Shown in pieces: positions 1-64,000 of a stretch of 64,000 nt of DNA. Source of the stretch: Legionella taurinensis (GTDB taxonomy: Bacteria > Pseudomonadota > Gammaproteobacteria > Legionellales > Legionellaceae); assembly GCF_900452865.1 (NCBI RefSeq), contig NZ_UGOZ01000001.1:682001-746000 (forward strand), written 5' to 3'. The first letter of the stretch is position 1; every line of letters begins with the position of its first letter. The notes beneath the pieces are model-generated. The model was not told where the DNA came from and did not search any database. It saw only the letters and a list, made by a program, of their open reading frames with translations. The translations under genes were made by a program, and so were the position numbers.

Positions 1-1
1 T

Positions 2-430
2 TTGAGCCATCTTGAACCGGGTCAGCAAGCCACAGTGGAATGGCGGGGAAGACCGGTGTGGATCATCAGACGGACGCCGGAAATGCTTAAGCAGCTGGAT
101 GCTCATAATGATCAATTACGCGATCCGGACTCGTTGGTCGACCAGCAGCCTGAGTATGCGAAGAACAAATACCGCGCCATCAACCCGGAATACCTGGTGC
201 TGATTGGTGTGTGCACGCACCTCGGTTGTTCACCCAAATACACGCCCAATGAAAATACCCTGGGTCCTGATTGGCCGGGCGGCTTTTACTGCCCCTGCCA
301 TGGTTCCACGTTTGACCTGTCCGGACGGGTATTTAAGGGGGTTCCTGCTCCCATTAATCTGGAAGTGCCGCCATACCGCTTTGTCAGCGAGCGTGTCGTT
401 ATTATTGGTGAAGATGAAAAACAAGGATAA
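2..430 (+). CDS. petA: Rieske iron-sulfur subunit of cytochrome bc1, 5'-truncated by window edge
   Basis: C-terminal part of the ubiquinol-cytochrome c reductase Rieske protein, which carries electrons from ubiquinol at the Qo site to cytochrome c1. Both cluster-binding boxes are visible, CTHLGC (about residues 71-76 of the visible part) and CPCHGS (97-102). They supply the two Cys and two His ligands of the 2Fe-2S cluster and the disulfide pair. The reading frame is open to the first base, so the Tat signal/membrane anchor and the real start lie outside the window. The stop is 6 bases before petB, so the three subunits form one operon. Confidence 0.96.
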   Translation: MSHLEPGQQATVEWRGRPVWIIRRTPEMLKQLDAHNDQLRDPDSLVDQQPEYAKNKYRAINPEYLVLIGVCTHLGCSPKYTPNENTLGPDWPGGFYCPCHGSTFDLSGRVFKGVPAPINLEVPPYRFVSERVVIIGEDEKQG

Positions 431-436
431 TCAAGC

Positions 437-1648
437 ATGGGCGCTTTTTTAAACTGGATAGACGCACGTTTTCCGCTCATCAGCACGTGGAAACATCACG
501 TCAGTGAGTATTATGCTCCAAAGAACTTTAATTTTTTCTATTTTTTCGGCTCGCTGGCTTTACTGGTTTTGGTGAATCAACTTGTCACCGGCCTGTGGTT
601 GACCATGTTTTATACGCCCAGTTCCGAGCAGGCCTTTAATTCCGTGGAATTCATCATGCGCGAGGTCAATTACGGTTGGCTTTTGCGTTACATGCATTCG
701 ACCGGCGCGTCGGCTTTTTTCATTGTGATTTACTTGCACATGTTTCGTGCCCTGCTGTATGGGTCTTATCAAAAACCCAGGGAATTGCTCTGGTTAATTG
801 GCATGGTGATTTTTATTCTGCTGATGGCAGAAGCTTTTTTTGGTTATCTTTTGCCCTGGGGACAAATGTCTTATTGGGGGGCACAGGTTATTACCTCGCT
901 GTTTGGGGCGATTCCTTTTATTGGGGAAACGTTGGCCACCTGGCTTCGTGGCGATTTTAACGTCGCTAATGCAACCCTGCAGCGTTTTTTTGCCCTGCAC
1001 GTGATTGGTGTTCCTCTGCTGCTGGTGATTCTGGTTTTCCTGCACATGGTGGCTTTGCACAAAGTCGGCTCCAATAATCCCGAAGGAATTGACATCAAGA
1101 AACACGTGGATGAGGAAGGCAGGCCCCTGGATGGTATTCCTTTTCATCCTTACTACACCGTCAAGGATTTGGTGGGCGTGGTTGTCTTTTTAATTGCTTT
1201 CGCAGCTGTCGTCTTCTTTATCCCGGAAATGGGCGGCTATTTTCTGGAGCATGCCAACTTTGCGCCGGCCAATCCGATGGTGACGCCTGAGCATATTGCG
1301 CCTGTCTGGTACATGACGCCATTTTATACCATTTTGCGGGCCATACCGAATAAATTATTAGGTGTTACTGCCATGGGGGCTTCCATTGTCATTCTGTTTT
1401 TCCTGCCCTGGCTTGACAGAAGTCCTGTCCGTTCCATGCGCTACAAAGGCAACCTGTCGCGCCTGGCCCTGGCGGCATTCATTGTCAGTTTCATTGTCCT
1501 GGGTTACCTTGGTACGGTGATTGTGACTCCGCTTAAGCAGACAATCGCTTTTCTCTGCACGGTCATTTATTTTGGGTACTTTTTATTGATGCCCCTGTAT
1601 ACCCGTTTTGAAACACACCGCACTGTCCCTGACAGGATAGAGAGATAA
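437..1648 (+). CDS. petB: Cytochrome b subunit of the bc1 complex
   Basis: Integral membrane subunit holding hemes bL and bH and both quinone sites. The protein has 403 residues, the usual size for a bacterial cytochrome b, with about eight hydrophobic helices. Heme-ligand histidines are visible in helix B (H87 and H101, in YMHSTGAS and IYLHMF) and helix D (ALHVIGV and FLHMVALH). The Qo-loop motif reads PVWY near residue 290 instead of PEWY, a variant I recall from other beta- and gammaproteobacteria, so not a sign of damage. Start ATG lies 6 bases after petA, and petC starts 2 bases after its stop. Confidence 0.97.
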   Translation: MGAFLNWIDARFPLISTWKHHVSEYYAPKNFNFFYFFGSLALLVLVNQLVTGLWLTMFYTPSSEQAFNSVEFIMREVNYGWLLRYMHSTGASAFFIVIYLHMFRALLYGSYQKPRELLWLIGMVIFILLMAEAFFGYLLPWGQMSYWGAQVITSLFGAIPFIGETLATWLRGDFNVANATLQRFFALHVIGVPLLLVILVFLHMVALHKVGSNNPEGIDIKKHVDEEGRPLDGIPFHPYYTVKDLVGVVVFLIAFAAVVFFIPEMGGYFLEHANFAPANPMVTPEHIAPVWYMTPFYTILRAIPNKLLGVTAMGASIVILFFLPWLDRSPVRSMRYKGNLSRLALAAFIVSFIVLGYLGTVIVTPLKQTIAFLCTVIYFGYFLLMPLYTRFETHRTVPDRIER

Positions 1649-1650
1649 TC

Positions 1651-2403
1651 ATGAAAGGACTATTGACCGTATTGTTTGGGTTGTTCATTTCGGTAAGCCA
1701 TGCCTCGGTTGGCCATGAAGTGGCATTAAAAACCTTCGACCTCAACGTGCAGGATGAAACGCGTCTGCAGCGTGGTGCAAAAATGTACATGAATTATTGC
1801 TCCGGTTGCCATTCCCTGCGGTTTATGCGTTATAACCGCATGGCGCATGATCTGGGGTTGACCACCTTTGACGGTGAATTGGACACGGACTTACTATTCA
1901 GTAATTTAATTTTCACCCAGGCCAAAGTATTTGACCCCATCCAAATCAGCATGCCGCCTGAAGATGCCATGCAATGGTTTGGTATTGTTCCGCCTGATTT
2001 GTCGTTGAGTGCAAGAGAAAAGGGACCGTTTTGGATTTATACCTATTTGACCAGTTTTTATGCTGATAAAACCCGGCCTTTCGGTTCTAACAATTTATTA
2101 AAACCCGACGTGGCCATGCCCAATGTACTGGAACCCTTGGCAGGAAAAATCATTGCTGTGGATGATAACAATAACCCGAACCTGACAGCCATCTCGCATC
2201 TTCTGCAGGTGGAAAAAGGGGAAATGAATTTAGCAGAATTTGAAAGTGCTGTTCAGGATTTGGTGACTTTCTTAGCCTATGTGTCAGAACCCGCCCAGCT
2301 GGTGCGTTATGATATAGGCAAAGGCGTTTTGATTTACCTCGGTGTTTTTCTGGTATTGGTCTACCTGCTCAAGAAAGTCTATTGGCGCCGGTTGCATAAG
2401 TGA
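1651..2403 (+). CDS. petC: Cytochrome c1 subunit of the bc1 complex
   Basis: Membrane-anchored c-type cytochrome that passes electrons from the Rieske protein to soluble cytochrome c. It has an N-terminal Sec signal peptide (about residues 1-19), a CSGCH heme-attachment motif near residue 51, a candidate Met ligand in VAMPNVLEP, and a C-terminal membrane anchor (about residues 225-245) ending in basic residues. Length of 250 residues is normal. Last gene of the petABC operon; sspA follows after about 130 bases with its own likely promoter, an order common in beta/gammaproteobacteria. Confidence 0.96.
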   Translation: MKGLLTVLFGLFISVSHASVGHEVALKTFDLNVQDETRLQRGAKMYMNYCSGCHSLRFMRYNRMAHDLGLTTFDGELDTDLLFSNLIFTQAKVFDPIQISMPPEDAMQWFGIVPPDLSLSAREKGPFWIYTYLTSFYADKTRPFGSNNLLKPDVAMPNVLEPLAGKIIAVDDNNNPNLTAISHLLQVEKGEMNLAEFESAVQDLVTFLAYVSEPAQLVRYDIGKGVLIYLGVFLVLVYLLKKVYWRRLHK

Positions 2404-2470
2404 TTCTTTTGAATAAAATTTGCCCAAAAGAATAAAATTATGTAGTAATCGGCAATCATCCGACAAATTG

Positions 2471-2479
2471 TGATAAAAT
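2471..2479 (+). promoter_or_regulatory. Possible extended -10 of sspA
   Basis: TGATAAAAT fits an extended -10 element (TGnTAnnnT). It lies about 50 bases before the sspA start in the 130-base gap after petC. No convincing -35 hexamer precedes it, so this is a weak call. Confidence 0.35.
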
Positions 2480-2532
2480 GCTTGCCTTTGAGCGCAATTA
2501 GGCGTGAACTAACGATTGACGAGGAGTTGCTG

Positions 2533-3153
2533 ATGGCTATTGTAGCGAAGCGTACAATTATGTCTTTGTATTCAGATAATGATGATGTATACAGTCATCA
2601 AGTTCGAATCGTTTTAGCCGAAAAAGGGGTCAATGCTGAAATTTTACTGGCAAAACGTGACGAGCCAACTTCCGATTTATTAGCGGTTAATCCCTACGGT
2701 ACTGTTCCTACGTTGCTGGATAGAGAACTGGTATTGTACGAAGCCCGAATCATTATGGAATACCTGGACGAACGTTTCCCTCATCCTCCGCTGTTACCCG
2801 TTTACCCTGTCGCGCGTGCTGAAGCCCGTAAAATGATGCATCGCATTGAGCAGGATTGGTATCGACTCATGCAGGATATCAGAGCCGAAATCAATGCCGA
2901 TGAAGCAAGAGCGCTCCTTTTGGAAAGCTTAATCAGCTTGGAGCCGATTTTTAATGACAAACCCTATTTCCTCAGCGACGAATTTTCTTTGCTTGATTGC
3001 GCCCTTGCACCGCTGCTTTGGCGTCTTCCACAATTGGGGATTGATGTACCTGCCAAATCAAAAGCCTTGAATGCCTACATGCAACGCATCTTCAAACGCG
3101 AGTCGTTTCAGTTAAGTTTAACGGATACCGAGAGGCAGCTAAGGGCAGCATAA
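2533..3153 (+). CDS. sspA: Stringent starvation protein A (GST-fold RNA polymerase-associated regulator)
   Basis: SspA binds RNA polymerase and alters promoter choice during starvation or acid stress. The protein has an N-terminal thioredoxin-like domain (about residues 1-85, with the conserved NPYGTVPTL cis-Pro region) and an all-helical C-terminal GST domain. The frame is open further upstream, but ATG 2533 is preferred: it is preceded by a GAGGAG ribosome-binding site and gives MAIVAKRTIMSLYS, the usual SspA N-terminus (206 residues). sspB follows 2 bases after the stop, forming the standard sspAB operon. Confidence 0.95.
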   Translation: MAIVAKRTIMSLYSDNDDVYSHQVRIVLAEKGVNAEILLAKRDEPTSDLLAVNPYGTVPTLLDRELVLYEARIIMEYLDERFPHPPLLPVYPVARAEARKMMHRIEQDWYRLMQDIRAEINADEARALLLESLISLEPIFNDKPYFLSDEFSLLDCALAPLLWRLPQLGIDVPAKSKALNAYMQRIFKRESFQLSLTDTERQLRAA

Positions 3154-3155
3154 TC

Positions 3156-3563
3156 ATGAGCTTGAATATGACTCCGAACAAGCCGTATTTAATTCGAGCT
3201 ATCTATGACTGGATAGTGGATAACAATTTAACCCCCTATATTCTGGTTAATGCGGATTATCCAGGCGTTCAGGTCCCTGTCGCTCATGTGAACAATGGGC
3301 GTATCGTTCTCAACATTTCGCCGCAGGCATGCCGTGGTTTGCACCTCGAAAATGATCGGATTGTGTTTACCGCACGGTTTTCAGGGCAGACTGTGCAGAT
3401 TTTTGTGGTTCCTGCCGCAGTGATTGCTATTTATGCCAAAGAGAATGGCCGCGGTATGGAGTTTGGTGTTGAAACCAGTGAACCGCCTCCCCCCCCGCCT
3501 GTGGGCAAAATAGAGCATCGGGGAAAAACCAAACCTGCATTAACGTTGGTCAAAAAAGACTGA
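3156..3563 (+). CDS. sspB: ClpXP adaptor protein SspB
   Basis: SspB delivers ssrA-tagged and other substrates to the ClpXP protease. The folded substrate-binding domain covers about residues 5-110 (conserved start NKPYLIRAIYDW and VQVPVAHV). A proline-rich linker with a run of six prolines follows, then a C-terminal ClpX-binding tail (ALTLVKKD), as in characterised SspB proteins. Length 135 residues. An internal Met5 is an alternative start. Translationally close to sspA (2-base gap). Confidence 0.95.
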   Translation: MSLNMTPNKPYLIRAIYDWIVDNNLTPYILVNADYPGVQVPVAHVNNGRIVLNISPQACRGLHLENDRIVFTARFSGQTVQIFVVPAAVIAIYAKENGRGMEFGVETSEPPPPPPVGKIEHRGKTKPALTLVKKD

Positions 3564-3582
3564 TTCTTAAAAGGAGTCTGCC

Positions 3583-5076
3583 ATGACCAGCCCTGCCCAT
3601 TCACTGTACACCACCCGACAAATCCGCCTGTGTGAAAGCGAAGCGATTCATCGCCTCGCCATTTCGGCCGATGAGTTAATGGAACGAGCCGGGCAGGCTG
3701 CTTTTCGGTGCTTAAAAAACAGATTTCCTGCGGCACGAGTCCTGACGGTTTTTTGCGGTGGCGGCAACAATGCCGGCGATGGCTATGTTCTGGCCCGATT
3801 GGCACAGGCAGAGGGCTATCGCGTGATTATTCATCAATACCGTGCCATTGAACAACTCCCTGACACAGCGCGTCACGCGGCCTTGCGGACGGTGGCGACC
3901 GGCATTCTCTGCCAGGATTTGGACGAGCCCATTGATGAAGAAACGGATGTGATTATTGATGCCTTGCTGGGGATCGGGTTACAGGGTGAGGTGCAAGGTC
4001 CCTTGGCTTTGGCCATTACCCAAATCAACAGCAGCGGTTGTCCCGTTCTGGCGATGGATATTCCTTCTGGTTTAAACAGCGATACCGGTGAAGCAATGGG
4101 GGTTTGCGTGAAAGCGGCGGCCACCGTCACGTTCATTGGTAAAAAAATAGGGCTGATGACCCTGGATGGCCCTGACCATTGCGGTACTATTCTGGTGGAT
4201 ACGCTGCAATTGGAAACCTGCCTTTCCTCGCTGGTTCCAGAGGTTGAAGTGCTTCATGGCCAACAATTAAAGTCGTTATTAACTCCTCGGCCACGCAATT
4301 CACACAAAGGCCTGTTTGGTCATGTGTTAATTATTGGCGGCGGGCCGGGCATGCCCGGGGCTGTTTGTCTGGCCGCTTCAGCTGCCTTGCGTGCGGGGGC
4401 AGGCCTGGTGACCGTGGCGACACGTCCGGAACATGCGGTGATGATTCCTGCTGCATTCCCCGAGGTGATGGCGGTCGGCATTGATGATGTGCAGGCGCTT
4501 TTGCCGCTGCTTGCCAAAGCGACGGTTTGTCTGATTGGCCCAGGCCTTGGCATGGATGAATGGGCGGTTCATTTGTTTAATCTGGTCATTGCGTCGCAAT
4601 TACCGATGGTCATTGATGCGTCAGCCCTCCATCTTCTCGCTCAAAACCCGCAACATGATGACAATTGGATATTGACACCTCACCCCGGAGAAGCTGCTGC
4701 CCTGTTGGGATTAAGTACAGCGGACATCCAATGTGATCGTTGCGGGGCTGTGTCGGAGATTCAACAACGCTATGGCGGTAATGTTGTTCTTAAAGGCGTA
4801 GGTTCGTTAATTAAAACCGATAAAATAGAAACCTACCTCTGTGCAGCCGGCAATCCCGGCATGTCGAGCCCGGGAATGGGCGATGTGTTAAGCGGTATTC
4901 TCGCCGCATTGGCGGCTCAGGGGTTGTCCTTAAGCAATGCTTTGAAACTGGGCGTGCAGCTGCATGCGCAGGCGGCGGATTGGGCTGCGGCGAAGCAGGG
5001 TGAACGGGGTTTGCTGGCCAGTGATCTTCTGCCCTACCTGCAAAGGCTGGTGAATCAAAAAGAAACCGATGTATGA
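3583..5076 (+). CDS. nnr: Bifunctional NAD(P)HX epimerase / ADP- or ATP-dependent NAD(P)HX dehydratase
   Basis: Repairs hydrated NADH and NADPH. The N-terminal YjeF_N epimerase domain (about residues 10-210) shows the GGGNNAGDGYV nucleotide-binding motif. The C-terminal ribokinase-like dehydratase (about 225-490) shows GLFGHVLIIGGG, an LTPHPGE motif and the GNPGMSSPGMGDVLSG segment containing the catalytic aspartate. Length 497 is normal for the fused bacterial enzyme. ATG 3583 follows an AAAGGAG site. The stop overlaps the tsaE start, and the order nnr-tsaE-amidase-mutL-miaA matches the E. coli locus. Confidence 0.95.
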   Translation: MTSPAHSLYTTRQIRLCESEAIHRLAISADELMERAGQAAFRCLKNRFPAARVLTVFCGGGNNAGDGYVLARLAQAEGYRVIIHQYRAIEQLPDTARHAALRTVATGILCQDLDEPIDEETDVIIDALLGIGLQGEVQGPLALAITQINSSGCPVLAMDIPSGLNSDTGEAMGVCVKAAATVTFIGKKIGLMTLDGPDHCGTILVDTLQLETCLSSLVPEVEVLHGQQLKSLLTPRPRNSHKGLFGHVLIIGGGPGMPGAVCLAASAALRAGAGLVTVATRPEHAVMIPAAFPEVMAVGIDDVQALLPLLAKATVCLIGPGLGMDEWAVHLFNLVIASQLPMVIDASALHLLAQNPQHDDNWILTPHPGEAAALLGLSTADIQCDRCGAVSEIQQRYGGNVVLKGVGSLIKTDKIETYLCAAGNPGMSSPGMGDVLSGILAALAAQGLSLSNALKLGVQLHAQAADWAAAKQGERGLLASDLLPYLQRLVNQKETDV

Positions 5077-5540
5077 CTGTACAAAGCTATTACCTTGCCG
5101 ATGAAAATGACACCATGGCGCTGGCTTTTAGACTGGCCTCGTGTTTAACCTTTCCACTGACACTCACGCTAAGCGGCGAAATAGGTGCAGGCAAAACCAG
5201 TTTTATGCGTTCCCTGCTGCGTGCGTTGGGTGTGACAGGGGCGATTAAAAGTCCAACATTTTCTCTGGTTGAGAGTTACCAGTGTCAGGACTTGTCAATT
5301 CACCACTTTGATCTGTATCGTATTCATGATGAGGCTGAATTGGATTATATTGGTTTTAGAGAATTTTTTACTGGGCGGTCATTTTGTTGTATCGAATGGC
5401 CAGAACGGGCGCCGCACAGTTTGGTGCATGTGGATATACATGGTTTGTTAGCAATGAAAGGGGACGGGCGTTTAATGAGTTTGTATGCATCAACCGTCGC
5501 TGGAGAAGCGATATTAACTTGCCTGGCGGACCAACAATGA
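5073..5540 (+). CDS. tsaE: tRNA threonylcarbamoyladenosine biosynthesis ATPase TsaE
   Basis: Small P-loop ATPase that works with TsaB and TsaD to form t6A at position 37 of ANN-decoding tRNAs. The Walker A motif GEIGAGKTS is at about residues 35-43. The family signature SPTFSLVESY and HFDLYRI follow, and IEWPER is present. Length 155 is typical. The ATG overlaps the nnr stop by 4 bases, and the stop overlaps the amidase start, so translation is coupled through the chain. Confidence 0.95.
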   Translation: MTVQSYYLADENDTMALAFRLASCLTFPLTLTLSGEIGAGKTSFMRSLLRALGVTGAIKSPTFSLVESYQCQDLSIHHFDLYRIHDEAELDYIGFREFFTGRSFCCIEWPERAPHSLVHVDIHGLLAMKGDGRLMSLYASTVAGEAILTCLADQQ

Positions 5541-6889
5541 AAAGCAGAATAGTTGTTTTATTAAGTTTGGTACTGATTTGGGCGAATCACGCCATGGCCG
5601 CGCGCCTGCAATCCGTGCAAGTCAAGCAGCAGGCGGGTAAGACGTCGTTGTTTTTTACGTTAGACAGTGCGATCGCCCATAAAGTGTTTACATTAACCAA
5701 TCCTGATCGCGTGGTGGTGGATTTTGAAAACACGAACCTCGCCTTTAATCTGAACCAGCTCAATCTCAATAATGAATTAATCAAATTGGTGCGAAGCGGC
5801 CATCCTAATCCACACACGCTGCGGCTGGTGTTTGAAGTGCGTGATGCGGTTAAACTGCGCGCTAATCCCTGGAAAGGGGGCAAGCATGCCTTTGCGCTGG
5901 ATATTTCTGCCAATGGCGTTAAACCCTATTCCCCGCCGAGCGTAAAACCGCTCGCCGTTTCTCGCCAACCGGTAAGCAAACCCGTACCTGTACGCAGCAT
6001 GCCTAAAAAACCCTTGAGGGACGTGGTCATTGTGCTTGATCCTGGTCATGGCGGTAAAGATCCTGGGGCCAGTGGGCCGCACCGCACCGCGGAAAAAAAC
6101 ATCACCCTGGCCATCGCCCTTAAGTTAAAACAAATCATCGACAGGCAACCCGGGATGCGGGCCGTATTGACGCGGCGCGGCGATTATTATGTCGGATTGC
6201 GTGAACGATTGAACATTGCCCGCCAATACAATGGCGATGTGTTTGTCTCCATTCATGCGGATGCGTTTATTAATCAGCAATCGAGCGGTGCCTCCGTGTT
6301 TGCCCTGTCGCAACGCGGCGCCACCAGTGAAGCGGCACGCTGGTTGGCAGAGAAGGAAAACTATTCGGAATTAGGCGGCGTTAATCTTAAAGATCTGGAT
6401 GACCAAAGCGGCCTTGTGCGAGAGGTGCTCATTGATTTATCGCAAACGGCAACCATCGGTGCCAGCCTGCATATGGGCGAGCGGGTTTTACGCAATCTGA
6501 ATACCGTCACTAAACTGCATAATCACAAAGTCGAGCAGGCACGGTTTATGGTGCTTAAATCACCCGATATCCCCTCCATTCTGATTGAGACAGGATTTAT
6601 TTCAAATCCCAGAGAAGAGAGAAACCTAACCGATTCCCGTTACCAAACGCGGTTAACGCAATCCATTTTCCAGGGTCTTAAACGCTACTTCTGGGATTAT
6701 CCGCCGCACGGCAGCCGCATTGAAGCCATGTCCGGCAACAGCCTGCACCTGGTCAGACGGGGTGAAACCCTGCCTACTATCGCGTCTCAATACCATGTGT
6801 CCATGGCCGCTTTAAAAAGTGCCAATCATTTGTCAGGAAATCAGGTAAGAGCCGGCCAACGTTTGGTTATTCCTTCATCATGGTCGTAA
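5537..6889 (+). CDS. amiB: N-acetylmuramoyl-L-alanine amidase, AMIN-Amidase_3-LysM
   Basis: Periplasmic cell-wall hydrolase that splits septal peptidoglycan during daughter-cell separation. ATG 5537 overlaps the tsaE stop and gives a Sec signal peptide ending near AMA-A. Next come an AMIN targeting domain (about residues 25-120), a zinc amidase_3 domain (about 160-385; LDPGHGGKDPGA with the first His ligand, SIHAD, and the ETGFISN catalytic Glu region) and one C-terminal LysM repeat (about 400-448). I would call it AmiB/AmiC-like; the LysM tail and operon position favour AmiB. Confidence 0.93.
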   Translation: MKSRIVVLLSLVLIWANHAMAARLQSVQVKQQAGKTSLFFTLDSAIAHKVFTLTNPDRVVVDFENTNLAFNLNQLNLNNELIKLVRSGHPNPHTLRLVFEVRDAVKLRANPWKGGKHAFALDISANGVKPYSPPSVKPLAVSRQPVSKPVPVRSMPKKPLRDVVIVLDPGHGGKDPGASGPHRTAEKNITLAIALKLKQIIDRQPGMRAVLTRRGDYYVGLRERLNIARQYNGDVFVSIHADAFINQQSSGASVFALSQRGATSEAARWLAEKENYSELGGVNLKDLDDQSGLVREVLIDLSQTATIGASLHMGERVLRNLNTVTKLHNHKVEQARFMVLKSPDIPSILIETGFISNPREERNLTDSRYQTRLTQSIFQGLKRYFWDYPPHGSRIEAMSGNSLHLVRRGETLPTIASQYHVSMAALKSANHLSGNQVRAGQRLVIPSSWS

Positions 6890-8514
6890 GGATCAAGGAA
6901 CTGCCCATTACCGTGGCTAATCAAATCGCGGCGGGTGAGGTGATTGAACGCCCGGCATCGGTGGTAAAGGAATTACTGGAAAATGCCTATGATGCAAAGG
7001 CCGATACCATTCATGTGGACATTGGTTTTGGCGGTTTGAATCAGATAAAAGTCAGTGATAACGGCTTAGGGATTGTCGCGGACGATTTGCCCTTGGCCAT
7101 TGCCCCTCACGCCACCAGCAAAATCAGTCAACTGAATGATCTCTACATGATCCACAGCATGGGATTTCGCGGCGAGGCGTTAGCCAGCATTGCTTCGGTC
7201 AGTCGTTTAAGCATTACCTCGAAAACGGCAGAACAGGCGCATGCCATGCAATTGACGGCTGAAAACGGCATCCTGCAAATCAACCCCTGCGCCCGCAGCC
7301 AGGGCACGACTGTGGATGTGAAGGATCTTTTTTTTAATGCGCCGGTACGCAAGAAATTTTTAAAGGGCGAACGGCAGGAATTTCAAGCCATCGAATTATT
7401 GATTAAACGGTTTGCCTTAAGCGCACCGCATTTAGCCATTCACTTAACCCATAATGGTAAAAAGCACGTCGATTTACCTGCGGCAAAGGACGAGCAGGGG
7501 GCGTTGTGGCGCATCAGAAAAATCCTTGGCAAGGAATTCGTTGAACAGGCTGTGTACGTGGACGTGGAACATGCCGGTGTCCGCTTGCGGGGGTGGGTGG
7601 GCAAAGCCGACTACCAGCGCAATCAAAACGACAAGCAATGGGTGTACATTAATGGGCGCATGGTCAAAGACAAGTTGATTCATCATGCCATCAAACTCGC
7701 CTATGAACCGGTGCTTTATCCGGGTAAACATCCGTCCTGCCTGCTGTATTTAACCCTTAATCCGGCGGACATCGACATCAATGTTCACCCCACCAAACAC
7801 GAGATACGTTTTCAACAACCGCGATTCATCCATGATTTTCTGGTATCTCAATTGCAAAAAGTCCTGGATCGGCGTGAAAGCCCTGGTATTGATTTGTCAA
7901 ACGCGTTAGGCAGGAAGAACCCTGTCCCGCCGCTTCAGGAAAAGATCCCCGTTTTTTTGACGTCGGCGGCGATGCCCGCCGCGACGACCCCTTGCTCCAT
8001 GCTGGCTATCGATGAACAATTTATGGTGTTTCAAAGCGCCAGGGGGCAGGTGTATCTCGCCGATTGGCGAGCCCTCTATCGGGAATGGCTGTTGAAGCAA
8101 TTGGCGGTTCAACCCCTGCCCTTGGCCTTTCGCCCGCTGCTTGTACCAGTTCGTTATCAATATGAAAAAATAATGGACAATTTGCAGCGGCAACGCTATA
8201 GTCAGCTGCTCGGTCAAATCGGTATCCGGGTGGAGTGGTTTAACGAGTCGCAAATCCTCGTTCAAACCCTGCCCTTGTTAACCCCGCATCTGGCCATTAG
8301 CGATTTTTTTTCCAGGTTGTTGAACGCACCCATGCCGACTGAGAGCGAATTAATTCATTTACTGACAGCGAGTCAGAAATTGCCGGATCTTAACAGCAGC
8401 GCACACGGCGATTTTAAAGACTTCCTGCATCACCAGGCTGAAACGTTGGCCGCAGAGACGTTATTCTGTAAACCCTTGTCGACTTTGTTTTGCCGGGAAT
8501 TGCTGCATGCCTGA
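6880..8514 (+). CDS. mutL: DNA mismatch repair protein MutL
   Basis: GHKL ATPase that couples MutS mismatch recognition to MutH/UvrD or endonuclease action. The N-terminal ATPase motifs are intact: IAAGEVIERPASVVKELLENAYDA (N-box region; LENAYDA where most have LENSLDA), DNGLGI, and the HATSKI and GFRGEAL lid motifs. The C-terminal dimerisation domain (about residues 360-540) is short, and I see no DQHA(x)2E(x)4E metal motif, so it should lack endonuclease activity like E. coli MutL. Length 544. Overlaps the amidase by 10 bases and miaA by 8 bases. Confidence 0.95.
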   Translation: MVVRIKELPITVANQIAAGEVIERPASVVKELLENAYDAKADTIHVDIGFGGLNQIKVSDNGLGIVADDLPLAIAPHATSKISQLNDLYMIHSMGFRGEALASIASVSRLSITSKTAEQAHAMQLTAENGILQINPCARSQGTTVDVKDLFFNAPVRKKFLKGERQEFQAIELLIKRFALSAPHLAIHLTHNGKKHVDLPAAKDEQGALWRIRKILGKEFVEQAVYVDVEHAGVRLRGWVGKADYQRNQNDKQWVYINGRMVKDKLIHHAIKLAYEPVLYPGKHPSCLLYLTLNPADIDINVHPTKHEIRFQQPRFIHDFLVSQLQKVLDRRESPGIDLSNALGRKNPVPPLQEKIPVFLTSAAMPAATTPCSMLAIDEQFMVFQSARGQVYLADWRALYREWLLKQLAVQPLPLAFRPLLVPVRYQYEKIMDNLQRQRYSQLLGQIGIRVEWFNESQILVQTLPLLTPHLAISDFFSRLLNAPMPTESELIHLLTASQKLPDLNSSAHGDFKDFLHHQAETLAAETLFCKPLSTLFCRELLHA

Positions 8515-9460
8515 GACGGTGTTGTGTTTAATGGGGCCGACGGCCTCGGGAAAAACCGCCTTAGCCTGTGATCTGGCGCAACGGTTTCCTGTGGAAATCA
8601 TCAGTGTGGATTCGGCCATGATTTATCGCGGCATGGACATTGGTACAGCCAAGCCCACTCCTGATGAACTGCTGCGCGCACCGCACCAGTTGCTGGACAT
8701 TCTTGATCCGCCTGATTCGTTTTCTGCCGCTGAGTTTTGCCAGGCGGCGAATCACTTGATTGAGGGCATTCATGCCCGTGGAAAAATTCCACTGCTCGTC
8801 GGCGGAACCATGATGTATTTCCATGCCTTGCAACAGGGATTGTCTGATTTACCCGAAGCCGATGATCTGTTGCGTCAGCAATTACTGAAGCAGGCCGAGG
8901 ACAAAGGGTGGGCGGCCATGCACCGTGAATTGGCTGATGTCGATGCCGTCGCTGCCGCGCGTATACACCCCAATGATACGCAGCGGATTCAACGGGCCCT
9001 GGAGGTCTTTTACTTAACGGGTAAACCCTTGTCCCATTTTTTAGAACAGGGAAAAGGCCGACCGCGCCATCATTTTGTCAATTGCATTCTTTTTCCAAAT
9101 GAACGCGCCTGGCTGCATGAACGCATTGCTCTGCGTTTTGATGCCATGCTTAAACAGGGTTTTGTTGAGGAAGTCAGGCAATTGATGGCGCGCTGGCCGC
9201 TGTTAACGCCGGCCAACCCTTCGATGCGTCTGGTGGGTTACCGTCAGGCGTTGGATTATCTTGCGGGAAGGGATGATCATGAGCAGTTTCGCGACAAAGG
9301 CATGGCCGCGACACGGCAATTGGCCAAGCGCCAGTTAACCTGGTTGCGCGGATGGCCGGACGGGTGTTTTTTTTCTTGTGACAAACCGGACATCACCGGC
9401 GAATTCATGGCAAAGCTTGCGGAAATATTGGATAATAGCCCGCAAAAAACGAATGATTAA
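8507..9460 (+). CDS. miaA: tRNA dimethylallyltransferase
   Basis: Transfers the dimethylallyl group to A37 of UNN-decoding tRNAs, the first step to ms2i6A. P-loop GPTASGKTALA is at about residues 9-19. The family motifs SVDSAMIYRGMDIGTAKP, APHQLLDI, LVGGTMMYF and a C-terminal RQLAKRQLTWLRG are present. Length 317 is normal. The substrate DMAPP is made by the mevalonate/isomerase genes further along the window. No hfq follows, unlike in enterobacteria. Confidence 0.96.
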   Translation: MPETVLCLMGPTASGKTALACDLAQRFPVEIISVDSAMIYRGMDIGTAKPTPDELLRAPHQLLDILDPPDSFSAAEFCQAANHLIEGIHARGKIPLLVGGTMMYFHALQQGLSDLPEADDLLRQQLLKQAEDKGWAAMHRELADVDAVAAARIHPNDTQRIQRALEVFYLTGKPLSHFLEQGKGRPRHHFVNCILFPNERAWLHERIALRFDAMLKQGFVEEVRQLMARWPLLTPANPSMRLVGYRQALDYLAGRDDHEQFRDKGMAATRQLAKRQLTWLRGWPDGCFFSCDKPDITGEFMAKLAEILDNSPQKTND

Positions 9461-9471
9461 TGAGGATAGAC

Positions 9472-9669
9472 ATGTCGGAAAATGAAAAAAAACAGCCTGC
9501 CTGCACTGAAAAAATGTATGTGGTTCATCCCGGTGATCTGCCGTTGAGCTGTCCAACGGATGAAATGCAATTATGGAATGCGCATCCCAAGGTGTATTTG
9601 CCCATTGAAAAAACAGGCCAGGAAGTATGCCCTTATTGCGGATCCCGATTTTTGTTGCAAGATGATTAA
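9472..9669 (+). CDS. Small zinc-finger (NDUFS6/CHCC-type) protein
   Basis: A 65-residue protein with a C-terminal zinc-binding pattern: Cys in LSCPTDEM, His in NAHPKVYLPI and CPYCG. This matches the zf-CHCC family found as short proteins beside LPS/heptosyltransferase genes in many proteobacteria. The molecular role is unknown to me. An in-frame ATG at 9460 overlaps the miaA stop (TAATG), but ATG 9472 has an AGGA site at proper spacing. The stop overlaps the start of the glycosyltransferase. Confidence 0.75.
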   Translation: MSENEKKQPACTEKMYVVHPGDLPLSCPTDEMQLWNAHPKVYLPIEKTGQEVCPYCGSRFLLQDD

Positions 9670-10717
9670 TTCCATTTGTGTTGTTCGTATTTCGGCGTTG
9701 GGTGATGTCTTAATGGCGGTGCCATTGATACGCACCCTGCAGACGCATTATCCTCAGGCTAAAATCACCTGGGTTATCTGCCGCCCGGCCTATGATCTGG
9801 TTGAAGGCATGGACGGCGTTGAATTCATCGTAATTCCCAAACCCGATACGTTTAAGGACTATTGGCATTTCCGAAAACAAATGCGTCATCGGCAATTTGA
9901 TGTGCTGTTGGCCATTCAATCCAGTTTTCGCGCCAACCTGCTTTACCCCTTTATTAAAGCGAAGCGTAAAATTGGTTATGACCGCCTGCGCGCGAAGGAT
10001 GGTCATGCTCTGTTTATCAAAGAAACCATTACGCCAGGTCATGATCACACGCTTGACGGCTTTTTGCGTTTTGCGCAAGCGCTTGATTTATCTTCTATGA
10101 CTATTCGCTGGGATTTGCCTATCGCTGACGAGCAGGCGCAATGGGCACGTGAACATTTGCCTTCACAGGGACCGATTTTATTGGTGAATCCGGCGGCCAG
10201 TAAACCCGAGCGCAGCTGGCCAGTTGATCGGTATGTGGCAGTTATTAACGAAGCACAGCAGCGATGGAACGTGCAGGTGGTTCTGACGGGCGGTCCTGGG
10301 GATTATGATCGGCAACTGGCTGACGCCATTTTGCAGCAGGTTCACTGCATCGATCTGGTGGGTAAAACCCGACCAAAACAGTTATTGGCGGTGATTCAAC
10401 AGAGCCAGGCCATGCTTTGTCCGGATACCGGCCCCTCGCACATGGCGGCGGCCGTGGGTACTCCGGTTGTGGCCTTGCACGCTGTGACCAGTTCCAATGT
10501 CTCCGGCCCCTATACTTTTCGCCATTTGGCTGTCGATTGTTATCCGCAGGCCGTGACTGACGTCCTTAAAAAAACCGAAGAGACCAATGTCTGGGGAACG
10601 CATGCCCACGGTGAAGACACCATGAAATTAGTGAGTGTTGAAGCGGTGTTGGCTAAACTTGAACAGCTCTTTACAACGTATTACTCATTACCCGCACATA
10701 AAAAAGCAGGAACCTAG
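9662..10717 (+). CDS. Family 9 (heptosyltransferase-like) glycosyltransferase
   Basis: GT-B fold glycosyltransferase of the ADP-heptose:LPS heptosyltransferase family, expected to add a sugar to LPS core at the cytoplasmic face. The N-terminus ICVVRISALGDVLMAVPLI carries the family RxSALGDV motif. The C-terminal half has the donor-binding VNPAASKPERSWP, GDYDRQLAD and CPDTGPSHMAAAVGTPVVALHA segments. ATG 9662 overlaps the previous stop (351 residues); longer upstream readings run through the zinc-finger gene and are unlikely. The exact acceptor cannot be deduced. Its stop codon lies inside the loop of the icmX terminator. Confidence 0.85.
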   Translation: MINSICVVRISALGDVLMAVPLIRTLQTHYPQAKITWVICRPAYDLVEGMDGVEFIVIPKPDTFKDYWHFRKQMRHRQFDVLLAIQSSFRANLLYPFIKAKRKIGYDRLRAKDGHALFIKETITPGHDHTLDGFLRFAQALDLSSMTIRWDLPIADEQAQWAREHLPSQGPILLVNPAASKPERSWPVDRYVAVINEAQQRWNVQVVLTGGPGDYDRQLADAILQQVHCIDLVGKTRPKQLLAVIQQSQAMLCPDTGPSHMAAAVGTPVVALHAVTSSNVSGPYTFRHLAVDCYPQAVTDVLKKTEETNVWGTHAHGEDTMKLVSVEAVLAKLEQLFTTYYSLPAHKKAGT

Positions 10718-10726
10718 GTTCCTGCT
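10700..10726 (-). terminator. Rho-independent terminator of icmWX
   Basis: A perfect 10-bp inverted repeat AGCAGGAACC / GGTTCCTGCT (10705-10714 and 10717-10726) with a 2-base centre. On the minus strand it is followed by six U's (10705-10700). It lies just past the icmX stop. The convergent glycosyltransferase ends with its TAG at 10715-10717, within the hairpin. Confidence 0.85.
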
Positions 10727-10747
10727 GTCCATTGCTGATTTTTCGGG

Positions 10748-12169
10748 TTATTGGCTGCTGCCTGTGCTGTTACCGCCATCCAGAGCCGATGAAGACAGGG
10801 ATGGGCTGGGTTGAGCGGCGCGTGCGTTTTGAATCAGCAGCATGGTGTTGGTTAACAGGATACGCTCCTGTTGCTGACGGCTTAAGTACATCTGGTAATT
10901 AATTTCTGCCAGAAGAATGGCAATCTCTTTTTGGACGGTGGCTGACGACGCGGTATTAATGCGCTGAATCCATTGCTGGTTTTCAGAGCCGGAGGTCGTA
11001 TTGGTATTGTAAAGCCGCCAGGTGGCCATGTTGAATTCATTCAAGGCCTGGCTGCTTGTCTGCCCCTGATTTTGACCGGACGCGGCGCTTTGTTGAGGCA
11101 TGCGCTTGGAGAGGATGTAATACAGGTTGCTGATGCCGACAGAGCTCTGTGCCGCGTAGATTCTCAGGTTAGTCAGGTAGTTGGATAAAGTCGCCATGGC
11201 CTGATCTTTCAGGGCCTGAGTCTGGTTGGGGTTATTCTTATCAACCGGTGTGGTGGCCGTGAGGTAAAGTTGGCTGTAGGCATCACGGCTTGGCAATGTC
11301 AGAGGAGCCACCATGCCGGAGGCGTAACGGATAAAATTAGTCGCCGTCTGCAATTGATTGTTGGCCACTAACCCGGTATTGCTGCCGGGTTGACTGGATG
11401 AACTGCCTGTGCTGAATAACAGCGGGCCAAGCAAACTGTCCATGCTCAATTGCGCAACCAAATTCTCGTTTTGTTTACCCAGAGGGAAAAACCCGGTGCC
11501 CGGCGGTGTGCCGATCACATTGATCATCACCTGGTTTTGTGAAATAACCGGTCCGCCGCCATTGTTGCCGGAATTGTTTTGGCCGGTGAAGCAATCGCCC
11601 TGTACATAACCACCGTTTTGATCCATGCAGTAACTGGCATCGGGGGTTGAGAGGATGTTTAAAATGGCCTGATTAACCGGATCCGTTTGGTAGGGAGTCT
11701 GATCGACTAACTGGGAGACGGAAACGTTCGCATTGGACGGCGAGTTGTAATTGGGAAACGTTTTACTGGCAAAGTTTTGAAACAGCGACTGATAAGTCGT
11801 CATGGTGGCCGGAATCAAGGACGATTGGCTGCCCTGATCCTGGGTGGCGCCTGAGGTGCTGTTGGCTGGCAACAACGCACCAATGTAGGAGGCCAGCAGA
11901 TTAATCTGGTATTGGGAAGCGGTATTGGTGTCGATGAGGAAATTACTGAAAGCGCTCTGGGTTTGATTCGGCTCCAGCTGGCATTGGCCGCCTACTGTGG
12001 GGCAGAATGAATTTAAATCATACCCGAGGTATTCACCCAGTACTTTAAGGCGATGGGATAAACCATCGATGCTTTGCTGGTTATTGTCGTTGGGATTTTG
12101 GGCACCGGCATAGGAGCTCAATACCAACAGACCGGGCAGTACAACGTGGCGCAACGTTTTTTTCATCAT
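10748..12169 (-). CDS. icmX: Dot/Icm type IVB secretion protein IcmX
   Basis: Secreted/periplasmic Dot/Icm component needed for host-vacuole biogenesis; its exact position in the machine is unsettled. The protein has 473 residues (about 466 in L. pneumophila, from memory). It starts with a Sec signal peptide cleaved near SYAGA-QNP, followed by a Gln/Asn/Ser-rich soluble chain with four cysteines in the central part, no membrane helix after the signal, and a low-complexity Ser/Gly tail. Its start overlaps the icmW stop by 4 bases, so icmW-icmX is one transcription unit divergent from icmV-dotA, as in L. pneumophila. Confidence 0.93.
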   Translation of the reverse strand: MMKKTLRHVVLPGLLVLSSYAGAQNPNDNNQQSIDGLSHRLKVLGEYLGYDLNSFCPTVGGQCQLEPNQTQSAFSNFLIDTNTASQYQINLLASYIGALLPANSTSGATQDQGSQSSLIPATMTTYQSLFQNFASKTFPNYNSPSNANVSVSQLVDQTPYQTDPVNQAILNILSTPDASYCMDQNGGYVQGDCFTGQNNSGNNGGGPVISQNQVMINVIGTPPGTGFFPLGKQNENLVAQLSMDSLLGPLLFSTGSSSSQPGSNTGLVANNQLQTATNFIRYASGMVAPLTLPSRDAYSQLYLTATTPVDKNNPNQTQALKDQAMATLSNYLTNLRIYAAQSSVGISNLYYILSKRMPQQSAASGQNQGQTSSQALNEFNMATWRLYNTNTTSGSENQQWIQRINTASSATVQKEIAILLAEINYQMYLSRQQQERILLTNTMLLIQNARAAQPSPSLSSSALDGGNSTGSSQ

Positions 12170-12621
12170 TCTTCCCCTTCAAGAGCGCGTGCAACAAGTT
12201 TTAAGCGATATTCAGAAAATACACGGGCAAGCAGGCGCAGCCGTTCAAATGTGATATTGCGCTTTAGAAAAAATCCGGCGGGGTCAAAGCTGCCGGCGCT
12301 GTTTTCCTCGGCGTGAATTAAAATGCGTGAGGCACTGCCCGGATGGACCGTGTCAATGGCTTGCAGCAAACGAAGGCCGCGTCCCGCCTTGATATTACCC
12401 ACCAGACGGATAAAGACATCTTCCTGGCCAAGGACGCCTAAATCGATTTTTTCGATGTCATCCAGTTCGTTTCCCAAACGGTTTAACGCTTCTTCAAGAG
12501 CCGGGTCACCATCCAGGGTCCAGTCTTCGACACTTTCCATAAAAGTGATCACCCGATAGATCATCGGATCCACGTATTCAAACCAGTATTGAGCGGAGGC
12601 CTGGTGGCTGAGATCGGGCAT
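12166..12621 (-). CDS. icmW: Dot/Icm effector-recruitment chaperone IcmW
   Basis: Small acidic cytoplasmic protein that pairs with IcmS and docks effectors to the DotL coupling complex. 151 residues, the same length I recall for L. pneumophila IcmW. Recognisable features are the acidic N-terminal half (SVEDWTLDGDPALEEALNRLGNELDDIEKIDLG) and a soluble alpha/beta C-terminal part with no signal peptide. AAAGAG serves as ribosome-binding site. First gene of the icmWX unit, head-to-head with icmV across 104 bases. Confidence 0.94.
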   Translation of the reverse strand: MPDLSHQASAQYWFEYVDPMIYRVITFMESVEDWTLDGDPALEEALNRLGNELDDIEKIDLGVLGQEDVFIRLVGNIKAGRGLRLLQAIDTVHPGSASRILIHAEENSAGSFDPAGFFLKRNITFERLRLLARVFSEYRLKLVARALEGEE

Positions 12622-12725
12622 ATTTTACTCTTTTTTTACGGTGTTATGAATTGATGGACTGCGCATGTTCTAACTACTATAGTATAGTAAGAAGGGTAAA
12701 AGTCTAATAGTGAAAAGTAAATTTT
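12622..12725. promoter_or_regulatory. Divergent icmW / icmV promoter region
   Basis: This 104-base gap must hold both start sites. For icmV two overlapping -10-like hexamers TATAGT are visible at 12678-12683 and 12683-12688, about 40 bases before the ATG. On the minus strand GTAAA-6 bases-GTAAA (12639-12624) resembles a CpxR site but sits on the icmW ribosome-binding site. No PmrA-type repeat is seen. Confidence 0.5.
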
Positions 12726-13184
12726 ATGAAAAAAGAGTCGCCGTCAAGAATAGTGACTGTTTTAAAGAACATTTTTGATGTTCGCAAATGGTCTGATTTC
12801 GACAGAATGAAGTCGTTTACATTGTATCTGGGAGATGGCTTCAAGCGGCTTTTCGTGCCGCAAAAAACAACCGGCAGCGGTGAGTCATTTAAGATGGCCA
12901 TGGCCAAATACAATCTCTCTGAAAAAGATTTAATCGCTCAACAAAAAGCGCTTTTCCGATTGAGTGTTTTAATGTTTATTGCGGCCATTCTGGTCTTTTC
13001 CTACGCCGTTTATCATGTGATTTATGGATCAATCAGCGCGGTTATCATCAGCCTCGTGGTGATGCTCATCGCCCTGACTTTGGCATTTCGTTATCATTTT
13101 TGGTATTACCAGATTAAAGTACGAAAACTTGGATGCACCTTCAGGGAATGGTTCAGGCAAGGTTTGATGGGTGAAAAACCATGA
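12726..13184 (+). CDS. icmV: Dot/Icm inner-membrane protein IcmV
   Basis: Inner-membrane Dot/Icm component with unclear biochemical role. 152 residues with a basic cytoplasmic N-terminal half and two hydrophobic segments (about residues 78-98 and 101-120), followed by a short basic C-terminal tail. The length matches L. pneumophila IcmV (about 151). It overlaps the dotA start by 4 bases, the same icmV-dotA operon as in L. pneumophila. Confidence 0.93.
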   Translation: MKKESPSRIVTVLKNIFDVRKWSDFDRMKSFTLYLGDGFKRLFVPQKTTGSGESFKMAMAKYNLSEKDLIAQQKALFRLSVLMFIAAILVFSYAVYHVIYGSISAVIISLVVMLIALTLAFRYHFWYYQIKVRKLGCTFREWFRQGLMGEKP

Positions 13185-16174
13185 ATAAAATTGTTAGTAC
13201 GTTGTTAATGACGTTGTTCCCTGCGCTGGCTTTAGCGGCAGACAGTTCCTCTGGTTCACTGAGTTTTGCCCCGCCTCCCAGTGATTACTCTGTGGTTTTC
13301 CTTGGCAATATTTTTGGTATTGTCGACGGCGTGCTGCATGGCAGCGGCAGTCAGATCATGGGCAGTATGTTTTCCGTGTTTAACTCGGCGGTATTGGCGT
13401 TAGGCGGTATTGTCATCATGTATACCCTGCTGGTATCGACTATGAATACCGCGCAGGAAGGGCAGATGCTTGGCCAGAAATGGTCATCCATCTGGGTTCC
13501 CGTTCGTTCGACTTTAGGTTTGGCCTTATTAATTCCCAAGGCTTCCGGCTATTGTCTGATGCAAATTTTTGTGATGTGGGTGGTGCTGCAGGGCGTGGGC
13601 GCCGCGGATAAAGTGTGGGAAGCGGCCTTAAGCTATTTAAACCGTGGGGGTGTGATTGTTCAGACCCAGATTAATCCATTGACGTCGTTGCAGGCCGGTG
13701 GTAACAGTGTGGCTACCGGGGCATCCAAGATTTTGGCCGGTCAGGTGTGCATGGCCGGCATTCAACAAGCCCTGGAGAGTCAACGTCAAACCTTAATGAG
13801 TCAAAAAAGCAGCGGCGAAGGGGTGTGTTCCGGTACGCCTTCTGCAGCCATGGCGCCTTTCTGTAATACAGCTGTGCCTGACTTCATAAATTCCGTGAAC
13901 ATGGTCGCGGTTCAGAATGCGGATCCTTCCAAAAACACGTTCACGGCCAAGATGCCAAATTTTGATTCCAATAATCCCTATGCGGTTTTAAACGGGATTT
14001 GCGGCTCGATCACCTGGAGTTCGATTGCCAACATCAATACGGTGTCCGGCGTGGTGAAGAACAATGACCTGGAAACCGCGAAAATGTCCCGTGCCATTGC
14101 TATTCAGCAGATGTACCTGGACTTGGCCATGGTGGCCCAGGTAATGGTCAATAATAACCCTTCGCTGAACCCTTCTTCGTCTGGCGCGAACACCAACAAT
14201 AAACCCTTCGCACCCGGTGTTGCCCAGCAACAGTTTGGCGTGCCTTACCTCAACTCCGGTTCGGCCTGCGATAGCCCTTCGACCGATTGCGTCAGTTGGG
14301 GTCCTGATTCCTCCAATTCCAACGCCCCCTTGTTTAGCGGCACCGAATTTCAGGGCGCCATAACGGATTATAACGGCATCATGATGCCTACGTTGAATCT
14401 TATCCGACAGGCCCAGGACAGCAGTAACGCCAATAAGCAGCGCGCCTTTATTGCCCAGGCGCAGCAACAGGGGTGGCTCATGGCCGGCAGCTACTTCTTT
14501 GACTTGGCCCGTCTGAATGCCTCTGATTTGCAGACCGCCAATCAGACCGACACCAACACCGGCTTGGAGGGTAGCCAGTTTGACAGTCAGATTCCACTCA
14601 ACGCGTTTAGCCAGAACAAGCAATGCAGCGGGACCTATGCGGCCTTGTGTCAATGGTTAGGCGGTAACCAGACGGCAATCCAGAACATGGTGGGATTGAT
14701 TAACGGTTCCACACTGGTCGGTCCCAATAACCCGCCGCTGAGCCCACCGACCTTTGGTAACAATGCGGCTCAAAAAGCACAAAGCGGGGTTCTTTCCTCA
14801 ACCGTTTATGGCTTCATCAATAACTCGGTTATGGTCAATCTGCCGGGCCAACCCGGACTGAATCCGCCCCAGTTTGCCATGAAGTTTAATATGGATTTGT
14901 CGCCTGGACCCATGTACTTAAAATCGCAGGATTTCCCTTGTGGTGAAGTCAAGATTGTCTTCTTTAAATTCTGCCTGGGGCAATTGTTAGGGGACATCTT
15001 CTACAACCTCATCATCAGGAACCTGTTCAACTTCTTCCTGACCATGATGTCAACCATTATTAACATGATTGTCATGTCGTTCCTGTCCCTGCCGTTACTC
15101 GGTATGGCGGAAATCTTCAAGCACGGGGTGTCCTTCATTCAGCAGCCGACGGTTAACCCCGTGGTGGCGCTGGCCAACATGGGAGTTAACTACATTAACT
15201 TCGCTAATGAATTATGGATTTACCTGATGGGTCTTGCCATCATGAGCGCCATTATTCCCTGGTTCGGTATCTTTATTTTCCCCTTGCTGGCCATGGTCAT
15301 GCCCCTGCTGTTTGCCTGGTTAAGCACCATGGTGAGCATCGGTTTCCTGACGGCCTACTACATTCCGTTCCTGCCGTACATGATTTTCACCTTTGGAACC
15401 ATCGCCTGGCTGATTGCGGTGATTGAAGCCATGGTGGCTGCACCCATTGTTGCTTTGGGTGTGACTCACCCTGAAGGGCATGATGCCTTCGGTAAGGGCG
15501 AGCAGGCGATCATGATCCTGATGAACGTTTTCCTGAGACCCGCCATGATGATCATCGGTTATATTTCAGCCATTGCCCTCTCCTATGTGGCGGTGTGGGT
15601 GATTAATGCCGGTTTTGCCAATGCGGTCACGTTCGTTCAGGGCGATCCCAATGCACCCACCTGGAATGTCACCGGGGCTTCTGATTTTGGCAACTCCATC
15701 ATTGCCGGGGCGCCTACTGGCAATGGCTCGTCCTATCAACCCAATCAAAATTATGCAGCTCAGAAAGCAGCAAGAATTGATACGACCATTGGTTACACGG
15801 GCTGGGCGGGCATTTACGGGTTCTTCTTTGCCATTCTCATCTATACCACCATGTACATTACGGCGGTGCAGAAATCGTTTACCTTGATTACCTACCTCCC
15901 CGACAAGGTGTTGCGCTGGATTGGCGGTCAGGGTGAGAGCATCGGCCAGGAAACGTCGCAATGGGCTGAAGAAGGCAAAAAACAAGTCGAGGGTGCCGGT
16001 TCCAGCACGATGAAGGCTGCAGGTCAAATGGATCAACAGCTGCAGGGTTATGCAATGAAGGGTATGAAGAAACTCACTGGCCAAGGGGCTTCCAAAGGTG
16101 CCAGTGTCAGTGGTAAAGGAGGAGATAGCTCAAAAAAGACGGAAGCGACTCCTAGCAAACCTCCGGTTGAGTAA
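13181..16174 (+). CDS. dotA: Dot/Icm polytopic inner-membrane protein DotA
   Basis: Large multi-spanning inner-membrane protein required for effector translocation, also released from the cell as oligomers in L. pneumophila. 997 residues (about 1048 there). A cleavable signal peptide ends near ALALA-AD. A first pair of membrane helices occupies about residues 65-140. A long periplasmic domain (about 150-600) rich in Asn/Ser/Gln with paired cysteines follows. A cluster of six or so helices lies at about 605-905, with a hydrophilic Lys/Ser/Gly cytoplasmic tail. The 4-base overlap with icmV indicates coupling. Convergent with dotB, whose end is only about 100 bases away. Confidence 0.96.
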   Translation: MNKIVSTLLMTLFPALALAADSSSGSLSFAPPPSDYSVVFLGNIFGIVDGVLHGSGSQIMGSMFSVFNSAVLALGGIVIMYTLLVSTMNTAQEGQMLGQKWSSIWVPVRSTLGLALLIPKASGYCLMQIFVMWVVLQGVGAADKVWEAALSYLNRGGVIVQTQINPLTSLQAGGNSVATGASKILAGQVCMAGIQQALESQRQTLMSQKSSGEGVCSGTPSAAMAPFCNTAVPDFINSVNMVAVQNADPSKNTFTAKMPNFDSNNPYAVLNGICGSITWSSIANINTVSGVVKNNDLETAKMSRAIAIQQMYLDLAMVAQVMVNNNPSLNPSSSGANTNNKPFAPGVAQQQFGVPYLNSGSACDSPSTDCVSWGPDSSNSNAPLFSGTEFQGAITDYNGIMMPTLNLIRQAQDSSNANKQRAFIAQAQQQGWLMAGSYFFDLARLNASDLQTANQTDTNTGLEGSQFDSQIPLNAFSQNKQCSGTYAALCQWLGGNQTAIQNMVGLINGSTLVGPNNPPLSPPTFGNNAAQKAQSGVLSSTVYGFINNSVMVNLPGQPGLNPPQFAMKFNMDLSPGPMYLKSQDFPCGEVKIVFFKFCLGQLLGDIFYNLIIRNLFNFFLTMMSTIINMIVMSFLSLPLLGMAEIFKHGVSFIQQPTVNPVVALANMGVNYINFANELWIYLMGLAIMSAIIPWFGIFIFPLLAMVMPLLFAWLSTMVSIGFLTAYYIPFLPYMIFTFGTIAWLIAVIEAMVAAPIVALGVTHPEGHDAFGKGEQAIMILMNVFLRPAMMIIGYISAIALSYVAVWVINAGFANAVTFVQGDPNAPTWNVTGASDFGNSIIAGAPTGNGSSYQPNQNYAAQKAARIDTTIGYTGWAGIYGFFFAILIYTTMYITAVQKSFTLITYLPDKVLRWIGGQGESIGQETSQWAEEGKKQVEGAGSSTMKAAGQMDQQLQGYAMKGMKKLTGQGASKGASVSGKGGDSSKKTEATPSKPPVE

Positions 16175-16185
16175 CGGAATCCCGC

Positions 16186-16211
16186 ATAAAGCCAGCTTCA
16201 ACTGGCTTTAT
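16186..16211 (+). terminator. Likely dotA terminator hairpin
   Basis: Perfect 10-bp stem ATAAAGCCAG / CTGGCTTTAT with a 6-base loop, 11 bases after the dotA stop. The U-tract is poor (UUAU then UG), so it may be bidirectional or only stabilise the transcript end. Confidence 0.6.
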
Positions 16212-16275
16212 TGCTGATGAAAGGAGTCGCTGGTGTATGAAGGGTTTAACAGCCCCCTATCCAAAGGGTGTCTCT

Positions 16276-17406
16276 CTAGTCGTATTGCTCCTTGGTACCG
16301 GCCAATATGAGTTTATAAACCCGCTCACTGATGATGCCCTGCTCAAATTTATCCTTGGCATCAATGGTCATTAACTGGCCGCGTTGCCTGACCAGTTTCC
16401 TCGTGGTGGACGTCACTTCATTGGGATCGCTTTCCAGCAGGATATCCCTTACCTCTTCATCAAAAACCAGGTATTCGCGTAAGGCGACCCGTTTTTCATC
16501 CACTGTCGGTACCAACTTTTGCCAGATACAAAGACGAATGGTTTCAAGAATATCAATGGTGCGGCCCAGGCGCTCTTCGCCGGAAAAGGAGGTTACCAGA
16601 CGGCGCATGGTTTCTGCTACGCCGGAGGTATGCAGTGTGGTATAGACCGGATGGCCTGTTAATGCCGCCTCCAGTGCCGCGCTGATGGTTTCAGCATCCC
16701 GGCATTCCCCCACCATGATGAGGCGAGGCTTGCGGCGCAGGGCGTTACGCACCCCGTCAGCAAAGTCAGGCAGGTGGCGGGGAATTTCGGATTGGCTGAC
16801 GACAGAAGAAATGGTTTCAATTTCGTCATAGACAAATTCAATCGGCGCCTCATACGTCAGCACTTTGCGGTTAGAATCATCCTTTTCAATCAAATCACGG
16901 ATAATGGATGCCAGCAGCGTCGATTTACCCGAACCCGTAGCACCGGTGATGAACACAATGCCTTCCTGCGGAGCAATGGCTTTAATGATATTATCGGGCA
17001 AACCCATGGTTTCCAGTTTTGGCGGCGTGGTGGGAATGGTTCGTAAGGTAATCTGAATGGCATCATGCCCTTCCACCAGGCAGGAGGTCGCGTTTACCCG
17101 ATAGCGGTAACGCACGCCGCGATTGGGTCGGAATTCGTAATGGGTATCAATGTCCTTACCGGAGAGTAATTGCGTGGTGGCGTTCGGTCCGTAAATGGAG
17201 TTAATCAAATCGCCCAACTCGGTGTTGGAAAGGCTGCGGTTAGTGATTTTAAGCAGGCGGCCATACACTTCAGCAAAAATGGGCGAGCCGGTTTGAATGG
17301 TAATATCCGAGGCCTTTAAACGCTCCGCATGTTCAAGCATTTTGTCCATAAAGACCGGTGTAAATCGCGTGGGTTCATCGGGCATTAAATTAATATTGCT
17401 GCTCAT
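16276..17406 (-). CDS. dotB: Dot/Icm secretion ATPase DotB
   Basis: Hexameric PilT/VirB11-like traffic ATPase that docks on DotO at the base of the secretion channel. 376 residues (377 in L. pneumophila). N-terminal PAS-like domain, then a RecA domain with Walker A GATGSGKST (about residues 155-163), the Asp box after TYEAPIEFVYDE, Walker B LIMVGECRDAETI and a His box TTLHTSG. All catalytic elements are intact. No membrane segment. Last gene of dotDCB, separated from dotC by 136 bases containing two inverted repeats. Confidence 0.97.
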   Translation of the reverse strand: MSSNINLMPDEPTRFTPVFMDKMLEHAERLKASDITIQTGSPIFAEVYGRLLKITNRSLSNTELGDLINSIYGPNATTQLLSGKDIDTHYEFRPNRGVRYRYRVNATSCLVEGHDAIQITLRTIPTTPPKLETMGLPDNIIKAIAPQEGIVFITGATGSGKSTLLASIIRDLIEKDDSNRKVLTYEAPIEFVYDEIETISSVVSQSEIPRHLPDFADGVRNALRRKPRLIMVGECRDAETISAALEAALTGHPVYTTLHTSGVAETMRRLVTSFSGEERLGRTIDILETIRLCIWQKLVPTVDEKRVALREYLVFDEEVRDILLESDPNEVTSTTRKLVRQRGQLMTIDAKDKFEQGIISERVYKLILAGTKEQYD

Positions 17407-17454
17407 AAATTAGCCTTGGCTGAATAGAATAATGAATCGAAACGGGTTTATTGA

Positions 17455-17524
17455 CCTTGCAGCCGCACTGCAAGGCCGGTCAGGGATAACCCCTTGTTGT
17501 TAAAAGTATATACTAACAAGGGTT
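17455..17524. repeat. Two inverted repeats in the dotC-dotB gap
   Basis: CCTTGCAG / CTGCAAGG (17455-17462, 17468-17475) forms an 8-bp stem with a 5-base loop. AACCCCTTGTT / AACAAGGGTT (17488-17498, 17515-17524) forms a second, imperfect stem. They could end transcription from dotDC, process the message or regulate a separate dotB start. No U-tract follows either in the direction of dotB. Confidence 0.55.
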
Positions 17525-17542
17525 GCAAGCATGGCGAAATCG

Positions 17543-18493
17543 CTAATTAACGGGGGTAATGTCCTTATTGACCGGGGCAATAGTAGGCTGCCAGGACTTG
17601 TTGGTAATCACAATCTTGGCATTTTGCGCCAGTTTTTCCATGGTGCGGAAATGCTCTAGCGCTTCCTCGTCCTTAGCCACCGCCGCACGCCACTCCTTGC
17701 TGTTAATATTAAGGGCTGGCAGCGCTGTGATGCGCAGTACACGATCATCGATGTGAATTTCCGAACCATCGCCGGTTACGCCGAGGTCGGTGTGTGAAAC
17801 GTAGGGGGGCGATACCATGTTCATGGCTAACAGCTTACGGTACAAAATCATGCCGTTATAATCTTCTTTGATTCGGGCTACGCTTTCTTCAAGAATGGTA
17901 TTGGCCTGCTCAATGCCGTTTTTCCACCCTTTGGCGACATAAAAACTCCACAACTGCCGCTCTTCTTTGGTTTTGGGCAGAAGGGTAATGTTGGGGTATT
18001 CGGGTTTTTTATAATCCATCCACAGGTACTGGCGCCAATTGGGCGGCGTGGTTATAAAATGCGCCTGCTTCGCCACCTTGTAGGTGCGGTCAGAAATTCG
18101 GATGGTTTGCATGTCCGCCAGGTTAAGGGTATTGCGTCCCTCAAGTAATACAGGCGGCAGAATATTGTGCTCAAGGACCAGCGCATTGAAATCAAACACA
18201 GCGTCCAGGTCGCGGGCCTTTTGGGTTAATTCTTCGTCAATGATCTTGGCACGGCAGGCTAAACCGGATTGTGCGCCGAGACTCAAGGCCGTTTCTCGAA
18301 GCGCCATTTCGCGAATCTTACTCATGCCGTTTTTATTGGACGTGACGCCGCGTGTATTGGCCATGGCCTGCAGGCCAGCCAATGAGGCTGTATCGCCATT
18401 GATCACTACGGTTGTCTGATGCGAAGAAGAGTAACAACTCGCCAGCAGGGCGGTTGCGCAGGTCAAAGCAAGACTAGGAATAAATTTTAGCAT
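17543..18493 (-). CDS. dotC: Dot/Icm outer-membrane lipoprotein DotC
   Basis: Lipoprotein of the Dot/Icm core complex that, with DotD, localises DotH to the outer membrane. 316 residues with a signal peptide and lipobox LLASC (Cys20). The rest is soluble, with the conserved central part visible (PPNWRQYLWMDY, YVAKGWKNGIEQAN and a RIKEDYNGMILYRKLLAMNMV helix). It overlaps the dotD stop region by 20 bases, indicating tight coupling. Confidence 0.95.
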   Translation of the reverse strand: MLKFIPSLALTCATALLASCYSSSHQTTVVINGDTASLAGLQAMANTRGVTSNKNGMSKIREMALRETALSLGAQSGLACRAKIIDEELTQKARDLDAVFDFNALVLEHNILPPVLLEGRNTLNLADMQTIRISDRTYKVAKQAHFITTPPNWRQYLWMDYKKPEYPNITLLPKTKEERQLWSFYVAKGWKNGIEQANTILEESVARIKEDYNGMILYRKLLAMNMVSPPYVSHTDLGVTGDGSEIHIDDRVLRITALPALNINSKEWRAAVAKDEEALEHFRTMEKLAQNAKIVITNKSWQPTIAPVNKDITPVN

Positions 18494-18956
18494 AGCGTAA
18501 TTCTACAACCTGACTGTTAGGGTAAACGTGAATGCTGGCTTTTCGACCTGCCTGATAATCGATATCACGCAGAATTTCAGCCAGGCTCTCGTCCTTGGCG
18601 GTAATGCTGATTAGTACCGGGACAGCCGGCTCTTTTCCAAGAATCCGCATGCGAAAGTGAGCGGCTTTGGCAATGCGTGCAGTAAGTTCTTCAATCGGTC
18701 CGGACCAGTCTACTGATGCCCGTGCCTGCAAAGTGTAGGCGTTAGGAATGGTCAGGGTATTATCCCGCACAGGGGGGGTAATGACTTTTTCGACGCGAGC
18801 CATTTCCAGCATGGAATCACTGACAGAGGAAGCGGCTTCGGCGAGTTTGATGCTGGCATCATCGGCAGGGGCGTTAATGGGGGGTTTTTTAAACGTGCTA
18901 TGACAACCTGCTAATAAAAAAGAGGTGGCTAAAAGCATAACAAGCTTGTTGTTCAT
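18474..18956 (-). CDS. dotD: Dot/Icm outer-membrane lipoprotein DotD
   Basis: Small lipoprotein of the core complex with a secretin N0-like domain in its C-terminal half (about residues 70-155, ending VYPNSQVVELRYAKIYS). Signal peptide and lipobox LLAGC (Cys18). 160 residues (about 163 in L. pneumophila). First gene of the dotD-dotC-dotB set. It lies 89 bases after rsmD on the same strand; a TTGACA-like -35 is present in this gap but no matching -10 was seen. Confidence 0.95.
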   Translation of the reverse strand: MNNKLVMLLATSFLLAGCHSTFKKPPINAPADDASIKLAEAASSVSDSMLEMARVEKVITPPVRDNTLTIPNAYTLQARASVDWSGPIEELTARIAKAAHFRMRILGKEPAVPVLISITAKDESLAEILRDIDYQAGRKASIHVYPNSQVVELRYAKIYS

Positions 18957-19045
18957 CGTCGGTGCTTTATTATCGATAAGTACTGCATTGATTGAAACAG
19001 GAGCATGCCCCCCTTGTCAAGCACAAGTCACGGTATTTCAAACTC

Positions 19046-19591
19046 TTAGCTCTTTTTGTAGAGGGCATAAAAAACCTGGCCTGCCTGTTTGCTTTTCAAG
19101 GTCTGCCATTTGGTTGGATCAAGGGCGATTAATTCGGGCGATTCTGCATAAACCAAACCGCCCGAAGGCAGGCAATCATGCTGCTCAAGGAGGGTGAAAC
19201 ACGCCGCATGGAGGGATTTGGCAAAGGGAGGATCGAGAAAAACAAGATCAAAGGTGTCCCGCGTACTGCTTAAAAACGCCAGGGCATCGCTGTGAATAAC
19301 CGACAGATGGGACGCATCGAACGAGCGACTGACGGTCAATAAGTGATTAAAAACAAGGCGATTTTGCTCCACCAGGGTGACCCGGGCAGCCCCGCGGGAG
19401 AGGGCTTCAAAACCCAGGGCGCCGCTGCCGGCAAAGGCATCAAGGCAACGGGCGCCGCGGATGTCGTGCATCAACCAGTTGAACAGGGTTTCGCGCACCC
19501 TGTCCGGGGTGGGCCTTAACCCCTGTGCATCGGGAAAATCGATTTTTCTCCCGCGAAATTTGCCGCCGATGATGCGAATCTGCTGTTTCAC
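19046..19591 (-). CDS. rsmD: 16S rRNA (guanine966-N2)-methyltransferase RsmD
   Basis: SAM-dependent methyltransferase acting on G966 of 16S rRNA in the assembling 30S subunit. Family signatures are IIGGKFRGRKI at the N-terminus, RPTPDRVRETLFNWL, the SAM-binding CLDAFAGSGALGFEALSRGA and the catalytic FLDPPF. 181 residues, normal length. The start overlaps the upstream peptidase stop by 4 bases. Same strand as, and just upstream of, dotDCB. Confidence 0.95.
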   Translation of the reverse strand: MKQQIRIIGGKFRGRKIDFPDAQGLRPTPDRVRETLFNWLMHDIRGARCLDAFAGSGALGFEALSRGAARVTLVEQNRLVFNHLLTVSRSFDASHLSVIHSDALAFLSSTRDTFDLVFLDPPFAKSLHAACFTLLEQHDCLPSGGLVYAESPELIALDPTKWQTLKSKQAGQVFYALYKKS

Positions 19592-20886
19592 TTTTTCCCT
19601 ACGGTGACTAACAGCATTTGCGAGGGTTTCAGCGCTTCATCGAATGCTTTTTTAATGTCTTCAACACTGACGGCTTCAATTCGAGCCACATACGTGTCTA
19701 AATAATCATCGGGAAGATTGTAAAAAGCAATGCGAAGCAGCATGCCGGCAATGCTGTTATTGCTGGCTAAGGATAAAGGAAAATTACCGGCCAAGTATTG
19801 CTTGGCGGCCGTCAATTCGTCCTCGCTCGGCCCCATTTTTAAAAAGCCGTCCAGCGTTTCACGGGTAACCTGTAACGCCGTGTTCGCCTGATTATTTTCG
19901 GTTGCCAGGCTGATAATAAACGGACCGTCACCCGGCATGGGGACAAATTGGCTGTAAATGCCATAAGTTAATCCGCGTTTTTCCCGAACCTCAGTGGCCA
20001 GTCGAGACACCAGGGCGCCACCGCCAAGAATGTAATTGCCCACCATGAGCGGGAAGTAATTGGGGGAGGCATGGTTAATACCCACCTGACCCAGGCGCAG
20101 CATGGTCTGGGATGAGGGAAAAACAACATCCACTTTTTCTGCTGCGGCCAATGACTCGGCTTTTGGAATCGGGGCCGCGTGTTCGCCTTTGGGTAAAAAT
20201 TCAGTCAGCTGCTCCGTGATCTGATGCGCTTTTTCCTCATCGATGGCGCCAACCAGAACTATGACGGCATTGGCGCCGACATAGTAACGTTTGTAAAAAT
20301 TGCGCACCTGCCAGGCATTCAGCATTCTTACGGTTTCTGTAGTGCCATTGACCGGATGGGCGTAGGGATGATTTTTATAAAGCTGCTTGAAGAATGTCAT
20401 GTTAGCGACGTCATCCGGTGATTCCTGCATTTGCGCAATGGTCATCAATAACTGATTCTTCTGGCGGTTAAAGGCTTCCTGTCGGAAAGCGGGCTTATTA
20501 ATGATGAGGGAAAAGGCGTCGACCGACTGCTTTAACGCCGCTTCCGAGGTCAGAGTCTTCAAACGGAATACCGCCATGTCCCGGCTGGTTTCATAATTGT
20601 ACTGGGCCCCGGTGTCTGCGATGGTTTCTGCAATCTGCGAGGCATCCAGGCGGCCGCTGCCCTGATCGAGCATGCTGGCCGTCAGCGAAGCCAGGCCAAA
20701 TTGCCGGTCATCGTAAGCGGAGCCGGCGGCAAAGGCGACATTGATGTCCAGCATCGGTACTTCTTTCGCCTGATAAAAGACCACTTTGGCGCCATGGCTG
20801 GTTTCCCATTTTTTGGTCTTGAATGTATTAGCCTCTGTCGCAGCGGCGCATGAAAAAAGGAAGGCAATCAAAAACAATCGTTTCAT
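19588..20886 (-). CDS. M16 peptidase-like subunit lacking the zinc motif
   Basis: Periplasmic member of the M16 (pitrilysin/processing peptidase) family. A signal peptide precedes two M16 half-domains, but the HxxEH zinc site is absent: the corresponding region reads FGLASLTASMLDQG. The C-terminal R/Y substrate-binding region is kept (VREKRGLTYGIYSQF). This pattern is known from the non-catalytic partner of heterodimeric M16 enzymes such as mitochondrial processing peptidase. The start abuts the stop of the active partner, so the two are probably co-translated and form one enzyme. Confidence 0.88.
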   Translation of the reverse strand: MKRLFLIAFLFSCAAATEANTFKTKKWETSHGAKVVFYQAKEVPMLDINVAFAAGSAYDDRQFGLASLTASMLDQGSGRLDASQIAETIADTGAQYNYETSRDMAVFRLKTLTSEAALKQSVDAFSLIINKPAFRQEAFNRQKNQLLMTIAQMQESPDDVANMTFFKQLYKNHPYAHPVNGTTETVRMLNAWQVRNFYKRYYVGANAVIVLVGAIDEEKAHQITEQLTEFLPKGEHAAPIPKAESLAAAEKVDVVFPSSQTMLRLGQVGINHASPNYFPLMVGNYILGGGALVSRLATEVREKRGLTYGIYSQFVPMPGDGPFIISLATENNQANTALQVTRETLDGFLKMGPSEDELTAAKQYLAGNFPLSLASNNSIAGMLLRIAFYNLPDDYLDTYVARIEAVSVEDIKKAFDEALKPSQMLLVTVGKK

Positions 20887-22208
20887 TATCGTCTCTCAGG
20901 TTGGGACACTGGGAATAACTGGGCTTCAGTCATGGATTCAGCGCGGAAGTATTTTTTTGCCGCGTCCTGAATCTGTTGGGGAGTAATGCTGTTGATTCTA
21001 TCCGTGTAGACATCGGCGGTTTTCCAGCCCAGGCCTAAGGTTTCCAGAACGCCAATTTCCATGGCCTGACCAAAGATAGAGTCTTTTTCAAAGGTTTTCT
21101 GAGCAATGATCTGGGTCTTTATCCGTTGCAGTTCCTGGGCGCTGACCGGTTCTTTCTGCAGACGCTGCAACTCTTTCAGTATCCCGGCTTTCAGTTCTGC
21201 AATGCTGTGCGACTGGGTTGGAATACCAAACAGTGTAAACTGCGTCTGGTAACGGGTATAAAGATCGTAGTAAACATCAACATTGCTGGCCACGTGCGAA
21301 CCGCGCACCAGATTGCGTGCGAAACGGGCGCTCTCACCGGCGTCAAGAATCGCCGCAATGACTTCCAGGGCATAAGGCTCCCACTCGTTTTCGGCTGTTT
21401 TTACACTGGGCACGCTGTAGCCGAACATCAGCATGGGCAGTTTAGCTGGCGCATGGATTTCAACCGACTTGGTGCCTAAGGCTGGCGGCTCCTGCTGAGG
21501 TTTACGAATGAAGTCAGGCCGTCTTGGAATCTGACCAAAATACAGTTTGGCGAGTTCATACACCTTGTCGGCGTTGACATCGCCGACCACCACCAGGGTG
21601 GCATTGTTGGGTGCGTAAAAATTTTGATACCAGGATTTTAAATCCTCGATATTCATTTGTTTAATGTCGCTCATCCAGCCAATCACCGGGTGATGGTAAG
21701 GATCGGCCAGGTGAGCCGCCGCGAGATAACGTTCAAACGTTAACGCCTGGGGATTATCGTCCGTACGCAGGCGGCGTTCCTCCTGGATGACTTTCATTTC
21801 CTTGGCGAATTCGTCTTTATCAAGCAGCAGATTGCGCATGCGATCGGCTTCGAGTTCAAAGGTTGTCGGTAATTGCGACGCGGCTATTTTTTCAAAATAG
21901 GCGGTGTAATCATAATTGGTAAAGGCATTTTCTTCCCCGCCGACATTGGCAATGGTTTTCGAAAAGGTGCCCAGGGGGTATTTTTCTGTCCCTTTAAACA
22001 TGATGTGTTCCAGCGCATGTGAAACGCCGGTGATCCCGCCCGGCTCATCCGCCGAGCCAATGTTGTACCAAATCATTGTCACGGCCACGGGCGCGCGGTG
22101 ATCTTCCTTGACAACAATTTTCAAGCCGTTATCCAGGGTGTACTGATGAACATTGTCAGCCGCATAAGAGGATAAAGCAGCGCAAAAAAGCAATAATGCA
22201 AGCCGCAT
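20886..22208 (-). CDS. M16 zinc peptidase, catalytic subunit
   Basis: Periplasmic zinc metallopeptidase with a signal peptide (cleavage near SSYA-AD). The inverted zinc motif HALEH is at about residues 64-68, with the downstream Glu ligand region ENAFTNYDYTAYFEKI and a second M16 domain. 440 residues. Probably degrades short peptides or leader fragments together with the inactive neighbour. The same pair precedes rsmD-dotD in L. pneumophila as I remember it. Confidence 0.92.
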   Translation of the reverse strand: MRLALLLFCAALSSYAADNVHQYTLDNGLKIVVKEDHRAPVAVTMIWYNIGSADEPGGITGVSHALEHIMFKGTEKYPLGTFSKTIANVGGEENAFTNYDYTAYFEKIAASQLPTTFELEADRMRNLLLDKDEFAKEMKVIQEERRLRTDDNPQALTFERYLAAAHLADPYHHPVIGWMSDIKQMNIEDLKSWYQNFYAPNNATLVVVGDVNADKVYELAKLYFGQIPRRPDFIRKPQQEPPALGTKSVEIHAPAKLPMLMFGYSVPSVKTAENEWEPYALEVIAAILDAGESARFARNLVRGSHVASNVDVYYDLYTRYQTQFTLFGIPTQSHSIAELKAGILKELQRLQKEPVSAQELQRIKTQIIAQKTFEKDSIFGQAMEIGVLETLGLGWKTADVYTDRINSITPQQIQDAAKKYFRAESMTEAQLFPVSQPERR

Positions 22209-22269
22209 GGATTAACTCCGAACCAAAAAAAGTGATAGAATTTCACATTTCCTTCGTTTTGTACACCTT

Positions 22270-23337
22270 ATGATTAAATGGTTTAAAAGAAATCAGGATG
22301 GGACCACGCCACCGTCTGCGGCTGATGCAGCACAGGGCGAGGATTTGACTGTAGAAAAGTTGCCCACCGACGCGGGACAGGCGCTGCCTGCTGACAACGA
22401 GACGCAGAGCAAACCGGGATTCTACGCCCGCCTGAAGCAAAGCATGAGCAAAACCCGCCATCAATTGGGCGAGGGCATTGGCCGTCTGCTGCTTGGCCGC
22501 AAGGAACTTGACGCGTCGCTGATGGAGGATATCGAAACCCTGCTCCTCAGTGCGGATCTGGGCATTGAGACGTCACAGGCTGTGTTGAAGCAGGTAAGTG
22601 AGAGCCTTGCCCGCAAACAGCTGGCAGACGGAGAGGCCGTGTTTGGGCTGCTGAAGGAGCGTCTCACCGCCTTGCTGGCGGCAAAAAGCCAGCCTTTAAT
22701 CCCGCAGACCAATGAGGGTACCCCGTTTGTTATTTTAACGGTTGGGGTCAATGGCGCTGGAAAAACCACCACCATTGGCAAGCTGGCCAGGCAGTTCCAG
22801 CAGCAGGGGAAAAAAGTCATGCTGGCCGCTGGCGATACCTTTCGCGCCGCGGCGGTTGAACAATTACAGGTCTGGGGGGAGCGTAACCAGATTCCGGTCA
22901 TTGCCCAGCATACCGGCGCGGACAGCGCGTCTGTCATTTATGATGCGTTGCAGGCGGCTAAAGCGCGTGGTATTGATATTCTGATTGCCGACACGGCGGG
23001 GCGTCTGCATACGCAGGGCAATCTGATGGACGAGTTGAAAAAAGTCAAACGGGTGCTTCAGAAGCTTGAACCCCAGGCGCCGCATGAAACAATGCTGGTA
23101 TTGGATGCCAGTATTGGGCAAAATGCACTTAATCAGGCACGTGAATTCCATCAGGCCATCGGTTTAACCGGAATTACCATGACGAAACTCGACGGCACGG
23201 CAAAAGGAGGAATACTGTTTGCCATTGCCAATGAATTAGGGATACCATTTCGTTATCTGGGGATTGGTGAAGGGATTGACGATCTACGTCCCTTTGACGC
23301 AGAACAATTTGTCAGAGCCATATTCAATGATGATTAA
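22270..23337 (+). CDS. ftsY: Signal recognition particle receptor FtsY
   Basis: SRP GTPase that receives ribosome-Ffh complexes at the membrane. A short variable N-terminal A domain (about residues 1-50) is followed by the NG domain. G1 is GVNGAGKTTTIGKLA, with AAGDTFRAAAVEQLQ, the DTAGR box, TKLDGTAKGG and the closing GIGEGIDDLRPF. 355 residues. Divergent from the M16 pair; first gene of ftsYEX. Confidence 0.97.
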   Translation: MIKWFKRNQDGTTPPSAADAAQGEDLTVEKLPTDAGQALPADNETQSKPGFYARLKQSMSKTRHQLGEGIGRLLLGRKELDASLMEDIETLLLSADLGIETSQAVLKQVSESLARKQLADGEAVFGLLKERLTALLAAKSQPLIPQTNEGTPFVILTVGVNGAGKTTTIGKLARQFQQQGKKVMLAAGDTFRAAAVEQLQVWGERNQIPVIAQHTGADSASVIYDALQAAKARGIDILIADTAGRLHTQGNLMDELKKVKRVLQKLEPQAPHETMLVLDASIGQNALNQAREFHQAIGLTGITMTKLDGTAKGGILFAIANELGIPFRYLGIGEGIDDLRPFDAEQFVRAIFNDD

Positions 23338-23980
23338 ATTCGATCAAGTGAGCAAACGTTATCCCGGCGGCTTTGAAGCGCTAAGTCAGGTTGACTTTAC
23401 CCTGCAGAAAGGCGAGATGGCCTTTATTACCGGTCATTCGGGAGCGGGCAAAAGCACGCTGCTTAAATTAATTGCCAAGCTGGAGTCCCCGTCTTCCGGG
23501 CAGCTGACGGTCAATGGCGTGCGGCTTAACCAGCTTAAAAAACGGGAAATCGCTTATTATCGCAGCAGTCTGGGCATTACGTTCCAATCGCCCAACCTTC
23601 TAAATGATCGCACCGTGTTTGATAATGTTGCCTTGCCTTTGCAGATTCAGGGCGTGCAACCCGCCATGATCGCCAAGCGTGTGCATGCAGCGCTGGACAT
23701 GGTCGGCTTATTGACTAAGGAAAAAATGCAACCCATTCATCTGTCCGGCGGGGAGCAGCAGCGTGTCGGGATTGCCCGGGCTGTTGTGCATAAGCCTGCC
23801 TTGCTGCTGGCTGACGAACCGACTGGAAACTTAGACCCCAGCCTATCATCGGAAATCATGAGACTGTTTGAACAGTTTAATCAGGTGGGGGTGAGTGTCT
23901 TGATTGCTACCCATGATTTGGCTCTGATAGCCGGCATGAGGCATCGTATCATCATGTTGAAGGGAGGGCGGGTATGTTAA
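23327..23980 (+). CDS. ftsE: Cell-division ABC ATPase FtsE
   Basis: ATPase of the FtsEX complex, which activates periplasmic amidases at the septum. Walker A GHSGAGKSTL, signature LSGGEQQRVGIARA and Walker B LLLADEPTGNLD are present. ATG 23327 or 23330 (MMIKFDQVSKRYPGG) is chosen over an in-frame upstream codon because it matches FtsE N-termini and overlaps the ftsY stop by only a few bases. About 217 residues. Overlaps ftsX by 7 bases. Confidence 0.95.
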   Translation: MMIKFDQVSKRYPGGFEALSQVDFTLQKGEMAFITGHSGAGKSTLLKLIAKLESPSSGQLTVNGVRLNQLKKREIAYYRSSLGITFQSPNLLNDRTVFDNVALPLQIQGVQPAMIAKRVHAALDMVGLLTKEKMQPIHLSGGEQQRVGIARAVVHKPALLLADEPTGNLDPSLSSEIMRLFEQFNQVGVSVLIATHDLALIAGMRHRIIMLKGGRVC

Positions 23981-24903
23981 AAAGCATCCGCGCACAGGCA
24001 GCCTATCACCTGCAGGCAGCAACCAACAGCTTTAATTTTCTCTGTCGCCGCCCGCTGGCGACGATGATGACGGTGATTGTGATCGCCATTGCCCTGGCTC
24101 TTCCTGCGCTCTTTTGGGTTTTCAGCGACAGCTTGAATCAATTGACCGCCGATTGGCAGCGTGGCGGCCACATCTCTCTTTATTTAAAACAGCCTTTAAC
24201 CGCAGCGGATCAAAATAAAACCCTGATTCAGATTCAGGAAACCGAGGGAGTCGGCCACGCCACCCTGAAAACACCGGAAGAAGGCATGCAGGAACTGCAA
24301 AAACAGGAAGGGATGAATGACATCATGCGCTACCTTCCTGAAAATCCTCTGCCGGCAGTGATTGAGGTGATTCCGGCGGTGGGGATAGACACACCGCTTA
24401 AGGTGGATCAGCTCTATGCCCGCTTGAAGGCCTTACCCGACGTGGAGCAGGCCAAGCTTGACATTGAATGGGTAACCCGGCTTCATGCCATTCTCGGGTT
24501 TGCCTCCAAAACGGCACATGCCTTAATGGCGCTGCTTGCCTGCGCGGTAGTCCTTATCGTTGGCAACACCCTGCGTTTAGCCATTCATAACCGTCATGAG
24601 GAAATTCAGGTTCTGAAACTGATCGGCGCCACCGATGCCTTTATTGTCCGTCCTTTTCTGTATTCCGGGGTCTGGTATGGTCTGGTCGGGGCTATCTTTG
24701 CCGTGTTGCTGGTTAATATTTTCATGCTAAGCATCGCGGTCGCCGTTCAGGAGTTGGCTTCATCCTATCAAATGCACTACCCGCTGCTTGGCTTGTCGGT
24801 CAAGCAGGCTTATCTCATCGTTTTTGCGGCCATCCTTCTCGGTTGGTTGGGGGCGCGATTGTCGGTCAAAAGGCAGTTGGCGGCGATAGAGCCTTATCAT
24901 TAA
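23974..24903 (+). CDS. ftsX: Cell-division ABC permease FtsX
   Basis: Membrane partner of FtsE with four predicted helices: one near residues 30-50, then three in the C-terminal half (about 170-195, 225-250, 270-290). A periplasmic loop of about 115 residues follows the first helix and binds septal regulators. 309 residues. In many proteobacteria rpoH follows directly; here about 2.2 kb of AT-rich sequence intervenes. Confidence 0.94.
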   Translation: MLKSIRAQAAYHLQAATNSFNFLCRRPLATMMTVIVIAIALALPALFWVFSDSLNQLTADWQRGGHISLYLKQPLTAADQNKTLIQIQETEGVGHATLKTPEEGMQELQKQEGMNDIMRYLPENPLPAVIEVIPAVGIDTPLKVDQLYARLKALPDVEQAKLDIEWVTRLHAILGFASKTAHALMALLACAVVLIVGNTLRLAIHNRHEEIQVLKLIGATDAFIVRPFLYSGVWYGLVGAIFAVLLVNIFMLSIAVAVQELASSYQMHYPLLGLSVKQAYLIVFAAILLGWLGARLSVKRQLAAIEPYH

Positions 24904-24956
24904 AATGTTTAGAGGCTGCCGTAAGCGGTCTCTATTCTAATCAATGTTAGGGATGA

Positions 24957-24975
24957 TAACTTATAGGTTATGAGG
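24957..24975. repeat. Left member of an imperfect inverted repeat flanking the PIN/STAS/GHKL cassette
   Basis: TAACTTATA, four bases, then ATGAGG, overlapping the PIN gene stop codon. The reverse complement of 26813-26827 is TAACTTATA directly followed by ATGAGG, so the two ends match over 15 bases with a 4-base insertion. This may mark insertion boundaries or be coincidence in AT-rich DNA. Confidence 0.4.
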
Positions 24976-25528
24976 TACGTTGTAATAATTTAGTATTCGC
25001 TGTCAAAATGTGAATATGAGAGTTACAAAAATCACTATCATGAGTAACAAAGGTAATTCCCTTGTTTTTGCACAGCTCAGACAAAATTTGATCATTGAAA
25101 TCAGTGTTTCCTTGCTCAAACTCTGACATAACTTGATTAATGTCTAACAATTCAAAACCACTTTCAATGCATTTGCAAAATCTTAATATTTTTCGAACAT
25201 CCGATCCTATATCGGATGCAATAGTTGTAAAATCTGAAGTTTTTCTGAAGTCTTTAAAGGATAAGTCTTTCTCCTTTAATTGATGTGCATCCAAATGCAA
25301 CCTATATTTAATCCTTGAATACCTATTTATAAATTCAGAAAGGATTAATGCATCAATAAAGATTTGACATTTGGCATTTAAAATCTTAAAAAGTGCTCGT
25401 GAGTATATGCCCACGTATGGTTCATTAGGAGGTTGGGGACCATTGTTATATAGCCAAATATTTGTATCTAAAATCACATTATCAGAGGGTTTAAAATTAT
25501 AGTTATCTATGTTTTGTACATTCTTCAT
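24968..25528 (-). CDS. PIN-domain nuclease
   Basis: Single-domain PIN ribonuclease fold protein of 186 residues. The four acidic metal-binding positions are visible: Asp in NVILDTNIW (about residue 21), Glu in LILSEFINRY, Asp in TDFNDQILSEL and Asp in FVTHDSDF. These predict Mg/Mn-dependent cleavage of RNA or DNA. It is not next to a VapB-type antitoxin; instead it overlaps by 26 bases the end of a DUF4325 STAS-like gene and is last in a three-gene set with a GHKL ATPase. Codon use is AT-rich relative to ftsX and rpoH, suggesting acquisition. The function of the set is unknown to me. Confidence 0.82.
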   Translation of the reverse strand: MKNVQNIDNYNFKPSDNVILDTNIWLYNNGPQPPNEPYVGIYSRALFKILNAKCQIFIDALILSEFINRYSRIKYRLHLDAHQLKEKDLSFKDFRKTSDFTTIASDIGSDVRKILRFCKCIESGFELLDINQVMSEFEQGNTDFNDQILSELCKNKGITFVTHDSDFCNSHIHILTANTKLLQRTS

Positions 25529-25877
25529 CTATTTCCCCAGCTTCTTTTAAAGAATCTTTAAATTTTTTGGGATTTTTAAAATATTGCTTGGCAGTATCTA
25601 CTACACGTTTCAATAACCTTAAATCATCCTTATTACAATCTGTGACGCTTAATAACTTGGGTATCTGTGTTTCACTAAACTCACCATACAATTGACCAAT
25701 AGCTGCATTTAAAAATGCTGATGTCAAAAGCTGCACATTGAGAAAAGAAAGTTCAATTTTTCGTTCCTCTCTTAATGCTGGGCAAATCCGCTCATAAACT
25801 TTTTGCCCATCATCAGCGGCAACACATAAGGGACTGCCAACAATTTCGTATACTGAAATTGTAATAGTTGATTTCAT
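25503..25877 (-). CDS. STAS-like DUF4325 protein
   Basis: 124-residue protein matching the STAS-like DUF4325 pattern: an N-terminal strand segment, then a hydrophobic core KIELSFLNVQLLTSAFLN with the typical SFLNAAIGQLYGEF helix. STAS domains act as phosphorylatable or ligand-sensing switches (SpoIIAA-like). Pairing with the upstream GHKL ATPase suggests a kinase/switch couple resembling anti-sigma partner switching, here linked to a PIN nuclease. That role is inference. ATG 25877 starts 9 bases after the upstream gene's stop. Confidence 0.72.
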   Translation of the reverse strand: MKSTITISVYEIVGSPLCVAADDGQKVYERICPALREERKIELSFLNVQLLTSAFLNAAIGQLYGEFSETQIPKLLSVTDCNKDDLRLLKRVVDTAKQYFKNPKKFKDSLKEAGEIDEECTKHR

Positions 25878-25886
25878 TATTAGTCC

Positions 25887-26794
25887 TCAAAATATATCAG
25901 TGGGTGATATTTCCTCTGATAAAGTGTAGGAAACATCATCATGGGTAGCAATTTCAATATTTACTACTGTACCAGGAAATGGGTGTAGCAATTGACTTGC
26001 CCTATATGAGCTATTTTCTCTACAAAAATACCCATTTTCTGAGACTATCTGTATTCTACCACCATTTAAATCAATAAATTCGCATAACAGTTTGAGTCCC
26101 AGTCCCCCAGGAATTTCGCCTTTTTTTGTAGTATTACTACCTCTCGTAGCCCAAACAATTGCCTCATCAGCCTGCAAATTAATACCTATGCTTTCTTTAA
26201 TATTCGTGCGAATCCCTATACCTAGATCGGAAATAGAAAAATTTAAGCTATTACGTTTTGGGAAAAATTGACCACAGGTGAAAATCCCTAGTTTCGTTTT
26301 TGAGTGGAGCACCGAATACTAAATATTTCAAAAATACTTTCTTTGAATTTCTTTTTCAGTCCAATAGACATCTTAGGTACTTCGTCTCGGTCAATAAATT
26401 CACTTTCTACATATTCTGCAAATGAACGCCCATCTTTAACGTCAAAATGACGATATTTTATCGTGGTTTTCCAGCTATCAACGATGCTTTTTTTACCATA
26501 ATGGCTAAGAAATCTATTCTTCAACAAAATGCTTTCTACCTGTGGCTGTAAATTAACTAAGTCGACATTATTGAGGTTACTTGTCACATGATAGAGTATG
26601 GCTCCAAATGATGAGCACATATCTGCATCAAGCCAGGCTGTGGTGCTCATGTCAATTTGAATGGTTTCAAAAGTATACTCTTTTGCTTTAGCATATAAAT
26701 TGGTAAGTTCTTCAAAACCAGATTTATCATGTCTAATATCTGAGAGGAGAATTTTGGGCAACTGTATCCTCACTTCTAATAATGGGCTTGCCAT
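25887..26794 (-). pseudogene. STAS-like + GHKL ATPase protein, split by a frameshift
   Basis: Two open frames (26794-26288 and 26312-25887) read as one ancestral protein of about 300 residues. The first part has a STAS-like region and then the start of the ATPase helix, ...KKFKESIFEIFS. The second resumes VLHSKTKLGIFTCGQFFP, ISDLGIGI (G1 box) and a GGLGLKLLCEF (G2) motif. The N-box of such ATPases is expected as SNxVLHS. One missing base near 26316 (AGT AAT TCG GTG read as AGT ATT CGG TG) explains the break. It is either a real inactivating deletion or a sequencing error. The gene heads the DUF4325-PIN set. Confidence 0.75.
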
Positions 26795-26812
26795 AGATTA
26801 AACAAAATATAT

Positions 26813-26827
26813 CCTCATTATAAGTTA
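26813..26827. repeat. Right member of the imperfect inverted repeat; contains a -10-like box
   Basis: CCTCAT then TATAAGTTA, the reverse complement of the left repeat at 24957-24975. On the minus strand this contains TATAAT (26822-26817), about 22 bases before the first gene of the cassette, so it may also be the cassette promoter. No good -35 at standard spacing. The rest of 26828-27000 shows nothing I can name. Confidence 0.4.
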
Positions 26828-27004
26828 ATTCTAAGATTCAAGGTAATTTCTAGTCATTTGATGGTTCTATAATGGTTTTTAAGTTATTGCGTCAATGGAA
26901 GTGGCAGTGAGATTAACCCGCATCAACAGATACTAGCAAAGTTTAATCTATTAAAAGTATTTGAATTGTACAAAAAACAATCTATACTTAATTGATGGGT
27001 TAAA

Positions 27005-27033
27005 TTCAATAACCGTTTAAATTCGTGTATAAT
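27005..27033 (+). promoter_or_regulatory. Probable rpoH promoter
   Basis: Perfect -10 TATAAT at 27028-27033 with a moderate -35 TTCAAT at 27005-27010 and 17-base spacing. Transcription would start near 27040, inside the first arm of a leader hairpin. Confidence 0.6.
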
Positions 27034-27037
27034 AAGG

Positions 27038-27063
27038 CTGTCTGTAAGGAAACCGACAGACAG
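27038..27063 (+). ncRNA. Hairpin at the 5' end of the rpoH leader
   Basis: CTGTCTGT / ACAGACAG form a perfect 8-bp stem around a 10-base loop that itself contains GG-AAA-CC. It begins at the expected transcription start and ends 45 bases before the rpoH ATG. It may stabilise the message or take part in temperature or RNA-based control; no sequestration of the ribosome-binding site (ACTGGAGGAAG) is evident. Confidence 0.5.
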
Positions 27064-27107
27064 TTCATTAACCCTGTTATGGTTTTGATAACTGGAGGAA
27101 GTACCCT

Positions 27108-27971
27108 ATGAGTCAACAACTGCAATTGGCATCGTTAAATTTGCCTATAGGCAGTATTGATGCGTACATTTATCGGGTCAATCAGATTCCGATGCTTTCT
27201 GCTGAAGAAGAATTGAACTATGCTGAAAAATACCATAGCGAAGGCGACATTGAGAGCGCCCGTCAGCTCGTGCTGGCACATTTACGCTATGTCGTTCGGG
27301 TAGCCCGAGGCTATCTGGGTTACGGTTTACCCTTAAACGACTTAATTCAGGAAGGTAATATTGGCTTAATGAAAGCCGTCAAGCGGTTTGACCCCAAAAT
27401 GGGAGTCCGTTTGGTTTCGTTTGCCGTTCACTGGATTAAAGCGGAAATCCATGAATACGTGTTGCGTAACTGGCGCATCGTGAAAATCGCGACCACCAAA
27501 GCACAACGCAAGCTGTTCTTTAATTTAAGACAAATGAAAAAACGCCTCGGCTGGTTTAACAGCGAGGAAATTGATGCGGTGGCCAATGATCTGGGTGTCA
27601 GCCGCGAAGACGTGGTGATGATGGAACAGCGCTTGAATGCCATGGATGCGTCTTATGACGCTTCAGCCAATGACGAGGACGATGAGGCGTTTAAAGCCCC
27701 CGTGCATTATCTGCATGACAGCAGTAATGATCCGGCTCTGCTGATTGAACAGGAGCGCAGCGGGGTTCAGGGACGCGATCAGTTATTCCAAGCGCTCGAC
27801 TGCCTGGATGAGCGCAGCCAGGACATTCTACAGCAACGCTGGTTAGCCGATGACAAAGTCACCCTGCATGATCTCGCTGATAAATACGGCGTTTCCGCTG
27901 AACGCGTGCGTCAGCTGGAAAAAAATGCCATGAAAAAACTGCGTCAATACATGGAAGAAGTGTCTGCCTAA
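27108..27971 (+). CDS. rpoH: Heat-shock sigma factor RpoH (sigma-32)
   Basis: Alternative sigma factor directing RNA polymerase to heat-shock promoters. 287 residues. Region 2 is clear ([39 protein letters not shown], with [22 protein letters not shown]). The RpoH box [11 protein letters not shown] follows, and region 4 carries the C-terminal HTH ([26 protein letters not shown]). Strong GGAGG ribosome-binding site. A dyad-rich region follows the stop. Confidence 0.97.
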
Positions 27972-27973
27972 GC

Positions 27974-27995
27974 CTTATGCCCGCCAGGGCATAAG
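27974..27995 (+). terminator. Hairpin after rpoH
   Basis: CTTATGCCC / GGGCATAAG, 9-bp perfect stem with a 4-base loop, 2 bases past the rpoH stop. No U-tract follows. Confidence 0.55.
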
Positions 27996-28047
27996 CGATT
28001 CAGCTTCAGCGCGTTATACTGCCAATATCAACATGTTCATGTTATCA

Positions 28048-28075
28048 GGCTGTTCCTGCCTTTACAGGAACAGCC
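28048..28075. terminator. Hairpin between convergent rpoH and deaminase genes
   Basis: GGCTGTTCCTG / CAGGAACAGCC, a perfect 11-bp stem with a 6-base loop, lying between the ends of two convergent genes. Could serve both strands; neither side has a strong U-run. Confidence 0.6.
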
Positions 28076-28109
28076 AAATCAGTTTACAAAGCTCTCTTTC
28101 TCCGAACTT

Positions 28110-29087
28110 CTAATTCAAATGCTGCAAGAGTCTTTTGCGCGTCGCCTCATCAACGAAGGCGGTTTCAAGGGCCATGCGTGTAAAATGAAGCATGTCGTTA
28201 TCCGAGTAATGGAAGGTCTGCTGTACACGCTCGTACTCATTGGCCAGGTTGGTATTAAAAAAGGGCGGATCATCGGAATTGATGCTTAACATCAATCCGG
28301 CATCCTTAAGACGGCGTATGGGGTGATTGGGGATATCCTTAAAGAGGCCAAGCCGCACATTGCTGGATGGGCAGATTTCAAGCGCAATCTGGTTGTCTTT
28401 GAGGCGTGCGATGGTTTCAGGCGAATGAATGCTCTGCACGCCATGGCCAATGCGTTTAATCGGCAAATAATCCATGGCCTCATTCATGCCATCCGCCGAG
28501 GCAAATTCTCCGGCATGCACCGTGGCCTGAAGGCCGCCATCGACTGCAATCTGATAAGCTTCGGCAAAGCGTTTGGGAGGATAGTTGACTTCATCACCGC
28601 CGAGGCCAAAACCCACGATGCAGGGTAAATCTTCCTTAATGCCTTGTTTTGCCACCTTTACCGCGGCTTCTTCGCCGAAATGACGCACCGCCGTGATAAT
28701 GATACGCCCGACAATGCCGTGTTGATGTTCGGCATCGTCAATGGCTTGCTGAATGGCTTTCAGGTGTTCACTCGATGGAATGCCGCTGACCATTTCCGCG
28801 TGATCGGGCGAATACATCATTTCGGTATAAATGCCGCCGCCTAAGGCACTGTCTTTGAGGTATTCAAAGGTTACATCATAGTAATCCTGAGGAGAGGCAA
28901 TAAGGGCGGCAATCTGATCATAGGCTTTTAAAAAATCCATGAAATCGCCGTAGTTGTAACTGGTGCCATTGGCATTAATGAGGCCGGCTGGCAATTGCAG
29001 CTGATTGCGGTTGGCCAGCTTTTGCGCCAATTGCGGGCTGATGGTTCCTTCCAGATGAACATGCAACTCGGCTTTTTTAATGGTCAT
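28110..29087 (-). CDS. add: Adenosine deaminase family purine deaminase
   Basis: Zinc-dependent amidohydrolase of the adenosine/adenine deaminase family in purine salvage. Metal and catalytic motifs are in order: HVHLEG (about residues 8-13), TVHAGE, RIGHG and SINSDDPPFF. Length 325 fits both adenosine deaminase and bacterial adenine deaminase of the same fold, and I cannot separate the two substrates by eye. Convergent with rpoH. Confidence 0.88.
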   Translation of the reverse strand: MTIKKAELHVHLEGTISPQLAQKLANRNQLQLPAGLINANGTSYNYGDFMDFLKAYDQIAALIASPQDYYDVTFEYLKDSALGGGIYTEMMYSPDHAEMVSGIPSSEHLKAIQQAIDDAEHQHGIVGRIIITAVRHFGEEAAVKVAKQGIKEDLPCIVGFGLGGDEVNYPPKRFAEAYQIAVDGGLQATVHAGEFASADGMNEAMDYLPIKRIGHGVQSIHSPETIARLKDNQIALEICPSSNVRLGLFKDIPNHPIRRLKDAGLMLSINSDDPPFFNTNLANEYERVQQTFHYSDNDMLHFTRMALETAFVDEATRKRLLQHLN

Positions 29088-29174
29088 ACGGATAATCCCT
29101 GAGTTAATGTATAATCAATGGTAACTTACCATAAAAACCGCTAAAATGGTTCGCTAAATTTTGTAGGATTCATT

Positions 29175-29360
29175 ATGAACAAACATGACCTTGATAAAGC
29201 CTATGTCAGCCCAATAGACAAATTTTTGTATCAATTTGACGCCGATCATGAAAAATCAGCATCGCAATTGAAAGAAATCAGGAAATACGAGCGCCTCAAT
29301 GCCCTGCGTGATAATCCCGATTTGCCTGAAGTAGAAAGCGAAATCTGGCGTGATTTTTAG
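29175..29360 (+). CDS. Small conserved-looking acidic protein, function unknown
   Basis: 61 residues, highly charged, with no hydrophobic segment and no Cys. It has a likely helical centre (SASQLKEIRKYERLNALRDN). ATG follows a weak GTAGGA site. It resembles a family of short uncharacterised proteins I associate with Legionella and Coxiella, but I do not recognise a function. Placed between the divergent deaminase and the phosphate transporter. Confidence 0.65.
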   Translation: MNKHDLDKAYVSPIDKFLYQFDADHEKSASQLKEIRKYERLNALRDNPDLPEVESEIWRDF

Positions 29361-29395
29361 AGACAGTCCGTTTGTTCAGTGACTTGTGAGGGGCA

Positions 29396-30655
29396 TTAAC
29401 CAATCATCAAGTGCAACAGCTTGTAAGCCATGATGGTCAGCAATGACGCCGCCGGCAGAGTCAGTACCCAGGACATAAAAATATTACGAATCACAATTAA
29501 ATTCAACGCGCCAATACCGCGTGCCAACCCCACCCCTAAGACGGCGCCCACCAGCGTCTGAGTTGCGGAGACCGGGATTCCCGTGCTGGTTGCGACAACC
29601 ACGGTTGTCGCGGCAGCCAAAGTCGCAGCGAATGCGCGGCTGGGTGTTAAGGCGGTAATGGAACTGCCTACCGTTTCGATGACGCGGCGCCCATACATGA
29701 GAAATCCGGTTACGACGCCAAAACAACCCAGAAAAATAATCCAGGCCGGGTAATTGGTCGCTGCAAACGAATTATCCGGATGCATGACCAGGCTATGGAC
29801 AATAGTCAGCGGCCCGACAGCCAGGGCCACGTCATTGGAGCCGTGGGCAAAGACCATGGCGCAAGCGGTTAAGGCCATGAGCACGGCAAAATACTTTTCC
29901 ACCTGAATGAAGCGTTCCCGGCGGCGAATTCGCGGCATTTCAGGGATGCGTTTAATGAAAAGAACCCCAATGATGGTGATGGTGATGCTGGTCGCCAGGG
30001 TAACTGCCAAATCCTGCTTTAAATTCAAATGGATATCAAAATGATTTAAGCCTTTAAAGACGGTAATGAACGACAGAACCGATCCGACTAAAAACAGGTA
30101 AATGGGAATGTAAAGCTTGGCTTTCTCCAACGGGTCAGATTTGACAAAAATGGTTTGCTGAATGCTGATAAACAGGGTATACGCGGTAATACCGGCAATC
30201 AGCGGCGACGTAACCCAGCCAATGGCAATATGGTAAACCTGGCTCCATTGAATGGCTTCAGGGCCGAGTACCACGGCACCGAATCCTACCATGGAACCCA
30301 CCAGGGCATTGGTAATCGATACGGGTACGCCAAGATAGCTGGCCAGATTCATCCATACGGTACAGGCCAGTAAGACGCCCAGCATGCCTTCAATGAGTAT
30401 TAAGGGCTGGCTGGATAACTCGCTGCTGGTAATGATGCCGTCACGCATGGTTTCAGTCACGCCGCTGCCGCCCAGAAAAGCGCCGGCGAACTCAAACACA
30501 ATGGCAATGAACATGGCCTGGCGGACAGTAACCGCTTTGGAACCCATGGTTGTACTCATGACGTTGGCGAGATCATTGGCGCCCACGCCCCAATTCATTA
30601 AAAAACAAAGCGCAAGCGCAGCAAATAACAGATAAATAGAATAATCCATAGACAA
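29396..30655 (-). CDS. pitA: PiT-family inorganic phosphate transporter
   Basis: Low-affinity phosphate permease of the PHO-4/PiT family. 419 residues with about ten helices. The duplicated family signature is seen near both ends: GANDLANVMSTTMGSKAVT and, in the second half, GSNDVALAVGPL. C-terminal VSATQTLVGAVLGVG is also typical. Begins 2 bases after the stop of the DUF47 gene, the usual partner. Confidence 0.94.
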   Translation of the reverse strand: MSMDYSIYLLFAALALCFLMNWGVGANDLANVMSTTMGSKAVTVRQAMFIAIVFEFAGAFLGGSGVTETMRDGIITSSELSSQPLILIEGMLGVLLACTVWMNLASYLGVPVSITNALVGSMVGFGAVVLGPEAIQWSQVYHIAIGWVTSPLIAGITAYTLFISIQQTIFVKSDPLEKAKLYIPIYLFLVGSVLSFITVFKGLNHFDIHLNLKQDLAVTLATSITITIIGVLFIKRIPEMPRIRRRERFIQVEKYFAVLMALTACAMVFAHGSNDVALAVGPLTIVHSLVMHPDNSFAATNYPAWIIFLGCFGVVTGFLMYGRRVIETVGSSITALTPSRAFAATLAAATTVVVATSTGIPVSATQTLVGAVLGVGLARGIGALNLIVIRNIFMSWVLTLPAASLLTIMAYKLLHLMIG

Positions 30656-30657
30656 AA

Positions 30658-31335
30658 TTACCGGGCAATTAAAATCTGTAAACGGCCGCCGACTGTTTGA
30701 GCATAATCTGCCAAGTCACCAATCCATTGAACCAGCTTGTAGAGAAAAATAATCTCGAGCGCGGGCAGTTCTTTTTCCAACTCAAAAATGCGGTGACGGA
30801 TGTCAGCAAGCTTTTCGTCGCTGTCGTGTTCAATTTCATCGAGGGTGACAATCATTTCCTCAACAATTTTGACTTCGCTGCCGCGAAAACCGCTTTCCAG
30901 CAATTCATCAAGTTCATTGATGGCTTTGCAGGCTTGTTTGGCGGCATCAAGGCATCGCTCCAGAAAAGGCATGAAGACTGAAGAAAGGGCTTCAGGAATC
31001 ACCATTTGCCGGCTGACGATGAGCCCGGCAATGTCCTCAGTGCGGTTGGCAATACGATCCTGGGCACTGAGGAGTTCAAGAAGATCGGTACGGGACACAG
31101 GAAGAAAAAGGCCAGTGGGTAAATGCAGACGCAGGTCGCGCTTGATTAAATCGGCTTCTTTTTCAATTTGGGAAATTTTCTCTTTGATGGCTGCAGCGGC
31201 AGGCCAGTCCAGTTTGAGTACCGCCTCAAAAAAAGGATGCAGCTGCTTGGCACAATGATAGGTTTTTCGCATGTGCTGTTCGATAGGCCGGATTGGAGAA
31301 GGCCCAAACATATTAAATATGCTACCCATAGTCAT
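30658..31335 (-). CDS. DUF47 (PhoU-like) partner of the phosphate transporter
   Basis: Cytoplasmic all-helical PhoU-like protein of the DUF47/TIGR00153 family, which accompanies PiT transporters and is thought to regulate them. 225 residues with the conserved FLPVSRTDLLELLSAQDRIANRTEDIAGL and DEIEHDSD segments that resemble PhoU metal-cluster motifs. Met3 is a possible alternative start. Operon with pitA. Confidence 0.92.
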   Translation of the reverse strand: MTMGSIFNMFGPSPIRPIEQHMRKTYHCAKQLHPFFEAVLKLDWPAAAAIKEKISQIEKEADLIKRDLRLHLPTGLFLPVSRTDLLELLSAQDRIANRTEDIAGLIVSRQMVIPEALSSVFMPFLERCLDAAKQACKAINELDELLESGFRGSEVKIVEEMIVTLDEIEHDSDEKLADIRHRIFELEKELPALEIIFLYKLVQWIGDLADYAQTVGGRLQILIAR

Positions 31336-31462
31336 TATGCACGCTGGAAGAGTTGGGCTGATTATAGCGAAACTTTTGTAAGAACTAAACCATTACTGCA
31401 AAATTCGCGCGATTCGGGCATTTGTCCTGCTACACTAATAATATCTCACAGGAGTGGGCATC

Positions 31463-32224
31463 ATGAAAAAATGGTATCTGTTGTTCTCACTGGTTGTCGG
31501 CAGCGTTTTTGCAGAGCCAATGATAACCAAGGTGATTGAGCTGCATTATCAGAATGCCGCCGAGGTGATTCCATTGATTAAACCGCTCTTGAAAGCGGGG
31601 GAGCAGGTTACGGGTACAAGACAAACCTTAATTGTCAAGGTGTCGCCCGATACCCTGACGACGCTTCGCGTGATACTTCATAAACTCGATACACCGCCCG
31701 TGGTGTTTGAAATTACCGTTTTTCAGGGTGACCCTGATTGGTTATCCACTCAGGACGGCCAAACCATGACCATCAGTACCCCTTCCCAAATCAACCAGCG
31801 TCGCCGCCAATCCATTACCGTGATGAACGGTGAATCAGCCTTTGTCAGTACGGGTGAAAATCAGCCGGTGATTCGTTCAGTGGGTCTGGGATTATGGACA
31901 GGCGTCAGTTTCGATCGCCGGCTGGTGCAAAGCGGCTTGCTTATTGAACCGATTCTGCAGGGCAATCGAGTGAAAATAGTAATCAAACGGGTTCGGGAGC
32001 AGACCAGTAACATGAGTAATCAGGTGTTTCATGAACAGAAAGTGGAAACGACCATGCTGATTCCCCTTGATCAATGGGTCGCTCTGGCCAGTGCGCAGGG
32101 TAGTGCCCCGGCGGAGCCGGGAACGGAAGTCATTCGCGCAGGAACACCTTTTGCGCAAAATTCAACGCTCTACATCAAGGTTAAGATCCTCTCGAAGAAA
32201 AGTTCGGGGATTAACAAGGAATAG
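31463..32224 (+). CDS. Secretin-like periplasmic protein (short N-domain plus partial C-domain)
   Basis: Exported protein with a signal peptide (cleavage near VFA-EP). Residues about 25-90 resemble the short NolW-like domain of type II/III secretins: IELHYQNAAEVIPLIKPLL, TLIVKVSP and the closing LDTPP. The remaining part has beta-strand-like alternation, but at about 253 residues it lacks the full secretin pore. ATG 31463 has an AGGAG site at 7-base spacing, preferred over the GTG 9 bases upstream. Followed 11 bases later by a membrane protein gene. It may be a stand-alone assembly factor or a decayed secretin; function unknown. Confidence 0.7.
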   Translation: MKKWYLLFSLVVGSVFAEPMITKVIELHYQNAAEVIPLIKPLLKAGEQVTGTRQTLIVKVSPDTLTTLRVILHKLDTPPVVFEITVFQGDPDWLSTQDGQTMTISTPSQINQRRRQSITVMNGESAFVSTGENQPVIRSVGLGLWTGVSFDRRLVQSGLLIEPILQGNRVKIVIKRVREQTSNMSNQVFHEQKVETTMLIPLDQWVALASAQGSAPAEPGTEVIRAGTPFAQNSTLYIKVKILSKKSSGINKE

Positions 32225-32235
32225 GCGGGGGCAAT

Positions 32236-33006
32236 TTGATTTCACTAACCACCGAAAAGTATTGCCGAATGTTGTTTTTCCTAAGCCTACTGGTGTTAAC
32301 GGCAACTTATTTATTAAAGGATCGATTACCCGAGCCGGGTTATTATGATATGACCACGCTGTCGCCGCCCCTGCAGGAACCAACCAGCCAGAAAGCGTTT
32401 ACTCTAAGCGTGAATCATCAGCATTATGTTATTCGTCCGCAGTATGAATACCAATTGAACGGGGTGGTGGTGTCGTATAACAATTCGGATGGTTTTGGGG
32501 ATATCTGGCATCATAAGCGCTGGCAGGATTTTATTAATCTTCGCGATCTTTGCGTGGTGTGGGGCGACAATGTCCGTACCGGGGTTTATAAAAAAGTGCA
32601 GTTCAACAGCGACAGCTGGACGTGCTGGGTGTCCTGGTCAGACCGTCAGACCGGAGAACTGTTTAAAGGCAATGCTTTGTCTAACAATCATTTGCTTACG
32701 GACAATCTGGCCATTAAAAGAGCATTGATGCAGGCTGAAGTTGGCGATCAGATTCGTCTGCGCGGCGTGCTGGCTGAGTATGCCAATCAGGACACCCGCT
32801 TTAAACGTGGAACCAGCGTCAGCCGCGATGATACCGGTAATGGGGCCTGTGAAACCATCTATTTATCGCAGTTTACCATTGTAAAAAAAGCCAATCCGGG
32901 ACTAAGAGCGCTGTACACGGCGGCCTTGTGGAGTACGATAGTGAGCTTTATTGCCTGGGTTGTGATGATTTTTATTGCTCCTTATAAGAAATATCAACGT
33001 AGATAA
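32236..33006 (+). CDS. Uncharacterised bitopic inner-membrane protein
   Basis: 256 residues with hydrophobic helices at about residues 11-27 and 225-247, leaving a periplasmic domain of about 195 residues with cysteines near CVVWG, WTCWVSW and GNGACETIY. TTG 32236 is chosen because it has a purine-rich AGGCGGGGG site; ATG 32269 would remove part of the first helix and has no site. I recognise no family. Adjacency to the secretin-like gene suggests a joint envelope role. Confidence 0.65.
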   Translation: MISLTTEKYCRMLFFLSLLVLTATYLLKDRLPEPGYYDMTTLSPPLQEPTSQKAFTLSVNHQHYVIRPQYEYQLNGVVVSYNNSDGFGDIWHHKRWQDFINLRDLCVVWGDNVRTGVYKKVQFNSDSWTCWVSWSDRQTGELFKGNALSNNHLLTDNLAIKRALMQAEVGDQIRLRGVLAEYANQDTRFKRGTSVSRDDTGNGACETIYLSQFTIVKKANPGLRALYTAALWSTIVSFIAWVVMIFIAPYKKYQRR

Positions 33007-33070
33007 CACGTTTTTCAGTCTGTTAACTTGACAAGAGAAACCAATGGCAAAACAATGATCCTCCTAATGA

Positions 33071-34363
<1,293 letters not shown>

Positions 34364-34380
34364 GAGAGGGTTTGGTATTC

Positions 34381-34406
34381 TGGCTGCCAGAATTAACCGG
34401 CAGCCA
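34381..34406 (+). terminator. Hairpin after eno
   Basis: TGGCTGCC / GGCAGCCA, 8-bp perfect stem with a 10-base loop, 17 bases past the eno stop. No clean U-tract. Confidence 0.5.
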
Positions 34407-34538
34407 AACTCAGGGAAAAAATTAAAAATCAAAAGCTTAGGTAAAAGGATCGGATAAGCCCATCGAAAAGGTACAAATTCTCGCCAAACGGTCACTTGCG
34501 CGTGTATAATGAAGAAAACAATTCTTTCTGGCTAATCC

Positions 34539-34808
34539 ATGCGATCCATTGTGGTCATTTTGATACTGGCACTCATCGGCCTGCAATACAAATTGTGGCT
34601 AGGCGATGGCAGTGTTTTACAGTGGCGACAACTTGAGCAAAAAATAGTCGAACAGCAAAAAGAAAATAAAAAAGTGGCTGCTCGCAATCGCGCCATTGAA
34701 GCCGACATCCTCGAGCTCAAAAGTGGTGAGCAGGCCCTGGAAGAGCAGGCCCGGTATGAACTGGGCATGATTAAAAATGACGAAGTGTATTATCAGTTTG
34801 TAGAGTAA
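34539..34808 (+). CDS. ftsB: Divisome protein FtsB
   Basis: Small bitopic septal protein that bridges FtsL and FtsQ. 89 residues with an N-terminal membrane helix (about 3-20), then a coiled coil with leucine/isoleucine heptads (WRQLEQKIVEQQKENKKVAARN) and the conserved ARYELGMIKNDEVYYQ C-terminus. Placed after eno as in most gammaproteobacteria. Confidence 0.93.
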   Translation: MRSIVVILILALIGLQYKLWLGDGSVLQWRQLEQKIVEQQKENKKVAARNRAIEADILELKSGEQALEEQARYELGMIKNDEVYYQFVE

Positions 34809-34922
34809 TTCGTCCTGGGGCGACCATCTAAGCATTGTTATGCTGGATTGGGGACAGCGCCATGTGGCGTATTTTATCTCCCCCCCCTCTGTGACCGGGC
34901 ACACCGAGGGAGGCTTATCCCG

Positions 34923-36242
34923 TCATTCCCCAAGATCTGATGTTGCTTTTTTTAATTCGCGTTTCAGTTGCCTGCGAAATTTCTGATAATCCACTTCCAG
35001 CGCATGACGTACACTGGTCTTGAAACGGGAGCGGGACGCTTTGATTTCCCGGCTGATTTTAGTACTCAAATCCGCGGGACGGGGCAAGGTACCGGCGATG
35101 ATTTTGGCCGCAATTTTGGCCTGGTAGTCCGCCAGAGGCCAGATGCATCCCTGTGGCTGAAACAAGCCAATAAAATACAGATTATCCCAGGTGGCATGCA
35201 TCATCTTGCGGTAAAGCGGAATGTGGGTCAGCTGGCTGTAATCAAGAAACGCTTTGTCAAAAAAAGGGAAACTGATTTGGTAGCCTGTGGCAAAAATGAT
35301 CACATCAAACTCATCCTGACGGCCATCCACAAAATGCACAGTGTTGCCTTCAAAACGGGCAATGCCCGGCTTCGGAAAAATTTTGCCGTGACGAATAAAA
35401 TAAAGCAATTCAGAATTGATGGTGGGATGAATGGCCAAGGGCCTGCAATGCGGCTTTTGTAATTTGTATTTCGGGTAGCGGCCCTGCAGGATGCGGATAA
35501 TACCCGCAGCCAGAAGCTGTTTGGGCCAATCGGGTATCCAGCGGATTTTGTTAAAGGCGATGTCCGTCGGTTTGCCAAAAATGAATTTCGGAAAAATATG
35601 CTGACCCCGGCGCATGCTGATGCAGGTTTTGGGGGACAGACGTGAGATTTCTACGGCAATATCGCAGGCGGAATTGCCGCCGCCGACAACCAGAACCCGC
35701 TTGTCTTTAAAGGGTGCTGCTTTTTTATAATGATGGGCATGGAGGATCTCGCCGCTAAACTGTCCGGGGTATTCCGGCATGCGCGGATCCCAATGGTGAC
35801 CATTGGCAATCAGCAAGTAATCAAACTCGCGCTCATGTAATCCGTCCTGATTGCGATAAATGACCTGCCATTTTTTATCCTGTCGCAACTGTATTTTTTC
35901 AACGGTGGTATTGAAGGCGATGTATTCACCAATCCCAAAATGCTCGGCATATTTTTCAAAATAGGTCAGAATTTGCTGATGGGAGGGGTATTCCGGGTAT
36001 CCCGGCAGCATGGGGAAGTCTTCGAATTGTGAAAGGTATTTGGAACTGATGATGTGCGTGGTTTCATAGACGCTGGAATGCTGGTTGTTTTCATCAAACA
36101 CCCAGTTGCCTCCGAGACGTGCGTTTTTTTCAAAAACCTGAAAATTGGTTAACCCCTGCTCGAGTAAATTTTTAGCCGTTGTGATACCGCTTGGGCCTGC
36201 GCCCACCACACAAATACTGGGTGAATCATTACCTGGTTTCAT
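34923..36242 (-). CDS. Flavin-containing monooxygenase
   Basis: Class B flavoprotein monooxygenase that would oxygenate a nucleophilic N, S or C centre with NADPH and O2. 439 residues with an N-terminal FAD site VGAGPSGITTAKNLLEQG, a second Rossmann NADPH site VVGGGNSACDIAVEIS and the FATGYQ signature near residue 310. A FxGxxxH-like linker motif (FSGEILHAHHYK) is present. The basic C-terminal tail is soluble. Substrate unknown. Lies upstream-adjacent to a lipoprotein hydrolase on the same strand, 26 bases apart. Confidence 0.88.
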   Translation of the reverse strand: MKPGNDSPSICVVGAGPSGITTAKNLLEQGLTNFQVFEKNARLGGNWVFDENNQHSSVYETTHIISSKYLSQFEDFPMLPGYPEYPSHQQILTYFEKYAEHFGIGEYIAFNTTVEKIQLRQDKKWQVIYRNQDGLHEREFDYLLIANGHHWDPRMPEYPGQFSGEILHAHHYKKAAPFKDKRVLVVGGGNSACDIAVEISRLSPKTCISMRRGQHIFPKFIFGKPTDIAFNKIRWIPDWPKQLLAAGIIRILQGRYPKYKLQKPHCRPLAIHPTINSELLYFIRHGKIFPKPGIARFEGNTVHFVDGRQDEFDVIIFATGYQISFPFFDKAFLDYSQLTHIPLYRKMMHATWDNLYFIGLFQPQGCIWPLADYQAKIAAKIIAGTLPRPADLSTKISREIKASRSRFKTSVRHALEVDYQKFRRQLKRELKKATSDLGE

Positions 36243-36268
36243 AAAAATACTTATTTCAATTTAAAATG

Positions 36269-36967
36269 TTAGTGCTGTCGAGTCTTTTGAGACTTGTGCA
36301 TGACAGCCAGAATATTATTCAGCATGAGCTGTTGAATCTCTTTGTTTTTCTCAATGGTGAAATGGTTAACGCCGACGTTTTTTAAGGTGGTGACGTCGAT
36401 GTTATCCACCTGGGTATACCGAGGATCGGCAGCCTTGACGCGAAGGCCACTAAACATGGGAACAAAAGACGGCTTGTAAAGATTAATCACATGCTTGACG
36501 TTGGGCGGTACGGCTAAAGGCGATACGGCATCGACGGTAATCAACAAAGCGACCGGAATATTGGCGGCATTTAAGATACGGGCTACTTTAATCTGGTCAT
36601 TGGCGCCCAGGGAGTGGCCGACTAGGATAACCGGGGGATGTAAATGGCCGGCGCGGTATTGCTGCACGATGCTTCTGCCTAATTCACTGGATCGAAACCA
36701 AACCGTACTTTCCGTTTTAATGTGATGTTTTTTTTCAAGAGTAGCCTGCAGTTGATTCATGCCGGTGCTGAAGATGCCTCCCAGACCGCCCCGCATGACA
36801 TACACTCTCGCCGCCTGGTTGCTCTCATTGGATTTCCCTGCAATGGTGCTCCGGGTAGTCGCCAGATCCAGACACCCGGCCAACGACAGTGTTGCTAAAA
36901 GCAACCCGACAGAAAAAATCGCATGCCTGTTTTTTTTCCGATTATTCCTGTTCATCTCAATTGTCAT
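36269..36967 (-). CDS. Lipoprotein with alpha/beta-hydrolase fold
   Basis: Exported lipoprotein (basic N-terminus, hydrophobic stretch, lipobox LAGC near residue 32). Nucleophile elbow GHSLG (in VILVGHSLGAND), a probable Asp in LITVDAVSPL and a C-terminal His in VGVNHFTIEKN complete a Ser-Asp-His triad expected of an esterase or lipase. Met5 (36955) is an alternative start. Substrate cannot be deduced. On the same strand as the monooxygenase. Confidence 0.75.
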   Translation of the reverse strand: MTIEMNRNNRKKNRHAIFSVGLLLATLSLAGCLDLATTRSTIAGKSNESNQAARVYVMRGGLGGIFSTGMNQLQATLEKKHHIKTESTVWFRSSELGRSIVQQYRAGHLHPPVILVGHSLGANDQIKVARILNAANIPVALLITVDAVSPLAVPPNVKHVINLYKPSFVPMFSGLRVKAADPRYTQVDNIDVTTLKNVGVNHFTIEKNKEIQQLMLNNILAVMHKSQKTRQH

Positions 36968-37106
36968 AGTGCAAAGAATAAGTTGATTTTACCTAAATTC
37001 ATAACGAGATAAAACCTAAATCAGGCTTCGGCAAGAGGCTGTCTGCGCTCAAATAAAATCAAAGGAAATAACAATTCGCCAATTAAATGCGCAGATGTCG
37101 CCTTTC

Positions 37107-37139
37107 CTTAAGGTTTACGTAATGTTCAGGCAATAAAAT
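37107..37139 (+). promoter_or_regulatory. PmrA-like tandem box plus -10 upstream of the candidate effector
   Basis: Bases 37107-37127 read as two half-sites, CTTAAGGTT, two bases, CGTAATGTT. From memory the Legionella PmrA box is a tandem cTTAATatT-N2-cTTAATatT, so the spacing is exact and most conserved positions match. TAAAAT at 37134-37139 would be the -10, six bases further, which puts the box over the -35 region. The start codon is 62 bases downstream. Confidence 0.5.
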
Positions 37140-37201
37140 AACCGCTTCGTTAAATGCCGTCTTAGTCCTTTAAAGCAAAGGCTCTGGCGCAGGGAGGTAC
37201 T

Positions 37202-37954
37202 ATGCAGACTAAATCAGAAGAAACGAGAGATGATCAACATTTTATCGGCGTGTTTATTAAAGACACCAAAGAAGGTCCTGGCCATGCCTCTGTTTGTACC
37301 GTGAAAAAAAAAGCGGATGGCGAAACCAAAGTCACGCACACCAGCATTTATCCTGGCCCGGTGGGTTCTTTGATTAACGGCATGCTTTTTGGCTCTGTTC
37401 CGGTGCGGGCTATGTTGGCGACAACGCATGAACAGGATTTGGATGAATCGGATCATGTGCTGTTGAAGTCCGTGGATGAAACAGCCTATAAAGAAGCCAA
37501 AGCCACCCAACAGCAGATTGAACATCGTGCTTCCAATGGGCATACGATGTATGGTGTATTTGGTCGATTCAATCCCCTTGCCACCATGACTTCCAGACTG
37601 TTTGAAGCGCATAAAAGTGCTCATAAAACCATCAGACGCTACCAGGAGCATTTAGGCGTGCATCCCCCGGAGGACATGTGCGGTATAGTTGTTTACCCGA
37701 ATCATTCCCATGTTGTCGAACCCGTCGAGGTTCATAATTGCACTTCCACCGTGGGAGAAGTGTTGCGTGGCGCTGGTGTGGAAGTACCTGAGACTTTAGT
37801 GCCTTCTTTTTATACACCGAGGTTGGAAAATACTGGTTTTACCCGCATGGACAAGAAGGAGTTTACCGGCCGGTTCTTCGACAGCCAGACGTCAACCGCT
37901 GAGACGCCTTCGAGTTTCCCAGGCGCACCCACGCCTTTCTCCTCCAGCCTGTAA
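37202..37954 (+). CDS. Candidate Dot/Icm effector with permuted papain-like (His...Asn-Cys) signature
   Basis: 250 residues, soluble, no signal peptide. I do not recognise a named family. Conserved with the convergent neighbour are an N-terminal strand followed by GPGHA (His28), and, 150 residues later, NCTSTVGEVLRGAG (Cys180). A His strand before an Asn-Cys helix is the arrangement of circularly permuted NlpC/P60 (LRAT-like) folds, so a cysteine hydrolase or acyltransferase is possible. The C-terminal 25 residues are Ser/Thr/Pro-rich with scattered Glu, like many Dot/Icm translocation signals. GGGAGG ribosome-binding site; a PmrA-like box upstream. Confidence 0.6.
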   Translation: MQTKSEETRDDQHFIGVFIKDTKEGPGHASVCTVKKKADGETKVTHTSIYPGPVGSLINGMLFGSVPVRAMLATTHEQDLDESDHVLLKSVDETAYKEAKATQQQIEHRASNGHTMYGVFGRFNPLATMTSRLFEAHKSAHKTIRRYQEHLGVHPPEDMCGIVVYPNHSHVVEPVEVHNCTSTVGEVLRGAGVEVPETLVPSFYTPRLENTGFTRMDKKEFTGRFFDSQTSTAETPSSFPGAPTPFSSSL

Positions 37955-37959
37955 TGATT

Positions 37960-37993
37960 GGCTATTCACCCGTTCGCAGACGGGTGAATAGCC
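37960..37993. terminator. Strong bidirectional hairpin between two convergent genes
   Basis: Perfect 14-bp stem GGCTATTCACCCGT / ACGGGTGAATAGCC with a 6-base loop, just after one candidate effector stop and just before the other's. No U-tract, but a stem this long between converging genes is best read as a shared terminator. Confidence 0.75.
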
Positions 37994-37999
37994 TGGCTC

Positions 38000-38839
38000 T
38001 CAGTTTAATTTAGCGCCTGAATGCTGAAGCGCATCCGCGAGGCTGTCAGGCGTAATTCCCCAGGGTTTATTCGTTTGAATGCTGGCTCCCCCGGCATTTA
38101 AAACATCAGCCACCAGTGTGCTGCAATTGGTTACCTTAGACGGCGGGGCAGGCAATTGCCGCTGTTTCACCATCTGCAAATGAATATCGATGGGATCATA
38201 AGCAATGAAATGAGGCGTGTCCTGAAAAAATCGGGCTACATCAACCCGGGGCAGTAATTGGTAACGCATGCGACCTTCAGCAATGTCTGCTTTGAGCTGC
38301 TGAAGCCGTTGATGCATGGCGTTGGTATCAAGATGATCAATTTCGAATGTCAAATCCGGTTGTTTGGGCATTCTCTCTTCCTGTGTGAAAAACGGGGGTG
38401 TATCCATGTCGTTTGTAACCATTTTTTGATCGGCGCTGGCTTCCAATAGCATATCCTGCGTCAATGATTCCGCCATATCGGCTTTAAGCGGCAGGACAGC
38501 CAGTGGGCCCATGGAGGGAAGGTTTTGGGGGTGGATGCTGCCATAATCGCCTTCATCACCGGCATTGAGTTTAGGTTCTGAACCGCCAATTTGAATCGCG
38601 GCATGTCCTGGCCCATTTAAGGTTTTAAGCCATATGTAAACATAGGAATTCTGCTGCTTTTTTGATGGAGGCTGTGTCGGCGGTACGTCGGTGGAAGCGG
38701 CATTACCGTTTGGCGGATAGTCTTGTTTATCTGCGATTTTTTTTTCTAATGGTTGGGCGATTGATTTGTCATGAACAGTACCAAGCGTGCCGTGTCTCTT
38801 TTTGGTGCCAGAAAAATAGGTGGTAAGCCATTCAAACAT
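38000..38839 (-). CDS. Second candidate effector of the GPGHA...NC family
   Basis: 279 residues, soluble. A low-complexity Lys/Pro/Gln linker (about residues 20-63) precedes the domain. SYVYIWLKTLNGPGHAAIQIGG places His79, and VTNCSTLVADVLNAGG places Cys239, followed by ITPDSLADAL, which parallels the TPRLEN of its neighbour. The two proteins appear to be diverged paralogues placed tail to tail. Function unknown; a cysteine-dependent hydrolase/transferase is an inference from the motif order. C-terminal region is moderately polar. No PmrA-like box was seen upstream. Confidence 0.58.
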   Translation of the reverse strand: MFEWLTTYFSGTKKRHGTLGTVHDKSIAQPLEKKIADKQDYPPNGNAASTDVPPTQPPSKKQQNSYVYIWLKTLNGPGHAAIQIGGSEPKLNAGDEGDYGSIHPQNLPSMGPLAVLPLKADMAESLTQDMLLEASADQKMVTNDMDTPPFFTQEERMPKQPDLTFEIDHLDTNAMHQRLQQLKADIAEGRMRYQLLPRVDVARFFQDTPHFIAYDPIDIHLQMVKQRQLPAPPSKVTNCSTLVADVLNAGGASIQTNKPWGITPDSLADALQHSGAKLN

Positions 38840-38942
38840 GAGGATTCCTTATCGGACAGGGTCAGTTAACCATCTGGGCCAGAATGAATTGATGATGATG
38901 GTAACCTGTGGTTGATTTGTACTCAAGGCATTTGCAAAAATT

Positions 38943-39824
38943 TTAAACATTTATTAGTTCAACGGGTACAGTAGCAGGCGGGGTCTGCCATAAACTCAAT
39001 ACATAGCCGCCACTGCCGGAGCCGGTTGGTTTGACAGCCAGCGCCCCATGATCATAGAGCATGGCCATGTGCTGGTGCAGCGTTTCACTGACTAATCCCC
39101 ATTGTTTAAAGCACTCCCCACCCAGACGAATTGCCTCGGCCAGTAAGGGCAACGCATGGTCATCGACGCGGCCAAGCGCTTGTCGAGCTTTATTGACGGC
39201 CTCTTCCATTAACGCATCAATCCGTTGAGCCTGCTGTTTATCTTTAGCCCAAAGGGAGTTCACCTGTTGAATGCAATGCGAGGTAATGCCAATTTGGCCG
39301 CATGACGATAAATACCAATGAGGCTGCCACCTTTGTTGAACGGGTTCAACCCGGCCATTTTGAAAAAAAACAGGCTTATTGGCTGCCACACCGGCAATGT
39401 CCAGGCCGCTGCTTTGACCATGAAATAAATTTTCCAGTTGTTGGGCAAAACGGGCAATGTCCTCTGATTGAATCAATTGTTGTGCGGCAAACCAACGCGC
39501 CATGGCCACGCATAGAACCGCGGAAGCGCCCATTCCCACGCCGATAGGAATGTTGCTGTCCAGGTGAAAATGCCCGGTGAGTTGATGAAGCGACGTCCCA
39601 AGGAGTTGATGACCATGCTCGAGAACACTCCAGAACAACATCCGCATTTCAGCACCGCTGCTGCCTTCGCTGTCCGCACTTAGTTTTGAGGGAGAGGGCG
39701 TGTATCGCAGGGACAGTTTTTTTTCCTTGATTGGAAAGACCAGGGCGCCCTTGCCGCGTAAGACGGCATGCTCACCAGCGAGTATCCATTTACCATGGGT
39801 TGCTGTGTCAAAATCATAATACAT
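38943..39824 (-). CDS. mvaK1: Mevalonate kinase
   Basis: GHMP-family kinase phosphorylating mevalonate at C5. The N-terminus GKWILAGEHAVLRGKGALVFP is typical of mevalonate kinases. The ATP loop reads IPIGVGMGASAVLCVAMARW (usual PxGxGLGSSAA, here with MGASA). C-terminal KPTGSGSGGYVLSL is the third GHMP motif. 293 residues. Its ATG overlaps the end of the decarboxylase gene, so the two are co-translated. Confidence 0.85.
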   Translation of the reverse strand: MYYDFDTATHGKWILAGEHAVLRGKGALVFPIKEKKLSLRYTPSPSKLSADSEGSSGAEMRMLFWSVLEHGHQLLGTSLHQLTGHFHLDSNIPIGVGMGASAVLCVAMARWFAAQQLIQSEDIARFAQQLENLFHGQSSGLDIAGVAANKPVFFQNGRVEPVQQRWQPHWYLSSCGQIGITSHCIQQVNSLWAKDKQQAQRIDALMEEAVNKARQALGRVDDHALPLLAEAIRLGGECFKQWGLVSETLHQHMAMLYDHGALAVKPTGSGSGGYVLSLWQTPPATVPVELINV

Positions 39825-40761
39825 CGTAATGTCCTGCTAAATGATCCTGCTTGAATTGCCTGGCCAGGTCTGCCTGATCGACACGGTAGAGCAAATGGAT
39901 GTTTGGCCCTGCATCCATGGTCACCAGCGGGCCGTCACCCTCACGCTGCCAAAAATCCTGCAATTCGTTAAGGATTTTATCCCCTTGTTCAGTCATGTAG
40001 GTAAAGGGTTTTTCGCAGGTTGAAAACAGACGGTGCATGTCCTGAAATTCCCGCCAACAAATTTCATAGGCGCTTTTCCAGTCTTTCGCATGAAAGGCAT
40101 TCAATAAGGCGTTTAAGTTGTCTGAAGCCCGGTGACTGCGGTTGGGATAAAACGGGCTGCTTTTTATCCTACGGTGGGCCTGGCTTGAGGGCACTTCCTT
40201 TTCGGCATGACTGATAATCACAACCTGGTGAATCAGCTCCTGGTAGGGTAATGCTATCCCCTTCACCGTCTCCCCCTCCCAAATGGCCCAGGGTGAAAAA
40301 AAGGAGCGGCAGGAAGAACCGGAGCCTACACGGCTTAGCTTTGCCTGATCTTCGATGGGCGGCAGCGGTTTGCCGCTTAATTCGCTTAAGGCTTTCACCG
40401 CACACAAGGTCAGGGCTGCAAAACTGGAGGCTGAGCTGGCAAGGCCGCTGCCATGAGGAAAATTATTTGACGAACGCACGCGAAACGCACCTTCGTAATC
40501 AAAGCTCTTTTTTAGAAAGGCGAGGTGTTTAAGGTAGCGCTGCTGCGCCGGTTCAGAAAGACTGAACGGTTTTTGGCCAGGGAATGGCAAAGGTTCCCAG
40601 ATGTCGTCTTTGCCGTGATGGTGTTCGAGTTGTACACTGGTGAGGAGGTTATTCAGTGTATAAGACAGGGATGGATTATCAGGAATGTTGTTTCCCTCAT
40701 CCTGTTTTCCCATGTACTTAATCAGTGCAATGTTTGCTGGGGCTTGGGCAAACCAGGGCAT
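39814..40761 (-). CDS. mvaD: Diphosphomevalonate decarboxylase
   Basis: Converts mevalonate-5-diphosphate to isopentenyl diphosphate with ATP. Family signature APANIALIKYMGKQDEGNNIPDNPSLS at the N-terminus, FPHGSGLASSASSFAAL ATP loop, a VVIISHAEKEVPSSQAHR segment and a C-terminal VTMDAGPNIHLL with the catalytic Asp region. ATG 40761 is favoured by an AAGGAG site 7 bases upstream and gives MPWFAQAPANIALIK (315 residues); a longer in-frame start would run into queE. Expressed with mevalonate kinase. Confidence 0.93.
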   Translation of the reverse strand: MPWFAQAPANIALIKYMGKQDEGNNIPDNPSLSYTLNNLLTSVQLEHHHGKDDIWEPLPFPGQKPFSLSEPAQQRYLKHLAFLKKSFDYEGAFRVRSSNNFPHGSGLASSASSFAALTLCAVKALSELSGKPLPPIEDQAKLSRVGSGSSCRSFFSPWAIWEGETVKGIALPYQELIHQVVIISHAEKEVPSSQAHRRIKSSPFYPNRSHRASDNLNALLNAFHAKDWKSAYEICWREFQDMHRLFSTCEKPFTYMTEQGDKILNELQDFWQREGDGPLVTMDAGPNIHLLYRVDQADLARQFKQDHLAGHYDVL

Positions 40762-40777
40762 TGGTAGTCTCCTTCGC

Positions 40778-41431
40778 TTAGTGGCCTTTGGCGTCATTCC
40801 ATAAAATTTTATGCAATTGAATCTGGAAGCGGACAGGCAATTGATCCTGTATTATCCAATCGGCCAGCGTGGTGGGATTCATTTCTTCCCAGCTCGGTGA
40901 AAAAAGAATCTGGACCTTCTCAGTCAACTGGTATTTTTTGATGATTTCGCATGCCCAAAGATAATCTTCACGGCTGCAGATGACAAATTTGATTTGATCG
41001 GTGGCTTTGAGGTAAGGGATGTTGTCAAAGCGGTTTTTAGTGCACTCGTTGGAATCGGGTGTCTTAAGATCCATGACCACCATGACCCGAGAGTCTACCT
41101 CTGCAATGTCTCGTGCGCCACTGGTTTCCAAGGAGACCTGATAGCCTGCATCGCAGAGATGCGTCAACAGAGGAATGCAGCCAGGTTGTGCCAGGGGCTC
41201 GCCGCCAGTGACACAGACATGGCGGCAGCGATAACGGCTGATTTCGTCAAGAATGCCGGTGATGGGCTTTAATTCCCCGCCCGAAAACGCATAAGCCGTA
41301 TCGCAATACTGGCAGCGTAGGGGGCAGCCGGTTAAACGAATAAACACGGTAGGAAGACCTACCGTGGTGGATTCGCCCTGTAATGAGTGAAATATTTCCG
41401 TAATTCGTAATTGACTGGCTGTACGGCTCAT
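40778..41431 (-). CDS. queE: 7-carboxy-7-deazaguanine synthase
   Basis: Radical SAM enzyme forming CDG in the queuosine pathway. The cluster motif CPLRCQYCDTAY (CxxxCxxC) sits near residue 32, with FHSLQGESTTVGLPTVFIRL before it and VCVTGGEPLAQ after it, all family markers. 217 residues. Overlaps the cpoB stop by 4 bases and ends 16 bases before mvaD. Confidence 0.93.
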   Translation of the reverse strand: MSRTASQLRITEIFHSLQGESTTVGLPTVFIRLTGCPLRCQYCDTAYAFSGGELKPITGILDEISRYRCRHVCVTGGEPLAQPGCIPLLTHLCDAGYQVSLETSGARDIAEVDSRVMVVMDLKTPDSNECTKNRFDNIPYLKATDQIKFVICSREDYLWACEIIKKYQLTEKVQILFSPSWEEMNPTTLADWIIQDQLPVRFQIQLHKILWNDAKGH

Positions 41432-42348
41432 GAGGCATTAAGCGATTTTAATTTTGCCGCAGCCAATTGGGCTGTGGGGGTGTCAGGGTAATTGCTGATA
41501 ACCTGCTGTAAGCGTTTTTTCGCTTCAGCGGGTTTGCCGGAAGCAGCGAGTGCATAACCAATTTTCAAGCTGCAAGCGGCCGCCTTGCTGGATGTGGGGA
41601 ACTGTTTCAGTACCACGTCAAAATGCTGGATAGCCTCAGGGTAGTTTTTCTTGACCATGTACAGTTCGCCTAACCAATAATGCGCATTGGCAGTGTAACC
41701 TCCCTGAGGGTAACTGGTCACAAAATTTTTCATGGCGATTAACGCTTCATCAAACCGTTTGTTTTTAACCAGTTCGTAAGCGGCAAGGTAACTGATTTGC
41801 TCATCAGCGGGGTTGCTTTTACCGGGAACGGCGGCTGCAACGGGCGTGGGTGTGGGCTGAGTAGCGGGTGTTGCCGTCGGTGTTGGGGCCGGTTCGGGTG
41901 TTTTAACCGCCGGTGCCGTGCTGCCCATGGATAATTCAGTGGGGGCCGCCGGAGTTGAAGCCTGGGCTGATTTGGCCACGGCGGGATTATTTCTCAACCG
42001 GGCGTCCAAATCTTTATAAAAAGCCAATTGTTGTTGCTGCAATAATTTTAAATCATGGGCCTGCACTTCGAGTTGACCGCGCAACTCTTGAATTTCCTGC
42101 TGCATGCCTTGAATTTTGTCTAAGAGTTCAGCATTGTCGCCGTTACCCTGGTTGTCATCCTTAGCCAGAGGAATTTCTTCGTCCATGTCCAATTGTGCTT
42201 TGGCAACAGACTGCTCCATGGCAGCCTGTTGTTCATCAAGAATTGCAAAGTTTTCGCTGTCATCCACCACGGGTGCTTCTGCATGGCTATGCAAAGGCAG
42301 GAGACAACAGAAAAACAGTGCAAGTAAGCGTTGATGTGCGCTCATCAT
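41428..42348 (-). CDS. cpoB: Cell division coordinator CpoB (YbgF)
   Basis: Periplasmic protein linking peptidoglycan synthesis to Tol-Pal constriction. Signal peptide (cleavage near SHA-EA), a coiled-coil segment (about residues 75-115), a Pro/Thr/Ala-rich linker and C-terminal TPR repeats (about 185-300) with the typical NAHYWLGELYMVKKNYPEAIQHF unit. 306 residues. Overlaps the pal stop by 4 bases. No tolQRAB is present in the window. Confidence 0.92.
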   Translation of the reverse strand: MMSAHQRLLALFFCCLLPLHSHAEAPVVDDSENFAILDEQQAAMEQSVAKAQLDMDEEIPLAKDDNQGNGDNAELLDKIQGMQQEIQELRGQLEVQAHDLKLLQQQQLAFYKDLDARLRNNPAVAKSAQASTPAAPTELSMGSTAPAVKTPEPAPTPTATPATQPTPTPVAAAVPGKSNPADEQISYLAAYELVKNKRFDEALIAMKNFVTSYPQGGYTANAHYWLGELYMVKKNYPEAIQHFDVVLKQFPTSSKAAACSLKIGYALAASGKPAEAKKRLQQVISNYPDTPTAQLAAAKLKSLNAS

Positions 42349-42869
42349 CGGGTGGCCTCGTAAGTGAGCTCAACACGTCGGTTTTGACGGTGTGAGGCGT
42401 CGTCATGACCGTAGTTGGCCGGACGCTCTTTACCATAGCTGACCACACGGATTTGGCTGCGGCTTACACCGGCCATACGCATCAGTTCTGCCACGGTGTT
42501 GGCACGTCGCTCGCCCAGGGCAATGTTGTACTCGCGGCTGCCGCGCTCGTCGGTGTGACCGGCCAGCAGGATGCGTGCGCCTGGATGGGATTTCAGGTAA
42601 TCAGACTGAGCATCGAGAGAAGCCATGTATTTCGGATTGAAAGTACTGTCATCATAAGCAAACAGGTACAGTTGGTTATGAGGTGCCTGGGTCGTGTAGG
42701 ATTCACCAGGTTCTTGACCTGCAAATCGACTAAATTGCCCCAAACCGTGAGCTGATGCTTCGCTATCACCCATCATGTCTGCACTACCTGGTGTTTTTTT
42801 CGCACAGGCAGCGAGCAGGACGATGCTAGCAGCAACAAGACCCAGTTTTAGAAACGATTTGCCTTTCAT
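42345..42869 (-). CDS. pal: Peptidoglycan-associated lipoprotein Pal
   Basis: Outer-membrane lipoprotein with a C-terminal OmpA-like domain that binds peptidoglycan. Lipobox LLAAC near residue 22. OmpA motif ILLAGHTDERGSREYNIALGERRANTV (about residues 95-125) and the closing NRRVELTYE. ATG 42869 with an AAGGAG site is chosen over an in-frame upstream Met that lacks one. 174 residues. First of pal-cpoB-queE. Confidence 0.95.
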   Translation of the reverse strand: MKGKSFLKLGLVAASIVLLAACAKKTPGSADMMGDSEASAHGLGQFSRFAGQEPGESYTTQAPHNQLYLFAYDDSTFNPKYMASLDAQSDYLKSHPGARILLAGHTDERGSREYNIALGERRANTVAELMRMAGVSRSQIRVVSYGKERPANYGHDDASHRQNRRVELTYEATR

Positions 42870-42986
42870 CCTTTTCTCCTTGTTATTCGTAATATACAGA
42901 TAAGTTAAAGCGCCACAATGGCGGGTCATTGTACAATTGTTTTAACGATTTCGCCATCAACAAACGCAAATCAGGCCAGGTTTTTG

Positions 42987-43589
42987 TTATTTGTGCCGAT
43001 CATGCCGGATATGGCTGACAATAAATTCCGTCAGCTCTTCCGTAAACCGCACGGTGATCTGATTGGCGGCCAGCACCCCACCGTAGGGCGTATCGGCTGG
43101 ACAGGGGATTTTAAAGCGAAAATCGCGCGAAGCTAAGACCTGGTTGTCGCTGATGCGGGTAAGAACCGCCTTGGCGACGAAAGTCATTGTACTGGGGCAG
43201 GTCAGGAAACTTTGTTCAAGCTCGATTAACTGAGTATCGAGACGGTAATCGGTTTTATCCGAGATGGGGCTTGTGGCGACGGCGTAAAAATAGCCGCTGC
43301 GCTGCAGGCTTTGCGAAATGAGCGGGAACAGCATGTCCGCGGGCGGCTCTATCCAGGCATTGTGAACAAAAGGCAAGACTTCAAAGGGTTTTTTGACATA
43401 GACCATTTGCGATGTGCCGTATCCGGATACCGCTTCCGGTGCGGTCACCAGAATGGATACGCGGCCCGCAGGGCGTCCATACTGTTTCTGGCTGTAAGCA
43501 TCGAGTTTGTACTGGTTGGTCACCGACTGCTTGACGGAACATCCCCCAAGCAGGGTGAGAATCAGTGAAGCAATAAGCACTTTTTTCAC
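42987..43589 (-). CDS. ABC-transporter auxiliary lipoprotein (PqiC-like)
   Basis: Lipoprotein with lipobox LLGGC (Cys17) and a soluble domain of the ABC-type transport auxiliary family (PqiC/DUF330-like): [28 protein letters not shown] and a C-terminal [12 protein letters not shown]. Such proteins act at the outer membrane with MCE lipid transporters. 200 residues. Last of the four-gene Mla/MCE operon (2-base gap from the MCE gene). Confidence 0.82.
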
Positions 43590-43591
43590 GT

Positions 43592-44515
43592 CTATTCTCC
43601 CGGACCTGGTTTTAAGGGTTTGGTGCCCCGTATGAGTACGGACGGATTTTGCCGCATCTGGTTGCTGACTTGTTCAAGATTGGCAGCAATGGCATTCAAT
43701 CGCCTTAACAGAATAATGGCTGGCGGAATGGTCTGCTGCGAGATCTTGTCGATGGTGGATTTGCCGGAATCCATGGCCAAAGACACCCTGTCGCCGGCAT
43801 TGGATATGCTGTCAGCCATGCGCGTAATGTGGGTGATGCTGATTTTCAGATCCTGGCTTAATCGCGGCAATTCTTTACTGACCTGAGCAATGTTCTTCAC
43901 CATGATGTCGGTATTTTCAAGGGTGCGGTCAATGTGCTGTTTGTTTTCAGCCAGCACACCGGTAAATTTTTCGAGGTTAACCAGGGTATTGTGCAGGCTT
44001 TCGGCATTTTTTTTATCGAAAATGCGTTTAATCTCGACACTCACGCTGTTGATATTCTCAGACACTTCTTTAAGCACGCTGTCGAGTTGATTAAACAGGG
44101 ACGGGCGGGCTGGGATAATCGGGTAGGGCTCCTTGGGGATTTTTTTTAAGGGCGTCAGATCAGACGACGTGGCTGACAACCCCACGTAAGTGGTGCCGGT
44201 GATGCCCTGGGAAATTAAGGTGGCCGTGGTGCTGGTGGTAATGGGAGTACCGTCTTCAATGTCGAGCAGGATTTTGACCTGTTGCGGGTCAAGGCGGTTT
44301 AATTCAATTTTTCGCACATAACCCACCTGCACCCCATTGTATTTAACCGGTGATTCTTCACTTAGACCCGATACGGCCTCATGGATATAGACGGCGTAAA
44401 TGGTGTATTTTTTCTGGTCAAATCCAACCGATAACCACAGCGCGGCTGCAAGCAGCGCCGCGGTCAGGATCAGCACGGTTAAGCCGACCATGGTGTAGTT
44501 GGTTTTCGCTTCCAA
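43592..44515 (-). CDS. mlaD: MCE/MlaD-family periplasmic lipid-binding protein
   Basis: Inner-membrane-anchored MCE protein: N-terminal helix (about residues 8-28) and one MCE domain (about 35-115, with [17 protein letters not shown]). A long helical tail (about 150-290) is expected to form a hexameric channel. 307 residues, longer than E. coli MlaD (183) and closer to the Mce type with extended tail. Encoded between the ATPase and the auxiliary lipoprotein. Confidence 0.9.
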
Positions 44516-44546
44516 AAGGATGCTCCTGTAGTTCTATCCCACCAGT

Positions 44547-45284
44547 TTAGAGTTTACTGAAGTAATCAGCAATCAGCGGATGAGGATTTTTCTGCAATTC
44601 TTCAATCGGTGCGACACATAAAATCTTGCCTTCGCCGACAAAAGCGACTCGATCGGTGATGTTTTTTAACGACTGGATATCATGGCTCACCATCACCACG
44701 GTGAGATTCAATGCATCCCGCAAAAAACGGATGAGTTCATCAAACTGCCTTGCGCTTCGGGGATCAAGACCGGTTGTCGGCTCATCAAGAAACAACAATT
44801 CGGGATCCATGGCAATGGCCCGGGCCGCCGCTGCCCGCCGCTGCATCCCGCCGCTTAACTGGGCTGGAAATTTGCTGGCAGACTCTTTGGGAAGGCCGAC
44901 CATGGCGATTTTAAGCATGGCCAGTTCGTCCATGAAATTTTTCTCAAGATCCGTAAATTCGCGCATGGGGAACGTGATGTTTTCCAGTACCGTCATGGCT
45001 GAAAAGAGGGCGCTGTGCTGAAAGAGCATGCCCCAACGCCTGCGAAGGGCGTCTGCCTGGCGGCTGTCCAGCGTTGATAAATCCTCGCCAAAAATTTTAA
45101 GTGTGCCCGCTGTGGGCTTAAGCAGCATCAATAAACTGCGAAGTATCGTGGTCTTGCCGCTGCCGCTGCCGCCAATGATGGCTAAGATTTCCCCTTTTTC
45201 CACGGTTAAATTGACATCGGTATGCACCCACTGTCCGGCGAGGCAATTTTTTAATCCTTCAATTTCAATGATGGGTTCGGCCAT
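44547..45284 (-). CDS. mlaF: MlaF-like lipid-transport ABC ATPase
   Basis: ATPase energising the MCE transporter. Walker A GGSGSGKTT (about residues 37-45), Q-loop FQHSALF, signature LSGGMQRRAAAARAIA and Walker B LLFLDEPTTGLDP are all intact. 245 residues. Begins 1 base after the permease stop. Confidence 0.93.
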   Translation of the reverse strand: MAEPIIEIEGLKNCLAGQWVHTDVNLTVEKGEILAIIGGSGSGKTTILRSLLMLLKPTAGTLKIFGEDLSTLDSRQADALRRRWGMLFQHSALFSAMTVLENITFPMREFTDLEKNFMDELAMLKIAMVGLPKESASKFPAQLSGGMQRRAAAARAIAMDPELLFLDEPTTGLDPRSARQFDELIRFLRDALNLTVVMVSHDIQSLKNITDRVAFVGEGKILCVAPIEELQKNPHPLIADYFSKL

Positions 45285-46424
45285 TTAAATACCCATCCAG
45301 CTGTAAACCACGGAGAAAATGGCATCGGCAATAATGATAAGAAACAAAGCCTGCACGACACTGCGGGTGGTCTGGCTGCCGACACTGTCGGCATTGGCCT
45401 CGACCAGAAAACCCTGAAAGCAGCCCACTAATGACACGATTAAAGCAAACGCCGGTGCTTTATAGAGCCCAAGCATCAATTGATCAAGGCCCACGGAGTC
45501 TTTAAGGCGTGCAAGAAAATCAACGTAACTGACATTGAGCATGGATTTCGACATCATCATCGCACCGATGATGCTGAAAATATCGGACCAGAAAATCAGT
45601 AAAGGGAAAATGAGTAAAAGGCCCATGACTTTGGGCATGACTAACAGTTCTACCGGCGATAAGCCCATGGTGAGCAGGGCATCCACTTCCTCATTGATTT
45701 TCATGCTGCCGATTTGCGCAGTAAAGGCTGAGCTGGTGCGGCCGGCGACAATAATGGCGGTGATTAAGGGAGCAAATTCACGAAAAATAGCCATGCCCGA
45801 CAGGTAGGCAATAAAAATGTTGGCGCCATAGGTCTGAAGCTGTAGCCCCATCTGGTAGGCCAGTACCACCCCAATCAAAAAAGACAGCAGGCCGACAATG
45901 GGCAGCGACTGAATCCCCGCTGAATCGATGATGGAGGCGATGCTGGGAAATTGAAAACGCCGCCATTGCGCGCAGGCTTCGAAGAATTTAGTGGTTAGAT
46001 CACCCAAGAGGATGATAAAGCCATCTGCCTGAGTGAGCTTATGGACCGTCTCCTTCCCGATACGATGGAGAATATTCTCCTGTTTCACGGGTGCAATTTT
46101 GTATTCAATGGCCTCCTGCTTGGATTGAATCAGTTCCAGTAAAGCGTGTTGCTCTTGATTAAAACCAACCAGTTGGGTTGCTTTGCCGCGTGATTTAAAT
46201 ATGGCCATGCAATCGACCAACGCCAGAGCCCCTGCGCTATCGAACTGAGACAAGTCCGCCCCGCTGACGGTCACCTCCGGGTCATCGGGTAATTCAATGG
46301 TATGAAAGGAGTCGACCAGCCCATCCAGTTTGAGAACAGACCAGGGGCCTTTGCAGAGGAACGCCTTTTTTTTCTTGTTGAAAACAAACTCAGCCGCAGC
46401 CGCTCGTTTAGCCATAATTGTCAT
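45285..46424 (-). CDS. mlaE: MlaE-like permease with N-terminal STAS domain
   Basis: Inner-membrane permease of the MlaE/YrbE family (about residues 145-375: five or so helices, EFAPLITAIIVAGRTSSAFTAQIGSMKINEEVDAL signature). An extra STAS domain is fused at the N-terminus (about residues 15-105, SGADLSQFDSAGALALVDCM). E. coli carries this STAS as separate MlaB; the fusion occurs in many proteobacteria. Met4 is an alternative start. First of the operon and divergent from the FUSC pair. Confidence 0.92.
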   Translation of the reverse strand: MTIMAKRAAAAEFVFNKKKKAFLCKGPWSVLKLDGLVDSFHTIELPDDPEVTVSGADLSQFDSAGALALVDCMAIFKSRGKATQLVGFNQEQHALLELIQSKQEAIEYKIAPVKQENILHRIGKETVHKLTQADGFIILLGDLTTKFFEACAQWRRFQFPSIASIIDSAGIQSLPIVGLLSFLIGVVLAYQMGLQLQTYGANIFIAYLSGMAIFREFAPLITAIIVAGRTSSAFTAQIGSMKINEEVDALLTMGLSPVELLVMPKVMGLLLIFPLLIFWSDIFSIIGAMMMSKSMLNVSYVDFLARLKDSVGLDQLMLGLYKAPAFALIVSLVGCFQGFLVEANADSVGSQTTRSVVQALFLIIIADAIFSVVYSWMGI

Positions 46425-46480
46425 TTACACGAGAAATAGCCTAGGATAATACGAAATCCCCTGCGTTCGCAAAAAACGAC

Positions 46481-47539
46481 GTGATTTATTTAAAACGCTG
46501 GCAAACCCTGCTTTGGAGTATCGATCCGGGTTATTTTCAATTAAAACAAGCCGTTAAAACACTGGTGGCCATTCTTATCGCGTTGTGGTTTATGCGTCAT
46601 GAAACCCAGTTAACGCAGGTCATGGCGGCTTTTGCTGCCGGGATGTCCATGCAGGGCATCGTCGCGACCACCTGGCTGTCGCGTCTTTATCAGGTTTTGT
46701 TATTTAACAGCCTTTATTTTGCCCTGTTCCTTGTGGGGCTGCTGATACGAGACTCGCAGGAGCTCACTGCCGTTGTCCTTGTGATTTTAGGATTTGCGGT
46801 GAACTATGCCAGGCGTTTTGGCCTGCAAACCAGCATGGCGCCGATGATTGCCTGGATGCTTTGTTTTGTGGCCACAATTCTGCCGTTTCAATCAACGACC
46901 CAGGCCCTGTTGCATATTTACGGGTTATTGGCTGGTTTGCTAATCGCGGCCGCGGTGATGATGCTGTTGTTTCCGCAAAATTACCGGCGTTTATTCGTTA
47001 GTAATAGCAATCAGCTGTTTAAAACCTTGGGACAGGGCATGCTGGATGTGCGCCGTTACCTGTTACTCGGGGTGAAGGCCACGGATTTTGAGACCCTGCC
47101 TTTTGCGAAAATTAAAACCAATTTGCATCACCTGCTCGACAGCAATCAGACCATTGAAGAAAACTGCGACCTGGATGATCAAAAAAGGGTGGATGATATC
47201 CTTATTCATCTCTACGTCCTGGTTAACGCTTACCTGATGATGCTTGAGGCTTATCGTGCCCTGCATGCCAAAGCGTACCCTCTGTCACGCGCCGGCCGTT
47301 GCTGCTTAAGTCGAATCAGCAAGCAGTTTGCTCGTTTGTTTTTCATGATGCGCATGCGAGGTAATTTCCTGGTAGCAGGCAGCACAATCAAAGTCGACAT
47401 CAACACGCTCGCTGAAAAATTCAATGACGTGTCACTGCGCGATCCCACGCTGGTGATTGCCCTTTTGCATCTCAAATTAAGCTTTACCCTGATTAACCGG
47501 CATCTCTGTGAATTGGTACGGGGCCATAATGGAACTTAG
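46481..47539 (+). CDS. FUSC-family transporter, first half-size protein
   Basis: Membrane protein of 352 residues with an N-terminal bundle of five or six helices (about residues 15-170) and a soluble helical C-terminal part, matching the N-terminal half of fusaric acid resistance/AaeB-YccS type exporters. Start is GTG 46481. Overlaps by 11 bases a second gene with the same layout, so the functional unit is probably a complex of the two. Confidence 0.78.
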   Translation: MIYLKRWQTLLWSIDPGYFQLKQAVKTLVAILIALWFMRHETQLTQVMAAFAAGMSMQGIVATTWLSRLYQVLLFNSLYFALFLVGLLIRDSQELTAVVLVILGFAVNYARRFGLQTSMAPMIAWMLCFVATILPFQSTTQALLHIYGLLAGLLIAAAVMMLLFPQNYRRLFVSNSNQLFKTLGQGMLDVRRYLLLGVKATDFETLPFAKIKTNLHHLLDSNQTIEENCDLDDQKRVDDILIHLYVLVNAYLMMLEAYRALHAKAYPLSRAGRCCLSRISKQFARLFFMMRMRGNFLVAGSTIKVDINTLAEKFNDVSLRDPTLVIALLHLKLSFTLINRHLCELVRGHNGT

Positions 47540-48539
47540 AGGAACAACACGCATGGCCTGGCAGGCAGCCATTGCCATCAGCATTGCGGAGTTAATCAGC
47601 CTGACTCTGAATCTGGAACGGGGATACTGGACCACCCTGACCGCCATGGTGCTGACCACCCAGACCTGGGGAGAAAGCGTGAAACGCTCCCTTGAACGGG
47701 TCAGCATGACCATTTTAGGCGGCGTGGCCGGGACAATGCTTTATTTTCTACTCCCGACTGAAAGTGCCCTGATTCCAGTGATACTGTTAATTTTTGTGTT
47801 TTTTACCGTGTTTTTTTTCCCCATCTACCACCTGCTTGCCGTCTTTGCCCTGACCGGCTTTATTGTCTTTTTGTTTGCCATGATCGGCGCCTGGAATCTG
47901 GTTTTACTGGAGGAGCGTATTCTTGATACGGCCTTGGGCGCATTGATTGCCGTGCTGGTTGGCTGCTTTTTTTTACCGGTTAAAACCGACATTGCCGGCT
48001 TGTTTATCGGCCATTTCGAAAAAATGAAGGCATCGTTAAGCCTTGGCTTTCTCAATCAATCGCCGCTTAGCTTGCCCGTTATCAGTTTCCCTTTGGCCGC
48101 TGACTTCCAGGCCATTCGCAAAAAGGCCATCGCCATACGTTACGAAGTGTTGTTTCATTACATTAATCGCCATGATTTTGGTGTGCTGTTAACCCAGACG
48201 GCGATTTGCACCCAATACGTTGTCGGGGTGCTCGATGCGTACCAGTGGCTGATGAATTATTTAAGCAGGGAAGACAAACAGCGTATCCGGCAAGTGGTGG
48301 AAACGACCCAGCATAATATTGAAACCCTAATCAAACAGTTAAAACAGGAACCGCATGACGCCATGAAGCCGCCCTGTGATATGATTGACCTGGTGACTAA
48401 GGCCATTGAAGAAGACCCGACACGCTTTGCTCATCTCGACAATCAGGGGTTAGGTTATTTTAATCTGATGCATTTTTTCACCCGGTTAAATACCCGTTTA
48501 AATGACATTTACAGGCTGCTTGACAAAAGCAAGGATTAG
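47529..48539 (+). CDS. FUSC-family transporter, second half-size protein
   Basis: 336 residues from ATG 47529, which overlaps the preceding stop. It starts with GTTRMAWQAAIAISIAELISL and the FUSC hallmark ERGYWTTLTAMVLTTQTWGES, followed by helices to about residue 155 and a helical cytoplasmic region. Corresponds to the second FUSC repeat of full-length AaeB-like exporters. Substrate unknown. Confidence 0.8.
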   Translation: MELRGTTRMAWQAAIAISIAELISLTLNLERGYWTTLTAMVLTTQTWGESVKRSLERVSMTILGGVAGTMLYFLLPTESALIPVILLIFVFFTVFFFPIYHLLAVFALTGFIVFLFAMIGAWNLVLLEERILDTALGALIAVLVGCFFLPVKTDIAGLFIGHFEKMKASLSLGFLNQSPLSLPVISFPLAADFQAIRKKAIAIRYEVLFHYINRHDFGVLLTQTAICTQYVVGVLDAYQWLMNYLSREDKQRIRQVVETTQHNIETLIKQLKQEPHDAMKPPCDMIDLVTKAIEEDPTRFAHLDNQGLGYFNLMHFFTRLNTRLNDIYRLLDKSKD

Positions 48540-48613
48540 TTTTGTAGTTTTATGGTTGATGCCCGCCGATTGTGATAAGATCGCTACCATTTTCTGTGGC
48601 GTTGTGAGCCAGC

Positions 48614-49642
48614 ATGCAAAATCGTTACAGCCAATTTGAAAAACGCAAGCAGGACCATATTGAACTGGCCCTCATGCCGTGTAACCAGACTGATGAAATG
48701 AATGATCTTGATACCATTCACTTGGTCCATGAAGCGCTTCCTGATCTTGATTTTGCCGACATTTCCTTGCGCGGCGTCCGTTTTGGCGAACCGGTCAATA
48801 CCCCTTTTCTGGTCAGTTCCATGACCGCAGGGCATCAGGACGCTGCCCGCATTAATCGCTGCCTGATTGCGGCCTGTGCAGACAAGGGCTGGGCAATGGG
48901 GGTGGGATCACAACGCCGGGAATTGATGGATGATGAGGCGGCTTTTGAATGGTTGCCGTTGAGGCGTGATTACCCGCAGGTCACGTTAATGAGCAATATT
49001 GGCATCGCCCAGCTGATTGATACGCCGGTTAAGCGCATCCAACAGTTGACGGAAGCCCTTGAGGCCCGGGCTTTGATTGTGCATTGCAATCCTTTACAGG
49101 AAGTTATTCAGCCGGAAGGCACGCCGCAATTTAAAGGATGCTGGCAGGCCATTGAGCGTGTGGTGGCCGCTTTAACCATTCCCGTGGTCATCAAAGAAAC
49201 CGGTTGTGGCTTTTCGGCTTCCACCTTAAGCCGTCTGAACAATCTGGGGATTGCCGCGGTGGATGTCAGTGGTTTGGGCGGCACGCACTGGGGGCGCATT
49301 GAAGGCCATCGCGCGGCGGCTTCGCCAAAACGGCAACAGGCGGCAAAAACATTTGCCAATTGGGGCATTACCACCGTCGCCAGCGTTCGGCAGGCGGCAG
49401 CGCTGAATCCTCAATATGAACTATGGGGTTCCGGCGGGGTACGCCATGGGTTGGACGCGGCCCGATTAATTGCGCTGGGCGCCTCGACGGTGGGCTTTGC
49501 CAAGCCCATGCTTGAGGTGGCGTTAAAGGGGTTTGAGCAGGTAGTGGAACGCATGACCACAATAGAATACGAGTTAAAAGTCGCTATGTTTTGTACGGGT
49601 AGCTTACATTTGTCTGATTTAAAGGGGAAGGCATGTCCATGA
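48614..49642 (+). CDS. fni: Type 2 isopentenyl-diphosphate isomerase (FMN-dependent)
   Basis: Interconverts IPP and DMAPP using reduced FMN. The type 2 family signature is clear: RKQDHIELAL near the N-terminus, TPFLVSSMTAGH, GVGSQR, HCNPLQEVIQPEG with the active-site Gln, VIKETGCGFS, DVSGLGGTHWGRIE and SGGVRHGLDAARLIALGAS phosphate/FMN binding. 342 residues. Heads the block fni-mvaA-mvaK2, overlapping mvaA by 10 bases. Confidence 0.94.
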   Translation: MQNRYSQFEKRKQDHIELALMPCNQTDEMNDLDTIHLVHEALPDLDFADISLRGVRFGEPVNTPFLVSSMTAGHQDAARINRCLIAACADKGWAMGVGSQRRELMDDEAAFEWLPLRRDYPQVTLMSNIGIAQLIDTPVKRIQQLTEALEARALIVHCNPLQEVIQPEGTPQFKGCWQAIERVVAALTIPVVIKETGCGFSASTLSRLNNLGIAAVDVSGLGGTHWGRIEGHRAAASPKRQQAAKTFANWGITTVASVRQAAALNPQYELWGSGGVRHGLDAARLIALGASTVGFAKPMLEVALKGFEQVVERMTTIEYELKVAMFCTGSLHLSDLKGKACP

Positions 49643-50925
49643 ACCATTTGGCTGATGAGTTATTTCAGGGCTTCTCCAGGTTAAACCGTGAAGAGCGATT
49701 TCAACGGTTGCTCCAACTCGGTGCATTAACCAAAGAAGATATTCATTTTCTCCGTGAAGGCGGGGTGCAGAATACCCTGCTTGCTGATAAATTGATTGAA
49801 AACGTGATTGGTTATTTTCAATTGCCGCTCGGTGTGGCCACCAACTTCCGCATTGATGGGCGCGATTACGTGATTCCCCTTGCCGTGGAAGAAACCTCCA
49901 TTATCGCCGCCCTGTCGAAAACGGCCAAGTGGATAAGGCAATACGGTGAGATTGAGACTTGGGTGGAAGGGGAATGTATTCTGGGCCAAATCCAGTTCGC
50001 CAAAGTGAAAAATTTTGCCAATCTTGCAGCTATCTTCGAGGAAAACAAGCAATTTCTCATTGAAAAAGCGAACGAAGACGTGGCCATGACCATGGTGAAG
50101 CGCGGCGGTGGCGTGGTTGATCTGGCGCTGCGTCATTTACCCCGTGAAGACGGCGGCGACATGGCCATTATTCACCTGACCATGAACAGCTGCGATGCCA
50201 TGGGTGCAAACATTATCAATCAGGTGCTTGAGTATTTAAAAACGCCGCTTGAACGACTAACCGGCGAACAGGTGACCATGTGCATCCTGTCCAATTTAAA
50301 TGATCAGAAATTAACGACGGCCAGGGTGACCATCAACAGCATTGATCCGGAACTGGGCGAGCGCCTGCAGGAAGCGTCTTTATTCGCAGAATCGGATCCC
50401 TATCGGGCGGCTACGCATAACAAAGGGGTTATGAATGGCATCGATCCCGTATTGATTGCCACGGGCAATGACTGGCGGGCGGTTGAGGCGGGTGTTCATG
50501 CCTATGCTACCCGTTCTGGTCGTTACCAGGCGATTTCACAGTGGCGTTACCAGCAGGGGCAATTGATTGGACAGCTCACGGCACCCATTGTGGTGGGCAC
50601 TGTCGGGGGCGTAACCGCTCTTCATCCCACGGCAAAGATGTGTTTGCGCATGATGGGGATTGAATCAGCCAACCATTTATCCCGTGTTATTGCCGCTGTG
50701 GGATTGGCGCAAAACTTAGGCGCTTTACGGGCACTTTGTACGGAAGGGATTATTCAGGGGCATATGAAACTGCACATTGATAATCTGGTGCTGGTTGCCG
50801 GTGCCACCGACAAGGAAATGCCGGTTTTGAAAGAAAAATTAAAAAGCTGGCTTCGTATTAATAAACGAATCAGTGTGAATAATGCCTGCGAATTGCTGGC
50901 GGAAATCCGGCAGGCGGCGGGCTAA
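49633..50925 (+). CDS. mvaA: Hydroxymethylglutaryl-CoA reductase, class II
   Basis: Makes mevalonate from HMG-CoA. 430 residues, the size of bacterial class II enzymes, without membrane segments. Motifs are VEETSIIAA with the catalytic Glu, MNSCDAMGANIINQ (DAMGAN cofactor loop), NKGVMNGIDPVLIATGNDWRAVEAG and VVGTVGGVTALHP. The C-terminal His region follows LRALCTEGIIQGHMKLH. Lies between fni and the GHMP kinase; gene overlaps imply co-translation. Confidence 0.95.
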   Translation: MSMNHLADELFQGFSRLNREERFQRLLQLGALTKEDIHFLREGGVQNTLLADKLIENVIGYFQLPLGVATNFRIDGRDYVIPLAVEETSIIAALSKTAKWIRQYGEIETWVEGECILGQIQFAKVKNFANLAAIFEENKQFLIEKANEDVAMTMVKRGGGVVDLALRHLPREDGGDMAIIHLTMNSCDAMGANIINQVLEYLKTPLERLTGEQVTMCILSNLNDQKLTTARVTINSIDPELGERLQEASLFAESDPYRAATHNKGVMNGIDPVLIATGNDWRAVEAGVHAYATRSGRYQAISQWRYQQGQLIGQLTAPIVVGTVGGVTALHPTAKMCLRMMGIESANHLSRVIAAVGLAQNLGALRALCTEGIIQGHMKLHIDNLVLVAGATDKEMPVLKEKLKSWLRINKRISVNNACELLAEIRQAAG

Positions 50926-50926
50926 T

Positions 50927-51823
50927 ATGAAATGGTCTATCCCGGCAAAAACCTTTCTGGTCGGTGAATACGCCGCCGTCGCCGGCGGTCCGGCCATGGT
51001 GTTAACCACGTTTCCCTGTTTTGAAATGACCCTGGTGGATGGGGATCGCCATGAGGGGATTCATCCGGATTCCCCGGCAGGTCACTGGTGGGCGACGCAT
51101 CGCATCCCGGCAAAAAGTCTTCTCTGGTATGATCCCTATGCCGGTAAAGGCGGCCTTGGCGCTTCGAGCGCCCAATTCATCGGGGCCTACCTCGCCAGTT
51201 GCGGTCTGCTGCATGTCAAAGCCAGTCGTCAGGTGTTACTGGAAGCCTATTATCAGACCAGTTGGCGAGGGGAGGGGATTCGCCCCAGTGGTTATGATGT
51301 GGTGGCCCAAACCCAGCATCGCTGTGTTTACATCCATCGCCAGAAAGACGTGATTGAAAATTACGATTGGCCTTTTAAAAGCCTGTCTTTTTTGTTGCTG
51401 CACAGCGGTCAGAAGCTGGCCACGCATTACCATTTGCAACGCGTGGCCTTGCCGCAGTCGACGGCCAGGCTATCGGACATCGCTGAAACGGCGCGCCAGG
51501 CCTTTATCGAGGCTGATGACGAAAAATTGCTCCATGCCGTGAATGACTACCAGCAGCAGTTGACGGAATTGCGTTTAATGGCGCCCCATACGCTCAATTA
51601 CCTGCAGACCTTGAGAGCCAATAATCAAATCCTGGCGGCCAAGGGCTGCGGCGCCATGGGGGCGGATGTTTTATTGCTCATTGTACCCAGCGAATCCTTG
51701 GTTGAACAACAAAAGAAATTAATTGAAGAAGGGTGGACGGTCTTAGCCAGCAATCATGAATTACACACCGGCAAAGCCCTTTTAAAAAATAATCCACCTA
51801 AAACACTTGAAATTTTACCCTGA
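50927..51823 (+). CDS. mvaK2: GHMP kinase, probably phosphomevalonate kinase
   Basis: 298 residues. PAKTFLVGEYAAVAGGPAMVL resembles the N-terminus of phosphomevalonate kinases (GEYAV-like) more than mevalonate kinases (GEHAV). The ATP loop is GKGGLGASSAQFIGAYLAS, and the C-terminal loop GCGAMGADVLLLI. A pathway argument supports the call: mevalonate kinase and the decarboxylase are already encoded at 38.9-40.8 kb and this is the missing step. ATG 50927 follows the mvaA stop by 1 base. Confidence 0.8.
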   Translation: MKWSIPAKTFLVGEYAAVAGGPAMVLTTFPCFEMTLVDGDRHEGIHPDSPAGHWWATHRIPAKSLLWYDPYAGKGGLGASSAQFIGAYLASCGLLHVKASRQVLLEAYYQTSWRGEGIRPSGYDVVAQTQHRCVYIHRQKDVIENYDWPFKSLSFLLLHSGQKLATHYHLQRVALPQSTARLSDIAETARQAFIEADDEKLLHAVNDYQQQLTELRLMAPHTLNYLQTLRANNQILAAKGCGAMGADVLLLIVPSESLVEQQKKLIEEGWTVLASNHELHTGKALLKNNPPKTLEILP

Positions 51824-51846
51824 TAAGGTATTATTCCAGCCTCTTT

Positions 51847-51922
51847 GGGCCGTTAGCTCAGTCGGTAGAGCAGAAGGCTTTTAACCTTTGTGTCATAGGT
51901 TCGAATCCTATACGGCCCACCA
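51847..51922 (+). tRNA. tRNA-Lys (TTT)
   Basis: 76-base cloverleaf with acceptor GGGCCGT/ACGGCCC, D arm GCTC...GAGC, anticodon stem GAAGG/CCTTT with loop CTTTTAA (anticodon TTT), T arm ATAGG-TTCGAAT-CCTAT and encoded CCA. Confidence 0.97.
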
Positions 51923-51972
51923 GTTTTGGTGGACAAAAGTCCCAAAATAAAAAGTTGTCGTACACCCGTATC

Positions 51973-52048
51973 GGGCCGTTAGCTCAGTCGGTAGAGCAGA
52001 AGGCTTTTAACCTTTGTGTCATAGGTTCGAATCCTATACGGCCCACCA
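51973..52048 (+). tRNA. tRNA-Lys (TTT), second identical copy
   Basis: Identical in all 76 bases to the copy 126 bases upstream, including the encoded CCA. The 50-base spacer is not obviously repeated, so the copies may be processed from one transcript. Confidence 0.97.
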
Positions 52049-52059
52049 GTTTCCCCTTT

Positions 52060-52136
52060 GCGCTCGTAGCTCAGCTGGATAGAGTACTTGGCTTCGAACC
52101 AAGGTGTCGGGGGTTCGAGTCCCTCCGAGCGCGCCA
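52060..52136 (+). tRNA. tRNA-Arg (TCG)
   Basis: 77-base cloverleaf: acceptor GCGCTCG/CGAGCGC, D arm GCTC...GAGT, anticodon stem CTTGG/CCAAG with loop CTTCGAA (anticodon TCG), T arm GGGGG-TTCGAGT-CCCTC, encoded CCA. Last gene before the accessory region. Confidence 0.97.
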
Positions 52137-52147
52137 TTTAAAATGGG

Positions 52148-52203
52148 GGGTCTTTCCCAATTACGGGGTCTTTCGGGTCTTTGGGTCTTTCCCAATTACG
52201 GGG
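52148..52203. repeat. Short direct repeats between tRNA-Arg and the ISL3 element
   Basis: The 21-base unit GGGTCTTTCCCAATTACGGG(G) occurs at 52148-52168 and 52183-52203. GGGTCTTT alone occurs four times (52148, 52166, 52175, 52183). The second copy runs into the ISL3 left end. Confidence 0.8.
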
Positions 52204-53452
52204 GCACTCAATCAACAGCATAGTACTCTAACTCTGGTTCTATAATTTTCAAAGTTTTTAAAGCCATAGGCTCGTCTTTGAATCAATTTCATTTTTCTAT
52301 GGAAGCCTTCGGTAATGCCGTTAGACTTGCTGAATCGCCACATTCTCACGATCTCTTCTTTCCAAGAATCTAAGGTTTTACCAAGAGCGCATAATGATTT
52401 GAAAGCGCTGTTTTTTAGTGAGTTGAGCATGTCCAGGAATTGAGGGATGAGCTGACGACAGCGAGGCTTATCTAATGTTTTCTTCATTAATATTTCATAA
52501 AGACTTTGTTGAAAATGATAGATGGATTCAATAGCGGGATTCTCTTTAAAGAAAGCGTCTCTGGTAATGAGTTGCTGAATGGTTAATTTGTCGGGTTTCT
52601 TGCGAAGTAGAGCTAATAGGCCGCGATTACTTTTTATTTTTGTTGATAGTTCCCGATAGGTTAGCATGCATTGATGCTGTAATAGTCGTATGACATGGAA
52701 TCGGTCTGCGACTATTTTGGCATTGGGAAAGTATTTTTTAACTATGGAACGATAGGTGCTACTTAGGTCCATACAAATGACTTTAACTCTTTCTTTTCCC
52801 GGGAGAGAAGACAGATAGCTTTTGAGCGTACTCTCGCTCCTGCCTTTTACAATATCGAATATTTTTCTTTTTTTTAAATCACACAAGGTTGTTGCAAATC
52901 CTTGCTTACGACTAAAGAAATGTTCGTCTATCCCAAGGACTGTAGGACATAATGCATTGCTTAGCTCTTTATGTTGCTCTTGGTATTGTTTTTGATACCA
53001 ACGCTCAATTGTGGCCTTACCTTTTTTGAATTGCTCAGCCAAATCTTTTTGCGAAACACCCCGCGTATGCTCATGAAAGACAGCGGCTTGGAGCCGCCAT
53101 GTTGAACGTTGATGCTTATTAATTCCAGGGAACTGTTGATTGCCATAACGCTTACAGGTGTGGCAATACAATTTATAAGCCTTAAAACTTAAGATACTTC
53201 TTCGATGCCCTATAAGTTCATGATGAACTTTTCTCATATAAGAAGCTTTTTTACGAACTACCTTACTTTTGCAATGACCACAACGAGGAAGTCGATTATA
53301 AGAAAGTTCTAACCACAATGGTTGATAACCTTTCACTTTCCTTATAGAAAATCCGGGTAAATTTAGGATAAGATCATACTTCGGCACTTTAATCTCCTTT
53401 TGATCGTCAAATCAAGGAGTTAGATTACTCTAACTTAGATTAAAGTGCCCCC
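52200..53452 (-). mobile_element. ISL3-family insertion sequence, complete
   Basis: About 1253 bp bounded by GGGGGCACT (52200-52208) and AGTGCCCCC (53444-53452). Weaker similarity continues inward over about 35 bases (both ends contain CTAACTC near base 30). One transposase gene fills the element. The expected 8-bp target duplication is absent (CCAATTAC versus TTAAATGA), consistent with later rearrangement at the right side, where an 845-bp tandem duplication begins inside the element. Confidence 0.88.
52212..53387 (-). CDS. ISL3-family transposase
   Basis: 391-residue DDE transposase. N-terminal zinc ribbon (LPRCGHCKSKVV and LYCHTCKRYG), an HTH region (SQKDLAEQFKKGKATIERWY), then the catalytic core with Asp in LGIDEHFF, Asp in VADRFHV and the C-terminal Glu in NGITEGFHRKMKLIQRRAYG. 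Appears intact. Confidence 0.93.
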   Translation of the reverse strand: MPKYDLILNLPGFSIRKVKGYQPLWLELSYNRLPRCGHCKSKVVRKKASYMRKVHHELIGHRRSILSFKAYKLYCHTCKRYGNQQFPGINKHQRSTWRLQAAVFHEHTRGVSQKDLAEQFKKGKATIERWYQKQYQEQHKELSNALCPTVLGIDEHFFSRKQGFATTLCDLKKRKIFDIVKGRSESTLKSYLSSLPGKERVKVICMDLSSTYRSIVKKYFPNAKIVADRFHVIRLLQHQCMLTYRELSTKIKSNRGLLALLRKKPDKLTIQQLITRDAFFKENPAIESIYHFQQSLYEILMKKTLDKPRCRQLIPQFLDMLNSLKNSAFKSLCALGKTLDSWKEEIVRMWRFSKSNGITEGFHRKMKLIQRRAYGFKNFENYRTRVRVLCC

Positions 53453-54314
53453 TTAAATGAGAAAGAGCCGATTACTTTTTATTTTTGTTGATAGTTCCCG
53501 ATAGGTTAGCATGCATTGATGCTGTAATAGTCGTATGACATGGAATCGGTCTGCGACTATTTTGGCATTGGGAAAGTATTTTTTAACTATGGAACGATAG
53601 GTGCTACTTAGGTCCATACAAATGACTTTAACTCTTTCTTTTCCCGGGAGAGAAGACAGATAGCTTTTGAGCGTACTCTCGCTCCTGCCTTTTACAATAT
53701 CGAATATTTTTCTTTTTTTTAAATCACACAAGGTTGTTGCAAATCCTTGCTTACGACTAAAGAAATGTTCGTCTATCCCAAGGACTGTAGGACATAATGC
53801 ATTGCTTAGCTCTTTATGTTGCTCTTGGTATTGTTTTTGATACCAACGCTCAATTGTGGCCTTACCTTTTTTGAATTGCTCAGCCAAATCTTTTTGCGAA
53901 ACACCCCGCGTATGCTCATGAAAGACAGCGGCTTGGAGCCGCCATGTTGAACGTTGATGCTTATTAATTCCAGGGAACTGTTGATTGCCATAACGCTTAC
54001 AGGTGTGGCAATACAATTTATAAGCCTTAAAACTTAAGATACTTCTTCGATGCCCTATAAGTTCATGATGAACTTTTCTCATATAAGAAGCTTTTTTACG
54101 AACTACCTTACTTTTGCAATGACCACAACGAGGAAGTCGATTATAAGAAAGTTCTAACCACAATGGTTGATAACCTTTCACTTTCCTTATAGAAAATCCG
54201 GGTAAATTTAGGATAAGATCATACTTCGGCACTTTAATCTCCTTTTGATCGTCAAATCAAGGAGTTAGATTACTCTAACTTAGATTAAAGTGCCCCCTTA
54301 AATGAGAAAGAGCC
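52625..54314. repeat. Tandem duplication, two units of 845 bp
   Basis: 52625-53469 and 53470-54314 read as the same sequence. Each unit holds the transposase N-terminal two thirds, the right inverted repeat and 17 bases of flanking DNA (TTAAATGAGAAAGAGCC). The break has little microhomology. The duplication post-dates insertion of the ISL3 element. Confidence 0.9.
53453..54232 (-). pseudogene. Truncated ISL3 transposase (second copy)
   Basis: Encodes the first 255 residues of the neighbouring transposase without visible differences, then four foreign residues and a stop where the duplication joint lies. It lacks the C-terminal catalytic Glu region, so it should be inactive. Confidence 0.9.
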
Positions 54315-55276
54315 AAGAAATACTAAAAAAAGCCACGGTCTTCTTTGCGAAAGAAGCGAAATAAAATATTCGTTTATCGCCCAACACAAGAAGACCTGGC
54401 CGGTTGGCATGATGTGCCACCTCATGGGCGTTACTCCTTCTGGATACTATAGTTATCAAAAGCGGAAACAAACAAACCCGAACAATGAACCAGAACATCA
54501 AGAGCTATTGGAGTGGGTTAAAAAAATCTCGGAATCCAGCAAGTTCTCGTATGGAAATCGCAGGATAAGGAAAGCACTGAATGCTCTTGGTTATCCGGTT
54601 GGTCGAAGAAAAACCCGTAGTTTGATGCGTGAGGCTGGTATTTTTGTTCGATATAAAAAGAAATACAAAGTGACAACAAACAGCAATCACAAGCAACCTG
54701 TTTTTGATAATGTGTTAAACAGGAGGTTTCAGGTCAATGAGCCCAATCGTGCCTATGTGTCCGATATTACTTATATCTCAACCCATGAGGGCTGGTTATA
54801 CCTGACCGTGGTGATTGATTTGTTTTCTCGGAAAGTAGTGGGTTGGAACATGAGTTCGAGAATGAAGACTGATACGGTTTGTGATGCATTAACAATGGCC
54901 ATTTGGCAGAGAAATCCAAGTTCAGGCCTTATTGTGCATTCCGACAGAGGCTCACAATATGCCAGTAAACAATATCGTGACCTTCTCAATCAATATGGTC
55001 TAGTGGGCAGCATGAGCAAAAAAGGTGACTGCTGGGACAATAGCGTTGCTGAAAGTTTTTTCGGTCGCTTGAAAGACGAGCGAGTACATTGGCGTAATTA
55101 TCAAACCCGGAAGGAGGCAAAGCAGGATATCCTCGATTACATTACTATCTTTTATAACAATCAAAGATTACATTCGTCTTTGGATTATCAAAGCCCAAAT
55201 CAATTTGAAAACCACTATTGGGGGCTATTGAAAAAAGTGGCTTAACTGGAGTGTACAAATTTGGTTGACCACGTCA
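54315..55276 (+). mobile_element. IS3-family element, 5'-truncated copy
   Basis: Matches the complete copy at 57814-59082 from its base 308 to the right end GGTTGACCACGTCA; the left 307 bases, with the left repeat and most of orfA, are missing. It abuts the ISL3 duplication unit. It can no longer transpose alone but offers 962 bp of direct homology to the other copy. Confidence 0.92.
54409..55245 (+). pseudogene. IS3-family orfB in the truncated copy
   Basis: The 278-residue integrase-core reading frame is intact and identical to that in the complete element (DDE residues in YVSDITY, VHSDRGSQY and NSVAESFFG). Without orfA and the frameshift context it should not yield functional transposase. 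Confidence 0.88.
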
Positions 55277-55807
55277 TTATATAAGGGCAAATATTAACTC
55301 TACTGGAGAAAGGAATCGAAATGTAGGCTTCTTTGTTGGTTCTATTGGTAGCGTAATATATTTCTTCTCTAGTTTTTCCAGTGCAATCTTTAGTCCTGAA
55401 TATCTTAATTCTCTATGCTGGTCAAACCATGCTGGGGCATAATGAACCCCATTGAGATTTATATAAACTTTGGTTTTTGCATTGTAGCCAATCCAAGTTT
55501 TATCTTGCTGAATATAACACGAGACAGTTTGCGGAGCTATATCAGGGAAGTAGACCTCGGCTACTTGTCTATAAGTGCCTTCGCTTAGTTCGCTGGTGTC
55601 GGCCCTACTAGGACCGAGATTTTGACCATATGTGTCTTGAAGTATTTGATTACAAAAACTCATTAATCGTACCGATATTCGAGAGTTGTATAATTTATTT
55701 CGTGATTGATAATCTATGAGGCACAAGGAGATATAAAAAATAAGCAAAGTAAATAAGGCTATGTTGAGCCATAGCTTAAGCTCTCGATCTTTGCAGATAT
55801 TTATCAT
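55277..55807 (-). CDS. Uncharacterised membrane-anchored protein
   Basis: 176 residues. One N-terminal membrane helix (about residues 12-31), then a soluble, probably periplasmic domain with three cysteines. No family recognised. The stop codon is the first triplet beyond the IS3 end at 55276, so the C-terminus may have been altered by the IS. AT-rich compared with the chromosomal core. The following gap 55808-56048 has no gene I can support. Confidence 0.55.
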   Translation of the reverse strand: MINICKDRELKLWLNIALFTLLIFYISLCLIDYQSRNKLYNSRISVRLMSFCNQILQDTYGQNLGPSRADTSELSEGTYRQVAEVYFPDIAPQTVSCYIQQDKTWIGYNAKTKVYINLNGVHYAPAWFDQHRELRYSGLKIALEKLEKKYITLPIEPTKKPTFRFLSPVELIFALI

Positions 55808-56048
55808 TTACTTCCACCCCATAACATAAAAAGACCAAGTGATAATAGAAAGGTCAATAATAATACACAGCAAGAGGTGGAATCGCAACAAAATGATCAT
55901 TACTTAACCAGGATTCCCTGCGTGAGGCTATAAACAACCACTAGAAAGGTTTTAGGGTTAGAATTGGTTGTGTAATTTTTTCCTTCGGTTTATTAGCGCT
56001 CAAATATCAAATTATTTATTGGGATAAGTGATTTTAATGCTACGCAAT

Positions 56049-56085
56049 TTGCAAATGAAATTAAATTTGACTATAATTTCATTTG
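56049..56085 (+). promoter_or_regulatory. Promoter and operator of the Xre/RES module
   Basis: TTGCAA (56049-56054), 17 bases, TATAAT (56072-56077). A perfect 11-bp inverted repeat CAAATGAAATT / AATTTCATTTG (56052-56062, 56075-56085) overlaps both hexamers, as expected for autorepression by the antitoxin. The right arm ends at the ribosome-binding site. Confidence 0.8.
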
Positions 56086-56100
56086 AAAGGAGGTGTGCCA

Positions 56101-56475
56101 ATGAAAACTTCAAATAATATACTTCATCAAGAAGAAAATGTTTTGACTAAAGCTGTAAGCAACGTGGCAAAATTTTATTCTTTAACTGGAAAGGATTTAA
56201 GCAAAATAATTGGTATAAGCGAATCTAGTGCCTCCCGTATTAGTCAAGGGACTAAATTAATTTCACCTCATACTAAGGAGGGCGAAATGGCTTTATTACT
56301 TTTAAGAGTATACCGAAGTCTAAATGCAATGGTTGGAAATAATCACGAAAAGGCTAAGTTATGGCTGAATAGTCAGAATAAATACTTTAGAAATACACCA
56401 ATTGAGGAAATAAAAACTATTCCAGGTTTAATTGGTGTACTTAATTATCTAGATGCAATGCGCGGAAAACTATGA
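56101..56475 (+). CDS. Xre/MbcA/ParS-type antitoxin
   Basis: 124-residue antitoxin of the RES/Xre class: N-terminal HTH (LTGKDLSKIIGISESSASRISQG, about residues 30-52) and a C-terminal toxin-binding DUF2384 domain (NNHEKAKLWLNSQNKYFRNTPIEEI, about 75-124). ATG 56101 is the start because AAAGGAGG lies 7-8 bases upstream; an in-frame TTG at 56083 is inside the operator and ribosome-binding site. Stop overlaps the toxin start (ATGA). Confidence 0.9.
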   Translation: MKTSNNILHQEENVLTKAVSNVAKFYSLTGKDLSKIIGISESSASRISQGTKLISPHTKEGEMALLLLRVYRSLNAMVGNNHEKAKLWLNSQNKYFRNTPIEEIKTIPGLIGVLNYLDAMRGKL

Positions 56476-57194
56476 GTATATGGACAGAATCTGAAGGAAT
56501 AAAATTAGTTAAAAGCCTTAATTTGGAACCATGGAGAATGGTTGAGTCTCAACATATTTCAAGTTCCCGAGACTTGGTTGAAAGTAGGGAAGAGCACGAT
56601 CTCTTAGAGGAATTGCTAGAAAATTCAAAGCCGAGAATAGCAAATAATAAGCACTATTTAATCTATACTCCTTTCAGATATCCACCACTTAAGTATGGAT
56701 CTAGATTTGGTAATACTTATGAACAATCTCTTTGGTATGGTTCTATAAATCTCCTTACGGCATTAGCAGAAGTTGCCTTTTACCGTCTAAAATTTTTTGC
56801 TGATACTTCAGCTGATCTCGAGTATATTGAAATTCCAATGACAGCTTTTAAAGCATATATACAAACAGAAAATGGTATTGATCTAACAACACCTCATTTT
56901 AAAAAATACCAAGATAGAATTTCTAATAAAACAAGTTATGCGGATAGTCAGAAGCTGGGTGCAGAGATGAGGGATGCAAATATAGAAGCTTTTATTTTTA
57001 CTTCAGCAAGAGATAAGACGTTTGGAAAAAATGTGGCTGCATTTACACCAGATGTATTTAAGATGAAGGATAATCAATATATAGCAGATATGCAAAATTG
57101 GCGTTGTATTGCGAATCAAAATATTATTGAATTTACTCGAGATGAAGTTCTGTGTAGAAAACACCACCAATTTTTTAAAGAAGAATTTGAATGA
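56472..57194 (+). CDS. RES-domain toxin
   Basis: 240 residues. The RES residues are visible: Arg in FRYPPLKYGSRFG, Glu in LAEVAFYR and Ser in FTSARDKTFG. Characterised members degrade NAD+ and halt growth; the paired Xre/DUF2384 protein neutralises them. Translationally coupled to the antitoxin by ATGA overlap. Full length and apparently intact, so this module may be active and could stabilise the island. Confidence 0.9.
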   Translation: MSIWTESEGIKLVKSLNLEPWRMVESQHISSSRDLVESREEHDLLEELLENSKPRIANNKHYLIYTPFRYPPLKYGSRFGNTYEQSLWYGSINLLTALAEVAFYRLKFFADTSADLEYIEIPMTAFKAYIQTENGIDLTTPHFKKYQDRISNKTSYADSQKLGAEMRDANIEAFIFTSARDKTFGKNVAAFTPDVFKMKDNQYIADMQNWRCIANQNIIEFTRDEVLCRKHHQFFKEEFE

Positions 57195-57263
57195 AGGGTT
57201 TCGCGCATATCCAGTCTGATATATTAAAAAATTAAAATTCATGCGCAATAAATTAACCGATAA

Positions 57264-57440
57264 AGAAAGCTGACGGAAGCTATTCAGCAGATTGTTGACT
57301 CAGGACTACATTATCCTCCCTCATTACCTCAAATCATTAATACCTATTTTGGGCGAAAGGATATCTCCTTTGAGGAAGAGATACGAAATTCCATGTATCC
57401 TCAGTTTGAAAATGCACAATTTGAATTTGACGAGGATTGA
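57264..57440 (+). pseudogene. C-terminal remnant of an unknown gene
   Basis: An open stretch without a start codon reading LTEAIQQIVDSGLHYPP...FEEEIRNSMYPQFENAQFEFDED and a stop. The composition looks like a real protein tail, but I do not recognise the family. It precedes a decayed toxin gene in the same frame. The surrounding 57195-57503 has no other gene. Confidence 0.45.
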
Positions 57441-57503
57441 TATTAATCATCATTCACCAAAACCCTCGATTTTCTTCCCGATGAACGAGCCGAGAATGGT
57501 TTA

Positions 57504-57671
57504 ATGGAGGTTAGAAAAATTCCTGGCTTTCATGACGAGCCACTTAAGGGAAACAGAGTAGGGCAGCGTTCAATACGATTAAGTAGAGCCTACCGAGCTA
57601 TTTATGAGCTAGGCCAACAAGGCAAAATGGAGATCGTTGAAATTGTGGAGGTGAATAAACATGATTACTAA
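57504..57671 (+). pseudogene. HigB/RelE-type toxin, N-terminally truncated
   Basis: Encodes about 55 residues from the only ATG: FHDEPLKGNRVGQRSIRLSRAYRAIYEL and the C-terminal EIVEVNKHDY, characteristic of RelE/HigB-like mRNA interferases. Family members are about 90-110 residues. The frame is open back to a stop at 57444 but has no other start, so the N-terminal third is missing. Overlaps the downstream antitoxin by 11 bases, typical of a toxin-first operon. Confidence 0.7.
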
Positions 57672-57876
57672 ACAATCCAAAGATTCAATGCAATACATTG
57701 AATCGTTAGTGGGACAAAAGCTTACTCTTGGCAGTTTTCTCATGTCTATTCGCCAAGGCGACGGAGAGATCCAGGCCGCATTTGCTAAAACATTGGGTAT
57801 ATCACGACAAAATTGATGTGGTTCAATTGATTTGGACATACCAGTTAAGAGATAATTTGCTTAATTGGAGGTCACA

Positions 57877-58170
57877 ATGTCTACAAGAAGAAAATATACA
57901 AAGGAATTTAAACTGGATGCGGTTAGCTTAGTAACTGAACAAGGATACGCATGTTTAGACGCTGCCAGGAGCTTGGGAATTAATTCGAATATTTTGAGTC
58001 GCTGGATTCGAGAGGCAGCAGAGAATAATGAAAATGCTTTTCGTGGAAATGGTAAATTGACGGAAGAGCAACTTGAGATTCGCCAGTTACGAGAAGAAGT
58101 CAGAAGGCTGACAATGGAGAAAGAAATACTAAAAAAAGCCACGGTCTTCTTTGCGAAAGAAGCGAAATAA
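57877..58170 (+). CDS. IS3-family OrfA
   Basis: 97-residue HTH and leucine-zipper protein (RRKYTKEFKLDAVSLV; SLGINSNILSRWIRE; LRQ/LREEVRRLTMEKEILKKA). ATG 57877 has a GGAGG site; an upstream in-frame TTG is unlikely. The A7G run near its end allows -1 frameshifting into orfB to make the OrfAB transposase. Confidence 0.92.
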   Translation: MSTRRKYTKEFKLDAVSLVTEQGYACLDAARSLGINSNILSRWIREAAENNENAFRGNGKLTEEQLEIRQLREEVRRLTMEKEILKKATVFFAKEAK

Positions 58171-58214
58171 AATATTCGTTTATCGCCCAACACAAGAAGA
58201 CCTGGCCGGTTGGC

Positions 58215-59051
58215 ATGATGTGCCACCTCATGGGCGTTACTCCTTCTGGATACTATAGTTATCAAAAGCGGAAACAAACAAACCCGAACAATGAACCAGA
58301 ACATCAAGAGCTATTGGAGTGGGTTAAAAAAATCTCGGAATCCAGCAAGTTCTCGTATGGAAATCGCAGGATAAGGAAAGCACTGAATGCTCTTGGTTAT
58401 CCGGTTGGTCGAAGAAAAACCCGTAGTTTGATGCGTGAGGCTGGTATTTTTGTTCGATATAAAAAGAAATACAAAGTGACAACAAACAGCAATCACAAGC
58501 AACCTGTTTTTGATAATGTGTTAAACAGGAGGTTTCAGGTCAATGAGCCCAATCGTGCCTATGTGTCCGATATTACTTATATCTCAACCCATGAGGGCTG
58601 GTTATACCTGACCGTGGTGATTGATTTGTTTTCTCGGAAAGTAGTGGGTTGGAACATGAGTTCGAGAATGAAGACTGATACGGTTTGTGATGCATTAACA
58701 ATGGCCATTTGGCAGAGAAATCCAAGTTCAGGCCTTATTGTGCATTCCGACAGAGGCTCACAATATGCCAGTAAACAATATCGTGACCTTCTCAATCAAT
58801 ATGGTCTAGTGGGCAGCATGAGCAAAAAAGGTGACTGCTGGGACAATAGCGTTGCTGAAAGTTTTTTCGGTCGCTTGAAAGACGAGCGAGTACATTGGCG
58901 TAATTATCAAACCCGGAAGGAGGCAAAGCAGGATATCCTCGATTACATTACTATCTTTTATAACAATCAAAGATTACATTCGTCTTTGGATTATCAAAGC
59001 CCAAATCAATTTGAAAACCACTATTGGGGGCTATTGAAAAAAGTGGCTTAA
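58215..59051 (+). CDS. IS3-family OrfB integrase core
   Basis: 278 residues from the first ATG, though the frame is open back to the slippery run (…YSFIAQHKKTWPVG before MMCHL), so the functional product is the OrfAB fusion. DDE catalytic residues in YVSDITY, VHSDRGSQY and NSVAESFFG. Intact. Confidence 0.93.
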   Translation: MMCHLMGVTPSGYYSYQKRKQTNPNNEPEHQELLEWVKKISESSKFSYGNRRIRKALNALGYPVGRRKTRSLMREAGIFVRYKKKYKVTTNSNHKQPVFDNVLNRRFQVNEPNRAYVSDITYISTHEGWLYLTVVIDLFSRKVVGWNMSSRMKTDTVCDALTMAIWQRNPSSGLIVHSDRGSQYASKQYRDLLNQYGLVGSMSKKGDCWDNSVAESFFGRLKDERVHWRNYQTRKEAKQDILDYITIFYNNQRLHSSLDYQSPNQFENHYWGLLKKVA

Positions 59052-59266
59052 CTGGAGTGTACAAATTTGGTTGACCACGTCAAATCTATGTGACATTGAG
59101 CATGGGCGGCGATTTGTAAGTCCTAAAATGGCAGCCGAATATGCTGAGAAGTTAGGTTACTCCAAAAAGCAATTCGTTCGACTTTGTTTGCAGGATTTGC
59201 TTGATCGAGAAGGCTTGACACTAATTGTCGATGTGGAAAATGCAGCTTAATTATTTAGGTAAAAAG

Positions 59267-59992
59267 ATGCCTTTAATACTGGTTCTACTTCTTTCCATCT
59301 TTTCTATTACCGTAAAAGCTCTGCCTGTATTCACGGCATCATCCGAGGTTGAGCGATTAATCAGTCGTGGTATTGATGCTGCTGGTGGTGAGGATGCGTT
59401 AATGCAGATGCAGTCGATATCTCGGTATGGTTCTATCACGTTGTATAAGGGAGGCATACCAGAACGATATAACTACCATACCGCCCTTATTTACTTTAAA
59501 AAACTGCATGAGGAAATCAAAGGCCGTAACATCGTTGTTGATCGGGGTACCGATGGCAATGTCTTTTGGTTTTGGACGGGCAGCCAATACGATTATGTTA
59601 ATGAGGAGTGGTTAAAGGATTATATGTTGGAGACCATTGAGCGTGCTAATCGCGATCTGCTATGGTTAGAAAAAGAATATGTTCATCTACAAATCACCAC
59701 AGAACAGCCCGATTGGGTACCTATTAATAATCAATGCATTAAAGGAACAAAACGAAAGGAATCTGAGATGCGCCTTTATTGTTTTGATTCTAAAACTGGT
59801 TTATTAAGTGCTCTTGGCAGTAATGAAGAATACCGCTTGGTTGATGACTGGCGGAGTGTAGGTAACATTAAGTTACCATTTCGTTTGCAGCATTACCGTG
59901 AGGGCAAATTATCCTACACAATCCAATTAAATCGGGCCGAATTAAATCAAACAATGGATGATAACGAGTTTAATTTTCCAGTTTCTAATTAG
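59267..59992 (+). CDS. Exported protein, LolA/LppX-like fold suspected
   Basis: About 241 residues with a Sec signal peptide (MPLILVLLLSIFSITVKA-LP) when started at ATG 59267, which has AGG 6 bases upstream; earlier in-frame ATGs overlap the antitoxin tail. The mature part has the INAAGG-like start (SRGIDAAGGEDALMQMQSISRYG) and repeating strands that resemble outer-membrane lipoprotein-sorting-like proteins. No catalytic motif is seen. Function unknown. Confidence 0.6.
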   Translation: MPLILVLLLSIFSITVKALPVFTASSEVERLISRGIDAAGGEDALMQMQSISRYGSITLYKGGIPERYNYHTALIYFKKLHEEIKGRNIVVDRGTDGNVFWFWTGSQYDYVNEEWLKDYMLETIERANRDLLWLEKEYVHLQITTEQPDWVPINNQCIKGTKRKESEMRLYCFDSKTGLLSALGSNEEYRLVDDWRSVGNIKLPFRLQHYREGKLSYTIQLNRAELNQTMDDNEFNFPVSN

Positions 59993-60028
59993 ATTAAAAC
60001 TCCAGCTAATGAATCAGCTGAGGACCAG

Positions 60029-60880
60029 ATGGCATTAAGGGACACAAGAAAGGTTGTTTTAGTAAATTACATAGGACAGTTTAGATCCGCTCTTCGATTT
60101 AACGCTTACCACTCTTCCCGTCCACCCACTAACAGAGAAAGCGGCCATAGACGGAGGGCGCGCATAAAAAGTGCAGGGGGACAATTTGATGATTATGAAT
60201 TAGGCAAATTATATACTGACGTAAAGGGGTATTGTTATTGGTGTGGGCAGTGTACCCGAAATAAAATGTGGCATGCAGACCATTATGTTCCTTTGGCACT
60301 TGGGGGGCCTAATTGTATTGAAAATATCGTTATATCCTGTCCAACATGTAATTTCAAAAAGGGAGCGCAAGATCCAATAGGATTTGCCAAAAAAATTAAC
60401 AAACAAGAGGGCGAAGAAAAAAGAGAGTTAATATTCGCCATTGCAAAAATTAATCGTAAACAATACGAAGATAATTGTAAAAAAATTAGAAACAAACCTT
60501 TAGTCATTACTGTTTGCTATCTAGATAGGATTAACGCATATGGATTCATGTTTTCCCAATTTAACAGAGATGTTATGCATGTATTTAACAGCTATTATGA
60601 AAAAACGCCCAGCCAAATGATGTTTAATCACTATAGTTCTGGTTTTGGACAGAATGTTTGGCTGATAGATAAAAGTGTATTTGACTTAATATTCAACACG
60701 TTGATTGGCTTAAATGATAAAAATATTAAATTTCAATTTATAAGAATTATAACAACGAGAGAACAGAGCCCCCCTTCTTCAGATAATTTTTTAACTCCGA
60801 TATTTACTAGGGATTCAATGCGTAAGCAGACTTTCGCCCCTGCCAGTTCCACAATTTGCAGTGCCGAAAACGTGACGTAA
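60029..60880 (+). CDS. HNH endonuclease with an unknown C-terminal domain
   Basis: 283 residues. The HNH nuclease domain (about residues 65-115) shows CYWCGQC, the catalytic HADHYVPLALGG, the Asn in GPNCIENI and CPTCNFKKG; the two CxxC pairs bind a structural zinc. A basic N-terminal region precedes it. Residues about 150-255 form a second domain I do not recognise. The last 20 residues may be read-through into non-coding DNA. No methyltransferase or other restriction gene is adjacent. 60881-60992 downstream has nothing I can name. Confidence 0.7.
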   Translation: MALRDTRKVVLVNYIGQFRSALRFNAYHSSRPPTNRESGHRRRARIKSAGGQFDDYELGKLYTDVKGYCYWCGQCTRNKMWHADHYVPLALGGPNCIENIVISCPTCNFKKGAQDPIGFAKKINKQEGEEKRELIFAIAKINRKQYEDNCKKIRNKPLVITVCYLDRINAYGFMFSQFNRDVMHVFNSYYEKTPSQMMFNHYSSGFGQNVWLIDKSVFDLIFNTLIGLNDKNIKFQFIRIITTREQSPPSSDNFLTPIFTRDSMRKQTFAPASSTICSAENVT

Positions 60881-61040
60881 CTGTGACAGTATAACGCTGT
60901 TTTTGGTCATTTTTGGCTGTTTTTTAGGGGTTGTGACGCATCGCAAGTTATTGATTTTATTGTAAATTATAAAAGGAGTATAGGCTTCGAACTGACCTAT
61001 CCCCTCAATTAGTACCAGTTTCTCGATGAGAAAACCAACA

Positions 61041-61859
61041 TTAAGCCACCTGTTGAGCAAAGTCCACTGGTGGAAAATAATTTAATGCACTATGTGGCCT
61101 CACATGGTTGTAATGATGCCGCCATTTACCAATTTCAAAACGCGCCTCTTCCAATGTTCTAAACCAATTTTGGTTGAGGCATTCGTTACGGAATTTCCCA
61201 TTAAGGCTTTCAACGAAACCGTTTTGTGTTGGTTTGCCAGGCTGGATAAAGTTCAACCGTACATTGGTTGATTTAGACCAGAAAAACATAGCCTTAGAGG
61301 TAAATTCGGTGCCATTGTCACAGACAATCTGTTCAGGGTAACCGCGCTCTTCACCAAGTTGTTCTAAAAAGCGTGTAACTTGTTGTCCAGAAATAGAGAG
61401 TGCAACAAGTTGCCCCAACAGTTCGCGGTTAAAATTGTCAATGACGTTCAATACACGAAAACGACGACCACTCGCCAATTGGTCCGAGACAAAGTCCATC
61501 GACCAACGCTTGTTCTTCTGAGTTGGCACATCCATAATCAAGCGAGGACGTTGGAGTTTTTTTCGTGTTTTAGTACGAATCTGCAGACCTTCCTCAAGGT
61601 AAATCCGATAGGTGCGCTTCTTGTTCTGAACTAAACCTTCTCTTCGTAACAAGCTATGCAGCAACAAATAGCCATAACGAGGATATTGAACGGCCAACTC
61701 TTTCATACGTGCTTTCAACCCATCATCCGAGCGTTTTTTCTTTAGGTAGCGGTACGCCGTGCGACTTAGCCCAACCAGTTTGCAGGCAACTCGCTCACTG
61801 AGCTTAAAGTGAGTTACCAAATGCTTTGCAACACGTTTCTTACTGGTGGGCTTTACCAC
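61041..61859 (-). CDS. IS407-like OrfB transposase
   Basis: 272 residues with DDE motifs MDFVSDQL, VCDNGTEFTS and NGFVESLNGKFRNECLN, the form typical of the IS407 group. Intact. Made as OrfAB through frameshifting. Confidence 0.93.
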   Translation of the reverse strand: MVKPTSKKRVAKHLVTHFKLSERVACKLVGLSRTAYRYLKKKRSDDGLKARMKELAVQYPRYGYLLLHSLLRREGLVQNKKRTYRIYLEEGLQIRTKTRKKLQRPRLIMDVPTQKNKRWSMDFVSDQLASGRRFRVLNVIDNFNRELLGQLVALSISGQQVTRFLEQLGEERGYPEQIVCDNGTEFTSKAMFFWSKSTNVRLNFIQPGKPTQNGFVESLNGKFRNECLNQNWFRTLEEARFEIGKWRHHYNHVRPHSALNYFPPVDFAQQVA

Positions 61860-62116
61860 TTTTTTGAAACAACGTCCTTTAGCGCTTCATTCTCCAGTAG
61901 CTTTTCTGCAAGAAGTTTTTTCAGCTTCTGGTTCTCTGATTCCAGCTCGCGTAAGCGCTTCGCTTCGTTGACCTCTAAGCCCGCATACTTGCTACGCCAA
62001 TTATAGAAGCAACCGCTTGTTATCCCCATACTACGACAGATATCACCAACCTTAGCGCCAGCCTCATGCTCTTTGATTGCTTTGATTATCTGCTCTTCGC
62101 TGTAACGTCTTTTCAT
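61853..62116 (-). CDS. IS407-like OrfA
   Basis: 87 residues: HTH (YSEEQIIKAIKEHEAGAKVGDICRSMGITSGCFYNWRSKY) and a leucine zipper (LRELESENQKLKKLLAEKLLENEALKD). Overlaps orfB by 7 bases at the slippery run. Confidence 0.93.
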   Translation of the reverse strand: MKRRYSEEQIIKAIKEHEAGAKVGDICRSMGITSGCFYNWRSKYAGLEVNEAKRLRELESENQKLKKLLAEKLLENEALKDVVSKKW

Positions 62117-62132
62117 TTTGAGTTCTCCATTG

Positions 62133-64000
62133 TCACAATTTTAATGGATTTCTCATCTTTGTCATGGGCTTATTTTTGGGGGATAGGTCAATGACAGGTT
62201 CTACCGCTTTCCAGCCCTCCGCCACAAGATTTTTTGCAGTTTGAACGCAATGATCAATGACGCCTATTTCATTCAGCAAAACGACCACCTGATTCAACGC
62301 CTCTCTTTTTTTATGAATTAAACTCTCATAGAGCCACCGCCGCTGAGACGCGTCTAATTGCGTGATGGCAAGAGCAATCGGTATGGTAATTTTCCCAGAC
62401 ATGACATCTTCTTCCAGGGCGCGCGCATCGCCGCGGTAAGCCCTCACATCATCCATGTATTGGTAGGCTAAACCTACATTCAGTGCATAATGACCCACTT
62501 GGGTCACTTGTTCCTCTGACGCATGCCCCAAAATAGCACCGATTTCCGCCAATGATTTGATATTGAGCCCCGTTTTTAAATTGTGCGTAGCCTCGATTGC
62601 CTTTAATAAGTCGGTATTATCACCCTGATCAACAGCCTGGAGCAGCAGATCCTGCATACCGGCTATGTCTGCACATTGACCCACAATAGACGAAACAGCG
62701 GTATCAAAATAAATTTTATAAATTTTTAACAGTTGCTCTGGGGTTAAGTTCGTTGTGTTCATAAGGCGATTGAAAAGAAAATACCCCAATAACCCCCCAT
62801 TGATGGCTCTGTCTATCCCGTATAATTCATGAACCGTTGGTTTACCACGCCTTAATTTGGAATTATCCTGAATGTCATCAAAAATCAGCGTGGAAGACTG
62901 CAGTATTTCTGCGATTACTGGCCACTCCCGGCACTGCTCAGAGTTACCACCTACTGCATTGATCACCACAAGACAAAAGAAAGAGCGCCAGCCTTTGCCT
63001 TTACGGAGTAGCATGTCGCGCAAAGGATTGACCCCCGCATCGTAAATTTTAACAGCAGACACATTGTGAATAATTTGTTGCAACTGTTCATCTTTAACCA
63101 AGGTCATCCCGAGATCGCTTGCCTGTGCGGGTAAATAGTAACGGTTAATCTCGTTCAAGACTAATCCCGCCATCTCCTCCATCAACCGGGTCTTACTTCG
63201 GAGAATTTTTTCGTTGTTTCCATAAATCTCAACAAATCCCACTCCCTCGGTCTCTTTCATGTTCTCTCGGTAACGAATGTTGATAACACCCTCGTAAAAA
63301 GCGAACGCAGTGAGGATTGTGATCACCTCCTGGTTATCAATCAAGGCTTCAATATACAATTCTGCATCGCACTCATCGAGTTTGATTTGCCATTTCACAG
63401 GATAGGTATTTAACGTGCGGTTACTCTGCCAGGTATCGAGCACTTGAATTGAAAAATGGGTATACGTTTTATAATTACCTACCTCGTCAATCACTTTAGC
63501 AATGGATTCAACGACCTCTGCTGTTTCTTTATCAAACACTTGATAAATGGAAAGTTGACGACCATCCTCCAGTTGAATGGAAAACCATATCCAACCTTTG
63601 TCTCCGATGGCTTTAGTGGATTTTTTATTATTAAGACTGAATTCATGATCGTACCAGCCCATGCCTTCAATTTCCTTATTATTTAACCTCCCCTTGACTG
63701 AGCCGTGGGGGATAAAATAATAAAACATCTGATCAACATTGTCATAATCACCCAATAAAGCGATACCCTCTTGACCATGCCGAATCGTTTTTTTATCCAT
63801 GCAAAACTCTAAATAGAGCACCTGCGAGTCATGATTAATTTCAATGCAATACAAACCGTCTTTTTTAAAAAAACTGGATTCACCAAAGTGTGCGGCAAAA
63901 TTTTCTTCATTCACTTCAAAGTCAATAGGCATAGACACATCAGGATAAATTTCTCTATTTTGCTCCATCATATCCGCAAGGTAATCCAACAGTTCATTTT
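62133..64000 (-). CDS. CrtC/AttH-like lipocalin domain fused to a trans-isoprenyl diphosphate synthase; both ends altered
   Basis: The frame continues past the right edge, so the true start is outside. Visible residues about 1-285 look like the CrtC/AttH (carotenoid hydratase, lipocalin-like) domain with the GMGWYDHEFS motif (about 109-118). Residues about 315-595 are a polyprenyl synthetase: first Asp-rich motif DDIQD (371-375) followed by RRGKP, then LKTG and a second motif reading DDVRA, not DDxxD, and MSGKITIPIAL. Small residues (Ser, Thr) precede the first motif, which tends to allow C20 or longer products. The final 18 residues are IS sequence. IPP/DMAPP would come from the mevalonate genes. 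Product and reaction are inference. Confidence 0.75.
   Translation of the reverse strand, partial: NELLDYLADMMEQNREIYPDVSMPIDFEVNEENFAAHFGESSFFKKDGLYCIEINHDSQVLYLEFCMDKKTIRHGQEGIALLGDYDNVDQMFYYFIPHGSVKGRLNNKEIEGMGWYDHEFSLNNKKSTKAIGDKGWIWFSIQLEDGRQLSIYQVFDKETAEVVESIAKVIDEVGNYKTYTHFSIQVLDTWQSNRTLNTYPVKWQIKLDECDAELYIEALIDNQEVITILTAFAFYEGVINIRYRENMKETEGVGFVEIYGNNEKILRSKTRLMEEMAGLVLNEINRYYLPAQASDLGMTLVKDEQLQQIIHNVSAVKIYDAGVNPLRDMLLRKGKGWRSFFCLVVINAVGGNSEQCREWPVIAEILQSSTLIFDDIQDNSKLRRGKPTVHELYGIDRAINGGLLGYFLFNRLMNTTNLTPEQLLKIYKIYFDTAVSSIVGQCADIAGMQDLLLQAVDQGDNTDLLKAIEATHNLKTGLNIKSLAEIGAILGHASEEQVTQVGHYALNVGLAYQYMDDVRAYRGDARALEEDVMSGKITIPIALAITQLDASQRRWLYESLIHKKREALNQVVVLLNEIGVIDHCVQTAKNLVAEGWKAVEPVIDLSPKNKPMTKMRNPLKL

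What the first reader, a model, noticed from the sequence alone, without database searches (positions are those of the whole stretch)
62133..64000. Fusion of a CrtC/AttH-like lipocalin domain with an isoprenyl diphosphate synthase
The sequence shows a WYDHEF motif in an N-terminal beta-rich region joined to a polyprenyl synthetase with DDIQD and LKTG motifs. CrtC-like domains hydrate carotenoids, and related lipocalin-like domains catalyse terpenoid or polyketide cyclisations. A single chain that builds a prenyl diphosphate and then modifies it would be a two-step terpenoid enzyme. I know of no described enzyme with this order. It sits in a genome with a mevalonate pathway.
Basis: partly seen in the sequence, partly recalled or inferred. 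Interest (0 to 1): 0.82.

Follow-up and report, generated by a model that had tools for sequence, protein, structure and literature searches.

The report
Fused prenyl-chain synthase and putative hydratase
One bacterial protein joins an enzyme that builds terpene chains to a barrel domain related to enzymes that add water to the ends of such chains; the same fusion occurs in many bacteria and looks like an unstudied two-step terpenoid enzyme, but the copy in this window has lost its tail to a transposon.

The parts
62133..64000 (-). Fusion gene, part inside the window (codons ~117-737); 5' part lies outside, up to window-equivalent position 64346 (G000:C1:746346)
63636..64000 (-). CrtC N-terminal lipocalin domain (Pfam residues 41-237), part inside the window
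   Evidence: coordinates computed from residue numbers
63639..63656 (-). WYDHEF motif; its Asp aligns with the proton donor Asp268 of CrtC
63585..63593 (-). Trp-x-Trp aligned with CrtC Trp283/Trp285
63219..63602 (-). Lipocalin_9 domain (Pfam residues 249-376)
62286..63026 (-). polyprenyl_synt domain (Pfam residues 441-687)
62865..62879 (-). First Asp-rich motif DDIQD
62448..62453 (-). Second Asp pair DD (third Asp of the usual DDxxD absent)
60993..62190 (-). IS element that has replaced the 3' end of the gene; two ORFs 61041-61859 and 61853-62116 look IS3-like by eye (not scanned)

Best explanation
A bifunctional terpenoid enzyme. The C-terminal trans-prenyltransferase condenses IPP onto allylic diphosphates to a prenyl diphosphate, probably C20 or longer. 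The N-terminal double lipocalin barrel takes that chain (or its alcohol) and protonates its terminal trisubstituted double bond with a buried Asp, the cation being held by a Trp cage; water traps it as a tertiary alcohol, as in carotenoid 1,2-hydratase and kievitone hydratase. The new hydroxyl is the handle for glycosyltransferases, sulfotransferases and other tailoring enzymes encoded next to, or fused with, some relatives. Shown here: fusion, folds, residue conservation, genomic partners. Inferred: product length, hydration, order of steps. The window copy lacks the conserved C-terminal end and may be impaired.
Against: His239, Trp241 and Tyr266, also essential in CrtC (PMC4717167), are Asp/Gln/Glu mostly, Phe and Trp here. 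Profile-profile match to CrtC is weak, probability 1.5%, and the CrtC equivalog model NF045922 does not hit. AttH proteins share the Asp and Trp pair, and their function is unknown, so the pair does not prove hydration. 74 of 83 loci showed none of the glycosyltransferase kinds searched, the window's among them. No activity data.
Confidence: 0.5

Rival explanations
1. Proton-started cyclase: the barrel Asp protonates the terminal double bond but an inner double bond catches the cation, giving a cyclic terpene; a bacterial counterpart of the fungal chimeric terpene synthases with a beta barrel as cyclase.
For: Same acid and Trp cage; the CrtC authors liken the mechanism to squalene-hopene cyclase (PMC4717167); His and Tyr are replaced, Tyr by Trp in 80 of 80; P450s near 4 of 83 loci.
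Against: The characterised prenyl-acting members of the fold that I read about hydrate; a free hydroxyl best explains the glycosyltransferase partners.
Confidence: 0.2
2. Non-catalytic barrel: the lipocalin half only binds, shields or hands over the prenyl chain made by the synthase half, or sets its length.
For: Lipocalin-like folds are known ligand carriers (recalled); two CrtC-essential residues are changed.
Against: The polar residues of the acid site (Asp, His, Glu of WYDHE) and the Trp pair are invariant in 80 of 80, more than a carrier needs.
Confidence: 0.17
3. The synthase half is itself a class I terpene synthase or releases a free prenol, and the barrel acts later or elsewhere.
For: IDS-like terpene synthases exist (PMC7484799, abstract in listing); the second Asp motif lacks its third Asp.
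Against: First DDxxD, second DD, and the Arg, Lys and Thr are invariant, as in working elongation enzymes.
Confidence: 0.1

Closest known systems
Carotenoid 1,2-hydratase CrtC (PF07143, NF045922)
   Same: Pfam family; Asp268, Trp283, Trp285 kept
   Different: His239, Trp241, Tyr266 changed; equivalog model does not hit; stand-alone and in carotenoid clusters
AttH (2ich, Nitrosomonas europaea NE1406)
   Different: Stand-alone, function unknown; Ala where CrtC has His239
Kievitone hydratase (7a0q, Nectria haematococca)
   Different: Secreted fungal detoxifying enzyme without a synthase half
GGPP / polyprenyl diphosphate synthases (1wy0)
   Different: Third Asp of second motif absent; GKxWRS instead of the usual GGKRxRP (the latter recalled); barrel fused in front
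Fungal chimeric terpene synthases (PTTS)
   Same: One chain that makes a prenyl diphosphate in its C half and is thought to transform it in its N half
   Different: Their N half is a helical class I cyclase (recalled), here a beta barrel; an abstract in the listing (PMC8307374) calls PTTSs fungal only

Membership tests
trans-isoprenyl diphosphate synthase | First Asp-rich motif DDxxD and second DD | tested here: met
   80 of 80; third Asp of the second motif absent
trans-isoprenyl diphosphate synthase | Helical prenyl synthase fold | tested here: met
trans-isoprenyl diphosphate synthase | Chain elongation activity and product length | not testable with these tools
   small residues before DDxxD in 87 of 87 rows fit C20 or longer by a recalled rule
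carotenoid 1,2-hydratase CrtC | PF07143 above cut-off | tested here: met
   48.2 bits, cut-off 22.5
carotenoid 1,2-hydratase CrtC | Asp268 and Trp283/Trp285 | tested here: met
   80 of 80 each
carotenoid 1,2-hydratase CrtC | His239 and Tyr266 | tested here: not met
   His in 2 of 80; Tyr replaced by Trp in 80 of 80
carotenoid 1,2-hydratase CrtC | NCBI equivalog NF045922 | tested here: not met
   no hit at E 1 for the whole window-genome protein or the L. rubrilucens N half; R. litoralis CrtC scores 521 bits
AttH/CrtC-fold (calycin) superfamily | Double lipocalin barrel | tested here: met
kievitone hydratase | Hydration of a prenyl side chain | not testable with these tools
   fold and motif likeness only
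fungal-type chimeric terpene synthase | N-terminal helical class I cyclase | tested here: not met
   N half is a beta barrel matching AttH

The most novel reading that the evidence does not exclude
A bacterial class of chimeric terpenoid synthases in which a beta barrel, not a helical cyclase, starts carbocation chemistry at the far end of a chain made by the same protein, and which in two phyla has grown into a four-activity chain (sulfotransferase, glycosyltransferase, barrel, synthase) that could make a sulfated terpene glycoside from IPP in one protein.
Probability: 0.25. Interest if true: 0.85.

Novelty: new variant of a known kind. Interest (0 to 1): 0.64.

Why it matters
An abstract in the listing calls chimeric make-and-transform terpene synthases fungal only. 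A widespread bacterial version with a hydratase-like barrel would mark uncharted terpenoid clusters in Myxococcota, Bacteroidota and Cyanobacteria, offer a cofactor-free route to hydrated terpenes, and test directly whether the AttH/CrtC fold does carbocation chemistry on prenyl chains in general, AttH having no known function.

Tried and rejected
Rejected: an assembly or frame artefact (80 of 80 kept loci uninterrupted). Rejected: carotenoid hydratase proper (His239, Tyr266 and NF045922 not met). Rejected: peculiar to this genome or to Legionella. Two actinobacterial terpene papers raised by a search (PMC12860625, PMC13010261; passages only) do not concern the fusion. Gammaproteobacterial PF07143 proteins were sought to find a true CrtC (88 of 369 genomes); the six stretches fetched showed no carotenoid genes by eye, and I did not check the other hits for fusions. 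A true CrtC came from the annotated Roseobacter litoralis plasmid NC_015741. A class I terpene synthase family (PF19086) was found in 0 of 6 fusion-bearing genomes, but its control rang nowhere, so this says nothing.

Limits. The family tree is a quick search in which long branches meet; it puts the window clade and the L. quateirensis/SW_31 pair apart, but I count no transfers on it. In a domain tree the fused synthases lie on one side of a branch against 17 stand-alone ones with weak support, 49; the fused barrels do not (3 changes against AttH and CrtC). Of 30 AttH-like loci 29 gave a frame, and L153, with a very long branch, is probably a wrong frame; it was left in. One search used as queries genes already seen next to the fusion, so 9 of 83 is a count, not a test. 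The 87 rows include three loci twice (L013/L045, L014/L102, L015/L122) and leave out L042; the 80 rows do not. The residue taken for Trp110 was placed by motif and is Trp in 80 of 80 fusions but only 3 of 6 CrtCs. A separate fold of the N half and a Foldseek search could not be queued; the VIA list shows 50 rows, nearly all synthases, so other barrels such as the fungal Diels-Alderases (recalled as this fold) were not compared. No model coordinates were available for cavity analysis.

Full report
What is there. The reported stretch holds one open frame on the minus strand, from 62133 to the window end. In the whole genome (G000, 3.15 Mb in 2 contigs) it runs on to C1:746346, 737 codons. Pfam finds CrtC at residues 41-237, Lipocalin_9 at 249-376 and polyprenyl_synt at 441-687, all above the curated cut-offs.

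State of the window copy. Bases 62133-62190 belong to an IS element (about 60993-62190) whose end occurs at 7 other places in the genome. Against the near relative G057 the window lacks 313 bp there: about the last 24 codons of the gene and 240 bp beyond. The lost end holds positions conserved in the family, so this copy may be weakened; that was not tested. Over the shared codons dN/dS is 0.14 against G057 (713 codons) and 0.41 against L. rubrilucens (715); it is 0.35 between the two intact copies (740).

Spread. In Legionellaceae 6 of 140 genomes carry the whole fusion: G000, G057 (97% identical), G001 (92%), G047 (47%), G121 (33%) and G045 (30%). Within the genus it is 4 of 11. A scan of genome contigs (84,980 species) with two barrel motifs found 298 relatives; the best 80 were kept and all 80 encode an uninterrupted fusion. 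The other 218 were not seen. Of the 80, record titles give 46 Myxococcota, 18 Bacteroidota, 9 Pseudomonadota, one each of Cyanobacteriota, Acidobacteriota and Thermoplasmatota, and 4 unassigned. Plasmid records add two Tolypothrix strains and Streptomyces canus, annotated as polyprenyl synthetase family protein.

Residues. In 80 of 80 fusions the synthase DDxxD, the second DD, Arg463, Lys600 and Thr663 (L. rubrilucens numbering) are invariant. In 87 of 87 rows the residues 4 and 5 places before DDxxD are small; by the chain-length rule as I recall it this fits C20 or longer. For the barrel I aligned the 80 fusions with 6 CrtCs (the R. litoralis one scores 521 bits to NF045922) and 29 AttH-like proteins. 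CrtC Asp268 is Asp in 80 of 80; Trp283 and Trp285 are Trp in 80 of 80. Against the CrtC reading: His239 is His in 2 of 80 and Asp in 53, Tyr266 is Trp in 80 of 80, Trp241 is Phe in 79 of 80. AttH-like proteins share the Asp and the Trp pair (28 of 29 each). An earlier profile-profile alignment pairs the same motifs but scores poorly (probability 1.5%).

What the relatives do (passages read, not whole papers). PMC4717167: His239, Trp241, Tyr266 and Asp268 are each essential in R. gelatinosus CrtC, and Asp268 is proposed to protonate the double bond, in analogy to squalene-hopene cyclase. PMC12402844: R. gelatinosus CrtC hydrates more than 20 C12-C20 terpenes at the terminal prenyl unit, farnesol (17%) and geranylgeraniol (4%) among them; Asp268, Trp110, Trp283 and Trp285 are critical. 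PMC5805349: kievitone hydratase hydrates a prenyl group to a tertiary alcohol.

Partners. In 83 loci searched, a glycosyltransferase of the kinds first seen beside the gene occurs in 9 (L040, L064, L065, L088, L109, L113, L114, L117, L120), always on the same strand; eight are adjacent or fused, one is 3 kb away. Tolypothrix (L040) and a Polyangiaceae bin (L113) carry sulfotransferase, glycosyltransferase, CrtC, Lipocalin_9 and synthase in one 1509-residue chain. L065 also has LMF1, an FkbM methyltransferase and a P450; L117 has a P450, a GDP-mannose dehydratase and a related epimerase. P450s occur in 4 of 83 loci and relatives of one desaturase in 6 of 83, all Flavobacterium; L. erythra has a desaturase-family gene next door. 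Beside the window gene these partner kinds were not found. An HMG-CoA reductase lies in the window at about 49.7-50.8 kb, among what look by eye like further mevalonate genes at 38.9-51.8 kb, 10-23 kb away.

Reading. A chain-maker joined to a barrel of the prenyl-hydratase fold, with sugar- and sulfate-adding enzymes next in line in some lineages, is best explained as synthesis of a prenyl diphosphate followed by Asp-driven protonation and hydration of its far end, which makes the hydroxyl the partners need. The changed His and Tyr leave room for another fate of the cation (cyclisation) or for a carrier. I give hydration about even odds.

Novelty. Neither domain is new. The fixed fusion, its spread and the four-activity form were not found described in seven full-text searches of open papers; subscription papers and bioRxiv were mostly out of reach. 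I call it a new variant of a known kind.

Noticed in passing
G000:C1:1675777-1676370 (L177:8451-9404): A squalene/phytoene synthase family gene (PF00494) is present in 4 of 11 genomes of the genus, the same four that carry the fusion, and in neither G121 nor G045. Two ORFs beside it look like family 2 glycosyltransferases by eye, also in L. erythra. The four are close kin, so this may be shared ancestry only.
   Followed up: partly
G000:C1:1132414-1132668 (L128): Decayed 5' fragment of a second copy, 50% identical to residues 3-90, with three stops.
   Followed up: partly
L040:9661-14190; L113:7658-12184: Sulfotransferase, glycosyltransferase, CrtC, Lipocalin_9 and prenyl synthase in one 1509-residue chain in a cyanobacterial plasmid and a myxobacterial bin.
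   Followed up: partly
G000:C1:1260756-1261829: A second HMG-CoA reductase gene besides the one in the window.
   Followed up: no
window 54409-55245 and 58215-59051: Two transposase-like ORFs of 278 codons with the same listed translation; the 52-62 kb stretch is rich in IS elements.
   Followed up: no
window 60029-60880: ORF with an HNH-like motif by eye; about 620 bp here are absent from the otherwise matching stretch of G057.
   Followed up: no
L053: Record titled Klebsiella pneumoniae MAG, but its fusion falls among Myxococcota; the bin label is probably wrong.
   Followed up: no
L042:7368-12084: Nitrosomonas stercoris conjugative plasmid: prenyl synthase with a long N part that no Pfam family matches, beside an FMO-like monooxygenase and an LCM-family methyltransferase.
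   Followed up: no
L009:9057-10163 and L009:10403-11365, beyond the window end: A methyltransferase-like ORF (hits below cut-off) and a 320-codon ORF without a confident family, same strand as the fusion.
   Followed up: no
G001 and G047: L. rubrilucens and L. erythra are, as I recall, red-autofluorescent species; whether this goes with the fusion or the PF00494 gene is open. One search gave nothing usable.
   Followed up: no
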